64,000 nt of DNA from positions 62,001 through 126,000 of the forward strand of contig NZ_AFEJ02000003.1 of NCBI RefSeq assembly GCF_000238775.2. Reading direction: 5' to 3'. This DNA comes from Acaryochloris sp. CCMEE 5410 (lineage in GTDB: Bacteria > Cyanobacteriota > Cyanobacteriia > Thermosynechococcales > Thermosynechococcaceae). Of the stretch, positions 1-64,000 are shown piece by piece (positions within the stretch are counted from its first letter, which is position 1; the number at the start of each line of letters is the position of its first letter). Below the pieces are notes generated by a model, which did no database searches, was not told where the DNA came from, and saw only the letters and a program-made list of their open reading frames with translations. Both the position numbers and the translations under genes were made by a program.

Positions 1-143
1 GCTGATCGATTTAATGTCTCTCAACCCAGTCCTGTTGGGCTGATTAAAACAGTAATACTTTGCAATAAGAAACAGTAGCAGAACTTCATTTCTATCTCAT
101 AATTATGTGGCCTAATCAATAAGGAGGCTGTCTACCCCGGTTC

Positions 144-171
144 TTGAAATAAGGGTCAGCCGAGGTATAAG
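144..171 (+). promoter_or_regulatory. Candidate sigma70-type promoter before the MBL hydrolase gene
   Basis: TTGAAA at 144-149 and TATAAG at 166-171 are separated by 16 bases, 40 bases ahead of the ATG at 211. Nothing else recognisable is seen in bases 1-210. The assignment rests only on the two hexamers. Confidence 0.35.
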
Positions 172-210
172 GCAGTTCCCTAGATATCTAATTAACTGAA
201 GGGCTAAACG

Positions 211-909
211 ATGCTGTTTCGTCAATTGTTTGATAGTGAATCAAGTACCTACACCTACCTGATTGCAGATCCTAAGCTTAAGGAAGCCATACTTGTTGAT
301 CCGGTCCTGGAGCAGGTAGAGAGAGACTGCCGATTGCTGAAAGAACTGGACCTGACTCTCCGCTATTGCCTAGAAACCCATATTCATGCAGACCACATCA
401 CTGGCACTGGCAAGCTGCGGGAACTGACGGGTTGCCGAGGCATTGTCCCCGATCAGGCTCAGGCAAGCTGCGCGGATCGACAGATTCAGGATCTGGAGAT
501 TTTGGAACTCGGTGAGATTGTGATTCAGGCGATCGCAACCCCAGGGCACACTGACAGCCACATGGCTTATCACCTCAACAACAACGCAGTTCTCACTGGC
601 GATTCTCTTTTTATCAGGGGGTGTGGGCGCACCGATTTCCAGAGTGGTGATGCAGGTATTCTGTACGATTCCGTCACCCAGCAGCTGTTTACGCTACCGG
701 CCCCCACGCTCGTTTATCCGGCCCACGACTACCGAGGATGTACTGTTTCGACGATGGGTGAAGAGCTGCGATGGAATCCTCGGTTTGCAGGCCGAGACCG
801 CAACGGTTTCATTGACTTTATGAACCATCTAGACCTCCCTGATCCCAAGAAAATGATGGAGGCGGTTCCTGCCAATGAGCAATGTGGCCGGACATCGGTG
901 GCGGCATAA
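211..909 (+). CDS. ETHE1-like persulfide dioxygenase (MBL-fold hydrolase)
   Basis: This 232-residue protein is a metallo-beta-lactamase fold hydrolase. The metal motif THIHADH gives H57, H59, D61 and H62; further ligands are H113 (PGHTDSH), D131 (LTGDSLF) and H172 (YPAHDY). The GCGRTDFQSGD segment after D131 is typical of the ETHE1/persulfide dioxygenase branch rather than glyoxalase II, and the length fits. Known members oxidise glutathione persulfide to sulfite in the cytoplasm using one iron; that activity is inferred here. No signal peptide is seen. It is followed 22 bases later by a DUF2933 peptide gene and then by the metal-response genes, so it probably belongs to the same stress island. 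Confidence 0.85.
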   Translation: MLFRQLFDSESSTYTYLIADPKLKEAILVDPVLEQVERDCRLLKELDLTLRYCLETHIHADHITGTGKLRELTGCRGIVPDQAQASCADRQIQDLEILELGEIVIQAIATPGHTDSHMAYHLNNNAVLTGDSLFIRGCGRTDFQSGDAGILYDSVTQQLFTLPAPTLVYPAHDYRGCTVSTMGEELRWNPRFAGRDRNGFIDFMNHLDLPDPKKMMEAVPANEQCGRTSVAA

Positions 910-931
910 GTTGATGACAAGGAGACTGAAT

Positions 932-1141
932 ATGGCTCAGCATTTTCGTTGGCGCTGGCGATCGCCAGTTGGCATCGCGCTGTTAGTCTGTCTGGGGGTG
1001 GCGACCTTCCTGGTCGTCACCAAAGCGCCTGCCCTATCCTGGCTGTTTCTGCTGGTTTGTCCTTTGATGCATCTGTTTATGCATGGGGGACATGGAGGTC
1101 ACAGTGGGCAGGGCAACCAGGAAGAGAGCGATAGGGATTGA
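932..1141 (+). CDS. DUF2933-type small membrane protein
   Basis: A 69-residue protein with one strong transmembrane stretch (about residues 11-45) and a His/Gly/Met-rich tail (HLFMHGGHGGHSGQ) that could bind metal. The composition matches the DUF2933 family, often found beside heavy-metal resistance genes. I chose ATG 932 because GGAG at 921-924 is well placed; an upstream in-frame start at 875 would overlap the preceding hydrolase gene. The function is unknown. Its position between the hydrolase and the metal regulators suggests co-expression with the first gene. Confidence 0.7.
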   Translation: MAQHFRWRWRSPVGIALLVCLGVATFLVVTKAPALSWLFLLVCPLMHLFMHGGHGGHSGQGNQEESDRD

Positions 1142-1188
1142 TGAATACTCTAATCTACAGTTTCTGCTGTCACTAACGAGAAAAAGAC

Positions 1189-1220
1189 TTGACCTTGAAG
1201 TCAGGTAGAGCGTTTAGGCT
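1189..1220 (+). promoter_or_regulatory. MerR-type promoter with a 20-bp spacer
   Basis: TTGACC at 1189-1194 and TAGGCT at 1215-1220 are separated by 20 bases. A spacer this long is the hallmark of promoters opened by MerR-family activators, and a MerR regulator is encoded just downstream at 1664. The promoter reads into the glutaredoxin-like gene at 1248. The spacer is not a clean palindrome, so the match rests on hexamers and spacing. Confidence 0.5.
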
Positions 1221-1247
1221 GAGCCTAGAACCATTGAGGATATTGAT

Positions 1248-1524
1248 ATGGCCGAGCGCTCTATTGAAATTTTTACCGCTGGGTGCCCACTATGCGATTC
1301 TACCGTTGAGCTAGTTAGAGGGCTAGCCGCGTCTGAATTTCCAGGTACAGGTTTGGGATCTACACAAAGGCTGTGCAGCTAATGAATGTCGAGACAAAGC
1401 AGCGCAGTACGGAATCCACCGCCTTCCAGCAGTAGTCATTGACGGTCAACTGGCAGAATGTTGCCAAAACCAAAGGCCCATTTCCCGTGAATCACTCATT
1501 GCATCTGGCATTGGACAGGACTGA
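1248..1524 (+). pseudogene. Frameshifted glutaredoxin/thioredoxin-like gene
   Basis: From ATG 1248 (GAGGA at 1236-1240) the frame encodes MAERSIEIFTAGCPLCDSTV, a CxxC redox motif following a beta strand, and stops after about 44 codons. At about 1341-1347 the homologous sequence continues one base further on in frame: VQVWDLHKGC, then HRLPAVVIDGQLAECC and the ending SGIGQD at the TGA of 1522-1524. This second half has the cis-Pro (LPAVVIDG) typical of thioredoxin folds. A single indel separates the two halves. Such proteins often accompany mercury or copper MerR regulons. Either the gene is dead or the base is a sequencing error. Confidence 0.7.
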
Positions 1525-1532
1525 AGCCTTCA

Positions 1533-1570
1533 TCTCATCCTGATCTCATCATGTCCTGCCAACCTAGAAT
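1533..1570 (+). promoter_or_regulatory. Copper-type response-regulator direct repeat (site A) and promoter
   Basis: TCTCAT-CCTGA-TCTCAT at 1533-1549 is a direct repeat with an 11-bp period, as bound by OmpR-family dimers. TAGAAT at 1565-1570 lies 15 bases downstream as a -10 hexamer, so the repeat replaces the -35 region, which is an activator arrangement. It would drive merR and the two-component genes, implying autoregulation by the response regulator at 2085. Confidence 0.6.
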
Positions 1571-1663
1571 AGTGGGATATTCGCACAGGAATGCGAGCCG
1601 CCTTGATCCTATAGCTGACCAGAGGGTTTAAGGTTGAGTTAGCTACTCTGAGAGGACCGTTCA

Positions 1664-2080
1664 ATGGTTGTTGCGACACGCTTAAAAATTGGTGAGGTCT
1701 CCAAGCAGACCAGTACCTCTGTGGGGGCGTTGCGCTACTACGAGAGCCTTGGCTTACTAGAATCAGAGCGAGGCGAGAACGGCTACCGCTATTATCCCCA
1801 GGAAGCGGTGCAGCAGGTGCTGTTTATCAAGAAGGCACAGGCTCTTGGATTTTCTCTGGAGGATATCCATGAGGTGTTGACTATGCATCAGCAGGGAGAT
1901 GTACCTTGTGAATTTGTTCAATCTCTCCTTCAAGACAAGATCGAACAACTTGAGGTTCAGATCCAGAAGATGATGGCATTTAAATCAGAGATGGAACAAT
2001 ATCGAGATCGCTGGTCTACTAGCCAACCCTCTCTTCAACCGGGTGATATCTGCCCTTTGATTTCAACTATTCTGCTGTAA
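1664..2080 (+). CDS. MerR-family metal-responsive transcriptional regulator
   Basis: This 138-residue protein has an N-terminal MerR winged helix (LKIGEVSKQTSTSVGALRYY, residues 8-27, then NGYRYYP), a dimerisation helix (about 84-116) and a short C-terminal metal-binding loop. C82 and C130 are the only cysteines in the effector part, fitting a soft-metal sensor of the ZntR/PbrR/MerR kind; the metal cannot be read with confidence. The next gene starts 4 bases after its stop, so merR is co-transcribed with the two-component system, an unusual pairing of two metal-sensing principles in one operon. The 20-bp-spacer promoters at 1189 and 12420 are candidate targets. Confidence 0.85.
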   Translation: MVVATRLKIGEVSKQTSTSVGALRYYESLGLLESERGENGYRYYPQEAVQQVLFIKKAQALGFSLEDIHEVLTMHQQGDVPCEFVQSLLQDKIEQLEVQIQKMMAFKSEMEQYRDRWSTSQPSLQPGDICPLISTILL

Positions 2081-2084
2081 CCGT

Positions 2085-2783
2085 ATGCGAGTCTTATTGG
2101 TCGAAGATGAACCCGATCTGGGAGCAGCTATTGAGCGCACCCTTACCCAGGAAGCCTACATCGTGGACTGGGCACAAGATGGCTTAGAAGCTTGGGGCTA
2201 TCTCGAAAGTCAGTGGACTCAATACACGCTAGCCATTTTCGATTGGTTATTGCCTGGTCTTTCTGGGGTTGAACTGTGTCAGCGGCTTCGCGCCCAGAAC
2301 AGCCCCCTACCGGTGCTGATGCTGACGGCAAAAGACCGTCCTGAGGACACAGCAGCAGGATTAGATGCGGGCGCTGACGACTATCTCATCAAACCCTTTC
2401 GTAAAATTGAGCTATTGGCCCGACTGCGGGCGCTGCAGCGGCGATCGCCCCATTTCCAACCTCAGCAGCTCCAGGTCGGTCAGCTAACCCTAGACTATGG
2501 CACTCACAACGTCTCGATTACCAATGAAGGACAAGACCCACAAAATGTATTGTTAACCCATAAAGAATTTCAGCTTTTGGAATATTTCATGCAGCATCCG
2601 AGGCAAATAGTCAGCCGAGATCAGATTCTCAATCAACTTTGGGGGGCTGATGCTGATGCTGTTAGTAATGTGGTGGCTGCGCTGATGCGTCAACTGCGGC
2701 GCAAGCTTTCTGAACGGGGCTGTGACGATGCCATTGAGACGATCTACGGGATTGGCTATCGTCTGAATTTAGACCATGAATGA
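2085..2783 (+). CDS. OmpR/PhoB-family response regulator, CopR/RppA-like
   Basis: A 232-residue regulator with a receiver domain (residues 1-115; acidic pair E7/D8, phosphoacceptor D53, T81, K103) and a C-terminal OmpR-type winged helix (about 130-228, ending ETIYGIGYRL). It overlaps the kinase gene by 8 bases, the usual sign of translational coupling. The neighbouring copper oxidases and the repeated TMTCAT-N5-TYTCAT sites make copper, or a related metal, the likely signal, as in the cyanobacterial CopRS and RppAB/NrsRS systems. Which metal is an inference. Confidence 0.9.
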   Translation: MRVLLVEDEPDLGAAIERTLTQEAYIVDWAQDGLEAWGYLESQWTQYTLAIFDWLLPGLSGVELCQRLRAQNSPLPVLMLTAKDRPEDTAAGLDAGADDYLIKPFRKIELLARLRALQRRSPHFQPQQLQVGQLTLDYGTHNVSITNEGQDPQNVLLTHKEFQLLEYFMQHPRQIVSRDQILNQLWGADADAVSNVVAALMRQLRRKLSERGCDDAIETIYGIGYRLNLDHE

Positions 2784-4137
2784 GCAGCAGCTATTTCGTC
2801 AGACCCGCTGGCGGCTAGCAAGCTGGTATGCCGGGGTTATGGGTATTATCCTGGCGCTGAGCGGCTTTGGGGTCTATGAAGCCATTGACCATGCCCACCG
2901 GACGGCAGCAGATCGAGAATTGCTAGCGATCGCAGGCCGACTTCACAACAACTTAGAGCCAATCCTACAGCAACCTGGAGAAATTCCAACCAGCGCTCAG
3001 CGTTTCCTACCTGATCCCTGTAATAGCCCCAGTCAATGCACGAAAACCGCTAGAGCTGCCGATCATAACCCTGGGGCAATGTTCCAGGGCAACTACTACA
3101 TTCGACTACTAGATCCCTCACAAGATCTTGTTGCTCTTGCTGGACTTAAACCATCTGGCCTCATATCCGCTTCGTCTGTGTCTGAGTGGCAGTTCCTCAA
3201 GGACAAAGACAAGACTCGCTATCGCCAAGTTACGTTGCCCTTGCAAAACCCCAATGAACAACTATGGGGATATCTGCAGGTTGGTAGTTCTCTCAAAGAC
3301 TCAGATCGGTATGTTTCCTTAGTCAAACTGACTTTATTTACTGGCTTACCTTTGGCTCTGGGCTTTGTTGGAATCGCTAGTTGGTGGCTTGCTGGACGAG
3401 CCATGCGACCGATTCATCAGTCATATCAGCAGATGCAGCAGTTCACGGCAGACGCAGCCCACGAGTTACGCACTCCGATTGCTGCAGCCCAAGCCACGGT
3501 GGAATCGGTTCTAGATACACCTTGTCTATCGGAAGCTGATGCCCGCGAAACGCTCCAAACGCTAGATCGCCAACATCAGCGCTTGTCCCGACTGATTCAG
3601 GACTTGCTGTTGCTGACTCGATTAGACCGTCAAGTACATCTGATACAAAATGAAGCTTGCTGCCTGCAAGATTTAGTCAACGACATTGCTGAAGAGTTAG
3701 CAGCTCTGGCCTTAAGCAAAAAGATCCAGCTTCTAACTGACGTTCAAGTGGATCAGCCATTGCGGATCAGTGGAGACGAAGCACAACTCTATCGGCTCGT
3801 GTTTAATCTAGTTACCAATGCGATTCAGTACACCCCTGCGGGTGGAAAGATCACCCTCGTATTAGATCAGCAGGAGCAGCAGGCGGTGATTCGGGTGCAG
3901 GATACAGGGATTGGGATTGCCCCTGAATACCAATCAAAAATCTTTGACCGCTTTTATCGCGTGAATAGCGATCGCAACCGACAAACGGGCGGTTCAGGGT
4001 TGGGGCTGGCGATTGTTCAGGCGATCGCCCAAACACATGGCGGCAAAATCTCGGTGCAAAGTCAACTTGATCAGGGTAGTACTTTTATTCTTTCTCTGCC
4101 TACTAGTTCCGTTAGGCAAGCTACATCAACTCTCTAG
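2776..4137 (+). CDS. Membrane sensor histidine kinase, CopS/RppB-like
   Basis: A 453-residue kinase with two transmembrane helices (about 15-36 and 186-206) and a periplasmic sensor of about 150 residues holding C82 and C88 (DPCNSPSQCTK). The phosphorylated His is H229 in FTADAAHELRTP, followed by the N box (NLVTNAIQYTP), DTGIGI and GSGLGLAIV ATP-lid motifs. The linker from TM2 to the His box is only about 20 residues, so the HAMP domain is at most partial, as in RppB/NrsS-type cyanobacterial kinases. It is the obvious partner of the overlapping regulator. Metal sensing is inferred from its neighbours. Confidence 0.9.
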   Translation: MNEQQLFRQTRWRLASWYAGVMGIILALSGFGVYEAIDHAHRTAADRELLAIAGRLHNNLEPILQQPGEIPTSAQRFLPDPCNSPSQCTKTARAADHNPGAMFQGNYYIRLLDPSQDLVALAGLKPSGLISASSVSEWQFLKDKDKTRYRQVTLPLQNPNEQLWGYLQVGSSLKDSDRYVSLVKLTLFTGLPLALGFVGIASWWLAGRAMRPIHQSYQQMQQFTADAAHELRTPIAAAQATVESVLDTPCLSEADARETLQTLDRQHQRLSRLIQDLLLLTRLDRQVHLIQNEACCLQDLVNDIAEELAALALSKKIQLLTDVQVDQPLRISGDEAQLYRLVFNLVTNAIQYTPAGGKITLVLDQQEQQAVIRVQDTGIGIAPEYQSKIFDRFYRVNSDRNRQTGGSGLGLAIVQAIAQTHGGKISVQSQLDQGSTFILSLPTSSVRQATSTL

Positions 4138-4194
4138 CAAGGAGTAGACTTTTTATCATTTAAGTATTGTTAAAACATCAGAATTAGGATCAAA

Positions 4195-4211
4195 TATCAT
4201 TCTGATCTCAT
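4195..4211 (+). promoter_or_regulatory. Copper-type response-regulator direct repeat (site B)
   Basis: TATCAT-TCTGA-TCTCAT lies 46 bases before the start of the small secreted peptide gene at 4258. It has the same half-sites and 5-base gap as sites A, C, D and F. TACATT at 4222-4227 is a possible -10. Confidence 0.55.
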
Positions 4212-4257
4212 CTTTGGAATCTACATTAAAAATAGTTCATTATTCAGCCTTAGATCC

Positions 4258-4449
4258 ATGAAATTTATCAAGGTTTTAATTGGCGCAGTCATAATTACTG
4301 TGCCTCTCTTTAGCATTGGCCTAGTCGATCATGCCTCTGCCAAAACGCTAGTTGTGTGTGGTCCAAATGGGGCAGCAAGAGTTGTGGAGAAAGTTCCTAT
4401 CGGCTGCCATGTCCTCAAAGCTAATACTCCGCCAGCTAGAGCCTCATAG
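4258..4449 (+). CDS. Small secreted two-cysteine peptide, probably metal-induced
   Basis: A 63-residue protein with a clear signal peptide (MKFIKVLIG, a hydrophobic core, cleavage near DHASA-K at residue 28). The mature part is only about 35 residues, with the paired cysteines CGPNG and GCHVLK and a basic, Ala/Pro tail. I do not recognise a family. It has its own operator (4195) and a strong terminator (4489), so it is a stand-alone, probably abundant, metal-induced transcript. A periplasmic copper-binding or signalling peptide is possible but not shown. No good Shine-Dalgarno is visible. Confidence 0.6.
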   Translation: MKFIKVLIGAVIITVPLFSIGLVDHASAKTLVVCGPNGAARVVEKVPIGCHVLKANTPPARAS

Positions 4450-4488
4450 GTCTCGATTTCAGACAAGATTTACACATATCTATCAGGA

Positions 4489-4525
4489 TTTGGGAGGCGA
4501 TTGGCCTCCCAAATGCCTCTTTTTC
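4489..4525 (+). terminator. Rho-independent terminator
   Basis: A 10-bp perfect stem (TTTGGGAGGC at 4489-4498 and GCCTCCCAAA at 4504-4513) with a 5-base loop is followed by TGCCTCTTTTTC. It ends the transcript of the 63-residue peptide gene. Confidence 0.85.
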
Positions 4526-4623
4526 TCCTCAAGGGAATTCTTCATTTGTTTTTGAGAATTTTCTTGCTACCATGCCATGTTTGACTAGCCTAAATTTATT
4601 TCTAAAAGTTAGGAGAATTAATA

Positions 4624-5100
4624 GTGAAACCTCTTATTTATGCTTCTGCTGTTGGCCTATTTCTCACAATATCTATGACAGCAGCCCGAGCAGCGGGCGT
4701 CCTTAAAGATGCCAAGGTTCCCCATCTAACAACCACTGCTGCCATTCCTCAGAATCCTCGCGTTCCCTCCGCTAAATATCGCTTTGGCATCCATGTTTCT
4801 GGATATTCTCTATCTCAACTAACCGTAAATATTCCCGAACAGATTCAGATCAGCGAAAATATTACCGTCACGGATCAATCAGGTCAAAGAATTGAGTCAA
4901 GCACGACATTTGAGGGGAACAAAGCAATTGTCACCTTCACTCAACCCGTTGTGCCAGACACAAATCTGAAGGTCACCTTAAATGCTGTCCGCACGTCAAC
5001 GTTTAGCAATCAGGTGTGGCTCTTCCCCATTGCATGGCGAGGTGTAGAGATGACAGCAGATATTCCTTTGGGGATGGCTCGAATCGCAACCTATGACTAA
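4624..5100 (+). CDS. DUF2808-like secreted protein
   Basis: A 158-residue protein starting at GTG 4624, preceded by AGGAG at about 4610-4614. A signal peptide ends near ARA-A (residue 24). The remainder is a beta-rich domain (YRFGIHVSGYSLSQLTVNIP to WRGVEMTADIPLGMARIATYD) resembling the DUF2808 family of cyanobacterial secreted proteins. Its role is unknown; it probably acts in the periplasm or cell wall. It sits between two operator sites inside the copper cluster and may be read independently of the oxidase operon. Confidence 0.65.
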   Translation: MKPLIYASAVGLFLTISMTAARAAGVLKDAKVPHLTTTAAIPQNPRVPSAKYRFGIHVSGYSLSQLTVNIPEQIQISENITVTDQSGQRIESSTTFEGNKAIVTFTQPVVPDTNLKVTLNAVRTSTFSNQVWLFPIAWRGVEMTADIPLGMARIATYD

Positions 5101-5111
5101 CGTAGCTGGCA

Positions 5112-5149
5112 TCTCATTCTGATTTCATTTTTATGCTTCACAGTAGTAG
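5112..5149 (+). promoter_or_regulatory. Copper-type response-regulator direct repeat (site C) and promoter
   Basis: TCTCAT-TCTGA-TTTCAT at 5112-5128 is followed 15 bases on by TAGTAG (5144-5149) as a weak -10, the same geometry as site A. It drives the multicopper oxidase operon. Confidence 0.6.
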
Positions 5150-5282
5150 AGAGGATATTTCCTCATAACCTCACACCATAAATTGCTGTAAACATCAGAG
5201 AGATGTTGAAAGGCTTTCTGATGTTTACTTCTTCTACAGCTTCAGCCGTTGTTCATTCAGCTATCATTCGTCGCGAAACGTC

Positions 5283-7085
5283 ATGGGTTATATTGCCAAA
5301 ACCCTTACCCGGCGCAACTTTATTCGGTTTTCAGCCGGAATGGGCCTTGCATTGGGGCTTGATACTCTTGTACCCAAGATGCGGGCTGCAACAGCCCGCG
5401 AGGTAGGGGAGGGCCGCACCTATCCCGATATCATCAACCTTCAAGTACAGAAAACTAGGCTGGCGATCGCCGAGAAGGAGACGCCCGCTATCACTTCAAA
5501 TGGCTCTATCCCTGGTCCTCTAGTGCGGCTACGGGAAGGTCAAACTGCCACCATCCAAGTGACCAATCGGCTCAAGGAAGACACGTCAATTCACTGGCAC
5601 GGCATTCTGCTGCCGCCTGAGATGGATGGTGTACCGGGAGTAAGTTTTGCTGGCATCAAGCCAGGAGAGACGTTTACCTATCGCTTCCCTGTTCAGCAAA
5701 GTGGTACCTACTGGTATCACAGCCACAGCGGTGTACAGGAGCAAATGGGACATTTTGGTCCCCTGATTGTGGACCCTCTGGAGCCAGAACCCTTTGACTA
5801 TCAGCGAGACTATGTGGTAATGCTCTCTGACTGGACCTTCGAGAATCCTCACAGCGTTCTGGCTAATCTCAAAAAGATGAGCGCTTACTACAACTACAAT
5901 CGGCGCACAGTGGCAACGCTATTCAAAGACTTGCCCTGGAAACGGATGCGAATGGATCCGACAGACATCGCGGATGTGACGGGGGCCACCTACACCTATC
6001 TGATGAACGGCATGGCTCCTGGTTCAAACTGGACGGGACTGTTTCAGCCTGGAGAAAAAGTACGTCTGCGGTTCATTAATGCTTCCGCCATGACCTTTTT
6101 TGATGTGCGGATTCCTGGCCTAAAGATGACCGTTGTGCAGGCCGATGGTCAGAATATCCAGCCCGTCCCTGTGGATGAATTTCGCATCGCTGTCGCCGAA
6201 ACCTACGACGTAATTGTGGAGCCACAGGACGAGCAAGCCTACACCATTTTTGCCGAGACAATGGATCGCAGCGGCTACGCCCGTGGTACTTTGGCTCCTC
6301 GTCAAGGGATGACGGCTCCTATCCCTGAGCAGCGCCCCCGTGTCCTGCGCTCAATGGCCGACATGGGCATGGTGCACGATATGTCGGGTATGGACTCACG
6401 TGAAACGGGTAACATGCAGCACGATATGCCAGGGAACGGTTCAGGCGGCATGAACCATATGCAGCACGACATGTCAGGCATGAAATCAGGTGATATGGGC
6501 AACATGCAGCATGACATGTCGGGTATGAATTCTGGCAATATGACCCCACATGGTCCTGATGGTCACGGCCCCGGTAATGCAGGTGTGCCGATGATGCTTC
6601 AAAGTCGCCTCGATGACCCTGGCATTGGCTTGGAGAATACGGGAACCCGTGTCCTGCTTTACAGCGACCTACGCAGTCTTGCCCCCAGAGAGGACCAGCG
6701 ACAGCCTGAGCGAGAAATTGAACTCCATCTCACAGGCAACATGGAGCGCTACATGTGGTCCTTTGATGGGAAAAAGTATTCACAAGCGAAGGAGCCAATT
6801 CCCTTCCGTAACGGAGAACGGCTCCGGCTCACCTTTATCAACGACACCATGATGGAGCACCCCATTCATCTACACGGCATGTGGATGGAGCTGGTCAATG
6901 GGGCTGGGACTCATCAGCCCCGAAAGCATACCCTCAATGTCAAACCCGCCGAGAAAGTATCGGTGGATGTCACGGTGGATGCTCCCGGTAGTTGGGCCTT
7001 CCACTGCCACTTGCTCTACCACATGGAAGTGGGAATGTTTCGCGTCGTTTCTGTCACTAACCAAATTGCAGAGGTAAATTCATGA
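5283..7085 (+). CDS. copA: CopA-type periplasmic multicopper oxidase
   Basis: A 600-residue laccase-like oxidase of the CopA/PcoA copper-resistance type. A Tat signal (TRRNFIRFSAG) opens the protein. All four copper-ligand blocks are present: HWHG at 104-107, YWYHSHS around 143-149, HPIHLHG at 526-532 and HCHLLYHMEVGM at 574-585, with C575 as the type 1 ligand and M585 as axial ligand. A Met/His-rich insert (about residues 358-425) contains at least four copies of MQHDM- or HDMSGM-like units, typical of copper-loading regions. It probably oxidises Cu(I) in the periplasm. Its stop overlaps the start of the next Met-rich gene, so they form an operon. Confidence 0.92.
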   Translation: MGYIAKTLTRRNFIRFSAGMGLALGLDTLVPKMRAATAREVGEGRTYPDIINLQVQKTRLAIAEKETPAITSNGSIPGPLVRLREGQTATIQVTNRLKEDTSIHWHGILLPPEMDGVPGVSFAGIKPGETFTYRFPVQQSGTYWYHSHSGVQEQMGHFGPLIVDPLEPEPFDYQRDYVVMLSDWTFENPHSVLANLKKMSAYYNYNRRTVATLFKDLPWKRMRMDPTDIADVTGATYTYLMNGMAPGSNWTGLFQPGEKVRLRFINASAMTFFDVRIPGLKMTVVQADGQNIQPVPVDEFRIAVAETYDVIVEPQDEQAYTIFAETMDRSGYARGTLAPRQGMTAPIPEQRPRVLRSMADMGMVHDMSGMDSRETGNMQHDMPGNGSGGMNHMQHDMSGMKSGDMGNMQHDMSGMNSGNMTPHGPDGHGPGNAGVPMMLQSRLDDPGIGLENTGTRVLLYSDLRSLAPREDQRQPEREIELHLTGNMERYMWSFDGKKYSQAKEPIPFRNGERLRLTFINDTMMEHPIHLHGMWMELVNGAGTHQPRKHTLNVKPAEKVSVDVTVDAPGSWAFHCHLLYHMEVGMFRVVSVTNQIAEVNS

Positions 7086-7468
7086 CCGTTCAAAAAGTAA
7101 GCTATGCAACTGCTGGATTGTTGTTGGCTGCAGCCCTAGCCGTGTTTCCCCCTCGGGTACAGGCAGAAGAACAGCAGCTCAACAAGACCCAAACAGGCAC
7201 TGAAGCACCTGCTACCACGGGTTCAGAATCTCCAGCCCCAGATCAACCAATGGGAAATGGGATGCAGCATAATATGCCCCACGATATGCCGGGTATGAAG
7301 TCTGGAGACATGCAGCATGACATGGGTGATATGCAGCACAACATGCCGGGAGTGAGTTCTGGAGACATGAACAACACGCAGCACGATATGGGCAATATGC
7401 AGCACGACAAGTCGGGAACGAATTCGACAACATCGGATAACCCCACTGAGCAGAGTCCCGCGAATTAG
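7082..7468 (+). CDS. Secreted Met/His-rich copper-binding protein
   Basis: A 128-residue protein whose ATG overlaps the copA stop (ATGA), so it is translationally coupled. After a signal peptide (cleavage near VQA-E, residue 28) the chain is low-complexity, with repeats of the type MQHDMGDMQHNM and HDMPGMKSGD. These repeats are almost the same as the insert in the oxidase just upstream, suggesting that the two were copied from each other. Similar Met motifs form the N-terminal part of CopB and PcoE/CopC-like copper-binding proteins. A periplasmic copper buffer is the likely role. Confidence 0.7.
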   Translation: MTVQKVSYATAGLLLAAALAVFPPRVQAEEQQLNKTQTGTEAPATTGSESPAPDQPMGNGMQHNMPHDMPGMKSGDMQHDMGDMQHNMPGVSSGDMNNTQHDMGNMQHDKSGTNSTTSDNPTEQSPAN

Positions 7469-7582
7469 GTTGGCTATGTACCTGTAACTCGCACAAAACA
7501 ATGTGCTTTTTGACAGCGAATGATGCAGTCTTGCAGATTCGTGCTGTCTTTATCGTTGGAAAATTTGCAGAGGTAATTGTGA

Positions 7583-8754
7583 GTGAGGATGCAACATCGT
7601 TATTGGGCCACTGCGCTTTCTGGAACGTTGGTCTCGATGACGCTAGGGAGTGGTCTTCTACCAGCACAGGCTGAGGAGACGCAAACGGGGACTAAAACAC
7701 AGCCAATGCATCAGGAGGTTGAAATCTCAGCAAATCCTGACCTGCCTATAGCCGATCTGTTGGAAGTCCCTAGTGAAGCAGAACTTTCTGCAGAGGAAGG
7801 CGATCAACTGGCACCCCTTACATCGAAGCCTAGCGCTACCGCAGACGCCCTAAAACCGACAATTGCAGAAACCTCCAATTCAGGAGCGTTGCTGCCCACT
7901 CACGCCCAAGAATTTGAGAGGACAGAGGAAAGCAAAATACAGCCGCCCACACTTTTCCTTGAGACCAGCAGGCAGGCCCCCCAGCCCTCTTTTACAAACG
8001 GCCCTCTGGCACAGACTCTGACGCAGAAACCACCTGAAACTCCGCAGTCCTCATCTGAGACTCCACAGACAACTGATAAGGAAGACTGGCCATCGCCCGT
8101 TAAAGACAATCAAACCTTCTCCTTTGTCTTAATCGATCAGTTGGAGGTTCGCACCGTTGATGGCCCAACGACGCTGAACTGGGATGCGATTGGCTGGGTG
8201 GGGGCGACATCAGACGCTTCTGGTTCAAAACAGAAGGTGATGTGGGCCTCTCGGCGGACACTGGCGGTGAGGCAGAGGTACAGGCTCTATACGGTCAACT
8301 GGTTGCACCTTTTTGGGACTTTCAGGCGGGCCTAAGGTATGACCGCTTGTATGGTCCTGGCCCAGACCGAGGGCGGGCCTTTGCAGTGGTCGGCATCCAG
8401 GGATTAGCGCCCTACCTACTTGAGGTGGATGCTTCCCTATTCATTAGCGAGGATGGCGATGTTTCAGCCAGACTCACGGGAGAATATGAGATGTTGCTGA
8501 CCCAGCGCTTGATCTTACAGCCCAAGGCTGAGATCAATCTTGCCGCCCAGAGGGTTGAAAACTTTGGTGTTGGCTCAGGTCTTAATGATATTGAGCTGGG
8601 GCTGCGACTCCGCTATGAGATTAGCCGTAAGTTTGCTCCTTACGTTGGCATCAACTGGCAGCGCAAGTTCTTTGAAACCGCTGACTTGGCTAGAGAAGAA
8701 GGAGAAAGCGTCGGGGACTTCTCGGCCCTAGCGGGCGTAAGGCTTTTATTCTAG
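7583..8754 (+). pseudogene. copB: copB, outer-membrane copper resistance protein, one-base frameshift
   Basis: Two reading frames together make a full CopB. The first starts at GTG 7583 (GAGG upstream) with a signal peptide (LLPAQA-EE), a Pro/Thr-rich segment and the CopB start FSFVLIDQLEVR ... LNWDAIGWVG. The second continues GDIRRFWFKTEGDVGLSADT and runs through the beta-barrel (GLRYDRLYGPGPDRGRAF) to the aromatic C-terminus VRLLF at 8754. The frames meet at a run of five G at 8200-8204; one extra G would restore one gene of about 390 residues. Either copB is broken or a base was lost in sequencing. It follows the copA and Met-rich genes in the standard copper operon order. Confidence 0.85.
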
Positions 8755-8778
8755 AGTTGAGTACGATTGGAGATTGGA

Positions 8779-8795
8779 TATCATTCTGAGATAGG
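8779..8795 (+). promoter_or_regulatory. Degenerate copper-type operator (site E)
   Basis: TATCAT-TCTGA matches the left half and gap of the operator, but the right half is GATAGG instead of TYTCAT. TATTCT at 8801-8806 could be a -10 for the gene at 8864. It is probably a decayed or weak site. Confidence 0.3.
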
Positions 8796-8863
8796 AACTT
8801 TATTCTGCGATCCTAAATTTACGTTAGCTAATTTGAACACTAATACGTCACGAGGGAATATCG

Positions 8864-9205
8864 ATGACTCTTCACCGTTTCACAAAGGCAGAGCCAAATA
8901 CTGCAGCTTTTCTTTTGGCTCACAGTGGCGAAAGTCACGTTCGCTCAAGTAAAAGCCAGAAAACTGAAACTTCAACATCTCATGGATCGGAGACTGTGCC
9001 AAAGTCTCAGCATACTGAGCCTGCCGAGATTGCCAAGCCGTCGCCTATCCCTGTAGAACCTTCTACAGCGTCAGTGGTAAGTGATCAGACAACGCTTGCA
9101 AGTTCCATAATGGGCTTTCCCTTCGGTTTGGGTGAACTCTCCTTAGGTTTGATTCTAGTTGGCCCAGTCTGCTTGTCTGCTGTAAGACGGTGGCTGCAGT
9201 CATGA
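8864..9205 (+). CDS. Unknown single-span membrane protein in the copper cluster
   Basis: A 113-residue protein with a hydrophilic Ser/Thr/His/Lys-rich N-terminal part (residues 20-80, containing HSGESHVRSSKSQ) and one C-terminal hydrophobic helix (about 84-105, FPFGLGELSLGLILVGPVC). GAGGGA is well placed before ATG 8864. I recognise no family. Its last codons overlap the start of a PepSY-type gene (ATGA), so the two are coupled and probably act together in the membrane. Confidence 0.5.
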   Translation: MTLHRFTKAEPNTAAFLLAHSGESHVRSSKSQKTETSTSHGSETVPKSQHTEPAEIAKPSPIPVEPSTASVVSDQTTLASSIMGFPFGLGELSLGLILVGPVCLSAVRRWLQS

Positions 9206-9486
9206 GTTCCGCTCGCTTGAACCTCCGCCGCCTACACAAAGCAACTGCCCCATTGATGTGTGTTCCCCTGCTGCTAACGTTACTCACTGGCGTTGGGTTT
9301 CAAATGGCGGCTGTCAGCGGCAAGGGAGATCAGTTTCTCTGGCTGCTGGACCTTCATCGAGGAAAGTTTGGTCGATTTAATCTAGAGCTGGTCTACCCAT
9401 TCCTCAACGCGCTTGGCCTACTGGTACTGATCATTACGGGAACGTTGATGTGGTTGAAGCAGCGTCAACCTCGGGTAAGACGGTAA
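9202..9486 (+). CDS. PepSY-associated transmembrane protein
   Basis: A 94-residue membrane protein with helices at about 17-36 and 63-84. The pattern LHKATAPLMCVPLLLTLLTG and the closing ITGTLMWLKQR resemble PepSY-associated TM proteins, which are frequent next to copper and iron transport genes. ATG 9202 overlaps the previous stop; an in-frame GTG at 9190 is a less likely start. The function is unknown. Confidence 0.6.
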   Translation: MSSARLNLRRLHKATAPLMCVPLLLTLLTGVGFQMAAVSGKGDQFLWLLDLHRGKFGRFNLELVYPFLNALGLLVLIITGTLMWLKQRQPRVRR

Positions 9487-9494
9487 CTCCCAAC

Positions 9495-10205
9495 TCATTC
9501 AACTCTGATGATGTTTTGCATCCCAAACCAGTTGTAGCGCCGAATGCCCCAGGGCAGGCCAACCAACAGAATCAGAAAAATAGCAGACAGGGCAATTCCG
9601 GCAGGTAGACCTATTGTAAATGCTGACCCCATGTAGGTTAGGAGAAGGGTTGAAGGAATCATGCCCAACAAGGTAGCGCTGGCGTAGATGGGGAGCGAAA
9701 GTCCGGTAATACCTGCGCCATAGCTCATTAAGTCAAACGACAAGACCGGAAGTAAACGAGTCAGGAATATCAACCAGCCAAGATATAGCTCTCCTCGCTC
9801 CTTTGAGAAGTAGATGAGTTTCCCAGTGAGAGCGTAAACAGTGGAACGCCCTAAGGTACAGCCAATGTAGTAAGCAACCAAGCTACCAATAAATCCACCC
9901 ATGACGCTGTAGATTCCCGCCACTAGAGACCCCCATATTGCTCCGGCAGCAACTGCAATGGGGGCACCTGGAATCGGACTAATCACCACGGATAGAGCCA
10001 CGATGCCTATGTAGACGAATGGACCTAGCCAGCCTGCGTTGATGACCGTTTGCCTGAAGGTTTCAGGGCTAGATAGATCGGGCGGAGAATAAATCCACCA
10101 GCAGGCTAGCAAGCACCCGATGAGCAGCAAAAATGCAATCGCATTTGGGCGGGTGAATAGAGCCCGCAATCGTCTGATTTGGCTTCTCCTTCTCAATCTA
10201 CCCAC
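9495..10205 (-). CDS. TVP38/TMEM64 (DedA-like, VTT domain) membrane protein
   Basis: A 236-residue polytopic membrane protein with a basic N-terminus followed by about six hydrophobic helices. The VTT core is visible: VISPIPGAPIAVAAGAIWG, then GGFIGSLVAYYIGCTLGR and LIFLTRLLPVLSFD. Family members are thought to move or organise lipids; some are linked to metal resistance. It is convergent with the PepSY gene and lies 17 bases beyond the second multicopper oxidase on the same strand, so it may be the distal gene of that operon. Confidence 0.8.
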   Translation of the reverse strand: MGRLRRRSQIRRLRALFTRPNAIAFLLLIGCLLACWWIYSPPDLSSPETFRQTVINAGWLGPFVYIGIVALSVVISPIPGAPIAVAAGAIWGSLVAGIYSVMGGFIGSLVAYYIGCTLGRSTVYALTGKLIYFSKERGELYLGWLIFLTRLLPVLSFDLMSYGAGITGLSLPIYASATLLGMIPSTLLLTYMGSAFTIGLPAGIALSAIFLILLVGLPWGIRRYNWFGMQNIIRVE

Positions 10206-10222
10206 GCCTAATTCCCAGATCC

Positions 10223-11701
10223 CTAAGCTTGCATCTCAATCGTGCCCATCATTCCTAGTTCCTCATGATCGAGAATATGACAGTGGTAAACAGTTTTGCC
10301 TGGATAGTCTTTGAATGGAATCCGAATCCGCACCGTCTCACCAGTTGGGATTAAGACCGTATCCTTCCAAGTTTGATACGGCTCAGGTTTACCATTTCGG
10401 GCAATCACCTGAAAGGGATTAGTGTGGAGATGGAAGGGATGATCCATGACCCCAGTATTTGAGATGTCCCAATCTTCTATGGTGTCCAGTGCTACTTCCG
10501 TATCAATGCGCTGCGGATCAAAAGACTTGCCATTGATTAAAAACACCATTCCCTGTCCCGGCACCATGCCATGATTGAGGGCAAATTTGCGTTCAGTCGT
10601 TGGGCTTGCCAGGTCATCTACGGGAAGCAGTTTTTGGGGTAAAGATTGCGGTTCAACCTGGCCTGAGTAGGACAATGTTGCCAAGGTCTGAGGGGAGTCT
10701 TGATCATTTTGGTGCATCATTCCTGGCCCCATATGTTCCCGACCCATCATGCCGGGTCTCCTGCGATTTTGACCCATCATGCCGCCCATCATCCCCATCT
10801 GCCCTCGGCTGTAGGGCAGATCCAATAATCGATACTCGCCGGGTTCTTGCTCCCCACGCACAAGGACTTCAGCTCGTTCACCCGGCGATAAAAGGAGTTC
10901 CGACATCTCAACAGGAACTGATAAGGGATGACCATCGGTCGCAATCAGATAAAACGGATGCTTTTCCAGCGCTAAACGATAAAATCGGGCATTGGACGCG
11001 TTGACCAACCTCAGCCGCGCCAACCCACCTGCGGGAATTGAAAATGAAGGATTGACCTGACCATTGACCGTCACAAGATCCCCCTCCCGACCCGCCATGC
11101 GACCCATCATGGGTCGATCTTGTTCAACCACAAAGTCTTTTAAAAACAGAAAAATCTCTTCTGCTGCCTGAATTTCAGGTATCTCATCCAGCGGGCCTCG
11201 GACGACGAAAATACCGCCTAACCCTCCTAGAATTTGGTCCGCAACATAGCCATGTAAATGGGGATGGTAGTAGGCTAATCCCCCGGAATGCGTCTGAGGA
11301 ATTGAGAACTCGTAGGTGACCTGTTCCCCACTGCCAACGCTGAGAAAAACGTTGTCTGCATTGCCTGTGGGTGGAATATGCAGGCCATGGTAATGCAGGT
11401 TGGTCGGGTCTGGCAGATTATTCTGAAACCGGATCCGCACGGTATCACCGAGTTTTGCTTCCAGCCGTGGGCCAGGAATCTGACCGTTATAGGCCAGTAA
11501 ATCCACGGTTTCGTCCCCTAAATTAATCTCCCGAGCGCTGGCTTCGAGGTCAAGTTCCAATACCCCATTGCGGCTGGTGTGCAGCTTTGGACGCTTGACC
11601 TGAGGCTCAGGGGCTGTTTGGGTTTGACCACGACCGCATCTTGAAAGCAGTACAGAACCCGCACTACTGGCGCACAAGGCTAGAAATTGCCTACGTTGCA
11701 T
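10223..11701 (-). CDS. Second multicopper oxidase, CueO/laccase-like, Tat-exported
   Basis: A 492-residue oxidase distinct from the CopA type. It opens with QRRQFLALCASSAG, a twin-Arg-like signal; C22 after LLSR might be lipidated, though the box is atypical. Copper ligand blocks are HYHGLH, YYHPHLHG, HPFHLHTNPF and YHCHILDHEELGMMG. A Met-rich insert (MGMMGGMMGQN to GPGMMHQ) resembles the regulatory Met loop of CueO and suggests cuprous oxidase activity. An AGGAGG Shine-Dalgarno lies at about 11711-11716. Operator site F stands 66 bases upstream, so it belongs to the same regulon although it is transcribed the other way. Confidence 0.9.
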   Translation of the reverse strand: MQRRQFLALCASSAGSVLLSRCGRGQTQTAPEPQVKRPKLHTSRNGVLELDLEASAREINLGDETVDLLAYNGQIPGPRLEAKLGDTVRIRFQNNLPDPTNLHYHGLHIPPTGNADNVFLSVGSGEQVTYEFSIPQTHSGGLAYYHPHLHGYVADQILGGLGGIFVVRGPLDEIPEIQAAEEIFLFLKDFVVEQDRPMMGRMAGREGDLVTVNGQVNPSFSIPAGGLARLRLVNASNARFYRLALEKHPFYLIATDGHPLSVPVEMSELLLSPGERAEVLVRGEQEPGEYRLLDLPYSRGQMGMMGGMMGQNRRRPGMMGREHMGPGMMHQNDQDSPQTLATLSYSGQVEPQSLPQKLLPVDDLASPTTERKFALNHGMVPGQGMVFLINGKSFDPQRIDTEVALDTIEDWDISNTGVMDHPFHLHTNPFQVIARNGKPEPYQTWKDTVLIPTGETVRIRIPFKDYPGKTVYHCHILDHEELGMMGTIEMQA

Positions 11702-11721
11702 CCCTGTCCCCTCCTAATGTT

Positions 11722-11741
11722 GGGGCTGTCCTAGCAGCCCC
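11722..11741 (-). other. Hairpin in the leader of the second multicopper oxidase
   Basis: A 7-bp GC-rich stem (GGGGCTG and CAGCCCC) with a 6-base loop sits between the operator and the Shine-Dalgarno. It has no U-run, so it is more likely an mRNA 5' stabiliser or translation modulator than a terminator. Confidence 0.4.
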
Positions 11742-11767
11742 CTTACTCTCAATTAGGGCACAAGATT

Positions 11768-11784
11768 ATGAGATTAGGATGATA
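11768..11784 (-). promoter_or_regulatory. Copper-type response-regulator direct repeat (site F)
   Basis: On the minus strand the site reads TATCAT-CCTAA-TCTCAT, the same half-sites and 5-base gap as sites A-D, oriented toward the multicopper oxidase. TAATTG 12 bases further on is a possible -10. Confidence 0.55.
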
Positions 11785-11833
11785 TCTCTTCGTGCGGCAA
11801 GCACTTTGTGCCAAGCCAGGGTGGATAGTAGCC

Positions 11834-12355
11834 TTAGGAATGATGTTCTGCAAATACGGTAGTCTGCCCTGCCTCATCAAACGTGAATACAGAATAGGGT
11901 TCTTTGATATTCCCCGATTCCATCCCCGGTGATCCAATTGGCATGCCAGGGACGGCTATACCTGCGACATCAGGCTTCTCAGCCAGTAATCGTTTAACAT
12001 CAGCAGCGGGAATATGGCCTTCAATCACGTAACCATTTGCGATCGCAGTATGGCAAGACGCTAAATCATCCGGTACATTATGCTCCCGCTTAACCCCTTC
12101 TAGATCCTCAGTGATATTATCTTCAACCTGGAATCCGTGAGCCTTCATATGCTCTATCCAAACCCCGCAACAACCGCAGGTGGGGCTACGGAAGGCCGTA
12201 ATTTTCAATGCTTCAGGGGGAAGGTTTTCTGCGATTGCAGGGTGATGCATCTGTTTGGGGGCAACCGCAGCATAGATGCCTATACCGACGCCACCCGTCA
12301 CTAGAATTGCAGCTCCGATACGCAACCAAGGGTGTTGGAAAAGAGTTTTTATCAT
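11834..12355 (-). CDS. DUF411 metal-binding protein
   Basis: A 173-residue protein with an N-terminal membrane anchor or uncleaved signal (residues 10-32), then a DUF411 domain: SPTCGCCGVWIEHM at about 58-71, ASCHTA, GHIPAADVKRLL and GMPIGSPGME. The TCGCCG and SCH cysteines are likely metal ligands, as in CopG-like proteins. It probably binds copper in the periplasm. A MerR-type promoter at 12420-12451 points at it, while no CopR-type site does, so it may be under the other regulator of the cluster. Confidence 0.85.
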   Translation of the reverse strand: MIKTLFQHPWLRIGAAILVTGGVGIGIYAAVAPKQMHHPAIAENLPPEALKITAFRSPTCGCCGVWIEHMKAHGFQVEDNITEDLEGVKREHNVPDDLASCHTAIANGYVIEGHIPAADVKRLLAEKPDVAGIAVPGMPIGSPGMESGNIKEPYSVFTFDEAGQTTVFAEHHS

Positions 12356-12419
12356 TGTTCAGTTTGCTGAATATTAGATTGACATCGAGCGTGAATTAGT
12401 TGCGATGTCTGTTGGCTCC

Positions 12420-12451
12420 AGTATAGCCATACCCACCCACTAGAGTGTCAA
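12420..12451 (-). promoter_or_regulatory. MerR-type promoter with a 20-bp spacer
   Basis: On the minus strand TTGACA (12451-12446) and TATACT (12425-12420) are good hexamers held 20 bases apart, the stretched spacing that MerR activators correct. It drives the DUF411 gene, whose start is 65 bases downstream. The same spacing occurs at 1189-1220. Confidence 0.55.
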
Positions 12452-12526
12452 GGGTCATTGACTAGGACATATTCCTGCTATGGTTTTCAGGAGATTTAGT
12501 ACCCCAAACACTAGCGATTTCTCTGA

Positions 12527-12604
12527 TCTCATCCTGATTTCATAATGTTTTGCCAAAATTTTCGAGGAGGCATGACTGAGATCTTTAATGTGATTCCGAG
12601 TTAA
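12527..12604 (+). promoter_or_regulatory. Orphan copper-type operator (site D) with a 10-codon stub
   Basis: TCTCAT-CCTGA-TTTCAT at 12527-12543 is a full operator. It is followed by GAGGAGG (12564-12570) and ATG 12572, but the frame MTEIFNVIPS stops at 12604. The strong ribosome site and operator imply that a copper-regulated gene once began here and has been deleted, its place taken by a haemagglutinin remnant. Confidence 0.5.
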
Positions 12605-12628
12605 TTGTTCACGCATGCTCAGAGTTAG

Positions 12629-13399
12629 ATTCAATGCATCACTTTTGCATCAAATGACCGAAAGTTCCGTGAGTTCTTTCCCAGAAATCGCCTTATCTCA
12701 GGAACCGCTACTAGTGGTCAGGGAGGTAATATTTTTCTGAATATCGATAATCTATTACTTCTGCGTCGCAATAGTACAATTTCTGCTTCTGCTGGCATTG
12801 CTGGTAACGGCGGGGACGGTGGGAATATCACCATCAATACTGACCTGTTAGTAGCTTTGGAAAATAGTGATATCACAGCCAATGCTTTTACCGGAAAAGG
12901 GGGGAATATCCTTATCAGAACTCGCGGTTTGTTTCTATCCCCCGATAGCGAGATTACCGCAAGTTCTGAAAAAGGTATTGATGGTGTAGTCGAAATCATT
13001 AACCCTGAAATTGACCCCAGTGCAAGCCTTACGGAATTACCGGAAGCCGTAGATCCCCCTCAAGAAATTGCGCGGGGTTGTAATATTCGTGATGTCTCGA
13101 AGACCAGTAGTTTTGTCTTTGTTGGGAGAGGGGGGGTACCTCCCGGACCACATGAACTTCAAACGGCACAAACAGTATGGCAAGATTTGCGTACACCTTA
13201 TACTCAATCTCCCCCAGCTATAACATCTAAAAGTCCTAATCAAGCCCCAACGTTACCTTCCCACAAGAATACTAGCCTTGTTGAAGCTAAAGGGTGGGTG
13301 CGAAATGCTGAGGGTCAAATCATTCTCACTGCAAATTTACCTGAACTGTATTCAACTGATTCTGCACAACCCCTTATTGCTTGTAAAGACACACAATAG
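12629..13399 (+). pseudogene. 5'-truncated filamentous haemagglutinin-like gene
   Basis: An open frame from 12629 to the TAG at 13397-13399 lacks a proper start. It encodes the C-terminal 256 residues of a cyanobacterial haemagglutination-type secreted protein: beta-helix repeats (SGQGGNIFLNIDNLLLL, GDGGNITINTDLL, GKGGNILIRTRGLFL) and then the typical tail QEIARGC ... SSFVFVGRGGVPPGP ... AEGQIILTANL. The N-terminal secretion domain and most repeats are missing. The 5' end abuts the orphan operator at 12527, so the join is a deletion or insertion scar. Confidence 0.8.
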
Positions 13400-13652
13400 A
13401 TTACAACGCTACTTGATAGGTTTGACAATCAGCTTTAATCTGTTATGAGTGCGAAGCATAGCTATCGAACGGTATGCTGATATAAACGCAAGGCTAAAGG
13501 AGGAGAATAGGCGGAAAAACTGTCGTCAAGCCTGTATAGCCAGGAATCAAGTTTGGAACCTGAGGCTAGATAGATACTACTCCAGCAAGGTTGTCCCAGT
13601 CTACACTTACTGCCAATCTCGGAGTTGCACCTCCACCCTTCCCAGGATAACC

Positions 13653-14849
13653 ATGAGTCCAGCCCTGCCCTCCCTGATTGTCAATCGCTCATTTCTCACA
13701 GAGCTTCTTCAGGCTGAGAAGCCCTGCTGTGCCTTGGGCATGGTAGAAGTTGAGGATCAGCAATGTGGGTTTGTGGCCCTACGACCGGAGCCAATGATTC
13801 CAACAGGTGTGACGGATCTGGGTTTCAATTTTGGGCATACCCTTTACGGAACCAGCAAATATGAAGTGATCCACTTTGCCTTTGAATTCTATGGTTTTCA
13901 GACCTTCAATGTTCTGATCAATCCCAATAATGCGATCGCGAAAACGGTATTGCAACTCATGATCAAGACTAGGGATTACTTTTTCTTCGCCATTGATGAA
14001 GAGACGGGGATTGCCACAGCTTTTCGGAGTCAGATTGGGGATGGACCAGCGGGGGCATTTGAACAGAAAGTTACGGTTTTGACGAAAGATTGTTGGTGTC
14101 TCACAAGAGGGCAGCAGCAATCAGCTTTTCCTAAAGCTCGGTTAGTGATTCTGGTGGAAGCGGGGACGCATCTGATCACGGATGCGCTGATGTGTCCCTA
14201 TCGGATGGGAGAACGAGTTAGGGCGATTAAACTGCTGCGTTCTGTGAGCGAAGGGATGCTGCTGATGTGGGACCGGGGACTGCATTCGTACAAGATGGTT
14301 AACGCAACGCTCAAGCAGAAGTGTCACCTACTCGGACGGGTGCCTGCCAATGTGAAATTTGAGCGGGTCGAAGACCTTGCAGACGGGTCTTATCTGAGTT
14401 GGATTGCCCCAGACCGTAAATCCAAGAAAAAAGGAGGCACCCGCATTCAAGTGCGAGTCATTGAATACACCATTGAGGACGAGGCCGACCCCCAGGTCTA
14501 CCGATTGATCACGGACTTGCTGGATATTGCCCTATTCCCAGCTTTATTGTTGGCGAAAGAATACCACCAAAGATGGGAGGTCGAAAACACACTGGATGAA
14601 TTGAAGACCCACCTCAATGGCCGCAAAACCCCGATTCGTTCCAAGAATCCGCGTGAAGTGATTCAAGAAGTGTATGGATGGTTACTGGCGCATTGGGCGA
14701 TTCGGTGCCTAATGTTCCAAGCCGCACAACAAGGTGAGATTTCACCGTTGAGTATCGGTTTCACGGGCACCCTCAAAGTTGTACGCAGAGCAGTTCCCAC
14801 CTTTCAATCCACATCAGCTCAAGACCTCCCTTTTTTCTCAGTTGGCTAG
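13653..14849 (+). CDS. IS4-type DDE transposase
   Basis: About 398 residues from ATG 13653. An in-frame start at 13449 would add a basic, non-conserved leader. The transposase core shows DRGLHSYKM (second catalytic Asp) and YHQRWEVENTLDELKTHL, the Y-(2)-R-(3)-E-(6)-K-like signature of the IS4 superfamily. I could not find convincing terminal inverted repeats or a target duplication around it, so the element's edges are unknown; it lies between the haemagglutinin remnant and the gene at 14967. It appears intact. Confidence 0.8.
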   Translation: MSPALPSLIVNRSFLTELLQAEKPCCALGMVEVEDQQCGFVALRPEPMIPTGVTDLGFNFGHTLYGTSKYEVIHFAFEFYGFQTFNVLINPNNAIAKTVLQLMIKTRDYFFFAIDEETGIATAFRSQIGDGPAGAFEQKVTVLTKDCWCLTRGQQQSAFPKARLVILVEAGTHLITDALMCPYRMGERVRAIKLLRSVSEGMLLMWDRGLHSYKMVNATLKQKCHLLGRVPANVKFERVEDLADGSYLSWIAPDRKSKKKGGTRIQVRVIEYTIEDEADPQVYRLITDLLDIALFPALLLAKEYHQRWEVENTLDELKTHLNGRKTPIRSKNPREVIQEVYGWLLAHWAIRCLMFQAAQQGEISPLSIGFTGTLKVVRRAVPTFQSTSAQDLPFFSVG

Positions 14850-14966
14850 CCCACGAGATTTTAGAACAGACCCTTCCCCCTCGACTGGGAAGAAGCAATC
14901 CCAGAGTTGTCAAAAAGCCAAGGTCAAAGTTCCGCTCAAGAAAACCAGCGCACAGAGGCAGTGGAA

Positions 14967-15509
14967 CTAACGTGCAAAGATTAGCTTTTGCCATACCCAA
15001 CACGGCTTAGCGCTATCCGAACTGTATTGGGGCACTAACTCAGGTGCAACATTCTGTAGGATAGGTTGCACCTTCCCTGGCTCTACGTACTTCTGTACCT
15101 CCCAGAATTTGTCCTCATTGGCGGGGATTGCGCCCTCAATTTGAGCAAGTGCCTCTCTGCTGGCACCCAACACCTTGGCATAGGCATCTTGAGTTGATTT
15201 TCCAAATCTAGGTTCAGGCTCCCCGGCATGGGGATTGGGGACCAGAGCATCGATTAGTTCTCCATACTCTACAATGATCCGCCCCGATAGACAGCAGACG
15301 CCAATAGCCCCTTTGGTCCGTGACTCTTGATAGGCATTTCCGGCTTTAGTCCAAAAATAATTCCAGCGAGTTGTCAATTGATGTCTGCTTCGTGGCCTGT
15401 GCGTCGTCGAAAACATCTGCATTTGAGTTGTTCGATCCGGGTTCTGCCTAGCCCAGGCTCTCGCTGCTTTTGCCGGGGTGAGTTTTGTGTCTAGATTAGT
15501 AGTCCGCAT
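14967..15509 (-). CDS. Unknown plasmid protein
   Basis: A 180-residue protein of no family I recognise. It has a basic N-terminal half (TPAKAARAWARQNPDRT, RPRSRHQLTTRWNYFW) and an acidic, probably helical C-terminal half (ASREALAQIEGAIPANEDKF). No signal peptide or membrane segment is seen. Its stop lies close to the presumed right edge of the IS4-type element, so the C-terminus may have been cut by that insertion. Confidence 0.5.
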   Translation of the reverse strand: MRTTNLDTKLTPAKAARAWARQNPDRTTQMQMFSTTHRPRSRHQLTTRWNYFWTKAGNAYQESRTKGAIGVCCLSGRIIVEYGELIDALVPNPHAGEPEPRFGKSTQDAYAKVLGASREALAQIEGAIPANEDKFWEVQKYVEPGKVQPILQNVAPELVPQYSSDSAKPCWVWQKLIFAR

Positions 15510-15665
15510 TGCTTTGCTTTCAAGGACAATCTATATCTATTTCCGAGCGAGTCGGCCAAAGTTCGACACGTTCACGGAAAATTTTGGGAAAGTTCAGGTA
15601 TCGATTCTGCGATCGCAGTCTTTAATAGCTGTAATACCTAAAGTCATTACCAAAAGGCGATAACT

Positions 15666-15857
15666 ATGGAAAATACAATCACGGTCGAAATTTCCCAAAC
15701 TCATGTGGCAGCGCTGCTATTAATTGCTCAGCGCCTTACCTTTGAAGACTGCTTAAGACGGACGGATGGAGTAAGAGATATTGAGCAGGCATATGATTTC
15801 ATCAACGCGATTGGAAGCTTGCGAGACGCGCTGGAAAATGCCCAAAGAGTCCACTAG
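15666..15857 (+). CDS. Small hypothetical protein
   Basis: A 63-residue acidic, helical protein (VAALLLIAQRLTFEDCLRR, IEQAYDFINAIGSLRDAL). AGGCGA lies 6-11 bases before the ATG. There is no recognisable domain. The composition is protein-like, but size and lack of homology knowledge keep confidence moderate. Confidence 0.45.
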   Translation: MENTITVEISQTHVAALLLIAQRLTFEDCLRRTDGVRDIEQAYDFINAIGSLRDALENAQRVH

Positions 15858-16022
15858 CTTAGTTTCCATCGAGAATCCAACGATCATCCACCGACTTACC
15901 GATCCATAAACTTCTCAACTAGGAGCAAGATCGGGGGAGTGGCCCCAGCCTTTTCCACTGCGGCCATGATGTTGTCTTTTGACTCACCTGCTGCACTCGC
16001 TGGGCTGGATACTTCGGATCAC

Positions 16023-17312
16023 TCAACAACTCGCCACCGGCAGTTCCGCCCAACACGTCGTATACCTCGGTGACTGCCACTTCGACTGCATCCGCCAGAT
16101 CTGCCGAACCCCCGACGCCGCAATCTCCAGCGTCCCTCGCCCGAATCGTTCGTTGACCTTATCCATGATTGACATCAGCCGCTTGCGTTTCTCCCAATCC
16201 TCATCCTTCTCCCAGAGGTGCCCTTGTATGGTCGTCTCTGAGGCTAAACCCACCATCAAGACACCCGCCTTCTGAAATTCTCGCCCCGGTTCATAGATAC
16301 GCTCCATCGCTTTCCGGGCAGCCTCCACAATTGCTGGGGTGTAGTTGGTGGCTATGGAGAACGTGACCGTCACCGATTGACGAAAATACCCCGGCTTAAA
16401 GGGGCTTGTCCGCGCGAAGACAACCATTGCCTCTGCCACCTGCCCTTGTTCCCGTAACTTTTCCGCCGCCCTGGAAGCGTAGGCTGCGATCGCTTCCTGC
16501 AAATCCGCCAACTTCGTCACAGGTTGGCCGAAGGATCGGGACACGCAGGTTTCCTTTTTCGGTTTAGCAACCAGCTTCAGGGGTAAACAGGAGATACCCC
16601 GCAGCTCGTGGATCATCCTCACTCCCACCACCCCCATTTTTTTGCGGATCAGCCCCTCGTTAGCATCCCGGAGTTCCTTCGCTGTCTCAATTCCCTGAGC
16701 GTTCAGCCACTTGTTGTATTGGCGGCCAATCCCCCAGATGTCTGCGACTGGAAATGTGGCTAGGATGCTCTCTGCTTCAGGGGAGTCATCTAGATTGAAA
16801 ACGCTATTATATCTTGATGTTTCCTTTGCCACCTGCAAAGACACCTTGGCTAGAGTCTTCGTAGTTGCCACCCCCAATGAAACGGGTATACCTGTCCACT
16901 GGCTTACAGTATCCTTGATGTGATGGGCGTATTCCGTAACGTTTTGATGGCTGAAGGGAGTTAGGTCTAGCCAAGCTTCATCAATGCTGTAGACCTCGAT
17001 ATCTGGCGCAAACATTGCCAGCGAATCCATCACTCTCGATGACATGTCTCCATAAAGGACATAATTGGCGCTGAATGTTACGATCCCATATTTCGCTATC
17101 TTGTCCCTAATTTTAAATATTGGCACTCCCATCTGGATGCCCAGTTCCTTCGCTGCCTTGTTTCTCGATACAACACATCCGTCGTTATTACTCAGTGAAA
17201 GACAAGGCAATCCCCTAAACTGAGGCTGAAAATTGACTTCAACTGAATTATAGAAAGAGTCACAATCAACTATGCCGTATATCTTTGAGGGACTAGAAGG
17301 AATGGATGACAT
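16023..17312 (-). CDS. umuC: UmuC-type Y-family DNA polymerase V subunit
   Basis: A roughly 429-residue translesion polymerase from ATG 17312; an in-frame TTG at 17336 is the alternative start. Catalytic motifs are VDCDSFYNSVE (D16, D18) and YSIDEAWLD (D111, E112), followed by the helix-hairpin-helix region (ADIWGIGRQYNKWL), the little finger and the UmuC C-terminal end (SPRYTTCWAELPV). It overlaps the umuD stop by 20 bases, so the pair is translationally coupled. It makes error-prone DNA polymerase activity after DNA damage. I found no clear LexA box upstream of the operon. Confidence 0.92.
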   Translation of the reverse strand: MSSIPSSPSKIYGIVDCDSFYNSVEVNFQPQFRGLPCLSLSNNDGCVVSRNKAAKELGIQMGVPIFKIRDKIAKYGIVTFSANYVLYGDMSSRVMDSLAMFAPDIEVYSIDEAWLDLTPFSHQNVTEYAHHIKDTVSQWTGIPVSLGVATTKTLAKVSLQVAKETSRYNSVFNLDDSPEAESILATFPVADIWGIGRQYNKWLNAQGIETAKELRDANEGLIRKKMGVVGVRMIHELRGISCLPLKLVAKPKKETCVSRSFGQPVTKLADLQEAIAAYASRAAEKLREQGQVAEAMVVFARTSPFKPGYFRQSVTVTFSIATNYTPAIVEAARKAMERIYEPGREFQKAGVLMVGLASETTIQGHLWEKDEDWEKRKRLMSIMDKVNERFGRGTLEIAASGVRQIWRMQSKWQSPRYTTCWAELPVASC

Positions 17313-17718
17313 GGGCAACAACCCCCCAAACCTCAAAGTCCCGACCCTCTGAAATTTCTATGGGCGCAGTGCAAGCACTCGCAGCTAGCAAGTAGACCTT
17401 ATTCCCTCTGTAGGACAAGCGCTTGACCGTAAAACCACCGTCGAGGATAGCAACCACGATTGCCCCATCAGTGGGATTAATTGAGCGGTCAACGATCAAC
17501 AGATCTCCTGATCGGATGCCTGCCTCAGTCATTGAGTGACCCTCAACCCTCATATAAAAAGTAGCTGTAGGATGGCTGACGAGATATTGTTTGAGGTCTA
17601 ATGAGTTTTCCTGGAAATCTTCTGCGGGAGAGGGAAAGCTAGCCCAAACAAGGGTTGGAAAGATAGGCAGGCAGACAGAATCTGCCCAAGCGACAGGATA
17701 AACTGATCGAACAAGCAT
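17293..17718 (-). CDS. umuD: UmuD-type self-cleaving S24 peptidase
   Basis: A 141-residue UmuD. The catalytic Ser is S62 in EGHSMTEAGI and the Lys is K99 in FTVKRL. The likely cleavage region is VWASFPSPAEDF (about residues 24-35), where an Ala-Ser bond replaces the usual Ala/Cys-Gly. RecA-stimulated autocleavage would yield UmuD' for polymerase V. It precedes and overlaps umuC in the standard order. It lies beside the partition genes, a common plasmid arrangement. Confidence 0.88.
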   Translation of the reverse strand: MLVRSVYPVAWADSVCLPIFPTLVWASFPSPAEDFQENSLDLKQYLVSHPTATFYMRVEGHSMTEAGIRSGDLLIVDRSINPTDGAIVVAILDGGFTVKRLSYRGNKVYLLAASACTAPIEISEGRDFEVWGVVAHVIHSF

Positions 17719-17829
17719 TACAACAATATATATGTACTATTAATATTTAGCACAGTTCCAGCTATTTTCTCTAGGCCATTGATTATTCTCTGACTGAAAC
17801 GTGATTTTTGCTGGCAGCAACAAACTAAT

Positions 17830-18381
17830 TCAAATCTCTTCCAGTCTTTTCCTGACTGTCTTTGCAGCCTTTTCTTGTCCAGCAACTAGCCTCTTTATCC
17901 GTTCCTCCTTGGCTTCTATTAAAATTTGGTTAATCAATGATTCTGGTAAGACCTCCCAATTCCTTATAAACGAGTCAACTATGACCTCATAAGGAATTCC
18001 CGTTGACATCTTCAAGGTTCTCAGCTTCGCAACAGACTCTTCTGAAAGCCTCATTGCAACTTTCTTGTATTCTATTTCTGACAAACCTGAATCTACTTTA
18101 TTATTTTCTTGTTTACCAGAATCTTGTTTTCTAGAAGCTAGTCTACTTGAATCTAGAATTGTTTTTTCTTGTGCAATTAAAGGTGACTCTTCGCCTAACG
18201 AGAAAGTGCTTTCAGGTTTCTTAGAATCTGTAAAACTTGAATCAGTTTTTGTAGAATCAGGTTTCTTGTTTACCAGAATCTTGTTTTCCTTTACATTATT
18301 ACTATCTTTGCCTGCGGTAACAAGTGTTTTAGACGGAATGCTTATAGGGCCAGTTGGCAGTTTTTTCTTAGGCTTACTCAC
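17830..18381 (-). CDS. ParB-like partition partner with internal DNA repeats
   Basis: A 183-residue protein overlapping the parA stop by 8 bases, so it is the second gene of the partition operon. The N-terminal two thirds are low-complexity (Lys, Ser, Asp; units like KPDSTKTDSSFTDSKKPEST). The C-terminal part (about 108-183) looks like a ribbon-helix-helix type fold (YKKVAMRLSEESVAKLRTLK, then YEVIVDSFI) with a basic helical tail. By position it is the centromere-binding factor. The low-complexity part contains two copies of a 27-bp repeat read in two different frames, so its protein sequence may be a by-product of DNA sites. Confidence 0.7.
   Translation of the reverse strand: MSKPKKKLPTGPISIPSKTLVTAGKDSNNVKENKILVNKKPDSTKTDSSFTDSKKPESTFSLGEESPLIAQEKTILDSSRLASRKQDSGKQENNKVDSGLSEIEYKKVAMRLSEESVAKLRTLKMSTGIPYEVIVDSFIRNWEVLPESLINQILIEAKEERIKRLVAGQEKAAKTVRKRLEEI
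18105..18131 (-). repeat. 27-bp centromere-like repeat, copy inside the parB-like gene
   Basis: On the minus strand this begins GAAAACAAGATTCTGG and ends TAAACAAGAAA. It is identical over 27 bp to 18262-18288. Here it is read as (R)KQDSGKQE, one base out of register with the other copy. Confidence 0.75.
18262..18288 (-). repeat. 27-bp centromere-like repeat, second copy inside the parB-like gene
   Basis: Identical in DNA to 18105-18131 but read as ENKILVNKK. Conservation of DNA across two reading frames argues for a cis-acting site, most simply a ParB binding site. Confidence 0.75.
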
Positions 18382-19186
18382 TCAGAATCACCTCGATAAT
18401 CTCTTTATATGGCTTGGCTAATTTTGTCTGGCCTGCTTCATCTAATGACCAGCCCATATTATTGGTCTGCTGAACAAAGGTGCTTTGTCTCAATGGTTGA
18501 AAAATATTTGTGCCATTAACTGAGGTGTTAAGAGCCTCCAGTGCAGCTTTAGTCATTCGAGTTTTATTTGACCCAGCCCACTGTTCCCTAGTTGGTAAAA
18601 TTCCAATAATATCTGGCACATCAAACTCAAGGTCTTCCAATTCTCGGACGAGAACGATTGTATTAATGGCTCCAGATACACCTTTATGTGTACATTCTGT
18701 GGGAATCACCAATAATTCTGACGCAAGGATAGCGTTGTAAGTTAGCATCCCCTTTGCAGGTGGGCTATCAATAACTACATAGTCATACTTATCCAAAATT
18801 TGTTTAAGGGATCTACGAAGTACTCTTTCCCTGCCAGGATTCATTGCAATCGCGTCTGATGCTCTAGCCAAGCTGTAGTCACTTGGAGCTAAATACAGAT
18901 TGTCGCCACGATCTTCATTTAGTGGCTTTTGGATTATGTCAGTAATACTGATGCGGTCATCATCATTAAGTATCGTCTCAGCGATGGTTGCTATCTCAGA
19001 TAAATCTGACCAACCCATCCACTGACTGAGGTTACCTTGTGGATCAAAATCGACGGCTAAGGTTTTCCCATGATCAGACAGCATGGTTGCCAGATTTAGA
19101 GCTGTTGTCGTTTTACCGGAGCCACCGCTAAGACAACTAACAGAAATCACTTTAGCTTTTCTAGGTTTCTTGTTAGAGCTTTTCAT
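18374..19186 (-). CDS. parA: ParA-type partition ATPase (first module)
   Basis: A 270-residue ATPase with Walker A CLSGGSGKTTT (residues 18-28), Walker A' FDPQGNLSQWMGW and Walker B YDYVVIDSPP. The signature lysine that normally opens the deviant Walker A (K-G-G-x-G-K) is Ser20 here. It should drive segregation of the plasmid over the nucleoid with the overlapping ParB-like protein. The 5' region carries repeats that also occur inside the partner gene. It is related in motif and layout to the second ParA at 42500. Confidence 0.88.
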   Translation of the reverse strand: MKSSNKKPRKAKVISVSCLSGGSGKTTTALNLATMLSDHGKTLAVDFDPQGNLSQWMGWSDLSEIATIAETILNDDDRISITDIIQKPLNEDRGDNLYLAPSDYSLARASDAIAMNPGRERVLRRSLKQILDKYDYVVIDSPPAKGMLTYNAILASELLVIPTECTHKGVSGAINTIVLVRELEDLEFDVPDIIGILPTREQWAGSNKTRMTKAALEALNTSVNGTNIFQPLRQSTFVQQTNNMGWSLDEAGQTKLAKPYKEIIEVILSE

Positions 19187-19207
19187 GTTTCATGAATAAA
19201 AGAATCT

Positions 19208-19258
19208 GGAAAACAAGATTTTAGTAAACAAGAAGAATGTAACGTACTTTCTTGTTTA
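19208..19258. repeat. Centromere-like repeats upstream of the first parA
   Basis: 19208-19234 on the plus strand matches the 27-bp repeats inside the parB-like gene with only a few differences (AAAACAAGATTTTAGTAAAC). TAAACAAGAA at 19225-19234 and TTCTTGTTTA at 19249-19258 form an inverted pair. This is the likely parS and autoregulation site, 22-72 bases ahead of the parA start. Confidence 0.65.
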
Positions 19259-19294
19259 TGTCTATAAGAAGTTATAAATCAGAGCAGCAAAGAG

Positions 19295-19546
19295 TTACAA
19301 GGATTCGAGGTCCAAGGAGATGAAGGGTCTATCGTTGATCAACACCAGATAAGGTGTTCCAAGTTGGGTGTTGGTTATCAGATACTTCAGAACTAGGCAC
19401 TGCTCGATGCGTTGCGATCGCAGATTCACCACCGCTGGCATGACCACAGGGACTGCGCTCTCCTTCGATTGTTCCGCACCAAACTCAACAAGACGAACTG
19501 GTGGGATGTCGGAAGTTTGAGAGAAACGCGATATAAATTGCACCAC
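19295..19546 (-). CDS. Possible small protein upstream of parA
   Basis: An 83-codon frame from a GTG start with reasonable composition (VVMPAVVNLRSQRIEQCLVL, LGTPYLVLINDRPF). There is no known domain and no good ribosome site. It could be a genuine small gene or a remnant cut by the neighbouring ISL3 element. Confidence 0.3.
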   Translation of the reverse strand: MVQFISRFSQTSDIPPVRLVEFGAEQSKESAVPVVMPAVVNLRSQRIEQCLVLKYLITNTQLGTPYLVLINDRPFISLDLESL

Positions 19547-20287
19547 TGAGTATGAACTTGAAGATCACTATATTAGATCGATGGTTTTAATTCCAGATTT
19601 ATATATAAAATCTGTATTACATTAAAAATTACATTTCGCGACACGATGTCGCTAGAACGAGTGGATTTGTCGCTCACACCATAACTTGGCTCTTGTCCTC
19701 TTTTGGTGATGCGGATAATGAAGTAGAGGATAGAGGGGTAAACCATTACCAGGTATGGCTATGGAACTCCTCCAACACTTCCTTCCGTGCCAAGATACCC
19801 TCCACTTGGATAGCTGGGAACTTGACTCCACAAACCATCAGATGACTTTGAATGTGTCCTCAACTCAAGTGTTTGCCTGTTGTCCTGTCTGTAATCAAAT
19901 CACTCACCGCGTTCACAGTCGCTATGAGCGAACCCTGAGAGACCTTCCCTGTGTGGATTTCTGCCTGACTATTCTGCTTCAAGTTTGCAAGTTCTTTTGC
20001 CGCAACGAGGCTTGCAAACGACGCATCTTCACTGAGCGATTACCCCAGGTAGCGGTCCCTTGGGCCAGGCGAACGATTCGCTTTGCAGAACACCTTAGCT
20101 CGATTGGCCTTGCCCTTGGGGGTGCGGCAGCAGCCCGTTTGAGCTATCAAATCAATTACGGAAGTAGTCGCAATACAATGTTGCGCTCCATTGCCCAGCT
20201 TGAGATTCCCCCAACTCCAACCCCCAAGGTTTTAGGGGTGGATGATGTTGCGCTGCGGAAGGGACATATCTACGGCACAATTTTGGT

Positions 20288-21662
20288 GTTAGTGTCCTGA
20301 TTTATTCGCCATGGGCTGAGATAGCTGAAATGCTTTGATAATAGAGAATTCAGAGCACTCCTTTATGAACATTGCCCAACGCGAGCAGCAGATTATCCGC
20401 ATCCAATCTCAAAGTTCCTATGCTTCTATTAACGAAGCCCTAGAATCAACCCTTCGTCTTGAAGCTAACCGAGTCACCCAGATCGCAGTAGAGTCAGCTC
20501 TAGACGAAGAAGTTCAAGCTTATCTATCAGAGATTCAAGGGGATCGACCTCGACGTTCAGGCTACTATCAACGGATCCTTGATACCCAGTACGGCAGGAT
20601 TACTCAGCTGTCCGTTCCCAAACTACGGAAAGGGAATGCAGGCCGAGAGTGGCAGATTTTAGAGCGTTACCAACGAGCCCTTGGCAGCCTGCTAGAGTTT
20701 TGCCTAGGGCTGTATGTCATGGGCTTATCGCTTCGAGATCTGCAAGAAGCTCTCTATGAGATCCTGGGTGCAGTCTTATCCGTGAATGCCATTAACCGGA
20801 TTACACTTAAAGCCCAGAAGCAGATGCTCCAAAGTCGTCAGACTCGTCTTGAGAAAACCCCTTTTATTTTGATTGTTGATGGGGTTTGGGCGAGTGTTCA
20901 ATGTGCGTCTGAAGACTTTTGGGAAGACCAAGCTGGGCATATTCGGAAACTACGCCGTGCGGAAGACAGAGTCATCTTAGTGGCCATGGCGATATGGCCA
21001 AATGGGACACAAACTGTTCTCCATTATGAAATTGCTGTCCAAGAATCTGAGGCAGCTTGGCTACTGTTCTTTGAGCACCTGCGGCAACGAGGATTGCAAA
21101 CCCATTTGGTGAAGCTGATTGTGAGTGATGGCACCACTGGGCTACCTAAGGTAATTCGCGCTCTGTTTCCCCTCGCGCAACATCAACGGTGCATTACCCA
21201 TAAGGTTCGAGCGATGCTCCGGCATTTGGGCTATGAGCAATTGCCACACCTGGATGCTCAAGGACAAGAACTGTCCCACTCTGAAGCCAAGAAGCTGCGG
21301 TATTCACAAATTAAACACGATGCCTATGCTATCTATAAAGCGCCAGACTGGGAAGAAGCTATTGTTGCGTTGCTCGTGTTTGCACAGAAATGGACAGACC
21401 TTGAACCCGATGCGGTCAGAACCTTTACCAAAGATTTTGCCCTGACCTTGAGTTTCTATGATTTTGATGAATCCATTCATTCGCTGATTCGTACTTCCAA
21501 TGCGCTAGAACGGTTGTTCCGAGAATTCCGAACCAAAGCTGATGAGATTGGTGCTTTCCCCAATGAGGAGAGCTGTTTAGCGATTTTCTTCCTCGTCTCA
21601 CGCAGAGATCATGCCAAGCATGATCGTCTCAATAACCATGGCGAATAAATCGGGACACTAAC
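20288..21662 (+). mobile_element. IS256-family (Mutator) insertion sequence
   Basis: A 1375-bp element with 27-bp inverted repeats (GTTAGTGTCCYGATTTATTC, then GCCATGG) differing at one position, flanked by 8-bp direct repeats ATTTTGGT at 20280-20287 and 21663-21670. It is inserted in the ISL3 transposase gene. Intact ends and a clean duplication show a recent insertion. Confidence 0.9.
20365..21648 (+). CDS. IS256-family (Mutator-type) transposase
   Basis: About 427 residues from ATG 20365. The catalytic triad is visible: D in LIVDGVWASVQ, D in LIVSDGTTGLPKVIRALFP and E in NALERLFREFRTKADEIGAF. QHQRCITHKVRAM is the family's C-x(2)-H region. The length is usual for the family. It is intact and therefore probably active, and able to move the element out of the ISL3 gene. 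Confidence 0.92.
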   Translation: MNIAQREQQIIRIQSQSSYASINEALESTLRLEANRVTQIAVESALDEEVQAYLSEIQGDRPRRSGYYQRILDTQYGRITQLSVPKLRKGNAGREWQILERYQRALGSLLEFCLGLYVMGLSLRDLQEALYEILGAVLSVNAINRITLKAQKQMLQSRQTRLEKTPFILIVDGVWASVQCASEDFWEDQAGHIRKLRRAEDRVILVAMAIWPNGTQTVLHYEIAVQESEAAWLLFFEHLRQRGLQTHLVKLIVSDGTTGLPKVIRALFPLAQHQRCITHKVRAMLRHLGYEQLPHLDAQGQELSHSEAKKLRYSQIKHDAYAIYKAPDWEEAIVALLVFAQKWTDLEPDAVRTFTKDFALTLSFYDFDESIHSLIRTSNALERLFREFRTKADEIGAFPNEESCLAIFFLVSRRDHAKHDRLNNHGE

Positions 21663-22894
21663 ATTTTGGTGGACCTAGAACAGCATCGGATCGTTGAACT
21701 CCTGCCTGATCGCGAAGCTCAGACGCTAGTCGATTGGTTGGAGGAACACCCTGGTGTCGAGATCTTTTCGCGTGATCGCTCCAAGACATACAAGTCAGCG
21801 ATGAGTGAAGGTGCTCCCAATGCTATCCAGGTCGCAGATCGCTTTCACCTGCTGGATAATCTACAAGAGGTGTTAGAGAACGTATTTCACTCTCATTGCC
21901 CTGTTCTCAAAAGTGTGGATGAAACGCTGCTGAAGCAACGTTTCCCCGAACCTCTAGCACCGAAGAGCGTTAGTAAAACTAAGAGTGCTCGTGAGGAGCA
22001 AAAGGCTCAAAGTCGTGCTCGTCGATTGGAACAGTATGAGCAAATCCACGCCTTGAAAAAACAGGGATTTCTCATTATAGATATTGCTCATCAACTCAAC
22101 ATCAACAGGCATACGGTCTCTAAGTATTTGGCTGCTCCTGTTTTCCCGGAACGTCAGACTCGTACTCAACTAGCAGAGACAGTTATCGATCCCTATAAAG
22201 CCTATCTTTACCAAGAATGGATGGCAGGGCGTCACAATGCCCAACAACTGTTTGAAGAGATTCAACAGCAAGGCTTCAAAGGCTGCTATGGAACAGTTGT
22301 TTATTACCTTCGGAAACTCCATCCCTTTAGCCCGCGTAACCCATCGAAACCAAAAGCTCGCCCCCCAAGGGAGCCATCCAATCGTGTATCGGAGAAAGGG
22401 TCTAAGGATAAGATAACGGAGCCAAAACCTTTGACACCCAGGAATGCGTCATGGTTGGTGATGCGCCACCTTGATCAACTGACCGAAGAAGAGGAAGACA
22501 CTCTGGTACTACTCAGTGGACAGCCTGAGCTATCCGATGCCATTACGCTGACACAGAGTTTTTTGTTCTTAGTCCGAAAGCGGTTACCCCAGCACTTAGA
22601 CAACTGGTTGGAACTTGCAAAGAACAGCTCATTCAAGCCATTTCAGACTTTTGCGAAAGGGTTAAGTGATGACTATGAGGCAGTCAAAGCAGGGTTGACA
22701 TTAGAAGTTAGCAATGGGCCAGTGGAGGGATTTAACAACAAACTGAAAATGATTAAGCGCCAAATGTACGGGAGGGCAGGCCTCGACCTTTTGAATAAAC
22801 GCCTGGTGCTTGCAAGCTGAAATAATTACTAGTTATGGTTTTGAGTCCATTTACTACAGCATCACCAAAAGAGGACAAGACCCAGGTTATGGTG

Positions 22895-23200
22895 TTTACG
22901 ACACTGGAACTTTCTCCAGGATTGACTTTGAGAAGTTGGGTGTTCGCTGGTGGTTCTGGTCGGGCTGGTCTTTGCGACAAATCAATGAGTCAAAAATTCA
23001 GTGATTCCAGTAAAACGTGATTTAGTCCCATCGTTTGTATCACTGATTCATCGAAATACTTCAGACTCAAGCAGTATTTACGTACTGTCTCTCACCAACT
23101 CCACCCATTCTTAAACATTCCTACAATCGCTTGCCCTCAACCGCCATTCTTGTTTAAATCAGCACATCGCATCAAAAACTAGACGATTTAACTAAATCTG
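22895..23200. other. Non-coding stretch between the ISL3 element and the giant gene
   Basis: I see no gene here. The TTTGTCGC octamer occurs in both flanks of the ISL3 element (about 19667-19674 and, inverted, 22974-22981), perhaps the remains of a palindrome split by the insertion. A promoter for the gene at 23201 is expected here but not obvious. Confidence 0.3.
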
Positions 23201-26200
23201 ATGTCGCAGCAAGACGACCTTGCCGAATTATTCGCGGCTGAGTTTCTGGCGGGCAAATCCTACAGCACTATCGTAGAAGCCCGGAACCAGGCATCTCAGT
23301 TGCTCAATCAACCCGTGCGCCCTGGCAGTCCCCTAGCAAAGCTGGTGGATGAGTCCGTTGAAGCTGGGTTAGTTCGTGCTGCGAGGGAAATCATCGGACA
23401 ATCTGAAGATCCTCTTAAGACCTACACCGACCTTGTTGACCTCACCAATCGCCAGCCCAGGCTCGGGGTCCGATCCTCCACCAGCGTCAAACAGCAAGCC
23501 TATTCCACTCCTCTCCCTATTGCATATTTGGCGGCCAACCTCGCAGGAATTACGGCTGAGTCCACCGTTTACGAACCGAGTGCTGGACATGGGGCATTGG
23601 TCCTGAATGCCACCCCGGAAAACTGCACGATCAACGAGCTAAACCCAGACCGGGCCAAGGATCTAAGACGCCAAGGATTCACGGTTACTGAGCAGGATGC
23701 TTCGGCCTATCTCCCAGACCAGCTCCATGATGTGGTGATTGCCAACCCTCCCTTTGGCCGAGTCAAGGGGGACAACGGCAGGGCCAAGCGGTTCCAACTC
23801 CCCGGCAATCCAAGGGGAACGAGCCAGATCGATCATGCGATCGCACTGCAAGCCCTCCGAGCGATGAAACCTGATGGCCGTGCCGTCCTGATTCTTGGTG
23901 GCAAACCCGAAACCGATCCAAGGGAACGAGCCGAAGCCTACAACACCTTGGAGTCTCGGGGGTTCTTCTATCCCTTATATCAACAGTACGGAGTGACCCA
24001 GCATTTCACGATTTCTGGAGACTTGTATAAGAAGCAAGGGGCAGGTTGGCCGCTGGATATGATCGTAATTGAAGGGAAGGTATATTCTCAACGACCCCTA
24101 CCCGGAGTAGAGCCACCGAAAATCTATGAATCCTTTGATGAATTGCGAGGACTACTGAATGCAAATCCCCAGCTATACAACTTATCAGACCTACAACAAG
24201 GTTTGGATACCCAAGGAAGAGGGGAATCAACGCCTATTCATCGTCAGAGTCCCCTCCGAGATGCAGCAGATGGAACATCAGGAGTATCTCGACCTGATGA
24301 ATTGCCGCATGGAGTGGATGATCCAAGACTGGCTGAAACATTACCAGGAGTCGAGGGAGGAAGTACAGGCTCTCCTGTCCAAAACCCTTCGACACATGCA
24401 CCCCACCCAGGAAATCCCGAGTCTCTACGACGACGAGGGAGAGATGAAACAGATGTGGATTTGGGCCACGGACTGGGGAGACAGTCTGCTGGAGTGCAAC
24501 GAGAAATGGATGCAGTGGCTGAGACTGATCAATCCAGAGGTGACATTCCCCATAGATCTAACCCTGAAGAGTCCACTACCCCAAGCCCAACTGATGGACA
24601 AGCACGACAGCATCAACCTAGAGGAGTTCCTGATCGACCTGAGATCGGACTTCGACTAAATTCCCTTGAACTAAACCATCATTCTGAGGACAACCTGATG
24701 GCTGAGCAGTTTAATACCGCTTATATCCCTCGCAGCAAAGGGAGATCGCCTGGAACCTTAATCCCAACCAATATGGCTGTTTCGGCTCAACGTGCTTTGG
24801 ATAAGTTAGAAGCCAAACATGGCAATGTGGACGAGTTTGTGATGAATCGACTGGGGTATGACTCCAGAGGCCATCTCTATGAACGCCTATACGCCGAGCA
24901 GATCGATTCGTTAGCCTTGTCGTTTGACCAAAAGGATCAAGGCAAAATCTTCCTCAACGGCGATCAAACTGGGAATGGCAAGGGACGGTTCGGAGCAGCC
25001 AGCATTATTGATGCCAAGAGGCGAGGCCACATCCCTATATTTGTCACCAAAGATCCTCAACTCTACAAATCAATGTTGGAAGACTTAGCTGATATTGGTT
25101 TTACTGATATCAACCCCTTTATTACCAACAATGAAGAGAAAATCACCCTCAACAATGGCCGCATCCTAAATACGGGAAATGCAGCTAGCCAAGCCTCAGA
25201 GATGAACCGGATTACTGATCAACAGGATCTAGGGGGGTACGATGTGATTTTCACGACCTATGCCCAACTGCAAACGGTAAATAAGAAAAGCACTTTGAGA
25301 CGGGAGTTCCTATCCAATATTGCCCCGTCATCGTCATTGATTTTCGATGAGGCTCATGAAGCAGGGGGTAGCGTCGGGGATGCAGGCTGGGTCAACAGAA
25401 ATGCCCCAGCCAATCGAGCTGATTTTGTCAGGCAATTAGTAGATCGCTCTGCTGAGACAGTTTTTATGAGCGCCACAGCCACAAAAGACCCGGCTGTAAT
25501 GGATTTGTACGCTCGACGTACTGACGCTAAGCATACTGTCTCCAGCATGGAGAATTTAGAAAATACCCTGAAAGCTGGCGGCATTCCACTACAACAAATG
25601 ATGGCGACTCAGTTCGTTGCCTCTGGCAATATGCTCAGACGGGAACGGAGCTTTGAGAATATTTCATTTGATGCCAAGCAAGTTCCTGTCGATCATGGGA
25701 TTGCTGATGGGATTTCTGGCATCATGAGAGCCATTGATAGGTTTGACAAAGCCAAGGTAGAAGCCATCAAAGAACTTAGCAAAGAAGTTCGCAAGGAAGC
25801 CAAAAAAGTCAGTGAAGACAATTCTATTGGCAAATCTGGAGCAAAATCAAAAAGCTTTTCTTCGCTCATGCACAACTCGATTGAGCAAGGACTCCTCTCT
25901 CAAAAAGCTGAGGCTACAGTCCAAGAAGCGATCTCTGCCTTGGAACGGGGAGAGAAACCCCTAATTGCCGTCGCCAATACAATGGATTCGTTTATTGGCA
26001 ACTTTGCGAAGGATCGGGGGATTGAAGCAGGTGATCCGATCAACATTTCCTTTGGTGATGTGCTAGAGCGATATCTGAATCGCTCTCGGGATGTGACTAT
26101 TACGGACTATTCAGGCACATCTATGCGACGACCCATGACGGAGGGTGAGCTAGGAGGATTAGCACTGGCTGCGTTTGAAGAGGCCAAAGAACTCATTGCC

Positions 26201-29200
26201 GAAACAGATTTATCGAATATCCCACTCAGCAGTATCGACTACATCAAGCATCGACTGGCCCAAGAAGGGTATAGTGCTGACGAAATTACAGGCAGACAAA
26301 GCATCATCAACTATGGAGCCGATGGCAATCTCACCTATGGGCTAAGACCTATGAGCGAGATCAAGACTCAAGGCAAAATTAATGTGGTCAATCGCTTTAA
26401 CGGCGGGCAGCTTGATGTCGTGATTCTAAATCGTTCTGGAGCGACGGGTATCAACCTTCATGCGTCAGAGAAGTTTGCAGATCAGCGACCCAGGCATATG
26501 ATCATGGCCCAAGCTGAGCGCGATATCAACCAAGTATTCCAAATGTTGGGCCGTGCGAATCGCTTTGGGCAAGTCGTGGAACCTAAATTTACGCTGGTGA
26601 TGGCAGATGTCCCCGCAGAAAAACGACTCGGGGCTTTACTCGCCAAAAAGATGGCTTCGTTAAATGCCAACACCACAGCAGCGAGAGATTCGGATCTCAG
26701 CGTTGGCAATGTTACCGATTTCATGAATGCAGCGGGGGAAGAAGTTGTAGCTGAATTATTGGACGAACACCCCGAAATCGATGCCATGCTGTCTTACCCC
26801 AGTCATGGGTCTGTGGGAGGATCTGATTTTCCACTCATTAGCCGCACAACAGGCCGCATCCCTCTACTCCCCATCCAGCAACAAGCAGAACTGTACGACC
26901 TGATCGAGACGGAAACCACAGCTTTGATCAAGCAAAAAGAGGCAATGGGCGAGAATGTCTTAGAGGCTGACAAGCTGGACCTGGATGCCCGCACAATCGC
27001 CAAGATGGAAGTTGTACCGGAAGATGCTGCCATCAAGAGTGAGTTCACCGGACCTGTGATGCTGGAGGTGGTCAATGCCAAGGTGACGACTAAGCCTCCC
27101 ACGCAGTTAGAAATTGTCAACACAGTCCGTGAGAACTTGGGCCAGCCTAGGGTTAAGACGGTTGATGACCATGATTTTAATGCTGTTGAAGACCAGGCCA
27201 AGGTGCAGAACCGGAGCTTGATAGATCAGGTTGAGAGCCGACTCGAAACCTATGCCCGGAAAGCGATAGCAGATGCGAAAACACCGGAGGCGGCAGGCCA
27301 CTTGGAGACCAAATTCGATAAACAGATGGGGCATTTCCAAGCCCTCACGAATCGTTTTCGGATTGGCAGCACCGTTCAACTAGATTCCGCAGAGGGTAAG
27401 GTTTCCTATGGGGTGGTTGCGAACCTTGCACAAAAGGCTAAGCCGTTAGGTAGTCCCGCTGCACCGACGAACTGGAAGATGCAGATCGTCACTACTGAAG
27501 GCAAAAATATCTCAGTACCTTTTTCCAAGATCAACTCAGGTAAGCCATCTGCTGTCACGATCAGGCCAAAAGGAACCACTTGGAAAGGGGAGAGCATTTA
27601 TGAGGACTTTGATACCAGGCAGCAAAATCAGCGCACTGAGATGCAGATCTTCACGGGCAACCTGATCAAGGCGTATGGGGAGCATCCCAAGGGCAAGTTC
27701 ATTAACTTCACCACCAATCAAGGCCAGGTGCGCCAGGGGCTGATCATGCCCGATGACTTCGATATCACAAAGCAGCTCCGAGAGCGCCCAGTGATCTTTG
27801 AGGAGCCATACCAAGTAAAAGCATTCCTAACAGAAGTGACGAAGAATCTGGGGGTGGTTCATGACAACCCGGAGAAGAACTTAGCCATCAAGGCTGATGC
27901 AGCCGCCAAACTGCAAGGGACTCCCATCGAGCATTTTGTGATCACAGTGCCCAGCTCCACCCGTGTTGGCGGCACGTTCTTCTTGAATGAAGATTTGCTA
28001 GATGCTGCCCAAAGTGAATTCTTCTCTGTGGCCCACCGAATGGAGATGCATGTGGCTCCAGAAAACTTAGAGGCAGCACTCAAGGTAATCATGAAGGACG
28101 AAGGCATCCAAATCGCAGCCTTCGATTTCAAAGATATGGCACGGGATTACTTAGGACAGATGCTGCCGACGATGGAGCAGATCGAAGAGAACCAGTTTGA
28201 GCAACGGGCTGACTTTGTACCCTACGTGGAGCCGACCAAAGACACCGCAGCTCAGCTAGATTTGTTGCTCCAGTCTGAGGCTGTTGAGCCGAGTGAAACC
28301 CCGCAAATTGAGCAGCCTCAGTCTGCACCGGACCAGGCCGCAGCACAGCCTACCGAGGAGAACACCAAGCAAATTGCCCCACCCGCAAACCAGATAGGCA
28401 AGGCTGAAAAGTCTGTGGCCCAGTTCTTACATGAGGGGGGATTATCCCAGGAAATTCTGAAGGGTGATGATTTCCACTTCAAGATCAAGAATGGCCCTTA
28501 TGAGCCTTTGGTGGTGGAGCGGATTACGGATCAACTTTATCTGACCCACTACTATGAGCAAAATGGAGACTTATGCCTGGATTCTGAAATGGTGTTTGGG
28601 ATTGATGAGCAGGGCAAACTCAACCTAGAAGAAGTGGCTGTTCAGAACCCGCTTACCGGAGGAGAGATACGAGAACTGGATCGGGAGTTTGGAGCGACAT
28701 TCGCCCAGAACATTGTCAATCAAGGATTTGCAGAAGCAGCCCTTGAGCAGTTACCAGAGCTATTACAGGAGCGACAGGCAGAACAGAATCAGGCTGAATC
28801 TGTGATTGCCGAAGAGCCAGCAGCGGTACAATCTGAAGCACCCACCCAAGCTGAGCCGACACCAACCAAGGCGACTGAGGAGATTGCAACAGAAGTTGAG
28901 CCACCATCAGCAACGGAATCACCACCAGAGCAGACGGCCCCACCAATTCAAGGAACTGAACCCACGGCTACAGAAAAACCGGAAGTCACCCCACCGGAGA
29001 CGCCTAGCCAGCCCAAAGCAGAAGTGGAACAGCCTCAGCAAGGTGCAATGGCTCAACAGGACCAAGGACCGCAGCCGAAGCCAAAACCCCAGGCTAAACC
29101 GGAGGACTGGCCTAAGTATGCCTCAGCCCTTGGTCGAGGCCATGTGATTCAGGCAAGGATCAAGAAAGTGGTAGCAGCACACCAGCAAGGAACCGCTCTT

Positions 29201-29701
29201 GATATGAGGTCTAGTATCTCGATGGGCAAGGACTTTAGGGAGTTTACCCAGGAATTGAATTCGATCCGGGATTGGTATCGAGCGGCCAAGGAACTCAATC
29301 GCGGAGATGCCTACCTTGAACGAATTATGAAAGTAGGCAATAGCTACAAGCAGGGTAAGCCAATCTCTTACAGAGCGCGTACTATACGAAGCCAAGATAT
29401 CAATCAAGCAAACTACAATCAGTTTTCCGCAAAGCTAAACAGGGACAACCCAAAAGCATTTCTGGTGAGACTTGCGGCAAATGCAGCTAAGGCTGGGCTA
29501 ACTAACCGACGCATCATGGGAGCTTTATCAATGGACCCAGATATCCAGTCCATGCATTATCAAAAAGGAGAGCAAGCCAGTCTGAAGTACTCACGGTCAA
29601 TTATGTTGGATGGACTAAAGCTAAAGAAGAGAGAACAACCCAAAGTTATTGCTCCACAACAATCACAGGAAATTAATCGTAATCAGGGACTTGGAAGATG
29701 A
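23201..29701 (+). CDS. DarB-like methylase and strawberry-notch helicase, 2166 codons
   Basis: The N-terminal part is an adenine methyltransferase: SAM motif YEPSAGHGALV at 124-134 and catalytic NPPF at 182-185. The central part is an SNF2/strawberry-notch helicase: GDQTGNGKGR (587-596), DEAH (716-719), SATATKDP (757-764), SGATGINLHAS and QVFQMLGRANRFGQ (1111-1124). The C-terminal third has two Glu/Pro/Gln-rich linkers (about 1690-1740 and 1847-1970) and an unknown basic end. Such fusions resemble phage P1 DarB, which protects incoming DNA from restriction. Residues 320-486 are Pro/Gly/Arg-rich and overlap a better-looking ORF in another frame; M500 has its own ribosome site, so the frame may be two proteins. 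Confidence 0.8.
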   Translation: MSQQDDLAELFAAEFLAGKSYSTIVEARNQASQLLNQPVRPGSPLAKLVDESVEAGLVRAAREIIGQSEDPLKTYTDLVDLTNRQPRLGVRSSTSVKQQAYSTPLPIAYLAANLAGITAESTVYEPSAGHGALVLNATPENCTINELNPDRAKDLRRQGFTVTEQDASAYLPDQLHDVVIANPPFGRVKGDNGRAKRFQLPGNPRGTSQIDHAIALQALRAMKPDGRAVLILGGKPETDPRERAEAYNTLESRGFFYPLYQQYGVTQHFTISGDLYKKQGAGWPLDMIVIEGKVYSQRPLPGVEPPKIYESFDELRGLLNANPQLYNLSDLQQGLDTQGRGESTPIHRQSPLRDAADGTSGVSRPDELPHGVDDPRLAETLPGVEGGSTGSPVQNPSTHAPHPGNPESLRRRGRDETDVDLGHGLGRQSAGVQREMDAVAETDQSRGDIPHRSNPEESTTPSPTDGQARQHQPRGVPDRPEIGLRLNSLELNHHSEDNLMAEQFNTAYIPRSKGRSPGTLIPTNMAVSAQRALDKLEAKHGNVDEFVMNRLGYDSRGHLYERLYAEQIDSLALSFDQKDQGKIFLNGDQTGNGKGRFGAASIIDAKRRGHIPIFVTKDPQLYKSMLEDLADIGFTDINPFITNNEEKITLNNGRILNTGNAASQASEMNRITDQQDLGGYDVIFTTYAQLQTVNKKSTLRREFLSNIAPSSSLIFDEAHEAGGSVGDAGWVNRNAPANRADFVRQLVDRSAETVFMSATATKDPAVMDLYARRTDAKHTVSSMENLENTLKAGGIPLQQMMATQFVASGNMLRRERSFENISFDAKQVPVDHGIADGISGIMRAIDRFDKAKVEAIKELSKEVRKEAKKVSEDNSIGKSGAKSKSFSSLMHNSIEQGLLSQKAEATVQEAISALERGEKPLIAVANTMDSFIGNFAKDRGIEAGDPINISFGDVLERYLNRSRDVTITDYSGTSMRRPMTEGELGGLALAAFEEAKELIAETDLSNIPLSSIDYIKHRLAQEGYSADEITGRQSIINYGADGNLTYGLRPMSEIKTQGKINVVNRFNGGQLDVVILNRSGATGINLHASEKFADQRPRHMIMAQAERDINQVFQMLGRANRFGQVVEPKFTLVMADVPAEKRLGALLAKKMASLNANTTAARDSDLSVGNVTDFMNAAGEEVVAELLDEHPEIDAMLSYPSHGSVGGSDFPLISRTTGRIPLLPIQQQAELYDLIETETTALIKQKEAMGENVLEADKLDLDARTIAKMEVVPEDAAIKSEFTGPVMLEVVNAKVTTKPPTQLEIVNTVRENLGQPRVKTVDDHDFNAVEDQAKVQNRSLIDQVESRLETYARKAIADAKTPEAAGHLETKFDKQMGHFQALTNRFRIGSTVQLDSAEGKVSYGVVANLAQKAKPLGSPAAPTNWKMQIVTTEGKNISVPFSKINSGKPSAVTIRPKGTTWKGESIYEDFDTRQQNQRTEMQIFTGNLIKAYGEHPKGKFINFTTNQGQVRQGLIMPDDFDITKQLRERPVIFEEPYQVKAFLTEVTKNLGVVHDNPEKNLAIKADAAAKLQGTPIEHFVITVPSSTRVGGTFFLNEDLLDAAQSEFFSVAHRMEMHVAPENLEAALKVIMKDEGIQIAAFDFKDMARDYLGQMLPTMEQIEENQFEQRADFVPYVEPTKDTAAQLDLLLQSEAVEPSETPQIEQPQSAPDQAAAQPTEENTKQIAPPANQIGKAEKSVAQFLHEGGLSQEILKGDDFHFKIKNGPYEPLVVERITDQLYLTHYYEQNGDLCLDSEMVFGIDEQGKLNLEEVAVQNPLTGGEIRELDREFGATFAQNIVNQGFAEAALEQLPELLQERQAEQNQAESVIAEEPAAVQSEAPTQAEPTPTKATEEIATEVEPPSATESPPEQTAPPIQGTEPTATEKPEVTPPETPSQPKAEVEQPQQGAMAQQDQGPQPKPKPQAKPEDWPKYASALGRGHVIQARIKKVVAAHQQGTALDMRSSISMGKDFREFTQELNSIRDWYRAAKELNRGDAYLERIMKVGNSYKQGKPISYRARTIRSQDINQANYNQFSAKLNRDNPKAFLVRLAANAAKAGLTNRRIMGALSMDPDIQSMHYQKGEQASLKYSRSIMLDGLKLKKREQPKVIAPQQSQEINRNQGLGR
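24159..24659 (+). CDS. Overlapping ORF inside the methylase-helicase gene
   Basis: A 166-codon frame, +1 relative to the giant ORF. It has the look of a real acidic, Trp-rich globular protein (MEWMIQDWLKHYQESREEV, MKQMWIWATDWGDSLLE, NEKWMQWLRLI), with coherent codon use (CTG, GAC, GAG, CAG). Over the same bases the giant frame gives a disordered Pro/Gly/Arg/Asp-rich chain. Start candidates are ATG 24159 and the pair of Met codons at about 24258-24267. It stops at TAA 24657-24659, 38 bases before a well-placed ribosome site and in-frame ATG of the helicase. It may be an independent gene between methylase and helicase, or an overprinted one. No family is recognised. Confidence 0.5.
   Translation: MQIPSYTTYQTYNKVWIPKEEGNQRLFIVRVPSEMQQMEHQEYLDLMNCRMEWMIQDWLKHYQESREEVQALLSKTLRHMHPTQEIPSLYDDEGEMKQMWIWATDWGDSLLECNEKWMQWLRLINPEVTFPIDLTLKSPLPQAQLMDKHDSINLEEFLIDLRSDFD
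24686..24700 (+). promoter_or_regulatory. Internal ribosome binding site and start for the helicase part
   Basis: GAGGA at 24686-24690 stands 7 bases before ATG 24698, which is codon 500 of the long frame. From here the protein (MAEQFNTAYIPRSKGR) would be a 1667-residue helicase without the methylase. Confidence 0.5.
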
Positions 29702-29964
29702 ATGACGAATTTGAATTAACACCAGAAATTATTGAAGGGGGCAACATTATTCGGCTGGGTCAATCCCTCATTCAGCTCAAGAATGCGATGGAGTCGGCTG
29801 AGAATCGAACCAGAGAATCCATCACTAATGCTGAGGCCCTAGATCGAACTGAAATTGTAACTGAGATGCAATCACTGCTTATCAATATCAAAGCCATGCG
29901 AGAGAAATTGAAGAATCCTCACATACAAGAATGGATGGCGGCTGAGGAGGAAGTTCCTTTTTAA
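29698..29964 (+). CDS. Small acidic protein coupled to the methylase-helicase
   Basis: An 88-residue protein whose ATG overlaps the stop of the giant gene (ATGA). It is acidic and helical (GNIIRLGQSLIQLKNAMESAE, EIVTEMQSLLINIKAMREKL), possibly coiled-coil, ending in AAEEEVPF. No family is recognised. The coupling suggests that it works with the helicase. Confidence 0.6.
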   Translation: MNDEFELTPEIIEGGNIIRLGQSLIQLKNAMESAENRTRESITNAEALDRTEIVTEMQSLLINIKAMREKLKNPHIQEWMAAEEEVPF

Positions 29965-30198
29965 GAAAATTTTGAATCATTCGTTTTTATCAGTGGAGTC
30001 TAGGCATGGTCAACAATCCACCTTATCGACAAGAGGATAGCCGTGTTCCTCAAAATTTGAGAAATTTTGCAAATAGGCTAGATTATCAGCAACTTGTCCC
30101 TATAAACACAGGTCTATCTCCCGAGGGCATAGAAACTCCCTACATGTCATTCATTCTTCGTGAAGATGATGAAACTATTGCTGAAATCGGCAATGACC

Positions 30199-31364
30199 CA
30201 GGGTTGTTTTACGTTACTCCTAGAAAAAATAGGATGGTTCTACTGAATACCAGTAGAGAGACCAATGAGCCACCTAATCGATACTTTGAAGCAAGTCCCT
30301 GATTTCCGCAGTGCCCATGGCCGTATTCATCCGTTATGGCTGCTGTTGCTATTGATGGTGATGGGTATGCTTGCTGGATATCAAGGGTATCGTCCGTTAG
30401 AAACCTTTGTGACCGATTATCGCCAACCTTTAAGTGAGCTATTGGGACTTGAGAGCTTCGAAGTTCCGTCTCACTGTACCTTTCGACGTGTGATGATGGG
30501 GCTTGACTTCCAAGCGTTGAGTCACCAATTTGAAGCTTGGATGCTCTCGAAGGCCCAGACTCACTCTCCCGATAATTATGCAGCATCCATGGATGGCAAA
30601 CGGATTTGTCAGGGGCTCACCGATGACAACGGCAAGCAGCGTTTTGTAGGATTGGTGAGTTTATTCGCAGTGGAAGCAGGCATCACCCTCAAGCTCGAAG
30701 CCCTCACTCAAGAGGATAATAGCGAAATCAAAGTCGTCCAGGCTCTATTGGAAACACTACAACTCGATGGCTTGTTAATCACCATGGATGCCTTACACGC
30801 CCAAAAAAACACTTCAGCAAGTTGTGGCTTCGGGTAATGACTATCTTATCGCCGTTAAGCGCAATCAGGGCCGTCTTTACGACCACCTCCAGACTTACTT
30901 TGAGTGTCTTAAACCCATGGCTGAGCATACCCACTCCATACATAGTAGAGGACGAGAGGAACATCGGTGTATCCAGGTTTATGAGCCTGTCGGCATAGCC
31001 CTACAAGAGTGGGAGGCCATTCGCTCGGTGCTTTGTGTCCAACGATGGGGCACTCGTCAAGGCAAGGATTATCACAATACCGCCTATTACATCAGTTCGG
31101 CAGCCACCTCCCCCCAGCATTGGCAATCTCTGGTCCGAGAGCATTGGGGCATCGAGAATCGGTTGCATTGGCCGAAGGATGTGGTCTTTGGTGAAGATGA
31201 TTATCGACTGGAGGATGAACAAGCACTGCTCAATTGGTCAGTGCTTAGAACCATTGTGATTAATATTCTGCGGCTAAACGGCTATCAATCCCTCAAAACC
31301 GCCATGACTAAGCTTGCTAATCGGGTCGACATCATTTTTTCGCTGTTAACTTAAAACAGCCCTG
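30199..31364 (+). mobile_element. ISAs1-family insertion sequence
   Basis: A 1166-bp element with imperfect inverted ends (CAGGGYTGTTTTA, then a further GTTA match) and a perfect 10-bp target duplication GGCAATGACC at 30189-30198 and 31365-31374. Confidence 0.88.
30265..31354 (+). pseudogene. ISAs1-family transposase with a frameshift in an A7 run
   Basis: The first frame (from ATG 30265) covers LKQVPDFRSAHGRIHPLW to ITMDALHAQK; the second frame carries TLQQVVASGNDYLIAVKRNQ through EHWGIENRLHWPKDVVFGED to 31354. They meet at a run of seven A at 30803-30809, and the second frame is +1. ISAs1 proteins are normally one frame, so the transposase is probably dead. Slippage on the A run could still give some product. 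Confidence 0.85.
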
Positions 31365-31894
31365 GGCAATGACCCAATAATTACCCTTATTCCGGGACTC
31401 ATTAAAGTTGTTTTTGGAGATCTATTATCTCTTCCAGTAATATACATACTTCTTAGATTTAACGACGATCCATCGTTAACTTATGAAACTGCTTTCAATA
31501 TTGCTGCACAAGAAATATCAGAAGATTGCTCAACATTAGGTTCACAGAGTTCTTTGCAAATTATTGCTTGTGGTGACTCAACTGACACTGTTACAACTAT
31601 TGGGATTAAAGACTTTAGTCGTCACCTTAAAGTTACATCGCAATTGGTACGGAAGAACTATGATCTTAGCTACAGTATGAATACATTTATGCAAGGGATT
31701 CAGGTAATTCAAGGTAGTTTCCAAAGCCCATCAGAACTTTGGGATGCTTTTGAAGAGCATGGTCCATTTATCACCTTGAAATTCAAGATATAGCTATATC
31801 AGAGCAATGGTGACTGCTCCAGATTGGAAAAACCGGAGAATTAGTATGGGGGATGATCCTATCTCTGCTAAAAGATTTATAAGTATCTCTAGTT

Positions 31895-33622
31895 TTAGAA
31901 AAAACTTGCGAGAGACCTATTATTTGCTTCTTCTATTAAAACTTTAGTTTTAGATAATAATTTTATGTCTTGTTTATCTGACTTATCAAATTTGGCATTA
32001 TCAATAACATCAATACATTCATTAAAACAAGTTAATGCCTTATTATCATCATTTAGAATCTTAAGAAGATCAGCACAGTATCCATCGATTTTTTTTGAAT
32101 TAAATTCTGGTAGTCGATCTTCTTGAAACATAATTCTGAATAGCATCAAAATATGGAATCTAACCTTTTTATAAGAAGGATCAATACTTTTTCTCCTGAA
32201 ACAAGTTTCAAGTTTATAGTATGCATAGGCACTAGTGTAATACGGGGAAAATTTATGATCAGCATTAAAAATTTGAGCTTTACCCTCATTAAGCCTGTTT
32301 ACAATAGTCCCGAAAAAGCTTGTGACTGTATGAGGATTATTCAAAAACATCGCCGAAAAAGACTTTATTTGATATGGAACCGTAATAATTCTAGTTTTTA
32401 ATACTGAATTATCAGAATTGTACTGTTTTGAGCGTCTTTCGTAGTAAAGACGCTCATTTCCACTATATGAGTTATAGTATTGCTCTAATCTTCTCTGAAA
32501 AGATGTTAAAGATGCCAGTTGTTCTTTTTTTATTGGTGTTTGATTGTTGGTTGCTAATGTGATTCTATTTTTTATTTCATCATCATCAGTTGCTATTATT
32601 TTTATTGGAATATTTACATTATTAATATAATCCCCTTTTCTGTTATTAAATAAGACATTACTAGTTTGACAACCATTCACAATTTGATAATCACGAATTG
32701 TGAAATTGTCTCCTGTGGTAGAGATTGAGCTAGCGACAATGGTAACACCATTATTTAATACACTAAATAAGTCAGAATCTTCATTTTTTAATGTTTTTTC
32801 TATTCCATTGTTGACATCATTATTTGTTCCTTGAAAATCACGAACATTATCTTCAAATACACTAACTAAATTATCTTCTTCGTCTAGCAATATTTTTTTA
32901 AATTCTTCAAATGGCAAAAGTCCAATATATGCTTCAGAAATACCTTTTATTGAAGGAAGTGTAACTCTATTTCTGAAGTTTAAGGTAGTATGAATTGACT
33001 CTTTTGTTTTTCTAAATGAGCGTGCAACTTCTTTAGCGCCATATGGATTAAAAAATATTTCTTCAAACAAATTTGCTTGTTCAAGATCAGTTTTACCTTG
33101 ATTGATAACAGCTAATAAATTCTGGTCATCGACCCATTTACCCGTTGTACAATAATATAGTTTGATTGTTGGATTCTCTTTGAAGTGAGGTGCTTTTTCA
33201 TAAATATAATCTGAAATTTCAGCAAGTCTAGAAATATCTGAATTCCTTACAAGAGAAGGTGACTCAGAAAAAAAGTCTTTAATTCCAAAAATAAAAGTAT
33301 TGATTTCACCGCTACTGAAACTTGATGATGTTTTGGTTTGAATAAAAATATAACTAACTTCTAAAGAGTTATTTCTTTCAAGTAAATCGTCAACTTCTTC
33401 TTTGTGTTCAATTAGTTGTCCATTAACTAAAATTGCGAGGCCATCGATTCCTGTATCTCCTCCCTCTCCAACGGTAATAACATCTATTTCAAAAGTTTTA
33501 GAGTACTCATTAGACAAGATGCAATAATTCACTAGTTTTTCCAAATCCTTAGAATCACCTTCGGATACTATTTCTTGTTTTTCTAGTAACTCTATGATTA
33601 AACTTTTTGTGATTCTATCCAT
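31895..33622 (-). CDS. AIPR-family abortive infection / phage resistance protein
   Basis: A 575-residue protein with AIPR-family blocks: RDFQGTNNDVNNGIEKTL, DLFSVLNNGVTIVAS, YQIVNGCQTSNVLFNN and ATNNQTPIKKEQLASL. The N-terminal region has GDTGIDGLAI and later YIFIQTKTSSSF, which fits a PD-(D/E)xK nuclease core (D, then Q-x-K). AIPR proteins occur in phage-defence settings; the mechanism here is inferred. The gene is much richer in A and T than its neighbours and full of Asn, Lys and Ile, a sign of recent transfer. It sits directly after the anti-restriction-like operon. Confidence 0.85.
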   Translation of the reverse strand: MDRITKSLIIELLEKQEIVSEGDSKDLEKLVNYCILSNEYSKTFEIDVITVGEGGDTGIDGLAILVNGQLIEHKEEVDDLLERNNSLEVSYIFIQTKTSSSFSSGEINTFIFGIKDFFSESPSLVRNSDISRLAEISDYIYEKAPHFKENPTIKLYYCTTGKWVDDQNLLAVINQGKTDLEQANLFEEIFFNPYGAKEVARSFRKTKESIHTTLNFRNRVTLPSIKGISEAYIGLLPFEEFKKILLDEEDNLVSVFEDNVRDFQGTNNDVNNGIEKTLKNEDSDLFSVLNNGVTIVASSISTTGDNFTIRDYQIVNGCQTSNVLFNNRKGDYINNVNIPIKIIATDDDEIKNRITLATNNQTPIKKEQLASLTSFQRRLEQYYNSYSGNERLYYERRSKQYNSDNSVLKTRIITVPYQIKSFSAMFLNNPHTVTSFFGTIVNRLNEGKAQIFNADHKFSPYYTSAYAYYKLETCFRRKSIDPSYKKVRFHILMLFRIMFQEDRLPEFNSKKIDGYCADLLKILNDDNKALTCFNECIDVIDNAKFDKSDKQDIKLLSKTKVLIEEANNRSLASFF

Positions 33623-33635
33623 ATCCTTTATTTTT

Positions 33636-33758
33636 TTAATTATTATTCCTTCTTAACCAATAGACCGTGTTGATAGATAGCCTAGTTTTCTTGTTCATCT
33701 TTCCATGAGAATACCCAGCTTTTTGCACTTCTATTAACTTAGGCTTCAAAACTTTCAA
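33636..33758 (-). CDS. Possible 40-residue helix-turn-helix peptide
   Basis: A TTG-initiated frame gives LIEVQKAGYSHGKMNKKTRL followed by SINTVYWLRRNNN, which resembles a helix-turn-helix of the transposase/regulator kind. It ends 13 bases before the AIPR gene on the same strand. It could be a short regulator or the tail of a lost gene. Confidence 0.25.
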   Translation of the reverse strand: MKVLKPKLIEVQKAGYSHGKMNKKTRLSINTVYWLRRNNN

Positions 33759-33922
33759 ACTTGTTCGGTCGTCTTAGCTTTTTCTATAGCCACATAATTT
33801 ACGATCTGTATGTGTGCATCGTGGAGTCGCAGATTCCCCCCCCACCGCTAGAGCATGGCACAGGTCGCCATCACAAAGCCGTGCCTTTGATCAGCCTCCT
33901 GCATTTGTTTGGAGATGCTGCA

Positions 33923-34399
33923 CTACTGGGCAGGCTTAGACAGATGTGGAATCATTTTCACCAGAAGAGCAGCAGCCTGATTCTGCGGATCAAGCTGAGT
34001 CGCCTTGGTGGCTGATTGCAAAGCCGATTGATAGTCCTTGAGCATCAATTGGCTTTTAGCAAGATTGAGATGGGCATCTGCACTCTTTGGCTGTAGTCGG
34101 GTAACTTGGGCAAAATCAGCGGTAGCTTCCTGGTAATTCTTGGCATCCAGGTGGAGAACTCCGCGAAATGAGTAGGCAGTTGCGAGAGATGGGTCTAACA
34201 GGATCGCCCGATTGAGTTCTCTCATTGCTCCCTGAAAATCTTTTTGCTCAAGGAGAGAAGTTGCTGCAGCAAAGTGCGGGTTCGTTAGAGGATTGGAAGG
34301 TTCTTGAGCAAAAAGGGGTCGAGGGCTACAGCAAGCAAGGCTTAGACAGAAAGCAGCTATCCCCGAAGTGAAATAAGCCCCTACTAGTTTCCGACGCAT
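33923..34399 (-). CDS. Secreted TPR protein
   Basis: A 158-residue protein with a signal peptide, possibly a lipoprotein signal (LSLACC, residues 20-25). It then has about three tetratricopeptide repeats: AATSLLEQKDFQGAMRELN, AYSFRGVLHLDAKNYQEATA and AHLNLAKSQLMLKDYQSALQ. It is likely a periplasmic protein-interaction module. Its partner is unknown. Upstream, 33759-33922 holds no gene. Confidence 0.75.
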   Translation of the reverse strand: MRRKLVGAYFTSGIAAFCLSLACCSPRPLFAQEPSNPLTNPHFAAATSLLEQKDFQGAMRELNRAILLDPSLATAYSFRGVLHLDAKNYQEATADFAQVTRLQPKSADAHLNLAKSQLMLKDYQSALQSATKATQLDPQNQAAALLVKMIPHLSKPAQ

Positions 34400-34444
34400 T
34401 CTATTAGCCCCCTTTGTACTTGCGCCCTTTATCTTACAATCAGC

Positions 34445-34849
34445 CTAGTCTGGTTGAACTGCCTGGAATTCCATCTCTTGTACCCAGACATAGCTGAAGT
34501 CCTCAAACTCTTCCCCAGGTGATATCAGAGTTGTCGATCCATCCTGACTAGCAATAAACTCTTTACGCCATAACTCCCAGGCATAAATCGATGGCATCTC
34601 CAAGTCTGAACAATACTCAAGCCAACATTGTTGTTGGAATTGTGAAATTTCACAGTGAACACGACTCTGTTGGACTTCGACCAAACCCAGGTCAATCATT
34701 TCCTGAATCAGGGGAGGGTTATCGATAGGAGGCTCTCCTTTGCCCATCACAGGAGATTCAAAAGATAGCTGAAGCGTTTCATCAGGGTTCTCTTTTGCCA
34801 GTCGCAAGATTTCCAATTGCACCTGAGTTAAAGAAGGGATCAAGACCAT
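34445..34849 (-). CDS. Hypothetical acidic protein
   Basis: A 134-residue acidic protein with no recognised domain: an N-terminal helix (SLTQVQLEILRLAKENPDET) and a Trp/Glu-rich C-terminal half (YAWELWRKEFIAS, FEDFSYVWVQEMEF). There is no signal peptide. It lies 45 bases beyond the TPR gene's start on the same strand and may be co-transcribed with it. Confidence 0.5.
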   Translation of the reverse strand: MVLIPSLTQVQLEILRLAKENPDETLQLSFESPVMGKGEPPIDNPPLIQEMIDLGLVEVQQSRVHCEISQFQQQCWLEYCSDLEMPSIYAWELWRKEFIASQDGSTTLISPGEEFEDFSYVWVQEMEFQAVQPD

Positions 34850-34925
34850 GCACTATCCTCGTTTTGGTCAAATACTAACAAACCCAGCCCCCAGGTCACC
34901 CCAGAGGCCAGGTCAATGGTCTTGC

Positions 34926-35603
34926 CTAGGATTTAGCCGCCTGGTTTTGCATCATCTCTTTCATCATCTCGGAGTGTGTAAGCTTTTTAGACTTGCTCCC
35001 AGTCCGACGCTTCCCACTACCACTAGCCCCAACAGGAGTCGGGTCTTGAGGTACGGCCAACTCATCATCCAACGGGTCAGGATCAACAGGTGGATCAAGG
35101 ACCGGGACCGGAGCCTCATCAAGGATAGTCATGGATTCCTCCTCAGCCACGGGTGCAGTCTCCTCCAGATCTTCGGTAATGTCAGGAGCCAGATCCTCAG
35201 CCTCGTCATCAGAAGTATCCTCAGTCGGGCTGTCGGCCAGGAATGCCTGGGTCTGGTCCTTGAACCAGTCGATAGCCTTATCGTGCAGTTCCCAGTGGGC
35301 ATCGATCCGATCAATGAGCTGGGACTTGATGAGCGCTTGGACGAATGCCGTCTCCTGCTGACAGCCTTTGCGGTAGACAGCCACAGTACGCCCTTTGACC
35401 TCATCAAAGATGGGTCCATGCTTCTGGCTCACTTTGGACAGGCCCCAGGAGCAGAGAGCAGCGAAGTTTTTCCAGCCCTGGATTTCCTTGCGAATGACGA
35501 ACAAGAAAGCTTTATTTGCGGCTAGGCCCACTTGGGTAGCGGCGGTGTCGATGACTTCGGTGTGGTCGGCTTGTTTGACGGTGATGCTTGTAATCAATTT
35601 CAT
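34926..35603 (-). CDS. Plasmid protein with acidic C-terminal tail
   Basis: About 225 residues from ATG 35603 (AAAGGACAA just upstream); longer in-frame starts lack support. The N-terminal 115 residues look folded (MKLITSITVKQADHTEV, ALCSWGLSKVSQKHGPIF). The rest is a long Asp/Glu/Pro-rich tail ending in basic SGSGKRRTGSKSKK and a short helix. I recognise no family. Acidic-tail proteins of this style occur beside plasmid DNA-processing genes, but that is only context. Confidence 0.6.
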   Translation of the reverse strand: MKLITSITVKQADHTEVIDTAATQVGLAANKAFLFVIRKEIQGWKNFAALCSWGLSKVSQKHGPIFDEVKGRTVAVYRKGCQQETAFVQALIKSQLIDRIDAHWELHDKAIDWFKDQTQAFLADSPTEDTSDDEAEDLAPDITEDLEETAPVAEEESMTILDEAPVPVLDPPVDPDPLDDELAVPQDPTPVGASGSGKRRTGSKSKKLTHSEMMKEMMQNQAAKS

Positions 35604-36014
35604 AAGTGTTGTCCTTTGAATAACGAATAGTAGATAGGGCACGACTGGCATTTGCAACCAAGTCGGCCATGTGGATATTTGGAAAACGAAAAGGGAGGTC
35701 TTTGCCTCTTGGGGAATATACCCTCGGGAAAAATCAGGCTCGATGGGGAGCCGTCATGAGGTGGATTTGGATAAAAACTTTGGGTGGGAGTGGTCCCTTT
35801 CCGTCCCGATCTAACGTTCACGGAGACGGGCGTTTACTGAGGAGCCTTCTCGCTGATTTTTAGGATAATCAGGAACCATACCGATGAAGCCATCATAATC
35901 CAGTGAAAACTAAGAATCAAGGCATGATGGCCGGGAATTACTTATTGATACTGAGAAAAGCATAAGCAGATGCTAGAGTGCAGAAATCACTTTCCTCGAC
36001 TAGGACCTTCAACC
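35604..36014. other. Non-coding region
   Basis: I see no convincing gene in these 411 bases. It presumably holds the promoter of the gene ending at 34926. No clear terminator, repeat or RNA structure was recognised. Confidence 0.4.
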
Positions 36015-36929
36015 TTAACCTGCTGCTAGCATGTCAAAGACCCAGCACTCAGGCTTCCCCGCCGCGATGAAGTTACCCATGCCCTCAGCCACGACACTAT
36101 CACTATCCCCAAGAAACCCTTCAAATAATTGACAGACCCAATGGTAATCAATACCCAAGGCTTTGCGGATAGCCTTGTATTCTGGTTGCTGATACTGTTT
36201 TTGATCATACTCGGCATCTTCGGCTGTCTTAGATGCAGACCAAGAAATACGCATCGGATCGAACCCCTGTCCCATATCTACGACGACCGCTAGACCGATT
36301 CGCTCTAGCAAGGTCGGACCATGTTCACATTCCAGTATCAAGTAGGGCAAGTGTGGAGCCACTGCTGCAATCACATCTTCAATCGATAGTTCGACCAAAG
36401 TAACGGGCATCCGTTGTGCAAACTCCCTTAGTTCGTCGTTCATCTTTCGCACCAGGTATCGATCCACCATTCTTTCTTTGCGTTCTACGTAGGTAGAGAG
36501 CCACATCGCTTTTCCATGAACAAAATCGGTCGATGCCCTCGGTTCATAGGTACGAGAGTTGCCCAGGTGAAGAACGCTGAACAGATGGTCTGCAAAAGCA
36601 ACGGGCACGTCCCAATAGGCGCAACCGATGTACAGATGGGCATACGGCTCATTATCTAGGTAGAAAATTTCAAGGTTGATGTCGCTATTTTCTTCGTTTC
36701 TATTTTCTTGGTAGAGGCTAGTCCCGCCTGGGTTGACGTAGATGCAGTCCAGCATTTCGGTGAAACTTCCATCATCATTAAAGGAAATGTAGTGGTCGTA
36801 GAAAAAGTTATCGACAGAGAACTTGCGAATGACAATATGCAGCTCCCCTGGTCCCTGAATCTCCAGCTCTTGCCTACCGGGATGATCTGTAATGCCGACT
36901 CGCCAACCTTGGATATATTCTCTCTTCAT
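36015..36929 (-). CDS. Hypothetical protein of 304 residues
   Basis: A soluble 304-residue protein with no signal or membrane segment and no family I can name. The N-terminal half is beta-rich (YIQGWRVGITDHPGRQELEI); the second half is more helical (LSIEDVIAAVAPHLPYLILE) and ends with LLAAG. A DUF5131 remnant ends 15 bases upstream on the same strand, so both may come from one phage- or plasmid-derived operon. Confidence 0.6.
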   Translation of the reverse strand: MKREYIQGWRVGITDHPGRQELEIQGPGELHIVIRKFSVDNFFYDHYISFNDDGSFTEMLDCIYVNPGGTSLYQENRNEENSDINLEIFYLDNEPYAHLYIGCAYWDVPVAFADHLFSVLHLGNSRTYEPRASTDFVHGKAMWLSTYVERKERMVDRYLVRKMNDELREFAQRMPVTLVELSIEDVIAAVAPHLPYLILECEHGPTLLERIGLAVVVDMGQGFDPMRISWSASKTAEDAEYDQKQYQQPEYKAIRKALGIDYHWVCQLFEGFLGDSDSVVAEGMGNFIAAGKPECWVFDMLAAG

Positions 36930-36944
36930 CCACTGTCACCTCCA

Positions 36945-37202
36945 TCATCCAAACTCTGGGAACTCCCGCACCCGAAGATCCTGCGGCCATTCTTCGGCAT
37001 CCCCACCCTTCGCTGAACGGAGCTTGGGAACTCCCACCGGATTGCTCCCAAGCTGCTTGATAAACACGGGGATTTCTGCTGATTTGCATTGGTCTCGAAT
37101 CGAGCGAATCCAGGTGACATCACAGGGCCGAGCGCCAGGACCGGACTCACCCCCGGTAATGCACCAGCTCAAAGATGATGCTGTCAGATTTAGGTCTACA
37201 TC
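36945..37202 (-). pseudogene. DUF5131 (phage Gp37/Gp68-like) gene remnant
   Basis: Only the C-terminal 80 or so residues remain: LSWCITGGESGPGARPCDVT, then VTWIRSIRDQCKSAEIPVF and EEWPQDLRVREFPEF. These are typical of the DUF5131 family. Homology stops exactly at the inverted repeat of the Tn3-family transposon at 37201, so the 5' part was removed or carried elsewhere by that element. Confidence 0.75.
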
Positions 37203-37275
37203 ACCCCATGCCGACATAAGCACAATTTTTACCACAGGATCGCTGCAAGCTATATTTATCAGTACTTTTCAGACT

Positions 37276-37743
37276 TCAAAATTTAGGTTTTTTGAGCTTA
37301 TACGCCTGTCCACAGAAGGGGCAGAACCGATGTTTAAGCGACGTAATTAGCTCATTGCAGTTATCACAGCGATTTCGTAAACGCTCGCCACACTCAAAGC
37401 AGAATTTTGCTCGGACATTCGTCCACAGCGCATCAGGCGGCGTTCCGGGTACCCAGCATTTTGGGCAGAATTTAACGGCATGAGCCACCTCAAGTGAGCT
37501 GCCCTTATACACGCTCTCCAAATACTCCCCAGGCACCTGCAACGCATAGGCCAAGCCATTGATCGTTTTGCGATTTAGCTTGGTTGTCTTGCCCCGTTCT
37601 AACTTGCCTAGGCTTTGGACATGCAGATCCGCTTTCAGGGCGACTTGCTTCTGAGTCAGCCCTAACCCATCTCGCAATCTGCGAACATATTCAGCGATGG
37701 ATTCACCGGGCTTTGGAGCCTGTTCTGTTTCTAAAGCCTGCAT
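37276..37743 (-). CDS. XRE-family regulator with C-terminal double zinc ribbon
   Basis: A 155-residue protein: a Cro/C1-type helix-turn-helix (residues 15-75, LRDGLGLTQKQVALKADLHV, SLGKLERGK) followed by four paired-cysteine motifs (CPKC, CFEC, CDNC, CPFC), enough for two zinc ribbons. It is inside the transposon and divergent from the recombinase gene; the 81-base gap between them probably holds its operator. It likely controls transposition or recombination. A zinc-ribbon XRE fusion is not a usual Tn3 passenger. Confidence 0.75.
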   Translation of the reverse strand: MQALETEQAPKPGESIAEYVRRLRDGLGLTQKQVALKADLHVQSLGKLERGKTTKLNRKTINGLAYALQVPGEYLESVYKGSSLEVAHAVKFCPKCWVPGTPPDALWTNVRAKFCFECGERLRNRCDNCNELITSLKHRFCPFCGQAYKLKKPKF

Positions 37744-37824
37744 AGAGTGATAACTTTAACGCTAGCTATTAGATGTGTTTATAAAGCTGCTGATAGCAGC
37801 TTATTGTAAGCATCCAAAGTCCTT

Positions 37825-38715
37825 ATGTCACCTCCTTTGGCAACGGTCGCAACAGAATTTATTGACCGTCCGGGTCTGAGTGAAGCAACGATCCGTTCCT
37901 ATGAATTTACTCTAATGCCCCTGCTGCAACAGTATGGCCGATGGCCAACGGAATTGATAGATCGCGAGATCTTGGAGACCTATCTCAATAGCCTTACGGG
38001 TCTACGTTACAGCACCCACCACCGCCACCAAGCTATTCTGCAAGCATTGATGAATTTTGCGGTTGAGCGCCATTATATTCGTGCCAATCCCATCTCCCGG
38101 TTACCTCGTCGTAAACCCAACCCCCAAAGAGGAGAACATAACAGCGACCAGGCCATTCGCTACTTAACTCCAGACCAGCTTCATGTCCTCTATCAAGCCG
38201 TGGCTAAAGACCGGAGAACAGAAGCCTTGGTCCGTTTGCTTCACCGAAGTGGGGCCCGAATTTCAGAGCTTCTAGCATTGGACCTATCAGACGTAGATTT
38301 CAAAGACTGTCGTTTTCAGGTCCTAGGCAAGGGCAACAAACAACGCTGGTGTTTCTTTAGTGCTGATGCCCATGACAGCCTCCAGAAATACCTCAAATAT
38401 CATCGCCATGCTCAAAGCCCTGCCTTGTTTACAGCCCAGCATCGATTGACCCAACAGATTACTCGCCTCAGTTATGGTACGGCCTACAAGTCCTTTAAGC
38501 AGTTAATCTCAGGGTATCCAGAGCTAGAAGGGATTCGCCTCCATGATCTGCGCCATACCTTTGCAACAGAGCGAGTAGGACTGATGGGGCTCGAAGAATT
38601 GAGAGCCCTGATGGGGCATCAGAATATCCAAACCACCTTACGGTATCAGAAAGTCACCTCTGCTCAAGCCCAACAAGCTGCTCAACAAGCTTTTCAATCT
38701 CTTTTACAAAGGTGA
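37825..38715 (+). CDS. Tyrosine recombinase, TnpI-like resolvase
   Basis: A 296-residue phage-integrase family enzyme: SAM-like core-binding N-domain (residues 1-95) and a catalytic domain with R in HRSGARISELLAL, HDLRHTFATERVGL (H-x-x-R, H) and GHQNIQTTLRYQKV with the nucleophile Tyr. In Tn3-type elements such enzymes resolve cointegrates in place of a serine resolvase. The 150 bases after it include an inverted repeat GAGTAT-GAGCA-ATACTC at 38792-38808 that may belong to the resolution site. Confidence 0.88.
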   Translation: MSPPLATVATEFIDRPGLSEATIRSYEFTLMPLLQQYGRWPTELIDREILETYLNSLTGLRYSTHHRHQAILQALMNFAVERHYIRANPISRLPRRKPNPQRGEHNSDQAIRYLTPDQLHVLYQAVAKDRRTEALVRLLHRSGARISELLALDLSDVDFKDCRFQVLGKGNKQRWCFFSADAHDSLQKYLKYHRHAQSPALFTAQHRLTQQITRLSYGTAYKSFKQLISGYPELEGIRLHDLRHTFATERVGLMGLEELRALMGHQNIQTTLRYQKVTSAQAQQAAQQAFQSLLQR

Positions 38716-38865
38716 ACTAATAGGCATCACTGTCTTTGTCACTATCTATAGCCTAAAGATATACAACAGCCTCAATTTCTTCGTTAAGGTGGAGTATGAG
38801 CAATACTCTAGGTTTGGAGAGTAAGTAAACCAATGGTGGCGCTGAAACGAGGGTAATCTGCACTG

Positions 38866-41844
38866 ATGACCGCGATTGAACGGACTGCCTATCCTCAGTT
38901 TAAGGACCGCCCCACTCGTAAAACCCTTACAGAGCTATATACTCCGACCCCTTCGGAAATTCAATTTGCTAGAGCCAATACCCGTAACCCGTCGAATTTC
39001 TTGAGCCTTGTGGTCCTGTTGAAATCGTTTCAACGATTAGGCTATTTCCCTGCACCAGCAGATATCCCGTCAGCCATTATTGGGCATTTGAAATCTTGCC
39101 TTAATGTAGGTAAACGGATAGACCTGACACCTTCTACAACATCCCTAAATCGATTTCAGCAGTTGATTCGCACCTATCTAAACGTTCAACCCTATGGAAT
39201 TGAAGCTCAAAAACTGGCAACTACCGCACTTGCTAACGCTGCTCTCATTAAGGATCATCCGGCAGATCTGGTGAATATTGCCATCGAAGAATTGGTTAAA
39301 AGCCGGTATGAACTACCCGCTTTTCGCACCCTAGATGACTTGGCCATGACCATTCGATTGCGCACGCATCAGCAATTGTTTGAGCAGGTCTGTGCACAAC
39401 TGTCCAAAACGGATAAGGCTTATCTAGATCAGATCCTTCGCCCCCAATCGGAAGACGCTGAGATGACGCTCAATCTTCTGAAAGCTCCTCCCAAGAAAGC
39501 CTCCCTAACCCATCTTAAAGAACTCCAGGCCAAGTATGAATCCTTGATGTCCTTTGCTTATGCTCAGCGCATCCTGGTGGATCTGCCCCCTGCCAAAATT
39601 AAGTATTTTGCAGCCCAAGCTCAGGTGCTTGATATTGCTGAATTGGCAAAGGTCAATCCTTCTAAGCGATACACTTTTCTGGTGTGTTTGATCTATCGTG
39701 CCCAGGTCAAATCTCGCGATCACCTGGCAGATATGTTCCTCAAACGGATGCTCGGTATCCATAACCGGGCCAAGACTCGATTGGTTGAACTGCGAGAACA
39801 GCATCTGGCCACCACTGAATCTATGTTGAGTATCTTCGGTGAAGTGCTGGATGCATCAGCCCAAAAACCCAGTCCTACTGCCCTTGGCAAACAAGTTCAA
39901 GGAATTTTGAATGCCCATGGGGGTGCCCAAGCCTTATTGGACCAATGCAAGCAAGTCTCCCCCTACAACACCAAGAATCATTTGCCACTACTGTGGTCTT
40001 TCTATGTCACCTACCGTAAGCCCATCTTCCGCATGGTCCGGTCGTTGAATATTCAATCTACCAGCCAAGATCAATCCTTGATAGAAGCCCTTCACTTTCT
40101 CCTGGAGCATGAAGACCGACGGAGCCAATATTTGCCTGCAGATCTGGACCTGAGTTTTATCAGTGACCCATGGAGACAGCTTGTCTATGCCCATGATGGG
40201 GAAAAAGAAGTTCTGGTTCGGCGTCAATTAGAAGTCTGTATATTTAGCTATCTGGCCACGGAGCTGAATACAGGCGATGCTTGTGTTCCAGGTTCAGAGA
40301 AATATGCAGATTTTCGAGACCAGCTCCTGACTTGGGAAGAGTGCCAGCCTTTACTGGAGCAATATTGCCAAGAATTGGGGATACCCTCCACCCCTAGCGG
40401 TTTTATCAAACACCTCAAGGACCAACTGACCCAACTGGCCACGGAGGTGGACCAAATCTGTAAAGACGATCCTCAAATCACCATCAATCCAGATAACAAG
40501 CCCAGCCTCAAACGCCTGACGGCTGCACCCAGGTCCAAAAGCGCGGTGCAGCTAGAAAAGAAGATTCTGGAAAAACTACCGGAACGAAGTGTGCTGGATG
40601 TTCTCTCCAACGTCCAACATTGGGTGAATTGGACCCGTCATTTTGGTCCGCTATCGGGGGCTGAACCTAAGCTCAGAAATCCTATTGAGCGCTATCTGTT
40701 CACCACCTTCGGGTATGCCACCAACTTGGGGCCAAATGAAACAGCTCGCCACACTCGGGGGAAAATGACTGCCCATATGTTGTCCTATGTCCACAGACGC
40801 CATTTCACCACCCAGAAAATTGAGGCTGCCATTCGGGACATCATCAATGCCTACGCAAGCCTTAAACTGCCTCGATGTTGGGGGACGGGTAAGCAAGCTG
40901 CTGCGGACGGCAGCAAGTTTGAAATTTACGACAACAATCTGATCTCTGAATACCATATCCGCTATGGCGGCTATGGAGGCATTGCTTATCATCACGTATC
41001 GGATCAATATATTGCCTTGTTCACCCACTTCATCAGCTGTGGGGTGTGGGAGGCCGTCTACATTTTAGATGGGCTGATCAACAACCAATCTGACATTCAA
41101 CCTGATACCCTCCATGCCGATACCCAAGGTCAATGTGCGCCAGCGTTCGCCTTATCGTATTTGCTGGGGATACAGCTAATGCCCCGAATTCGGAATTGGC
41201 AAGGGTTATCATTCTTTCGACCTAGCTCCGATGCCGTTTATGAATATATTGATCCGCTGTTTGATAAGAAGGCCAACTGGCGGTTGATTGAAATGCATTG
41301 GCAAGATCTCATGAGAGTTGTGCTCTCTATCCGGGCGGGGAAGCTCCTACCTTCAACCATTCTCAGACGTCTGAACAGCAACAGCAAGAAAAACAGGCTC
41401 TACCATGCTTTTGAGGCGCTTGGGCATGTGGTGCGAACCCAATTCTTGTTGCGCTATATCTCTGATAAAGGGCTCAGACGACAGGTGAGTGAATGCACCA
41501 ACAAAGTGGAAAGATATCACCAATTTCTGGACTGGTTGTTCTTTGGCAAAGAAGGCGTTCTCACAGACAACGATCCAGAGCAGCAGGAGAAACAGCTTAA
41601 ATATCTTGAGTTAGTGTCCAGTGCAGTCATTCTGCAAAATGCTGTGGATATTTCTACCGCAGTCCAGAAGCTACATGAGGAGGGGTATGAGATCAAGCAA
41701 GAGGACCTGGCGACGATGAGTCCCTACCTTACCCGTAATCTCAGGCGCTATGGTGACTACGTGGTCGATATCAACGATATTCCACATCCGTTAGAACTAG
41801 CAATCCCACTTCCTATAAAGATCTTAGAGGCTATTACTATCTGA
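38866..41844 (+). CDS. tnpA: Tn3-family transposase TnpA
   Basis: A full-length 992-residue TnpA. The catalytic residues are visible in AAADGSKFEIY (D), LHADTQGQCAPAF (D) and CTNKVERYHQFLDWLF (E); GYATNLGPNETARHT and the N-terminal DNA-binding half also fit. It carries out replicative transposition of the element bounded at 37201 and 41970. The frame is intact. A fragment of a related TnpA lies at 46914, showing that more than one Tn3-type element has visited this replicon. Confidence 0.95.
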   Translation: MTAIERTAYPQFKDRPTRKTLTELYTPTPSEIQFARANTRNPSNFLSLVVLLKSFQRLGYFPAPADIPSAIIGHLKSCLNVGKRIDLTPSTTSLNRFQQLIRTYLNVQPYGIEAQKLATTALANAALIKDHPADLVNIAIEELVKSRYELPAFRTLDDLAMTIRLRTHQQLFEQVCAQLSKTDKAYLDQILRPQSEDAEMTLNLLKAPPKKASLTHLKELQAKYESLMSFAYAQRILVDLPPAKIKYFAAQAQVLDIAELAKVNPSKRYTFLVCLIYRAQVKSRDHLADMFLKRMLGIHNRAKTRLVELREQHLATTESMLSIFGEVLDASAQKPSPTALGKQVQGILNAHGGAQALLDQCKQVSPYNTKNHLPLLWSFYVTYRKPIFRMVRSLNIQSTSQDQSLIEALHFLLEHEDRRSQYLPADLDLSFISDPWRQLVYAHDGEKEVLVRRQLEVCIFSYLATELNTGDACVPGSEKYADFRDQLLTWEECQPLLEQYCQELGIPSTPSGFIKHLKDQLTQLATEVDQICKDDPQITINPDNKPSLKRLTAAPRSKSAVQLEKKILEKLPERSVLDVLSNVQHWVNWTRHFGPLSGAEPKLRNPIERYLFTTFGYATNLGPNETARHTRGKMTAHMLSYVHRRHFTTQKIEAAIRDIINAYASLKLPRCWGTGKQAAADGSKFEIYDNNLISEYHIRYGGYGGIAYHHVSDQYIALFTHFISCGVWEAVYILDGLINNQSDIQPDTLHADTQGQCAPAFALSYLLGIQLMPRIRNWQGLSFFRPSSDAVYEYIDPLFDKKANWRLIEMHWQDLMRVVLSIRAGKLLPSTILRRLNSNSKKNRLYHAFEALGHVVRTQFLLRYISDKGLRRQVSECTNKVERYHQFLDWLFFGKEGVLTDNDPEQQEKQLKYLELVSSAVILQNAVDISTAVQKLHEEGYEIKQEDLATMSPYLTRNLRRYGDYVVDINDIPHPLELAIPLPIKILEAITI

Positions 41845-42055
41845 TAAATAGTGATTTTTATGTCTACTGCTCTGTAAGCTTTTAGAGAATTTTGAAGTCT
41901 TGAAAGGCCCTTGAATAAAGCGGTGTGACGATCCTGTGGTAAAAATTGTGCTTATGTCGGCATGGGGTGAAATATAGTTTTTGAAATCATCTAGTCTGTT
42001 TTTACGTATCTCTTGGTATGGCCCCACTTTATGCTCATATCTCTAATCTGCAATA

Positions 42056-42084
42056 GCACTATTGCACTATAGTACTAAAGTGCT
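42056..42084. repeat. Centromere-like palindromes downstream of the second parAB
   Basis: GCACTAT (42056-42062), GCACTATAGTAC (42064-42075) and AAGTGC form two adjacent partial copies of the GCACTATAGTGC palindrome found in number upstream of the operon. One overlaps the 3' end of the parB-like gene. Confidence 0.6.
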
Positions 42085-42503
42085 TTTTTGTATAAGTTCT
42101 GTGATTTCGTCAAAATCGAGCGTATTGTACCTGCACGCTTTCTCCTGGCTAACCTCGTTTGTGCATCCTCAACGGTTGCATTCATTATGGAGGGATCTTC
42201 TTGGCAGGCTATAAAAGCAGCTTCAAGAAAAGTCTCAATGGTAATTTTATTTTCCTTGCAAGTAATTTCTAGCTGAGTGAGTATATCCTCTTCTAATCTG
42301 ACACCAACCTTCTTTTGAGCGATCGGTGGAAATGAAGCTAGCTCCGCTGTCAAGTTTGCTTCTATGTCTTCACGGATGTCGATCTGTGACTTCTGGCTCT
42401 CGGGGTTGTCCTCAGCTAGTTTATCGATGAGTGAATCTTGTCGTTGTTCGACCTTCACTGATGGAGTTTCTGTTTCCTGGCGAATCTTATCTAATAGGCT
42501 CAT
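42075..42503 (-). CDS. ParB-like partition partner (second module)
   Basis: A 142-residue protein overlapping the parA stop by 4 bases. The N-terminus is hydrophilic and probably disordered (LLDKIRQETETPSVKVEQRQ); the C-terminal half starts with a beta strand and two helices (KKVGVRLEEDILTQLEITCK, IETFLEAAFI) in ribbon-helix-helix style and ends basic (RLARRKRAGTIRSILTKSQN). It lines up in layout with the first module's partner at 17830. It presumably binds the GCACTATAGTGC palindromes. Confidence 0.7.
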   Translation of the reverse strand: MSLLDKIRQETETPSVKVEQRQDSLIDKLAEDNPESQKSQIDIREDIEANLTAELASFPPIAQKKVGVRLEEDILTQLEITCKENKITIETFLEAAFIACQEDPSIMNATVEDAQTRLARRKRAGTIRSILTKSQNLYKKAL

Positions 42504-43363
42504 TCTTCTTCCTCTGTTTTTAAGACTGGAACTGATTTAGCGTACTGTCCGAGCAAGGGTCTTAACCTTTCGATGAGACTTCGTAAAGGGAATTCCAAGG
42601 CCTCATATCCCAGTTCTCCAGGTAGAGTTAGTTCGTCAATAGCCCGTTTATAAATGTCGCTCTCTAGAATATGTGGAAGCATTAATTCCTTTCCTACGAG
42701 TGCTTCCATGACTTCAATGTTGGTCCTCGTTACCCTAGTAGGATTTAAACCTGTCCACTTTGCCCGAAAAGGAATTGTTCCAATAAATTCACCTAATGGA
42801 ACCATTGACTGACATGTTTCAATTAGACCCTTTGTTCTCTTAAGGGATTTAACGCCTTTAATATTTGCCTCGGCACAGATAACCCAGCGATCTCCACTTC
42901 CAAGAGACGTGAGAGTAAGGTGTGAGCGTTCGGGAGGTGGATCAATGATGATGACTCCAAAATTAGCTGTGATTTTGTCTTTGTCCTTAACCGTCTCACC
43001 AGCTTGTTGAATACGATTTCTTAGTACGCTGATGCTTGCTGGTGAGGCTGCTAGGGAGTGGTTCGCATTTTCTAGTTCGTCAGTAGATGGAATGAGAAAA
43101 AGATTCTCGTTATCTGGGACTTCATGAATGGCTTTGAACAATGGAAGTTTCTCAGGTGATCTCGTCAGAACTTCTAGAAGAGTTGGACGATCTTCCGGGT
43201 CAACTCCTAGGAAATCAGTAAGACTAGCTTGAGGATCGGCATCTACAAAAAGAACGGGAATACCATAGCTTGCCAAAATTCTCCCAGTCATAAGTGCCAC
43301 TGTCGTTTTGCCTTGACCTCCTGCCAAAGCAAGTGGGACAAGAGTTGGTGCTTTGTAGGTCAT
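42500..43363 (-). CDS. parA: ParA-type partition ATPase (second module)
   Basis: A 287-residue ATPase with Walker A LALAGGQGKTTVAL (near residue 15), VDADPQASLTDFLG and Walker B FGVIIIDPPPE. As in the first ParA, the signature lysine of the deviant Walker A is missing (Ala in AGGQGK). The region FRAKWTGLNPTRVTRTNIEV parallels TREQWAGSNKTRMTKAALEA of the first ParA, so they belong to one subfamily. Having two such modules suggests fusion of two plasmids. Confidence 0.88.
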   Translation of the reverse strand: MTYKAPTLVPLALAGGQGKTTVALMTGRILASYGIPVLFVDADPQASLTDFLGVDPEDRPTLLEVLTRSPEKLPLFKAIHEVPDNENLFLIPSTDELENANHSLAASPASISVLRNRIQQAGETVKDKDKITANFGVIIIDPPPERSHLTLTSLGSGDRWVICAEANIKGVKSLKRTKGLIETCQSMVPLGEFIGTIPFRAKWTGLNPTRVTRTNIEVMEALVGKELMLPHILESDIYKRAIDELTLPGELGYEALEFPLRSLIERLRPLLGQYAKSVPVLKTEEEE

Positions 43364-43431
43364 CTTTGTGCTTTTGGTGAATAGTACTGTTGCAAGATAG
43401 TTGTTTAGTTCAATAGCAATAGTGAACTAAT

Positions 43432-43747
43432 GCAGTATAGTGCAAAAGTAAAAAAGTGCAATACCATATTGCAGCTAATTAAGAATAGTGCCATTGATTC
43501 AGTGATGCAAGTTAGAAGCTGTTTTGGCTAAGAAGGACTCCCTATAACGCTTTCAGGCATTTAATTTATTGCACTAAAGTACTTTAGTGCAATAGTCCTT
43601 TTTGTTGATTCTGAGATTAACTATTCTGGTTTATCTGAATAGTTCAGTAGTGAAAAAGCACTATAGTGCAATAGAGGTATCAGCTCAATGCATTGAATCC
43701 ATAAACTATTACACTATAGTGCAATAGCAGAAAAGCACTATAGTGCT
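43432..43747. repeat. Cluster of GCACTATAGTGC palindromes (candidate parS)
   Basis: At least five copies lie upstream of the second parA: 43432-43445 (variant), 43568-43593 (a perfect 26-bp palindrome starting ATTGCACTAAAGT), 43658-43669, 43712-43721 and 43734-43747. The unit is GCACTATAGTGC, often extended by CAATAG. It is likely the centromere and operator of the ParAB operon; replication iterons are the alternative. The region 43364-43923 has no gene. Confidence 0.7.
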
Positions 43748-43923
43748 TCACTGTATTTGGCTTATCCGATCTAAGATCATGCTGGTGCTCTGTCCAAATT
43801 AGTTACCTTGACCTTCGAAAATCCCACGGCATCAATGGAGCACTCTGGCTCCAAAAATTGAGTTTCTGAGATCACGCCTCTTCCTCAGCGGCAAAATGCT
43901 GATCAGCAATCTCAGCACACGCA

Positions 43924-44226
43924 TCACGGTATCGGTGTTCGGGCAAACTCCAGAGCAACTAACTCCATGTGAGGATCGTCCTGCTCAGCCATCCACAGAT
44001 CATAATTAGCCTGCATATCTAGCCAACTCTTTGGAGAACCCCCTAATACTCTTGAGAGGCGAATCGCCATATCAGGGGTAACGGCACTCTCGCCGCAGAC
44101 AACCCGAGCAAACGTTGAGTGATGCACACCCAAATGAGTTGCTACTTTTCGGGCGCTCATTTCAAAGGGGTCAAGGTAGATTTCTTGAATCACCTCTCCT
44201 GGATGAGGGGGGTTATGCATCCGCAT
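43924..44226 (-). CDS. higA: HigA-family antitoxin, without its toxin
   Basis: A 100-residue XRE protein of the HigA type: HNPPHPGEVIQEIYLDPFEM, then the helix-turn-helix SARKVATHLGVHHSTFARVV and a typical SPKSWLDMQANYDLW. Its ATG overlaps the stop of a HigB fragment that has been cut by an insertion sequence. With no toxin in place it is an orphan that may still act as a repressor or neutralise a related toxin elsewhere. Confidence 0.85.
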   Translation of the reverse strand: MRMHNPPHPGEVIQEIYLDPFEMSARKVATHLGVHHSTFARVVCGESAVTPDMAIRLSRVLGGSPKSWLDMQANYDLWMAEQDDPHMELVALEFARTPIP

Positions 44227-44288
44227 CAGTGGTAATCCTCATAATCGAGAACGTAAATGTTGCCATCAGAGAACTCAAACGTGACTCG
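44226..44288 (-). pseudogene. HigB toxin C-terminal remnant
   Basis: The last 20 codons read RVTFEFSDGNIYVLDYEDYH and stop in TGATG overlapping the higA start. The ending matches HigB/RelE-type toxins. Everything upstream is replaced by the insertion element whose inverted repeat begins at 44288, and the rest of the toxin is not found on the element's other side. Confidence 0.7.
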
Positions 44289-45644
44289 TTCTTTCGGATT
44301 TTGTGGAGTGAAGTGCTCAACCCTTTTTCACAACTGCGTTCTGTAGGATATAGAGTCCATGATGCCCTCAACCTTGGTCATCATGGAAATCACCAGTCCC
44401 GGACACAAAACCATTTGTCTTCCCTTTCAGTCTGAAGTGGAATACCGGAAACTGATCACCAAGGGAAGTACTTTCCGGGAAAAACTAGACGAACTCATTG
44501 CAAAGCACCCTGAACTCTTTCCCTCTGGGATTTCTGAAGGCTACTGGCTTCATGATTCTATCCATTCCAAGAAGCTTGACATCACCACTCGTCGAATCAA
44601 ATTGATTGCCAATCAAGCGGTGTATCAAATCCGTCCCGCTTTTGTGCTGCCCTACATGGTGGGCATGACGGATGAGGTTGAAAAAGCCATGTACCTCAGA
44701 CACTTTGGCGTCCCCTTTGAAGCACTGGCCTATGTCTTCGGACACGATCCGAACTTCTGGTATCGCCTCCACCAAGGGCTTGGCCGTCTCTCCATTGTCG
44801 GGACCACTGTCAAAGATCCAGAAGCAATTCCAGTCAACCTCACTGCGGATGAAAAGCATAGCTGGCTGTTAGGTGATCGCGTCTTCATTCCGACGACAGT
44901 GGGCGCTGGCTGCTTTCTAGGAGTGGATATTGTCGAGAGTGCGGAAACCCCTGATTTGGTGAAAGGATACGGCACTTTTAGAGATGAAGCCCTCAATCTT
45001 AATCCAGGCTATCAGACTGAAACAGTCACCTTGGATGGCTGGGAGCAATCCCATTGTGCTTGGCGGATCCTCTTTTCGGGAGTCGCGATCATCCTGTGCT
45101 TCCTGCACTCGGTTTTGGATATTCAAAAACGCTGTAGAAAGAAGAAAACGCTATGGAAGAAGCTCACAGGAAGACTTTGGCACACTTACAAAAGTCCGAG
45201 TAAACGCCACTTCGCCCAACGCTTACGCCGATTACGGGAATGGGCCAAACACCATACCAAACAGCAAAGTATCCACCAGCGGCTAGAGGGTATGAGGGCA
45301 AAATCAAAGCAGTTTCAGGTTGCTTTCAATTATCCTGACGCTGCTCGAACCAGCAATATGGTGGATAGATTGATGAATTATCAAGACCGTCTATTACGGA
45401 CGATGCAATACTTTCACGGTTCTAAGGATGTGGCTCGATTGTACTTGAGGTCTATGGCATTGATCTGGAATTTCCACCCTTATGGCCAGAGAACAGTGTC
45501 AAAAGATCCAGAGCGGTGTTCTCCATTTAAAGATCTCAACGGTTTTCAATACCATGACAACTGGCTACAGAATCTCCTGATTGCAGGCTCAATGAATGGT
45601 TACAGGCAGTGACTTTCAGGTCACTCCACAAAATCCGAAAGAAC
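44288..45644 (+). mobile_element. Insertion sequence of unassigned family
   Basis: A 24-bp perfect inverted repeat (GTTCTTTCGGATTTTGTGGA, then GTGA) bounds 1357 bases at 44288-44311 and 45621-45644. It contains one transposase-like gene. No target duplication is seen, consistent with a deletion next to the insertion. Confidence 0.75.
44359..45612 (+). CDS. Putative transposase of unassigned family
   Basis: A 417-residue protein filling the element. It has an Asp-rich core (FLGVDIVESAETPDLVKGY, ETVTLDGWEQSHCAWRILFS) that could supply DDE residues, a basic Arg/Lys-rich helical part (IQKRCRKKKTLWKKLTGRL) and a conserved-looking end (FHPYGQRTVSKDP, YHDNWLQNLLIAGSMNGYRQ). I recognise the style from cyanobacterial transposases but cannot name the family. 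The role is supported mainly by the inverted repeats around it. Confidence 0.65.
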   Translation: MMPSTLVIMEITSPGHKTICLPFQSEVEYRKLITKGSTFREKLDELIAKHPELFPSGISEGYWLHDSIHSKKLDITTRRIKLIANQAVYQIRPAFVLPYMVGMTDEVEKAMYLRHFGVPFEALAYVFGHDPNFWYRLHQGLGRLSIVGTTVKDPEAIPVNLTADEKHSWLLGDRVFIPTTVGAGCFLGVDIVESAETPDLVKGYGTFRDEALNLNPGYQTETVTLDGWEQSHCAWRILFSGVAIILCFLHSVLDIQKRCRKKKTLWKKLTGRLWHTYKSPSKRHFAQRLRRLREWAKHHTKQQSIHQRLEGMRAKSKQFQVAFNYPDAARTSNMVDRLMNYQDRLLRTMQYFHGSKDVARLYLRSMALIWNFHPYGQRTVSKDPERCSPFKDLNGFQYHDNWLQNLLIAGSMNGYRQ

Positions 45645-45821
45645 CAGTGACGTGAAGAATTTGCCGCAGTCATTCCATCCTCCTCTAGATATGGAACTGA
45701 GTTCATAGAAAAAATCGAGGGTTCTCCCAGAATTCGTAAGCCAGGAGGCTGATACAGGATTAACCATATTGATGCGATAGACCTGTCGCCATTTCTAAGA
45801 CAGCCTTTGCCCACCTATCCC

Positions 45822-46412
45822 CTAAGCAATACTGGGTAAAACATCTTCGAATAAGACTTGCAGAAGCTGTCCCCCTTCCATGCGGCTCCAGTCCTGGGCC
45901 AATTCAGCCATCATTGTATTGGTGGCAGTCAGGACAACCCCTGCCTTCTCCATGCGCTGCCGCGACATCTCTTCCGATACTTCATAGGGAGAGCCCGAAG
46001 CATCCATCACCGCTTGTACTTGATACCCTTCCTCCACTGCACTAATGGCCGGGAAGACCAAACAGACATCTGTCGTCACCCCCGCCATAATCAGATGATT
46101 ACGCCCCGTGGCTTCAACGGCGACCTTGAAATTCTTATCTGTCCAGGTATTGACAATCCCGGCCCGCTGAATCCGGTGTTGATAGGCGTCAGGCAAGATA
46201 TCTGCCAGTTCCGGCATCAACGGCCCTTGGACATCGGTTTCCTGACTACTGGTCAACACCACTGGCAAGTTGAGAATTTTAGCGGTTTTAGCCAGGGCTA
46301 AGGTATTACGCTGCACAACCGCTAAGGGCAGGTTGTGAATTAGCTTCATCGTCCCCACCTGATGATCAATCAAGAGTAATGCAGAATTCTCAGACGTAAA
46401 GGGGGTAATCAT
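45822..46412 (-). CDS. Isochorismatase-family cysteine hydrolase
   Basis: A 196-residue cysteine hydrolase: the catalytic Asp in LLLIDHQVG (D16) and the Cys in AGVTTDVCLVFPAISAVEEGYQ with the usual cis-peptide VTTD; a Lys around residue 93 (TDKNFK) completes the triad. The subgroup resembles YcaC-like hydrolases; the substrate is unknown. It is transcribed divergently from an HxlR-type regulator at 46543, which probably controls it. Confidence 0.88.
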   Translation of the reverse strand: MITPFTSENSALLLIDHQVGTMKLIHNLPLAVVQRNTLALAKTAKILNLPVVLTSSQETDVQGPLMPELADILPDAYQHRIQRAGIVNTWTDKNFKVAVEATGRNHLIMAGVTTDVCLVFPAISAVEEGYQVQAVMDASGSPYEVSEEMSRQRMEKAGVVLTATNTMMAELAQDWSRMEGGQLLQVLFEDVLPSIA

Positions 46413-46542
46413 TTCAGTCTCCTCAACTTAAAGATTGAGATACAAGGAGGGCCAACGTTTACTCATCATGGGTTGGTAGATTCAGAATTACAAGTAGGGA
46501 CATAAAAGTGCTATACACACATTTATGTAGGTATAACATGCA

Positions 46543-46917
46543 ATGAAATCCAAAACGAATATTCTTGATTCCCAACCCTATCTAAGACAGGCCCTCGATC
46601 TGATTGCCGATAAATGGGTTGTTGCGACACTGTATGTGTTATCAAGCGGCACCAAACGCTACGGTGAACTTCAGCGGGGCATTGGTGATATTTCCCAACG
46701 GATGTTAACCCGAACCTTACGAGATTTAGAACGGAACGGCTTGGTTCATCGCGAAGTGTATCCAGTGGTGCCACCGAAGGTGGAGTACTCCATTACGCCT
46801 CTGGGTCGTACCTTAAACGACGTTTTACGCACCTTATGCAAATGGTCTTTGGAGAACTTTAACCAAGTCGAAGCGGCACGGGATGCCTATGATAACGGTC
46901 AGGCCGAGTCTTCCTAA
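46543..46917 (+). CDS. HxlR-family transcriptional regulator
   Basis: A 124-residue winged-helix protein: LDLIADKWVVATLYVLSSGT, KRYGELQRGIGDISQRMLTR, LRDLERNGLVHREVYPVVPP, KVEYSITPLGRTL. This is the standard HxlR pattern. It has no obvious redox Cys. It is divergent from the isochorismatase gene, and the 130-base gap holds their shared control region (TATACACACATTTATGTAGG near 46511). Confidence 0.88.
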   Translation: MKSKTNILDSQPYLRQALDLIADKWVVATLYVLSSGTKRYGELQRGIGDISQRMLTRTLRDLERNGLVHREVYPVVPPKVEYSITPLGRTLNDVLRTLCKWSLENFNQVEAARDAYDNGQAESS

Positions 46918-47335
46918 GCCTGTAAGTCTAAATACTTGAGTCGTTTCTCTTGCTCATCAGGATCATTTTCAGCGATCACCCCATGCTTACCAAAATGTAG
47001 CCAATCAATGAAATTGTGATAGGTTTCCACAATATTGGTGCAAGCCGTGATCTGCCGTCGAATAGTTGGCTCAGAAATAAACCGAAGTAGAAAAATGGTT
47101 CGTCCCACTCGTCCCAACTCCCGTAGGGCCTGATGAAGCTGATTCTTCTTGCTGTAGCTGTTCAACTTCCGTAAAAGAGTCGATGGCATCAGCTTCCCAG
47201 CCTTGATCGAGAGCACCATCCGCATCAGATCTTGCCAATGGGTTTCAATCAGCTTCCAATCAATGACCGCTTTGAACAGCGGCTCAAGATAGTCATAGCT
47301 CGCCTTCTGGCTGAGGCGATAAAACTTACAACGCT
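46914..47335 (-). pseudogene. Tn3-family TnpA C-terminal fragment
   Basis: The frame encodes KFYRLSQKASYDYLEPLF, then IDWKLIETHWQDLMRMVLSI, LPLL-less variants of the TnpA end, CTNIVETYHNFIDWLHFGKH and a stop at 46914. It is clearly related to, but different from, the complete TnpA at 38866. Only about 140 of roughly 990 residues remain and no inverted repeat was found nearby. Confidence 0.8.
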
Positions 47336-47403
47336 TCAGTTATTAGTAACTTTGTGTCAAGTAAGATAATTTCATCTTTTGGATTGTGGTTTGTGGATTA
47401 ACT

Positions 47404-48303
47404 ATGTTAGAAGGAACTTGCCACCAAGTTGACGTAACTAAACCAGAGACAATGAAAGCAATGGTTGCTGCTGCGCCCAGCTTTTCGAATGTTTTCTGTC
47501 CTGATGCTTTAGTTCCAGTTGACTATTATTGTCAACCAGCCTGGGAAACACCAAGCTTCTACTGCCAACAGCATATCATCACATTATGTGTTGGGCAGTC
47601 GGTTCAGACTTATCAGATCACAGCAGAAAAAGGCTTTCAGCAAGCGTTCTGCACTCGCGGCACATTCGGTATCTATCCTGCTGAACAGTCCCAGATCGTC
47701 GGTTGGAATGAGAGAGCTGAATTTATTGATTTGTACCTTACACCAGAAAGAATTGCTCATTACGTAGATCCTTCTCTGGCCTTCAAGCGCTACGAACTTA
47801 TTCCACAGTTTGCTGTAGACGATGCCCTAATTTACAATCTGGGTCTGACACTAAAGGAGCAAGTAGAGCAAGATATTTGTAACGTCTTCTATATTGAATC
47901 TGCTCTGACGATGCTTATTGCACATCTGCTGCGGTACTACAGTACTCACCAGAAGTTAATTTGCTTAGCTGAATACAAACTAGCTTCTGTTAAATTGAAT
48001 CAAGTTATCGACTACATTCATGCTCATCTAGAGCGCAACCCCAGCTTGGCGGAGCTAGCCGCACTAGTAGATTTGAGTTCCTGTCACTTTGTCAAGGTGT
48101 TTAAGCAGTCTACTGGTACAACTCCTCATCAATATTTACTCAGATGTCGAATTGAGAAAGCGAAGCAGTTATTGAGTCAAGAAAAAGTACCTTTGGCTGA
48201 AATTGCTCAGCGAGTCGGGTTTCATGACCAAAGCCGTTTCACGAGTGCATTTAAAAAGCGAGTTGGAGTTACTCCCAAGAAGTATCGAGATCACAAGATT
48301 TGA
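47404..48303 (+). CDS. AraC-family transcriptional regulator
   Basis: About 299 residues from ATG 47404; an earlier in-frame start at 47386 is possible. The C-terminal 100 residues form the two AraC helix-turn-helices (SLAELAALVDLSSCHFVKVF, VPLAEIAQRVGFHDQSRFTS, FKKRVGVTPKKYR). The N-terminal 190 residues are a ligand or dimerisation domain without a recognised family. The target is unknown; no obvious partner gene is adjacent. Confidence 0.88.
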   Translation: MLEGTCHQVDVTKPETMKAMVAAAPSFSNVFCPDALVPVDYYCQPAWETPSFYCQQHIITLCVGQSVQTYQITAEKGFQQAFCTRGTFGIYPAEQSQIVGWNERAEFIDLYLTPERIAHYVDPSLAFKRYELIPQFAVDDALIYNLGLTLKEQVEQDICNVFYIESALTMLIAHLLRYYSTHQKLICLAEYKLASVKLNQVIDYIHAHLERNPSLAELAALVDLSSCHFVKVFKQSTGTTPHQYLLRCRIEKAKQLLSQEKVPLAEIAQRVGFHDQSRFTSAFKKRVGVTPKKYRDHKI

Positions 48304-48577
48304 CCAAATGCAACAAGATTTGGCTATATCATGCTGTACCAACCACATAAAATTATGCCAGGTTAATTGCTTGATAGTTAAACGGTGTCCGTGTTCATAC
48401 AACTATGATGAGTTGATCATAGGTTGTTTATCTCCATTAATTTGGCATTGTATGATTTCTACTCCTTACGAGTAGGTTTATCATGGTTGATTCTTTAACA
48501 CTACGATGTTGCACAAAAAGCATTACCTATTGTGGCATTGCCCAGACAAATAACTATGAGGGCTCGAATAGGTCAAA

Positions 48578-49219
48578 ATGACAGCACTAATTATGTTCGA
48601 TTTTGATGGTACAGTTGTAGACTCTTTAAACATCTTTATAGAAGCGGCTAATCGCCTTGCAAAAGATTTTAGTTATTCCCCCTTTTCTCTGTCTCAAATA
48701 CCTTCTTTCAGGGAATTAAGTTTACGGGAAATGATTAGTCAGCTTGGGATGCCTAAATGGAAATTTCCTTTTTTTATTCGCCGATTTCGGAAAGAATTGA
48801 GTGGTCTTATGGTTGATGCTCAGTTAGTAAGTGGCATGGAACAAGCACTGTACAGCATTTATCAGGAGCATTATCAACTTGGCATAATCACATCTAATTC
48901 TCGCCAAAATGTTGAGTTATTCCTTGATTTGCACGAAATGCGACACTTATTTGAATTCATTTACGGAGGACAAGTTTTATCTGGTAAAGCTCAGGTGCTA
49001 AAAAAATTATCTAAGCGAAATAAACCTATCTCACCATCATTGGTGTATGTCGGAGATGAGACGAGTGATATACGAGCAGCAAAATCTGTAGGGCTACCAA
49101 ACATCGCAGTAGATTGGGGGTTTAACAACCGAGAGGTTTTATCAGCATCTAACCCTGATATTTTGATTAACAGTCCTAGCCAATTACTGGCTGCAATCAC
49201 ACAACTATGCGAGATCTAA
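48578..49219 (+). CDS. HAD-family phosphatase, phosphoglycolate-phosphatase-like
   Basis: A 213-residue HAD hydrolase: MFDFDGTVVDS (nucleophile D8, D10), IITSNSRQNVELFL (motif II Ser), Lys in SGKAQVLKK and VYVGDETSDIRAAKSVGLP (motif IV). The cap between D10 and motif II is helical, so it is subfamily IA. The substrate cannot be told from sequence. The gene is AT-richer than the copper genes. Confidence 0.85.
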   Translation: MTALIMFDFDGTVVDSLNIFIEAANRLAKDFSYSPFSLSQIPSFRELSLREMISQLGMPKWKFPFFIRRFRKELSGLMVDAQLVSGMEQALYSIYQEHYQLGIITSNSRQNVELFLDLHEMRHLFEFIYGGQVLSGKAQVLKKLSKRNKPISPSLVYVGDETSDIRAAKSVGLPNIAVDWGFNNREVLSASNPDILINSPSQLLAAITQLCEI

Positions 49220-49406
49220 GGCTGTTGACTTATAGCAAAGGCAGAGTTGTATCCTATAGATTTCGTCCTAATTGAAGGGTTACCGACTCCAGACATAAAG
49301 CCAGTGGCTAAGCAGGTGTAAAATTCATCGCATTCTCGCTCTGAACTAAGGCGATTTCTAGGAAAGACCTCACATACTTCTGACCACAGAATGTAATAGT
49401 GATGCA

Positions 49407-50620
49407 TTGAATCTAACTCTGAGCATGCGTGACCAATTAACCTGGAATCAACTTGAAGATCTGAAATTTGCCTCCTCGAAAATGACAGGAGCCCGCCGCC
49501 GGGCTTTCCAGGCAGACATCGCCCTCAAATACTGTGACGGGAACCCCAATCTCACAGAAATTATCTTTGGCTGGGGTCGAAATACGGTGGCAACAGGTTT
49601 AGGTGAGAAGCGAACAGGCATGATTTGTGTGGGTGCTCAGTCGGGTTTCTGTGGCAGGAAACGTTGGGAAGACCTTCACCCAGAGGTCGCAACCGCCTTA
49701 CGGGAGCTTGCAGAAGCCCATTGCCAACAAGACCCCACCTTTTCCAGCTCAACTGCCTATACCCGCTTAACAGCGGCTGCCGCTATCACCCACTTGAGAG
49801 CGCAAGGATTTCCCCCCAAGTCTGTACCGGCAAAGAGTACCATGGCCGTCGTCTTGAATCGGTTAGGCTATCGACTCCGTCGTGTCCTCAAAGCTAAACC
49901 CCAAAAAACTGCCGGAAACCGATGCCGTCTTTGCCAACCTCAAACACAAAGACCTGAAAGACCATGACGGTACCGTCAAACGATTGAGCATCGATTGCAA
50001 AGCCACCGTTGAACTAGGGGAGTCCTCTCGTCAGGGCAAGACTCGAACCCAAACGAAAGCCTGTGATCACGATATGGGGAGTGGGCCAAAATATATTCCC
50101 TGCGGCATCCTAGAGGAGGACACCGATACATTACACATCATTTTGGCCATTCTCACAAACGAGCGATTTTATGGTCGATAATCTCCAGGATTGGTGGAAC
50201 ACCCTGGCCCCCACCGAACAGCAAACCCTGCAGCTCATCCAGATCAAGTTGGATAACGGTCCTGAGAATAGTGGGGTACGCACTCAGTTCCTCAATCGAC
50301 TGGTGGCATTTAGCGATCACATCGGCACCGCTATTCAACTCCTGTACTATCCGCCTTATCACAGCAAGTACAACCCCATTGAGCGATGTTGGGGGATTTT
50401 GGAGCAACACTGGAACGGAACCTTATTAACCGATGTTGATACCCTGTTGGGATGGGCTAGCACCATGACTTGGAAGGGTAATCACCCCGTCGTGACCTTG
50501 ACACAGAAGATTTATAAAACAGGAATTTCGCTTACTAAACAAGCAATGAAAGGCATTGAGAAACGATTGGAGAGACATCCTCAGTTACCCAAGTGGGACA
50601 TCCTAATTCATCCAATTTAG
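49407..50620 (+). pseudogene. ISAzo13-family transposase with two frameshifts
   Basis: Three frames make one transposase. Frame 1 (49407 on) has MTGARRRAFQADIALKYCDG and KSTMAVVLNRLGYRLRRV; frame 2 continues KLPETDAVFANLKHKDLKDH, then IDCKATVELGESSRQGKTR; frame 3 has SDFMVDNLQDWWNTL, KLDNGPENSGVRTQFLNRLV, YYPPYHSKYNPIERCWGILE and the end at 50620. The first shift is at a run of six A (49903-49908), the second near 50155-50163. DNGPENSG and KYNPIER are the DDE residues of the ISAzo13 group. The copy is dead. Confidence 0.85.
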
Positions 50621-50764
50621 TACGGGGCTTCTTTTCAGGAAATCACCTAAGTACTCGATATTGTCCCGGTACACCCATTTGTAGGAAATTCCTGATAGTT
50701 GTGCATTGGCAGCATATATAAGCGTCGTAAATCATAACAAAGAATGTATTGAGCATCGCGCTAT

Positions 50765-51640
50765 TTAGGTTTGAAACAAGTTGACAGCCCAGTCAGAACA
50801 AAAATTGATATAGGTTTTAACCAAACGCGATAGATGCATACGAGATGGATACAATAAATTTAGTTCGGAGAGTGGGAAAGGATAATCTTTAAGTAGAGCT
50901 ATTAGATTGCCATTTTCAACATGGGTGTGGGCTAGAAATGGTGGAAGTTCTGTCACGTATAGTCCAGCTAAAGCAAGATCAAGAAGATGAAGATAATCGT
51001 TGACCTGAAGTAATGGGTTAATTTCAATAGTTTCGGCTCCTAGCTGCCAAGTGTTTGAATGGGTTGGCGTGTGCCAGTTGGCACACGGTATTTTGAGAAG
51101 ATCTTCAAGACTTTGAGGAATACCGAATCTTTCGAGCAAACTGGGACTTGCGACAAGCAGGTGACGGTATGCTCCTAACCTGTGGGCAATCGCATGTTCA
51201 TGTTTACGATCTCCAATTCTCAGCGCCACATCGATTCCATCTCCAATCAAATCAACACGACGATCAGTCACCAATACTTCAAATTCGACATTGGGATAGC
51301 AGCTTTGAAAATCTTGTAGCAATTGTCGCCAAGGGATAAAGCCTGGTGGCAGCGAAAGTCGCAGCTTACCGGAAAGATCAAGTTGATCGCGATCAAGCGT
51401 GGATAGTCCCGTCTCAAATGCCTCAACGCCTTGATTCGCGTATTCCCAAAAACTTGTTCCTGCATCTGTCAGCCTTAAACGCCGGGTTGATCGTTCTAAT
51501 AGGCGAACACCTAAATCTTTTTCTAGGGCTTGAATACGTCGACTCACGGTTGCAACTGGAGTATTTGTTCGTCGAGATGTCTCCGAAAAGCTGCCATACT
51601 GAACTACTTTGACAAATAAGGCTACAGCGTTAAAGTCCAT
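50765..51640 (-). CDS. LysR-family transcriptional regulator
   Basis: A 291-residue LysR regulator: N-terminal winged helix (ALFVKVVQYGSFSETSRRTN, PVATVSRRIQALEKDLGVRL) and a substrate-binding effector domain of about 200 residues. It is divergent from the secreted protein gene at 51746, and the 105-base gap probably holds a shared operator. The effector is unknown. Confidence 0.9.
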   Translation of the reverse strand: MDFNAVALFVKVVQYGSFSETSRRTNTPVATVSRRIQALEKDLGVRLLERSTRRLRLTDAGTSFWEYANQGVEAFETGLSTLDRDQLDLSGKLRLSLPPGFIPWRQLLQDFQSCYPNVEFEVLVTDRRVDLIGDGIDVALRIGDRKHEHAIAHRLGAYRHLLVASPSLLERFGIPQSLEDLLKIPCANWHTPTHSNTWQLGAETIEINPLLQVNDYLHLLDLALAGLYVTELPPFLAHTHVENGNLIALLKDYPFPLSELNLLYPSRMHLSRLVKTYINFCSDWAVNLFQT

Positions 51641-51745
51641 AACATCTTTCCATATTTGAGAAGATGTATCTCATTTTTACCTACTACTCATCAAAATTGA
51701 AACAGTCTAAACTTCTGAATAACGTCTTTTAGAGGTAGTAGGGGT

Positions 51746-52630
51746 ATGAAATTCGCGGGACTATTCTTATCGACATGCTTTTATTCCCTCCTAGCTTTGT
51801 CTTCATCTGCGATTGCCAATACGGGACCACCACTGGCGTTTGATACTCAACTTGACCTCCTATCAGGTGAACGTTCCTTTAAGCAAATCGTTCTTGAACG
51901 CGGAGGTAAGATTCAATCGTATCGAATTGACCAACTTATTCGTCCCACGGTTGATGCTTATGCACAAGCACCGGCTCGAATTCCCGTAGCCTTTGGTAGT
52001 CCCGCCCCCACAAATACATCGACGGGGCTTTTTCAAGATACTAGTGCAGCGTTACCTTCAACTCCAGTAGGGGCAGACCGTATCAAGGTGCTAACAGATG
52101 AATATATAAACTCTGCTTTGCTTAATATTGCAGAAGATATCCCCGGTTTAGCTCTTAGTTTTCCTGAACTGCTAATGAATTCTCCTGGTCCAGATTTTGT
52201 AGTGGCAGAGCTAGGTTTACCAAAAGGAGCACAGTCTAACGGTTGTCCAGGAGTTGAGGCACCTGGTGCAGATCGCCTCACTGTATCTATTCCCAACGGG
52301 CGAAGCATGACCATTCCACACACTGCCTTTGGTGAGTTCGGCCCCGCAGGTATAATCGCCAATCATGGTAATAGGGCTCTGGCGCAGAACGGTATTCGTG
52401 TGGCTAGTATCGAAGAACTTGAGAAGGCAGACTTTGAACCATTAGCAGCGATCGATTATTTTCGAATTTGGGTGATTGCTATTGACCTTTCGGATTTAGG
52501 TATCCCAGAGGGAGAATTCGTTGCTCAAGTTGAGCTGAGATCTTCTGGCATTCTGACTGAAACTGAGGTTGGTCTAAGAAACTGCTGGCTGATTGATCCA
52601 GCTTTTGTAATGGGTTTACCAGCAACGTAA
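51746..52630 (+). CDS. Secreted protein of unknown function
   Basis: A 294-residue protein with a signal peptide (cleavage near AIA-N, residue 24). The mature part is acidic and has a single recognisable theme of exported cyanobacterial proteins; two cysteines (C168-like in NGCPGVEAPG and C283-like in LRNCWLIDP) could form a disulfide. I cannot name a family. GAGGTAGTAGGGG precedes the ATG. It is likely controlled by the divergent LysR gene. Confidence 0.65.
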   Translation: MKFAGLFLSTCFYSLLALSSSAIANTGPPLAFDTQLDLLSGERSFKQIVLERGGKIQSYRIDQLIRPTVDAYAQAPARIPVAFGSPAPTNTSTGLFQDTSAALPSTPVGADRIKVLTDEYINSALLNIAEDIPGLALSFPELLMNSPGPDFVVAELGLPKGAQSNGCPGVEAPGADRLTVSIPNGRSMTIPHTAFGEFGPAGIIANHGNRALAQNGIRVASIEELEKADFEPLAAIDYFRIWVIAIDLSDLGIPEGEFVAQVELRSSGILTETEVGLRNCWLIDPAFVMGLPAT

Positions 52631-52807
52631 TTAAGCATCTTTATCAAAGAAAACGTTGCAATAAAGTTAACGAAGAAATTGCATTTTTGCTGAACGAATC
52701 GGAGAACTGATGATGAGCCATCCAGCGTTTCAATCAGACAAAGCAAGGATTGCTAGCATCCCTTTTTATAAGGTCGGCGCTGTTTGCTATGGTCTATGGG
52801 GATTTGG

Positions 52808-53005
52808 GGTTTAGGGTACATTGGAACAGAAAACAACGCTAAGGCTGTAATGCTCTGACAGCATAGGTTTCAAGCGCTAATTTTCACACTTTTAAAAGCA
52901 TCAAAATCGACGTATTCCTTTCCAGGTATAGGTTTCAAAGAAATAATTTTTTTGATATTTATCCAATCAGCAGCTAAAAACCTTTCTGATAGGTACTTTT
53001 AGGCA
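52808..53005 (+). repeat. Dispersed non-coding repeat, copy 1
   Basis: About 200 bases resemble 63586-63765 throughout: shared blocks GGTTTAGGGTA, CAGAAAACAA-GCTAAGGCT, CTGACA, GTATTCCTTT and TATAGGTTTCAA occur in the same order and spacing. No ORF is shared. The rest of the gap 52631-53091 shows nothing else recognisable. Confidence 0.6.
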
Positions 53006-53091
53006 TTTAACACGCATCTAAGCTGCGTTTAGTCGTAGTCTGCTGGTCTAGAGTAGGTCTACTACTCCGATCCTGATAGTAAAAATGCTGG

Positions 53092-53868
53092 CTAATGACC
53101 TATTAACTGTTGGAGGGCTGGATCGGTAAAGTCTTGAATACAGTATTCAGCACCTACTTGTTGTAGTTCAGTTTCAGAGTGACTGGTCAAGAGCCCCCAG
53201 CATCGCATTCCGGCATTACGAGCAGCTTGGGTACCTGAGATCGCATCTTCAAACACTAAACACTGATCTGGTTCAACACCCAAACGCTCAGCCACGAGGA
53301 GATAACATTGCGGGTCAGGTTTACCTCGTTCGACATCCGTTTCAATTACCTGAGCAGCAAAGAAGTCTCCCAAGCCATCTTGTTGCATCAATAAATTGAC
53401 ATTCTCTCGACAGGCAGAGGTCCCCAATCCTAGCTTCAATCCAACAGCTTTGGCCAGTTGTAAAAATGGAATCAGGCCCGGCATCCACTGAATTTCATGT
53501 TGAATCAAAGATCGATAGACGGCTTCTTTTCCCGAACTCCAGCGTTGAATATCAGCAGCGGCTACCGGATATCCCAGCAATTCTGGCAGCAGCTCCTCAT
53601 TCCGCTTTCCGCTCATTTGCGCCAGCAGTTTATTAAGCGCTCCATCTTTTTGCTCCAATTGTTCTCGTCTGGCAGCGTCCAATTCAGGAACCGTCGTACT
53701 ATATTGCAACCAGGCTTTAAGGTGATATGGCAATGTATCCGTGAGAACACCATCCATATCAAAAATCAAGGCTTGTAATGATGTATCAATACCAGTGTCG
53801 TTTGCGAATTGTCTTTCCATCGTTTTTGAAGACACCCGTGAAAACAGATTAGTTGTAGCAAAATCCAT
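53092..53868 (-). CDS. HAD-family hydrolase, beta-phosphoglucomutase-like
   Basis: Up to 258 residues; Met codons at 53868 and 53820 are both possible starts and the first 30 residues look unconserved. HAD motifs: LIFDMDGVLTDTLPYH (nucleophile Asp and D+2), LGLGTSACRENV (motif II), Lys in VERGKPDPQCYLLVAERLGV and CLVFEDAISGTQAARNAGM (motif IV). The cap and DMDGVLTDT start are as in beta-phosphoglucomutases and related sugar phosphatases. The substrate is uncertain. Confidence 0.85.
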   Translation of the reverse strand: MDFATTNLFSRVSSKTMERQFANDTGIDTSLQALIFDMDGVLTDTLPYHLKAWLQYSTTVPELDAARREQLEQKDGALNKLLAQMSGKRNEELLPELLGYPVAAADIQRWSSGKEAVYRSLIQHEIQWMPGLIPFLQLAKAVGLKLGLGTSACRENVNLLMQQDGLGDFFAAQVIETDVERGKPDPQCYLLVAERLGVEPDQCLVFEDAISGTQAARNAGMRCWGLLTSHSETELQQVGAEYCIQDFTDPALQQLIGH

Positions 53869-53950
53869 TTCTTGTTCTAACGGCTTCTAGAAGCTGTATC
53901 AAATCCGTATCTTGTTTCAGCTGATTGGTAAAACTTGTACCGATAGTAGT

Positions 53951-54565
53951 TCACACTAGCTCTTTTGATAGCAACCAATATTGGAGCTTACTGTCTGGTG
54001 GAGTATCGGTATGAATTTGCTGAAAACCAAGATGTTCGTAAAGTCCAACATTTTGTGGATTCTCAGTTCTCAGTACACAAGTTGAATGACCATGATGCTG
54101 CATAGAGTCTAGAGCTGATTGAATCATCTGCTTACCGAGGCCACGTCCAGCATGGTGTGGATGAACACCAACGACCCATAGATAGGCAAAGCTAGCTGGG
54201 GCTTTTTCCTGAAGTGCATGTTCAAAGGCTTTCTCATGCACCTGAAGACGTCTATACGCAGACAAGCCAAGTAAAAACGGGATCCAGCGTAGAGAACTTT
54301 GAGCAATTTGAGATAATCGGAAGGGGAAATATTCACCAGAAATCCACAGGAGCGCACCGCCCCCTTCTGGAGCAATTTCAACCCCCCCATAACGAAGGCT
54401 ACAGCGAATTAAAGGTAGAAATAATTTCGTCAGTTGTTGCACTCGTGTTGCAGCATTTGGCAGTAAATAGGTCATGAATGGGTCTTGGGAAAAGGATTGC
54501 CCCAGTGCTGCTGCAGCAGTCTTTTGCTGAACAGATGTCAATGCGTTACCAGAGTAGTTATACAT
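53951..54565 (-). CDS. GNAT-family N-acetyltransferase
   Basis: A 204-residue acetyltransferase with the acetyl-CoA loop GVHPHHAGRGLGKQMIQSAL (R/Q-x-x-G-x-G/A) and the C-terminal LRTENPQNVGLYEHLGFQ. The substrate is unknown. Its promoter region contains the 20-bp-arm palindrome at 54744-54792, divergent from a TetR remnant, so that lost TetR may have been its repressor. Confidence 0.85.
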   Translation of the reverse strand: MYNYSGNALTSVQQKTAAAALGQSFSQDPFMTYLLPNAATRVQQLTKLFLPLIRCSLRYGGVEIAPEGGGALLWISGEYFPFRLSQIAQSSLRWIPFLLGLSAYRRLQVHEKAFEHALQEKAPASFAYLWVVGVHPHHAGRGLGKQMIQSALDSMQHHGHSTCVLRTENPQNVGLYEHLGFQQIHTDTPPDSKLQYWLLSKELV

Positions 54566-54743
54566 ATTGCTCTCCAGAGTTTTTAAGTTTAGATCAACGA
54601 ATCAGAAACGTTGAGCGGTAATCGAAAATAGTGTTTCTTGTCGGCATTTGTTGGCAGTTACCTTTCAACTACCTCAAAAAGTGATTCGACAAATCAGTGA
54701 CTCGAATCAAATGAACTTTAGAGGAGACACTTGATCTACAGCA

Positions 54744-54792
54744 AAAAGTGAGTAATGCTCATATATTTAGATTATGAGCATTACTCACTTTT
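54744..54792. promoter_or_regulatory. Large palindromic operator between GNAT gene and tetR remnant
   Basis: Perfect 20-bp arms (AAAAGTGAGTAATGCTCATA at 54744-54763 and its complement at 54773-54792) around a 9-base spacer. The core GAGTAATGCTCAT resembles GAGTATTGCTCAT at 56033-56045, suggesting related TetR-type operators. Confidence 0.65.
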
Positions 54793-54883
54793 GTCAAGAC
54801 GATATTCATTGAATGGAAAAAGCCTTTAAAGGGCCAGTTCCAAGCAACAGCAAAAACTGAGGCAGGCTTTTAGTTTGCAATAG

Positions 54884-55235
54884 ATACGTTGCCAATCCCT
54901 CTTTTGGGCCAAGGGCTATGACGGAGTGTCCATTCAAGATCTGACCGATGCCATGGGAATTAAGCCGCCAAGCCTATAAGCAATATTTGGCGATAAACTC
55001 AATCTCTATAAACAAGCGATTGAGCACTATGTCACTAATGACTCCTGTGCGCTGCTAGTTGCCTTAGCGAGTGAACCCGATATTCATCAAACGGTGCGAG
55101 CCATGCTTGAGGCTGTGATTGAATATGCAACCCATCATGTCAGTGGGGCGAAGGGGGCTTTTTGAGTTCTTGTGTCGCGACCAGCCTAGGGGAAGTTGAA
55201 GAAGTGTTCGATCCGAATGACTGGTACGGTAGCGT
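54884..55235 (+). pseudogene. Decayed TetR-family regulator
   Basis: The frame SLFWAKGYDGVSIQDLTDAM, GIKPPSL, stop, AIFGDKLNLYKQAIEHYV is a TetR DNA-binding domain with TAA in place of the conserved Tyr codon. A further stop after HHVSGAKGAF and a frameshift to FLSSCVATSLGEVEEVF show continued decay. No start is intact. It is a different TetR from the one at 55311. Confidence 0.75.
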
Positions 55236-55310
55236 CAGGCGCGGAAATGGTATGGTGGCGATTCCAGTTTTGTCTGTTCGCGACAGATATGGGGGTTATG
55301 TAAACGTCCC

Positions 55311-55943
55311 TTATTCAGGCCAGTAACTGAGCGCATAAGCCTGCACTAATCGTTTCGTCTCGTCTAGCAACTGCTGTCGGCGGTCTGGGGGTTGGCTTCG
55401 AGACAACCACAAAAACGTGCCAATACTTTTAACGATGACCATAGCGATCACCTGATAGTGATCTGCATCCAACCCAGGAGAACGTTGAGACAGAAAGCTG
55501 GCCGTTGCATCAATGAGCTCTACATCAGCCGCCTCTTCAATCGCCACTAGTTCTGGTACAGTTCCTTGCATCTCCATATAGATGGCCTGATAGCCAGGAT
55601 AATCTGCAAAAAATTGATCGTTGGTATCAATCACCAGCGCCAAAACATCCGATAAAGAGAGTGATTCGGCGTTGGGGTCTATCGCCAGAAATTGCTGGTT
55701 GAGCAGGGTTGTATAACGGGCCGCTAGAGCTTGAAGAATCGCGGCTTTATCAGGGAAAAACTGGTAAAGGGAGCCAATCGGAATTTCGGCTTTGGCTGCG
55801 ATCGCATTCGTCGTAACCGTATTGCAGCCCTCAGCAATAAACATTTCTTCCGCAACATCCAAAATCCTATTCACCCGCTCTCGACTACGGGCTTGCTTAG
55901 GCTGGCGACGCATTCCTGGTATTTGTTCTACCTTTTTGACCAT
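55311..55943 (-). CDS. TetR-family transcriptional regulator
   Basis: A 210-residue regulator: basic N-terminus (GMRRQPKQARSRERVNRILD), helix-turn-helix (VTTNAIAAKAEIPIGSLYQF, FPDKAAILQAL) and a helical ligand domain. The inverted repeat at 56005-56045 lies 61 bases upstream and is the likely operator, shared with the Crp-type gene to the right. It might govern the efflux genes further right, which is an inference from proximity. Confidence 0.9.
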   Translation of the reverse strand: MVKKVEQIPGMRRQPKQARSRERVNRILDVAEEMFIAEGCNTVTTNAIAAKAEIPIGSLYQFFPDKAAILQALAARYTTLLNQQFLAIDPNAESLSLSDVLALVIDTNDQFFADYPGYQAIYMEMQGTVPELVAIEEAADVELIDATASFLSQRSPGLDADHYQVIAMVIVKSIGTFLWLSRSQPPDRRQQLLDETKRLVQAYALSYWPE

Positions 55944-55994
55944 TCGTGTTTTTGAGCCCTCTCAATAGAAATACGAATATTACTCACATTATAC

Positions 55995-56045
55995 TTGACA
56001 AAACATGAGCAATACTCGTAAATTACGAATATGAGTATTGCTCAT
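55995..56045 (+). promoter_or_regulatory. Promoter with overlapping inverted repeat
   Basis: TTGACA (55995-56000) and TAAATT (56019-56024) are 18 bases apart. ATGAGCAATACTC at 56005-56017 and GAGTATTGCTCAT at 56033-56045 are perfect 13-bp arms covering the -10. On the minus strand TATAAT (55993-55988) could serve the tetR gene. This is a good repressor site between the two genes. Confidence 0.6.
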
Positions 56046-56267
56046 AAAAAAGAAATCATATTTTCTACAGAAATTTTTGTTCTCAAAGGCGCTGTTGCCA
56101 ACGATTAGAGGACATGCTCCAAAAGCTTTGGGCTACGACCGTATGTCTTCTCCATGCTGTTGGAGTAGCTCACGATGTCCATACAAGAACGTTTGACAAC
56201 CCAGTCAAAAATGGAGGTTTGCTGTCATGAAGGGTCGAATACATCTGATTTTAGGAGGTCATTGGCT

Positions 56268-56873
56268 ATGATTGCCATTACAGAGCTATCACCAGAGCTG
56301 CTGCAGTGCGTCATTGCGCGGGACTTAACGGCAGGGCAGATTCTTTTCCAGCAAGGTGACCCTGCCAAATATGTGTTCTGGGTGGAATCGGGGCGATTGA
56401 AGTTAGTCAGCTTCACTGAGCAACAGATGATTAACTTTTACACCGTAGGAGCGGGCGAAAGTTTTGCCGAAACAGCTTTAAATACTGAAACTTATAGCTG
56501 TACCGTCATGGCAGAACAGCCATCTCGCGTGTTGGCTATTCCCAAGCATGATTTTTTAGAGGCATTGCAACAATCATCCAATCTGTGTAAGCGATATGTG
56601 TGTCACTTAACCCAACGGTTTGAAGCAGTTAAGCAGCTACTTGAACTGAGAAGTATTCGCTCTGCTCGCGATCGCCTTCTACACTATCTCACTCAGCAAT
56701 GCCAACCTGGCCAATCTACAATTCCGCTCACGACGTCTCTCAAGGTATTGGCAACCAACTTAGGTCTGTCCCCAGAAGTGCTATCCCGCACCTTCAGTCA
56801 GTTAGAGTCTGAGCAAATTCTAAGTCGCAAGAAAGGCTCCGTCACCCTTCTTGCAGAGTGGCTTAGCTCCTAA
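56268..56873 (+). CDS. Crp/Fnr-family transcriptional regulator
   Basis: About 201 residues from ATG 56268, chosen because AGGAGG at 56253-56258 is ideally spaced; an upstream in-frame ATG at 56175 lacks one. A cyclic-nucleotide-type beta-barrel (LTAGQILFQQGDPAKYVFWV, GAGESFAETALN) is followed by a C-terminal winged helix (LKVLATNLGLSPEVLSRTFS). No Fnr-type iron-sulfur cysteines are seen. The effector and targets are unknown; it lies between the tetR gene and the antiporter. Confidence 0.88.
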   Translation: MIAITELSPELLQCVIARDLTAGQILFQQGDPAKYVFWVESGRLKLVSFTEQQMINFYTVGAGESFAETALNTETYSCTVMAEQPSRVLAIPKHDFLEALQQSSNLCKRYVCHLTQRFEAVKQLLELRSIRSARDRLLHYLTQQCQPGQSTIPLTTSLKVLATNLGLSPEVLSRTFSQLESEQILSRKKGSVTLLAEWLSS

Positions 56874-57059
56874 ACCGATCCTGTATCTATTTTGCAAAGT
56901 GTTGCAAGCATGATGACAATCATCGAATCTTAGCAGCCACTCACATTATGCTCGTATTTTTCTCTTCAGCCACATTTTAAGATCTCCCTGACTGTGAGCT
57001 TGCTCAGGGTAGGAGTGAATTCTAGATGATTTTGTGGCTTAGTTGACCCTCCATTTGTC

Positions 57060-58520
57060 GTGCCCCCCTTAGATGAAATGTTTGATTCATCAACAATTCC
57101 CCTCATAACCTTTTGGGCAGATATCTCAAGCAGTTTGTTGCAGTCAATACCATTGCCCTGGGGAGTATCCCCACTGCTTGAGAATAAGCTACCACTGCTC
57201 CTTGCCTCTGCTAGTGGCGCTGAGGGTGAAACCTACGCCAAGGGAGTAGCCTTAGCGGCAACGCTAACCCTGATCATTGTGTACGTTTCAGCACAACTCT
57301 TTGGTGAATTAGCCATTCGCATTGGTCTTCCAGCTGTCTTAGGGGAGCTGATTGCCGGACTAGTCATTGGCATATCTGGACTGCATGTGCTGATGTTGAA
57401 TGAGGGAACCCAGGTTGCCGACTGGATGGTAGCTGCTGTTAGCTGGATTGCGGGGAGTAGCACCGCCAGTACTCGGCAGATTTTTGATGGCCCTGTGCAG
57501 ATCTTATTTGATGATTATGCTCAGAACGGTGTAGGAATATTGCTCTTCAAAATAGGTCTAGAAGCTGATCTCAAAGAACTGATTCGGGTGGGTTCCCAGG
57601 CGACATCAGTGGCCATTTCGGGGGTGATTCTACCCTTTGCTTTAGGATTTTGGGGCCTGTCTGCAATCTTTCACTTAGAGACCATTCCCGCCATGTTTGG
57701 GGCAGCAGCACTGACTGCCACTAGCATTGGCATCACTTCTCGGATCATGCAGGACATGGGCGTTCTCAATACTCGGGAAGGGCAAATCATTTTGGGAGCG
57801 GCAGTCCTAGATGACATTTTAGGGATTGCTATTTTGGCGGTGGCTGTTGGTATTGCGGACCACGGGACTATAGATATAGCTGGTGTATTGGGTACGGTGG
57901 TAAGTGCTGTACTGTTCGTTGCTACTGCAATTACCCTGAACCGTTCTTTTGGCCCCGTCTATATTAACTTCCTCAGTCGGTTTGGTAATCCTTACAGCAT
58001 ATTGATCGGGGCAATTACCTTTTTAGTCTTCATGGCTGCAGTCGCTGAGGCCATTGGGTTAGAGTCCATTCTAGGGTGTTTCGTAGCAGGCATTGTCCTG
58101 GGGAATACCTCTGCTACTAAGGAATTAGAGAAGGCTTGCGATCCATTAGTGGCCTTATTTGCCACTATCTTTTTTGTCACTATTGGTGCCAAGACCGATT
58201 TGACGGTGCTCAATCTATCGAACCCAAGCAGTCAGGTTGGATTAAGTATTGCCCTCTTTCTGATTTTGGTTGCGATCGCAACCAAAATGGCGGCGGGTTA
58301 CGTTGTCTTCACCCCATATAAAGTGAACCGCTTAGCGATTGGGACAGGCATGGTTCCCCGTGGTGAGGTGGGTCTAGTGTTTGCCGGGCTAGGAGCCTCG
58401 ACAGGTGCCCTATCAGCCTCAGTCAACGTAGCCATCGTGCTGATGGTGATGGGCACCACCTTTGTCGCTCCACCCATGCTCCGCTGGGCATTTGCTAGAG
58501 AGGTGACAGTATCAAGTTGA
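57060..58520 (+). CDS. CPA2-type cation/proton antiporter
   Basis: A 486-residue membrane protein with about 12 helices of the Na+/H+ exchanger domain (LPAVLGELIAGLVIGISGLH, ATSIGITSRIMQDMGVLNTR, LGAAVLDDILGIAILAVAVG with the paired Asp, MVPRGEVGLVFAGLGAS). The DD pair fits an electrogenic exchanger. The start is GTG 57060; ATG 57078 is an alternative. There is no TrkA domain. It probably exports Na+ or K+ in exchange for protons. Confidence 0.9.
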   Translation: MPPLDEMFDSSTIPLITFWADISSSLLQSIPLPWGVSPLLENKLPLLLASASGAEGETYAKGVALAATLTLIIVYVSAQLFGELAIRIGLPAVLGELIAGLVIGISGLHVLMLNEGTQVADWMVAAVSWIAGSSTASTRQIFDGPVQILFDDYAQNGVGILLFKIGLEADLKELIRVGSQATSVAISGVILPFALGFWGLSAIFHLETIPAMFGAAALTATSIGITSRIMQDMGVLNTREGQIILGAAVLDDILGIAILAVAVGIADHGTIDIAGVLGTVVSAVLFVATAITLNRSFGPVYINFLSRFGNPYSILIGAITFLVFMAAVAEAIGLESILGCFVAGIVLGNTSATKELEKACDPLVALFATIFFVTIGAKTDLTVLNLSNPSSQVGLSIALFLILVAIATKMAAGYVVFTPYKVNRLAIGTGMVPRGEVGLVFAGLGASTGALSASVNVAIVLMVMGTTFVAPPMLRWAFAREVTVSS

Positions 58521-58787
58521 TTTCCATTGAAAAACCGAAGTCTGCGAATCAACAAACCCATTCTTCGTTTTTTTCGTTAAAGCTCTTGCAATAATCTCCT
58601 AATACCAATTTCGTGTAGGGATGAGCTAATCAATATGCTGAAGTGACGTATTTACAATGCTTTAGCAGCTCAATACAGGTCATTTTGATAGGTAATTGGT
58701 ATAAAACTAAGGGCGAACATAAAGACACAGATTTCTATTTAAGAATTAGCAAAATAATCCCATTGCCAATAACAGGGAGTTGCACCA

Positions 58788-60233
58788 ATGACATCAGAGT
58801 CCTCCACCCAATTAGAACTCGATATCCAGTCCTCTGATACTGAATATTTCCCACCACCGCAACCAGAAAAATCTAGCAAGAAGTCGCTGTGGCCTATAGT
58901 CACTTTGGTGATGCTCGTAGTGGCTGGGCTATTCGGGTGGCAAACCTACAGCTCAACACGCAATTCACCTAGCCCTATTGAGCAGGACAAAAAATCTGAA
59001 GCCACTTTACCAGTACGGGCAGTCCATACCAAAGTCGCTCCCATTAAACGCTGGGTCACTAGCCCTGATGGAGATGTGCGCGTCGAGCGCTATAAACAGC
59101 TTATCTTTGAAGCAAATGGTGAGGTAACTTACCTCGCCCAGATGGACGGTCGTTATCTACGTGAAGGCGATTTTGTTCGAAAAGGGCAACTCCTGGCCAC
59201 CATTGATGATCGGGAGTATCGCTCCAACATTCGGGCTGCCAAAGCCGATCTAGAAGTCGCGCAACGGACTGAAAGACAAGCGATCGCAAGTCTCCGCCAG
59301 GCAGAGGCGAATCTACAGCAGGCCAAAGCCGATCTAGACCTAGCCAAACTTGAAGCCAAACGTCGTCAACAGCTCTTTACTCAAGGCGTGATTCCAGCCA
59401 CCGAGCGCGACACATTCAACAACAAAGTTGTCCAGGCTGAAGTGGGGGTCAAAGTCGCCCAAGAAAACGTCAAATCGGCGAAGGATCAAATCGTTGTGTC
59501 CCGAGCTAGTTTTGAGGCCAATCAGGCAAAGCTGCTCAACACCAACATTGCCAGAGAAGATACTCAACTCGTGTCACCCATCAACGGGATTGTCGCCTAC
59601 TTGAATATTCGAGAAGGTGAATATTGGAATTCTGCGCGAGTGCAGTCAGCCACAACCTACCAAGGTACTGTGGAGTCTGTCCCCATTGTGGTTGTAGACC
59701 CCAGTAGCTTTGAAGTTGCGATGGAAATGCCCGCTACAGAAGGCAATCTCATTCGTCCCGGACAGCCTGCCTATATTGCTCTAGATGAAGATATCAGTCA
59801 GGCTTTTGTCAAAGGCAACAGCGAGAGCAACTTAGTTAAGATTGCCAAGGCCAGAGGCACCGTTTTCTCTGTTACCCCTGCTGTAACGCCGGGAGGGAGA
59901 GCGGTTCAGGTACGCATCAGAATCAACGATGGCCGAAAAAATTTACGGATTGGAGCGCGAGTGCAAACGTGGATCGCGACCCAAACCAAGTCCCAGGCAA
60001 TCACGCTTCCTTTTGGCGCGGTGACGACTCGCGATCGCAAATCCTATGTCTTTGTCGTCAATGAAGAAACTGGGCGAGTCGAACAACGCCCGGTCGTCCT
60101 CGATATTGAAGGTTTAGATAGCATTTCCATTGCCAGTGGGCTGAAACCTGGAGAGCTAGTGGTCACTGAAGGCAGTAACCGTCTTGTTCACAATTCCCCC
60201 GTTGAAGTTGTGAGTGCGAATACCCCGCTTTAG
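58788..60233 (+). CDS. RND efflux periplasmic adaptor (HlyD/AcrA-type)
   Basis: A 481-residue membrane-fusion protein: one N-terminal anchor (about residues 34-52), a lipoyl half (VTYLAQMDGRYLREGDFVRK), a long alpha-hairpin (RQAEANLQQAKADLDLAKLE), the second lipoyl half (TQLVSPINGIVAYLNIREGE) and beta-barrel domains. It links the inner-membrane pump at 60293 to an outer-membrane channel, which is not encoded in this window. GGGAG lies before the ATG. Confidence 0.92.
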   Translation: MTSESSTQLELDIQSSDTEYFPPPQPEKSSKKSLWPIVTLVMLVVAGLFGWQTYSSTRNSPSPIEQDKKSEATLPVRAVHTKVAPIKRWVTSPDGDVRVERYKQLIFEANGEVTYLAQMDGRYLREGDFVRKGQLLATIDDREYRSNIRAAKADLEVAQRTERQAIASLRQAEANLQQAKADLDLAKLEAKRRQQLFTQGVIPATERDTFNNKVVQAEVGVKVAQENVKSAKDQIVVSRASFEANQAKLLNTNIAREDTQLVSPINGIVAYLNIREGEYWNSARVQSATTYQGTVESVPIVVVDPSSFEVAMEMPATEGNLIRPGQPAYIALDEDISQAFVKGNSESNLVKIAKARGTVFSVTPAVTPGGRAVQVRIRINDGRKNLRIGARVQTWIATQTKSQAITLPFGAVTTRDRKSYVFVVNEETGRVEQRPVVLDIEGLDSISIASGLKPGELVVTEGSNRLVHNSPVEVVSANTPL

Positions 60234-60292
60234 TCCACACCTGCAAGATCTTAATTCTGTGTAGCCACGTCACTAGCTCAAGGACAGATTTG

Positions 60293-63200
60293 ATGCAAAC
60301 GCATGAGCGCCGAAGCCAAAATTCCCAGCAAGATTTTGATAGTACTGTGAACGGCCATCCATCATCTGAGCTGGAGCAAGCTTCTCCCCTCGCCCGCTTC
60401 TTTTTTACCCGACAGATCTTTGGCATCCTCCTTTGTTTTCTCCTAATTATGGGAGGGTTAATGGGCTATGTTTCCATGGTCAAAGAATCAGATCCTGATA
60501 TCAAAATTGCCCGCGCCATGATTACCACCCCTTGGCCTGGCACAGATGCAGAAACGATTGAAAATCGGGTGACTGACAAAATTGAAAAAGAGATTAAGAC
60601 CTTACAGGGCATTAAAGATGTTGATAGTGCCACCTTCAACTCCTATTCCATCATTGATGTCGAATTTCGGGCCGAAGCTCCAGTTGCCGGATCGATTCAG
60701 GAGCTACGCGGAAAAGTTGATGATGCCATCCCCGAACTCCCCTCAGAGTCAGAAGGTCGAGAGCAACCCGATTTTGAGCAGGTCTCGCAACAAGATGCAC
60801 CTATCCTGACCGTAGGACTATTTGGTCCTAACCTCGATACCGCCACCTTAAGTCGAACCGCAGAAGACTTAAAAGACGTTCTAGAATCCGTCAAAAATCT
60901 GAGGGAAGTAAATCTCTCTGGTAGTCGTGACGAAGTTATTCATATCCAGCTCATTCCTAACCGCCTGACCACCCTAGGCATTTCTTCCACCCAGGTTAGA
61001 GATGCCATTCAAGGGAGCAATAGGGATGCTTCTTGGGACCGAGTTCGAGATGATGCCATTGGTGCCCAGGTCCGCATGTTTGGGCGATTCCGCACACTGG
61101 CCGATCTCAAAGCCCTGCCTGTTGCCCGCTTAACCGATAATCGCATTGTCCGATTAGACGAAGTGGCAGATGTTCGCCGGGATTTAGAGCGAGAGAGCAA
61201 CCGGGCTGCCCTGAGTTGGGAAGGCGACTCTTTTCAACCGACGATCTTGATGGAAATCGTCAAGGTGGCAGGCAGTGATTCTATTCAAGTCGTCAACGGC
61301 GCTCTCCAAGCGCTAGAGGAAGCTCGTCAAGATCCTAAGCTTTGGCCCAGTGGTATGGAGTATCGTGTGCTCAGTAATGATGCTGACGCTATTAATAATG
61401 AGCTGTCCAACTTATTCTCCAACGTGGGTCAAGCGTCTTTCTTTGTTTTTATTATCCTGCTCTTTGCCTTAACCTGGCGCGAAGCTTTAATTGCGGGTTT
61501 GGCGATTCCACTCACTTTCATTGGGGCGACTTTTTTCTTGTGGCTCGGCGGTCAAACCCTAAACTCTATGGTCCTGATCGGGATGATCTTGGCGTTAGGA
61601 CTCTTGGTGGATGTCTTTATCCTGATGCTAGAAGGGTTACATGAAGGGATCTTTGTTCAGGGCTTAGGTTTCTCTGAAGCAGCCTTGCAGACGGTAAAAA
61701 CATATGCTGGGCCAGCTTTCGCGGGGCAATTGACCACTATCTTAGCCCTCGCCCCCCTAATGGCGATTTCAGGGACGATGGGAAAATTTGTTCGCTTGAT
61801 TCCCGTGAGTGCGATTACCTGTCTAGTTTTGAGCTATGTCCTCGCTTTACTGGTAGTGGTCCCCCTCGCAAAATTTTTGCTCGGCAATGCTAAAGGCATT
61901 GGCAAGAAAACCTTTATAGATCGCCTTACAGAGACTGCTTCTGCCCGATTCGCTAAATGGAGTTTAGGGATGACGGTGCCCAATAAGTCTATGGCCCGTC
62001 TCTGGTCTCTAGGCGCTATTGGATTATTCGTCTTTTCCTGTGTGTTGTTTACAGCACTCCCCTCTAACTTATTCCCGCAAAATGATGGGACGAAACTCAG
62101 TATCAATGTCGAGTTAGCCCCTAGTGCTACCCTGGCGCGGTCTAAGGAAGTCGCCGATCAGCTGGGAGAGATTCTGCAACATTACAGTGATCTTGATGGG
62201 CAACGGGTGTTTAAAAGCATCGTCAAATTGGTGGGAAGACGCAGCGGTCTGGTGGCTTCTGGTGAGCTGAAGCCTAGCGATGCAGATTATTTTGTCGGCT
62301 TCTCCGGGATATTTGTCGATCGCGAGCAACGTCAGCATGACTCTTTTGCATACGCTCGTGACCTGCGCCAGGAACTGGACGATAAGGTTCTCCGCAATTA
62401 TCCAGGATCGACCCTAGCAGTTCAGTATGAGCGACCTGGGGGCGGCGAAGACCCCATTCAGGTTGCGATTAGTGGTGATGACATGCAAACGCTCCGAGAG
62501 ATTTCGGTGCAGGTGCAGGAAGTCCTGCGCGAAATTCCGGGCACGATGGATGTCCGCGATAATCTCGGTAACCTCCGGGAAGATTACAAGCTGATTCCCA
62601 AACGGGAAGCTCTAGATTTTTATGGCCTCAGTCCACAGGATACGGCTTCTCAAGGTCGCATCCTGATGATCGACGATGACATCGGTGATTTCCCCGTTGG
62701 CAGCGGTGAAGAAGATCTAGAAATTCGCCTCAGTACCCTCTGGCCGTCGCGACAGGGGGAGGTGGGTGGCCCCTCTCGCCAGGACGAGTTTCAAACAATT
62801 CGGTTTGTCACCCCTGAGGGTAAAACAGTCCCCGCCGATGCAGTCCTTGAACCCTCACCCGGCGCGGTCCCACTCTCAATTACCCATCGCAAGAGCCAGC
62901 GAACAGTGACGGTCTTAGCCAAAAACATACCAGGGATTGGCGTATATGATGCCGATATCTTGGCAGAGTTGACGCCAAGGCTCAATCAGATGCAGGCTAC
63001 TTGGCCTCAAGGCTATCAATATAGTTTCGGGGGCGATGCTGAAACCAGCGGTGAAACCTTTGGTTCTGCAGGTCAAATGTTGGTGGTGGCGATCTTTTTG
63101 GTCTTTGCAGTTTTAGTCCTCCAGTTTGGATCCTATACTCAACCTTTGATCATCATTCTCACCATTCCTTTTGCATTGACGGGCACCTTTATTGGCTTTT

Positions 63201-63553
63201 TCTGTTTGAACATACCGTTCTCGTTCCCCGCAGCCATCGGGGTGATTTCCCTGACCGGAATTGTGGTCAACAATGCCATTGTCATGGTGGACACCATGAA
63301 TGAACGGCGTAAAGCAGGGATGGATGTGCGTCATGCGGCTGCATATGGGGCGAGCGATCGCCTTCGTCCGATCTTGACAACTTCGCTCACTACTGTGATT
63401 GGGCTATTCCCGTTGGCTTTAAGTGAGGCGAAATGGTTCCCGCTGTGTATGGCAATTATTTTTGGCCTTGTTGCAGCGACTTTGATTGCATTGCTAGTGG
63501 TGCCAGGGCTTTATTTGCAACTTACCCCAAAAAATATTCTCTTAAAAGACTAA
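60293..63553 (+). CDS. RND efflux permease (HAE/AcrB-type)
   Basis: About 1086 residues from ATG 60293 (AAGGACAG upstream). It has the two repeated halves of RND pumps with 12 helices: first helix FGILLCFLLIMGGLMGYVSM, then LALGLLVDVFILMLEGLHEG in TM4 and SLTGIVVNNAIVMVDTMNER in TM10. In TM4 the usual Asp-Asp pair is D440-V441, so only one of the two proton-relay aspartates is present. The substrate is not readable; drug or metal export is possible. It is co-transcribed with the adaptor 59 bases upstream. Confidence 0.92.
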   Translation: MQTHERRSQNSQQDFDSTVNGHPSSELEQASPLARFFFTRQIFGILLCFLLIMGGLMGYVSMVKESDPDIKIARAMITTPWPGTDAETIENRVTDKIEKEIKTLQGIKDVDSATFNSYSIIDVEFRAEAPVAGSIQELRGKVDDAIPELPSESEGREQPDFEQVSQQDAPILTVGLFGPNLDTATLSRTAEDLKDVLESVKNLREVNLSGSRDEVIHIQLIPNRLTTLGISSTQVRDAIQGSNRDASWDRVRDDAIGAQVRMFGRFRTLADLKALPVARLTDNRIVRLDEVADVRRDLERESNRAALSWEGDSFQPTILMEIVKVAGSDSIQVVNGALQALEEARQDPKLWPSGMEYRVLSNDADAINNELSNLFSNVGQASFFVFIILLFALTWREALIAGLAIPLTFIGATFFLWLGGQTLNSMVLIGMILALGLLVDVFILMLEGLHEGIFVQGLGFSEAALQTVKTYAGPAFAGQLTTILALAPLMAISGTMGKFVRLIPVSAITCLVLSYVLALLVVVPLAKFLLGNAKGIGKKTFIDRLTETASARFAKWSLGMTVPNKSMARLWSLGAIGLFVFSCVLFTALPSNLFPQNDGTKLSINVELAPSATLARSKEVADQLGEILQHYSDLDGQRVFKSIVKLVGRRSGLVASGELKPSDADYFVGFSGIFVDREQRQHDSFAYARDLRQELDDKVLRNYPGSTLAVQYERPGGGEDPIQVAISGDDMQTLREISVQVQEVLREIPGTMDVRDNLGNLREDYKLIPKREALDFYGLSPQDTASQGRILMIDDDIGDFPVGSGEEDLEIRLSTLWPSRQGEVGGPSRQDEFQTIRFVTPEGKTVPADAVLEPSPGAVPLSITHRKSQRTVTVLAKNIPGIGVYDADILAELTPRLNQMQATWPQGYQYSFGGDAETSGETFGSAGQMLVVAIFLVFAVLVLQFGSYTQPLIIILTIPFALTGTFIGFFCLNIPFSFPAAIGVISLTGIVVNNAIVMVDTMNERRKAGMDVRHAAAYGASDRLRPILTTSLTTVIGLFPLALSEAKWFPLCMAIIFGLVAATLIALLVVPGLYLQLTPKNILLKD

Positions 63554-63585
63554 ACACAGCTAACTTTCAAAATAGCGACATCAGA

Positions 63586-63765
63586 GGTTTAGGGTAGATT
63601 AGACCAGAAAACAATGCTAAGGCTAAAGTACCCTGACAAGATAGTTCTCAAGCTTTTTTCTGCCTTTCTAAGAGCATCAGAATTCTTGTATTCCTTTATA
63701 AATATAGGTTTCAAGGCAATAGCTTTTTAGTTTTTGCCTAATTGATTGCTATAAGTACTACTTGG
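63586..63765 (+). repeat. Dispersed non-coding repeat, copy 2
   Basis: It is the second copy of the element at 52808-53005, sharing ordered blocks over about 180 bases. It follows the RND permease gene by 32 bases. The remaining bases 63766-64000 contain no gene I can support. Confidence 0.6.
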
Positions 63766-64000
63766 AGACGCTTTCCTATGTTTCCATGACAGGCAGTACC
63801 CTGACTTTTCCCGTTATCTCCTATAACTCTTCAGTATCAATACTTCTAGCGAATGAACCAAGACTGTTTTTTAGCGTTTGTTCGCAATAGAAGAGGGCAA
63901 ATGCAAATACTCTACGGAATAATGAGGGTTTCAGAAAGCATTGGCTAGCTGAGGACTCGATTTCAGAACATTTTTAGCCTCGCTTGTTGCTCTACAGCCC

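Follow-up and report, generated by a model that had tools for sequence, protein, structure and literature searches.

Why should two stretches of DNA inside a protein-coding gene be identical letter for letter when they are translated in different reading frames? The question is raised by a parB-like gene in the window, by which we mean the whole stretch of 64,000 nucleotides of Acaryochloris sp. CCMEE 5410 analysed here. A repeat search confirmed what the initial annotation had reported, namely that two 27-bp copies (18105-18131 and 18262-18288) agree at 27/27 positions and that they occupy different frames, the first being read as R-KQDSGKQE-N and the second as ENKILVNKK. The third copy described upstream of parA was likewise recovered at 19208-19234, where it is 93% complementary to 18263-18289, and the inverted half-copy (TTTCTTGTTTA) was found within 19245-19258.

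The par locus lies on contig C3 (416,239 bases) of an 8.09-Mb genome and follows the order of type I ParABS operons, in which a gene for a ParA Walker ATPase precedes that of a small, here putatively DNA-binding, partner (Table 1). This pair is kept in related loci; together with eight loci bearing the same gene pair, from Calothrix PCC 7716, Calothrix PCC 7103, Gloeothece PCC 7822, a Nostocales MAG, Symplocastrum, Pleurocapsa, Crocosphaera and G044, the window forms what we call SF1. The window ParA is 66-67% identical to the ParA of Gloeothece and Calothrix plasmids, G044 has a different, shorter ParA, and the start of the parB-like gene overlaps the parA stop by 8 bp. Directly downstream of parB, at 16023-17718, are UmuC-like (IMS domains with DUF4113) and UmuD-like (Peptidase_S24) genes. 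Just upstream of the locus is a nested insertion, in which an ISL3-family transposase gene is apparently split by a Mutator-family (IS256-like) transposase, and 23201-29701 of the window encodes a 2166-aa protein with Strawberry-notch-type helicase domains and DUF6908.

Table 1. Features of the par locus and its upstream neighbours in the window, with the arrays of a Chloroflexota plasmid (last row, positions in locus L058)
Feature	Position	Strand	Description	Basis
parA	18374..19186	minus	270 aa, Walker-type ParA ATPase	Pfam AAA_31, 2.1e-37
parB-like gene	17830..18381	minus	183 aa, GTG start	ORF; homologs directly 3' of parA in eight further loci
N-terminal peptide codons	18337..18372	minus	conserved peptide PKKKLPTGPISI	kept in nearly all SF1 homologs and chromosomal relatives
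Linker codons	18070..18336	minus	low-complexity, carrying the DNA arrays	alignment; AlphaFold pLDDT <50 over most of residues 20-98
C-terminal domain codons	17833..18066	minus	RHH-like DNA-binding domain (KKVAMRLSEESVAKLRTLKMSTGIPYEVIVDSFIRNW...)	profile match to RHH_1-bearing sister subfamily
Array block 1	18218..18288	.	units 18218, 18233, 18248, then a 7-bp half-step to 18255, 18270	contains 27-bp copy 18262-18288 (ENKILVNKK)
Array block 2	18083..18159	.	five units in 15-bp steps: 18083, 18098, 18113, 18128, 18143	contains 27-bp copy 18105-18131 (KQDSGKQE)
Array at and upstream of parA start	19181..19258	.	non-coding; units 19181 (weak), 19196, 19211, 19226 and half-site 19245-19258	
Split ISL3-family gene, first part	19755-20300		Zn_ribbon_ISL3	
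Mutator-family transposase	20335-21648		IS256-like	
Split ISL3-family gene, second part	21666-22820		DDE_Tnp_ISL3	
L058 8-bp-periodic arrays	2105-2190, 3385-3450, 3645-3725			

The parB-like product is a candidate centromere-binding protein on sequence grounds. Its earlier description as a ParB-like binder holds in that a small partner gene follows parA, while its type is probably RHH and not HTH ParB. The ParBc domain of HTH/CTPase ParB proteins (Spo0J type) had no Pfam or NCBIfam match in the window protein. A member of a sister subfamily, SF2, matches Pfam RHH_1 at 1.8e-6, and the C-termini of SF1 and SF2 match as profiles with a probability of 94.5% and an E-value of 8e-8; the window protein alone yields no significant Pfam RHH match and a weak one to CopG_antitoxin (E 0.07). 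An AlphaFold model built from seven sequences is of low confidence (mean pLDDT 57) with a disordered linker, and in this poor model helices 114-127 and 131-138 fit RHH positions and no strand is modelled. A PDB search with the C-terminal profile returned nothing useful. The conserved N-terminal peptide is proposed, by its inferred role, as the segment that contacts ParA, and between the two ends the DNA that carries the sites encodes a disordered linker of variable sequence.

Both 27-bp copies proved to be the best units of two quasi-palindrome arrays inside the parB-like gene, with the unit AAACnAGAwTCTnGTwT recurring in 15-bp steps and occasional half-steps of 7/8 or 22/23 bp. A 17-bp matrix trained on seven SF1 loci, with the window left out, recovers all three window arrays, and the 15-bp GAATC array that had been suspected is real, with its units in 15-bp steps. 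Within the 64 kb, 13 of the 16 matrix matches of at least 12 bits fall inside the par region (1.47 kb). Moreover, the 22-bp core with up to three mismatches occurs in the whole 8.09-Mb genome only at the two linker copies and the copy upstream of parA, and its reversed-pattern control finds none there. A degenerate 17-bp pattern with 2 mismatches did no better than the reversed control in the 8-Mb genome, and for this reason the genome-wide analysis was confined to sites that were near-exact or scored by the matrix. We propose that the array at the parA start serves as operator and as part of a centromere.

Most units are read in the frame CAA-GAT-TCT (Q-D-S), which yields a polar peptide; a second frame (NKIL) is rarely used, and the third, which reads TAG at CTAG, is without any unit. 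Out-of-frame units are present in three loci (the window, L019 and L021) and are reached by steps of 7, 22 or 23 bp, the out-of-frame copy in the window coming after the half-step (18248 to 18255 to 18270). Since such units follow half-steps, two paired half-sites of 7-8 bp are the simplest account of the real unit.

All SF1 loci have a repetitive parB linker, and in 9/9 the word AAACnAGAwTCTnG or close variants of it occur in two places, the linker and the DNA upstream of parA. In several loci the array extends across the start codon of parA, giving the protein an MPES or MEES beginning (ATGCCAGAATC). Homologs with the linker peptide and without the repeats had been named as evidence against the centromere reading; in the homologs it is instead the DNA word that is kept and the peptide that varies. 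The Calothrix plasmid AP025020.1 also has single consensus palindromes well away from its par locus (29041-29057 and 175201-175217), which are possible extra ParB sites, and single consensus sites occur elsewhere on the Gloeothece plasmid too. Close relatives were sought by single protein in genome contigs, and relatives also in viral contigs and in phages, and none were found; the same-family genomes searched comprised the window's own genome only.

Selection at the DNA level was assessed by a motif-free test, in which 8-mers common to the 220 bp upstream of parA and to other regions were compared with dinucleotide shuffles across 33 parA-parB loci, the 8-mer length and the 220-bp stretch having been chosen once and left untuned. 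The linker shares 589 such 8-mers with the parA upstream DNA against 86 expected (6.8-fold), and the sharing is significant in 26/33 loci, which are phylogenetically non-independent, with some clades sampled repeatedly; five of the 33 (L050-L053 and L055) are without clear linker sharing. No excess is seen in RHH-coding DNA (64 vs. 61 expected, 1.04x) or in parA-coding DNA (214 vs. 188 expected, 1.14x), and there is little in the 300 bp downstream of parB (141 vs. 89 expected, four loci). The choice of codons favours the word: synonymous draws from local codon usage rarely reach the observed sharing (at most 50 per 1000 in 29/33 loci, and 3 per 1000 for the window linker). Codon permutation within the linker, a harsher test, gives 34 per 1000 for the window and is weaker evidence for single loci. 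Serine codons following Asp or Glu in SF1 linkers are TCN in 80 cases vs. AGY in 6, as compared with 24 to 25 after other residues, and most of the preceding codons are CAA, CTA or CCA, a C-n-A pattern shared by three different amino acids. The synonymous-site check recommended in the initial annotation came out in the same direction in SF2 loci, where 88% of synonymous codons are identical in shared linker segments vs. 70-72% elsewhere, the pairs compared being non-independent. These sequence comparisons indicate that the repeats are selected as DNA.

It could be argued that the repeats of the linker arose by neutral tandem expansion of a low-complexity peptide and have no function as DNA, given that most SF1 units share one frame and a 15-bp (5-codon) period of the kind that slippage or duplication would leave. 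We regard this as extremely improbable: the word also stands in non-coding DNA upstream of parA, out-of-frame units exist, and synonymous codons are conserved, with codon choice biased to the word.

As judged from the sequences compared, the arrangement is general across related parA-parB loci, and the DNA word differs between subfamilies. SF2, which includes loci from Nostoc, Calothrix, Anabaena, Crinalium and others and has the N-terminus MSDALERLKxRxRPxVxxRDASL, carries arrays of the GATATCTCGACATCTGGATATC type. Its linkers have a base periodicity of 8 bp (z 12.4) and 16 bp (z 8.3) against synonymous shuffles, and the non-coding DNA upstream of SF2 parA has the same two periods. Adjacent copies of an 8-bp repeat necessarily fall in different frames when the DNA is translated, and a period that is no multiple of 3 speaks further against neutral expansion. 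In 4/6 SF2 plasmids (W03, W05, W07 and W08) every match to a 22-bp SF2 word falls either in the parB linker or upstream of parA; the fifth (W04) gives just two weak matches, at these same two places, and the sixth (W06, Nostoc CENA543, NZ_CP023280.1) has a short parB linker and large extra arrays upstream (8566-8934) and at 2921-2990. No match to the reversed form of this word, used as control, occurred in any of the six. The extra arrays of NZ_CP023280.1 outside the par genes include four copies spaced at 113 bp. A third group (L054, L056 and L057) uses AATTTAGTCATTT, with the peptide TEFSH, and a plasmid of Chlorohelix (Chloroflexota; L058), positive in the 8-mer test with the annotated parA start, has 8-bp arrays in three places: ahead of parA, within the parB linker and across the parB stop codon (Table 1).

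Two further explanations were weighed. The sites might be operators only, through which ParB represses or roadblocks transcription while the true centromere lies elsewhere. The upstream array does sit at the parA start, RHH proteins are often autorepressors, and single consensus sites occur elsewhere on two plasmids (Calothrix and Gloeothece); yet up to 18 intragenic units exceed what an operator needs, and four of the six SF2 plasmids have no other word match able to serve as centromere. In RHH systems, moreover, operator and centromere sites are usually the same, as in pSM19035 (PMC9499535), and we consider a purely regulatory role unlikely. Alternatively, a Rep protein could bind the arrays as replication iterons, the par genes being mere neighbours. 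The repeats are iteron-like, and an origin inside the linker of an initiator gene has precedents in pSK41 Rep (PMC5703833) and lambda O (PMC5043065), but the word tracks the parB subfamily across plasmids, and the annotation of the stretches fetched around the cyanobacterial par loci includes no replication initiator gene, so that we hold a replication function to be highly improbable.

The linker arrangement has its limits among ParA systems. Linker sharing is absent from three other ParA/RHH-like loci in this genome, and their lack of the word is a further point against neutral expansion; one of the genome's other par loci (L066) shares words with the DNA downstream of parB. The same 416-kb contig has two more ParA genes with RHH-like partners, at 42575-43372 of the window (C3:104575-105372) and at C3:385604-386374, the latter ParA gene with one internal stop, which makes three par systems on one replicon; neither additional locus shows linker words. 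Several non-cyanobacterial systems have shared words downstream of parB or none, and those of Lactiplantibacillus, Lactococcus and Enterococcus have them downstream of parB, like classical flanking sites. In chromosomal relatives with Pro-rich linkers (L008-L014 and L025-L031) the word is essentially absent, and the two such linkers tested had no excess of words in common with the parA upstream region, which is short in the fetched loci.

The initial annotation's reading of a centromere distributed inside the gene of its own binding protein is supported by these results. We hypothesize that the window encodes a ParABS system with an RHH ParB and a centromere/operator array of which one part lies in the parA promoter and the other in the codons of the ParB linker, an account that we consider quite probable and above which we would place none of slippage alone, iterons or operators only. 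In such a type I (ParA-type) partition operon, the ParB chain would begin with a basic peptide, continue through a disordered linker and end in an RHH domain. Dimers of this domain would occupy adjacent 7-8-bp half-sites in the upstream array and in both linker blocks; we infer both this binding and the role of the array as centromere. The upstream block would act as operator and as part of the centromere, with ParB bound there presumably repressing parA, and dimers on contiguous units of all three blocks may form a partition complex that presents the N-terminal peptides to ParA. Because flexibility and polarity are all that is required of the linker, the binding sites can dictate its codons. 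The RHH protein omega, the ParB of pSM19035, binds contiguous 7-bp repeats and activates ParA fully only when there are at least four of them (PMC9499535); in the window, the two intragenic blocks have about five units each and the upstream block about four.

More broadly, we lean towards a widespread class of plasmid partition systems in which the centromere array is written into the linker codons of its own RHH ParB, so that specificity and the recognising domain would form one inherited, recombining unit. Each subfamily would write its own word into a different peptide, with protein selection only picking a tolerable frame, and the arrays of the Chloroflexota plasmid suggest that the class reaches beyond cyanobacteria. 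If true, this would be a clear example from nature of the same DNA obeying two codes, as a protein linker and as an array of protein-binding sites, and it would provide a candidate centromere for large cyanobacterial plasmids, the literature searched having yielded no such site for them. It also suggests a reason for the repetitive look and fast evolution of parB linkers, and a way in which plasmids in a shared host could keep distinct partition specificities.

Among known systems, delta/omega of pSM19035 is alike in pairing a ParA ATPase with a small RHH protein and in having a centromere of contiguous short repeats that overlap promoters (PMC9499535). Its heptads are described as overlapping promoter regions, whereas in the loci described here much of the array lies in the parB coding linker, in steps of 15 bp or 8 bp. 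In ParT-parS of SCP2 (Streptomyces), parS is inside the coding sequence of its own binding protein (PMC12260392), but it is one 18-bp inverted repeat recognised by a ParB-like clamp protein, with no array, linker or frame shift between copies. Similarly, parS-359 of Bacillus subtilis is a centromere site within parB/spo0J (PMC4442127), though a single 16-bp site of an HTH/CTPase ParB and one of several on the chromosome. The pSK41 RepA_N initiator and phage lambda O also have the protein's sites inside its own gene (PMC5703833, PMC5043065), and those of pSK41 are in a dispensable linker (PMC5703833); these, however, are replication initiators and origins and do not belong to partition. Gene-internal parS sites and linker-encoded origins are known, and arrays inside RHH parB linkers, of which we found no report in the open-access literature, appear to be new.
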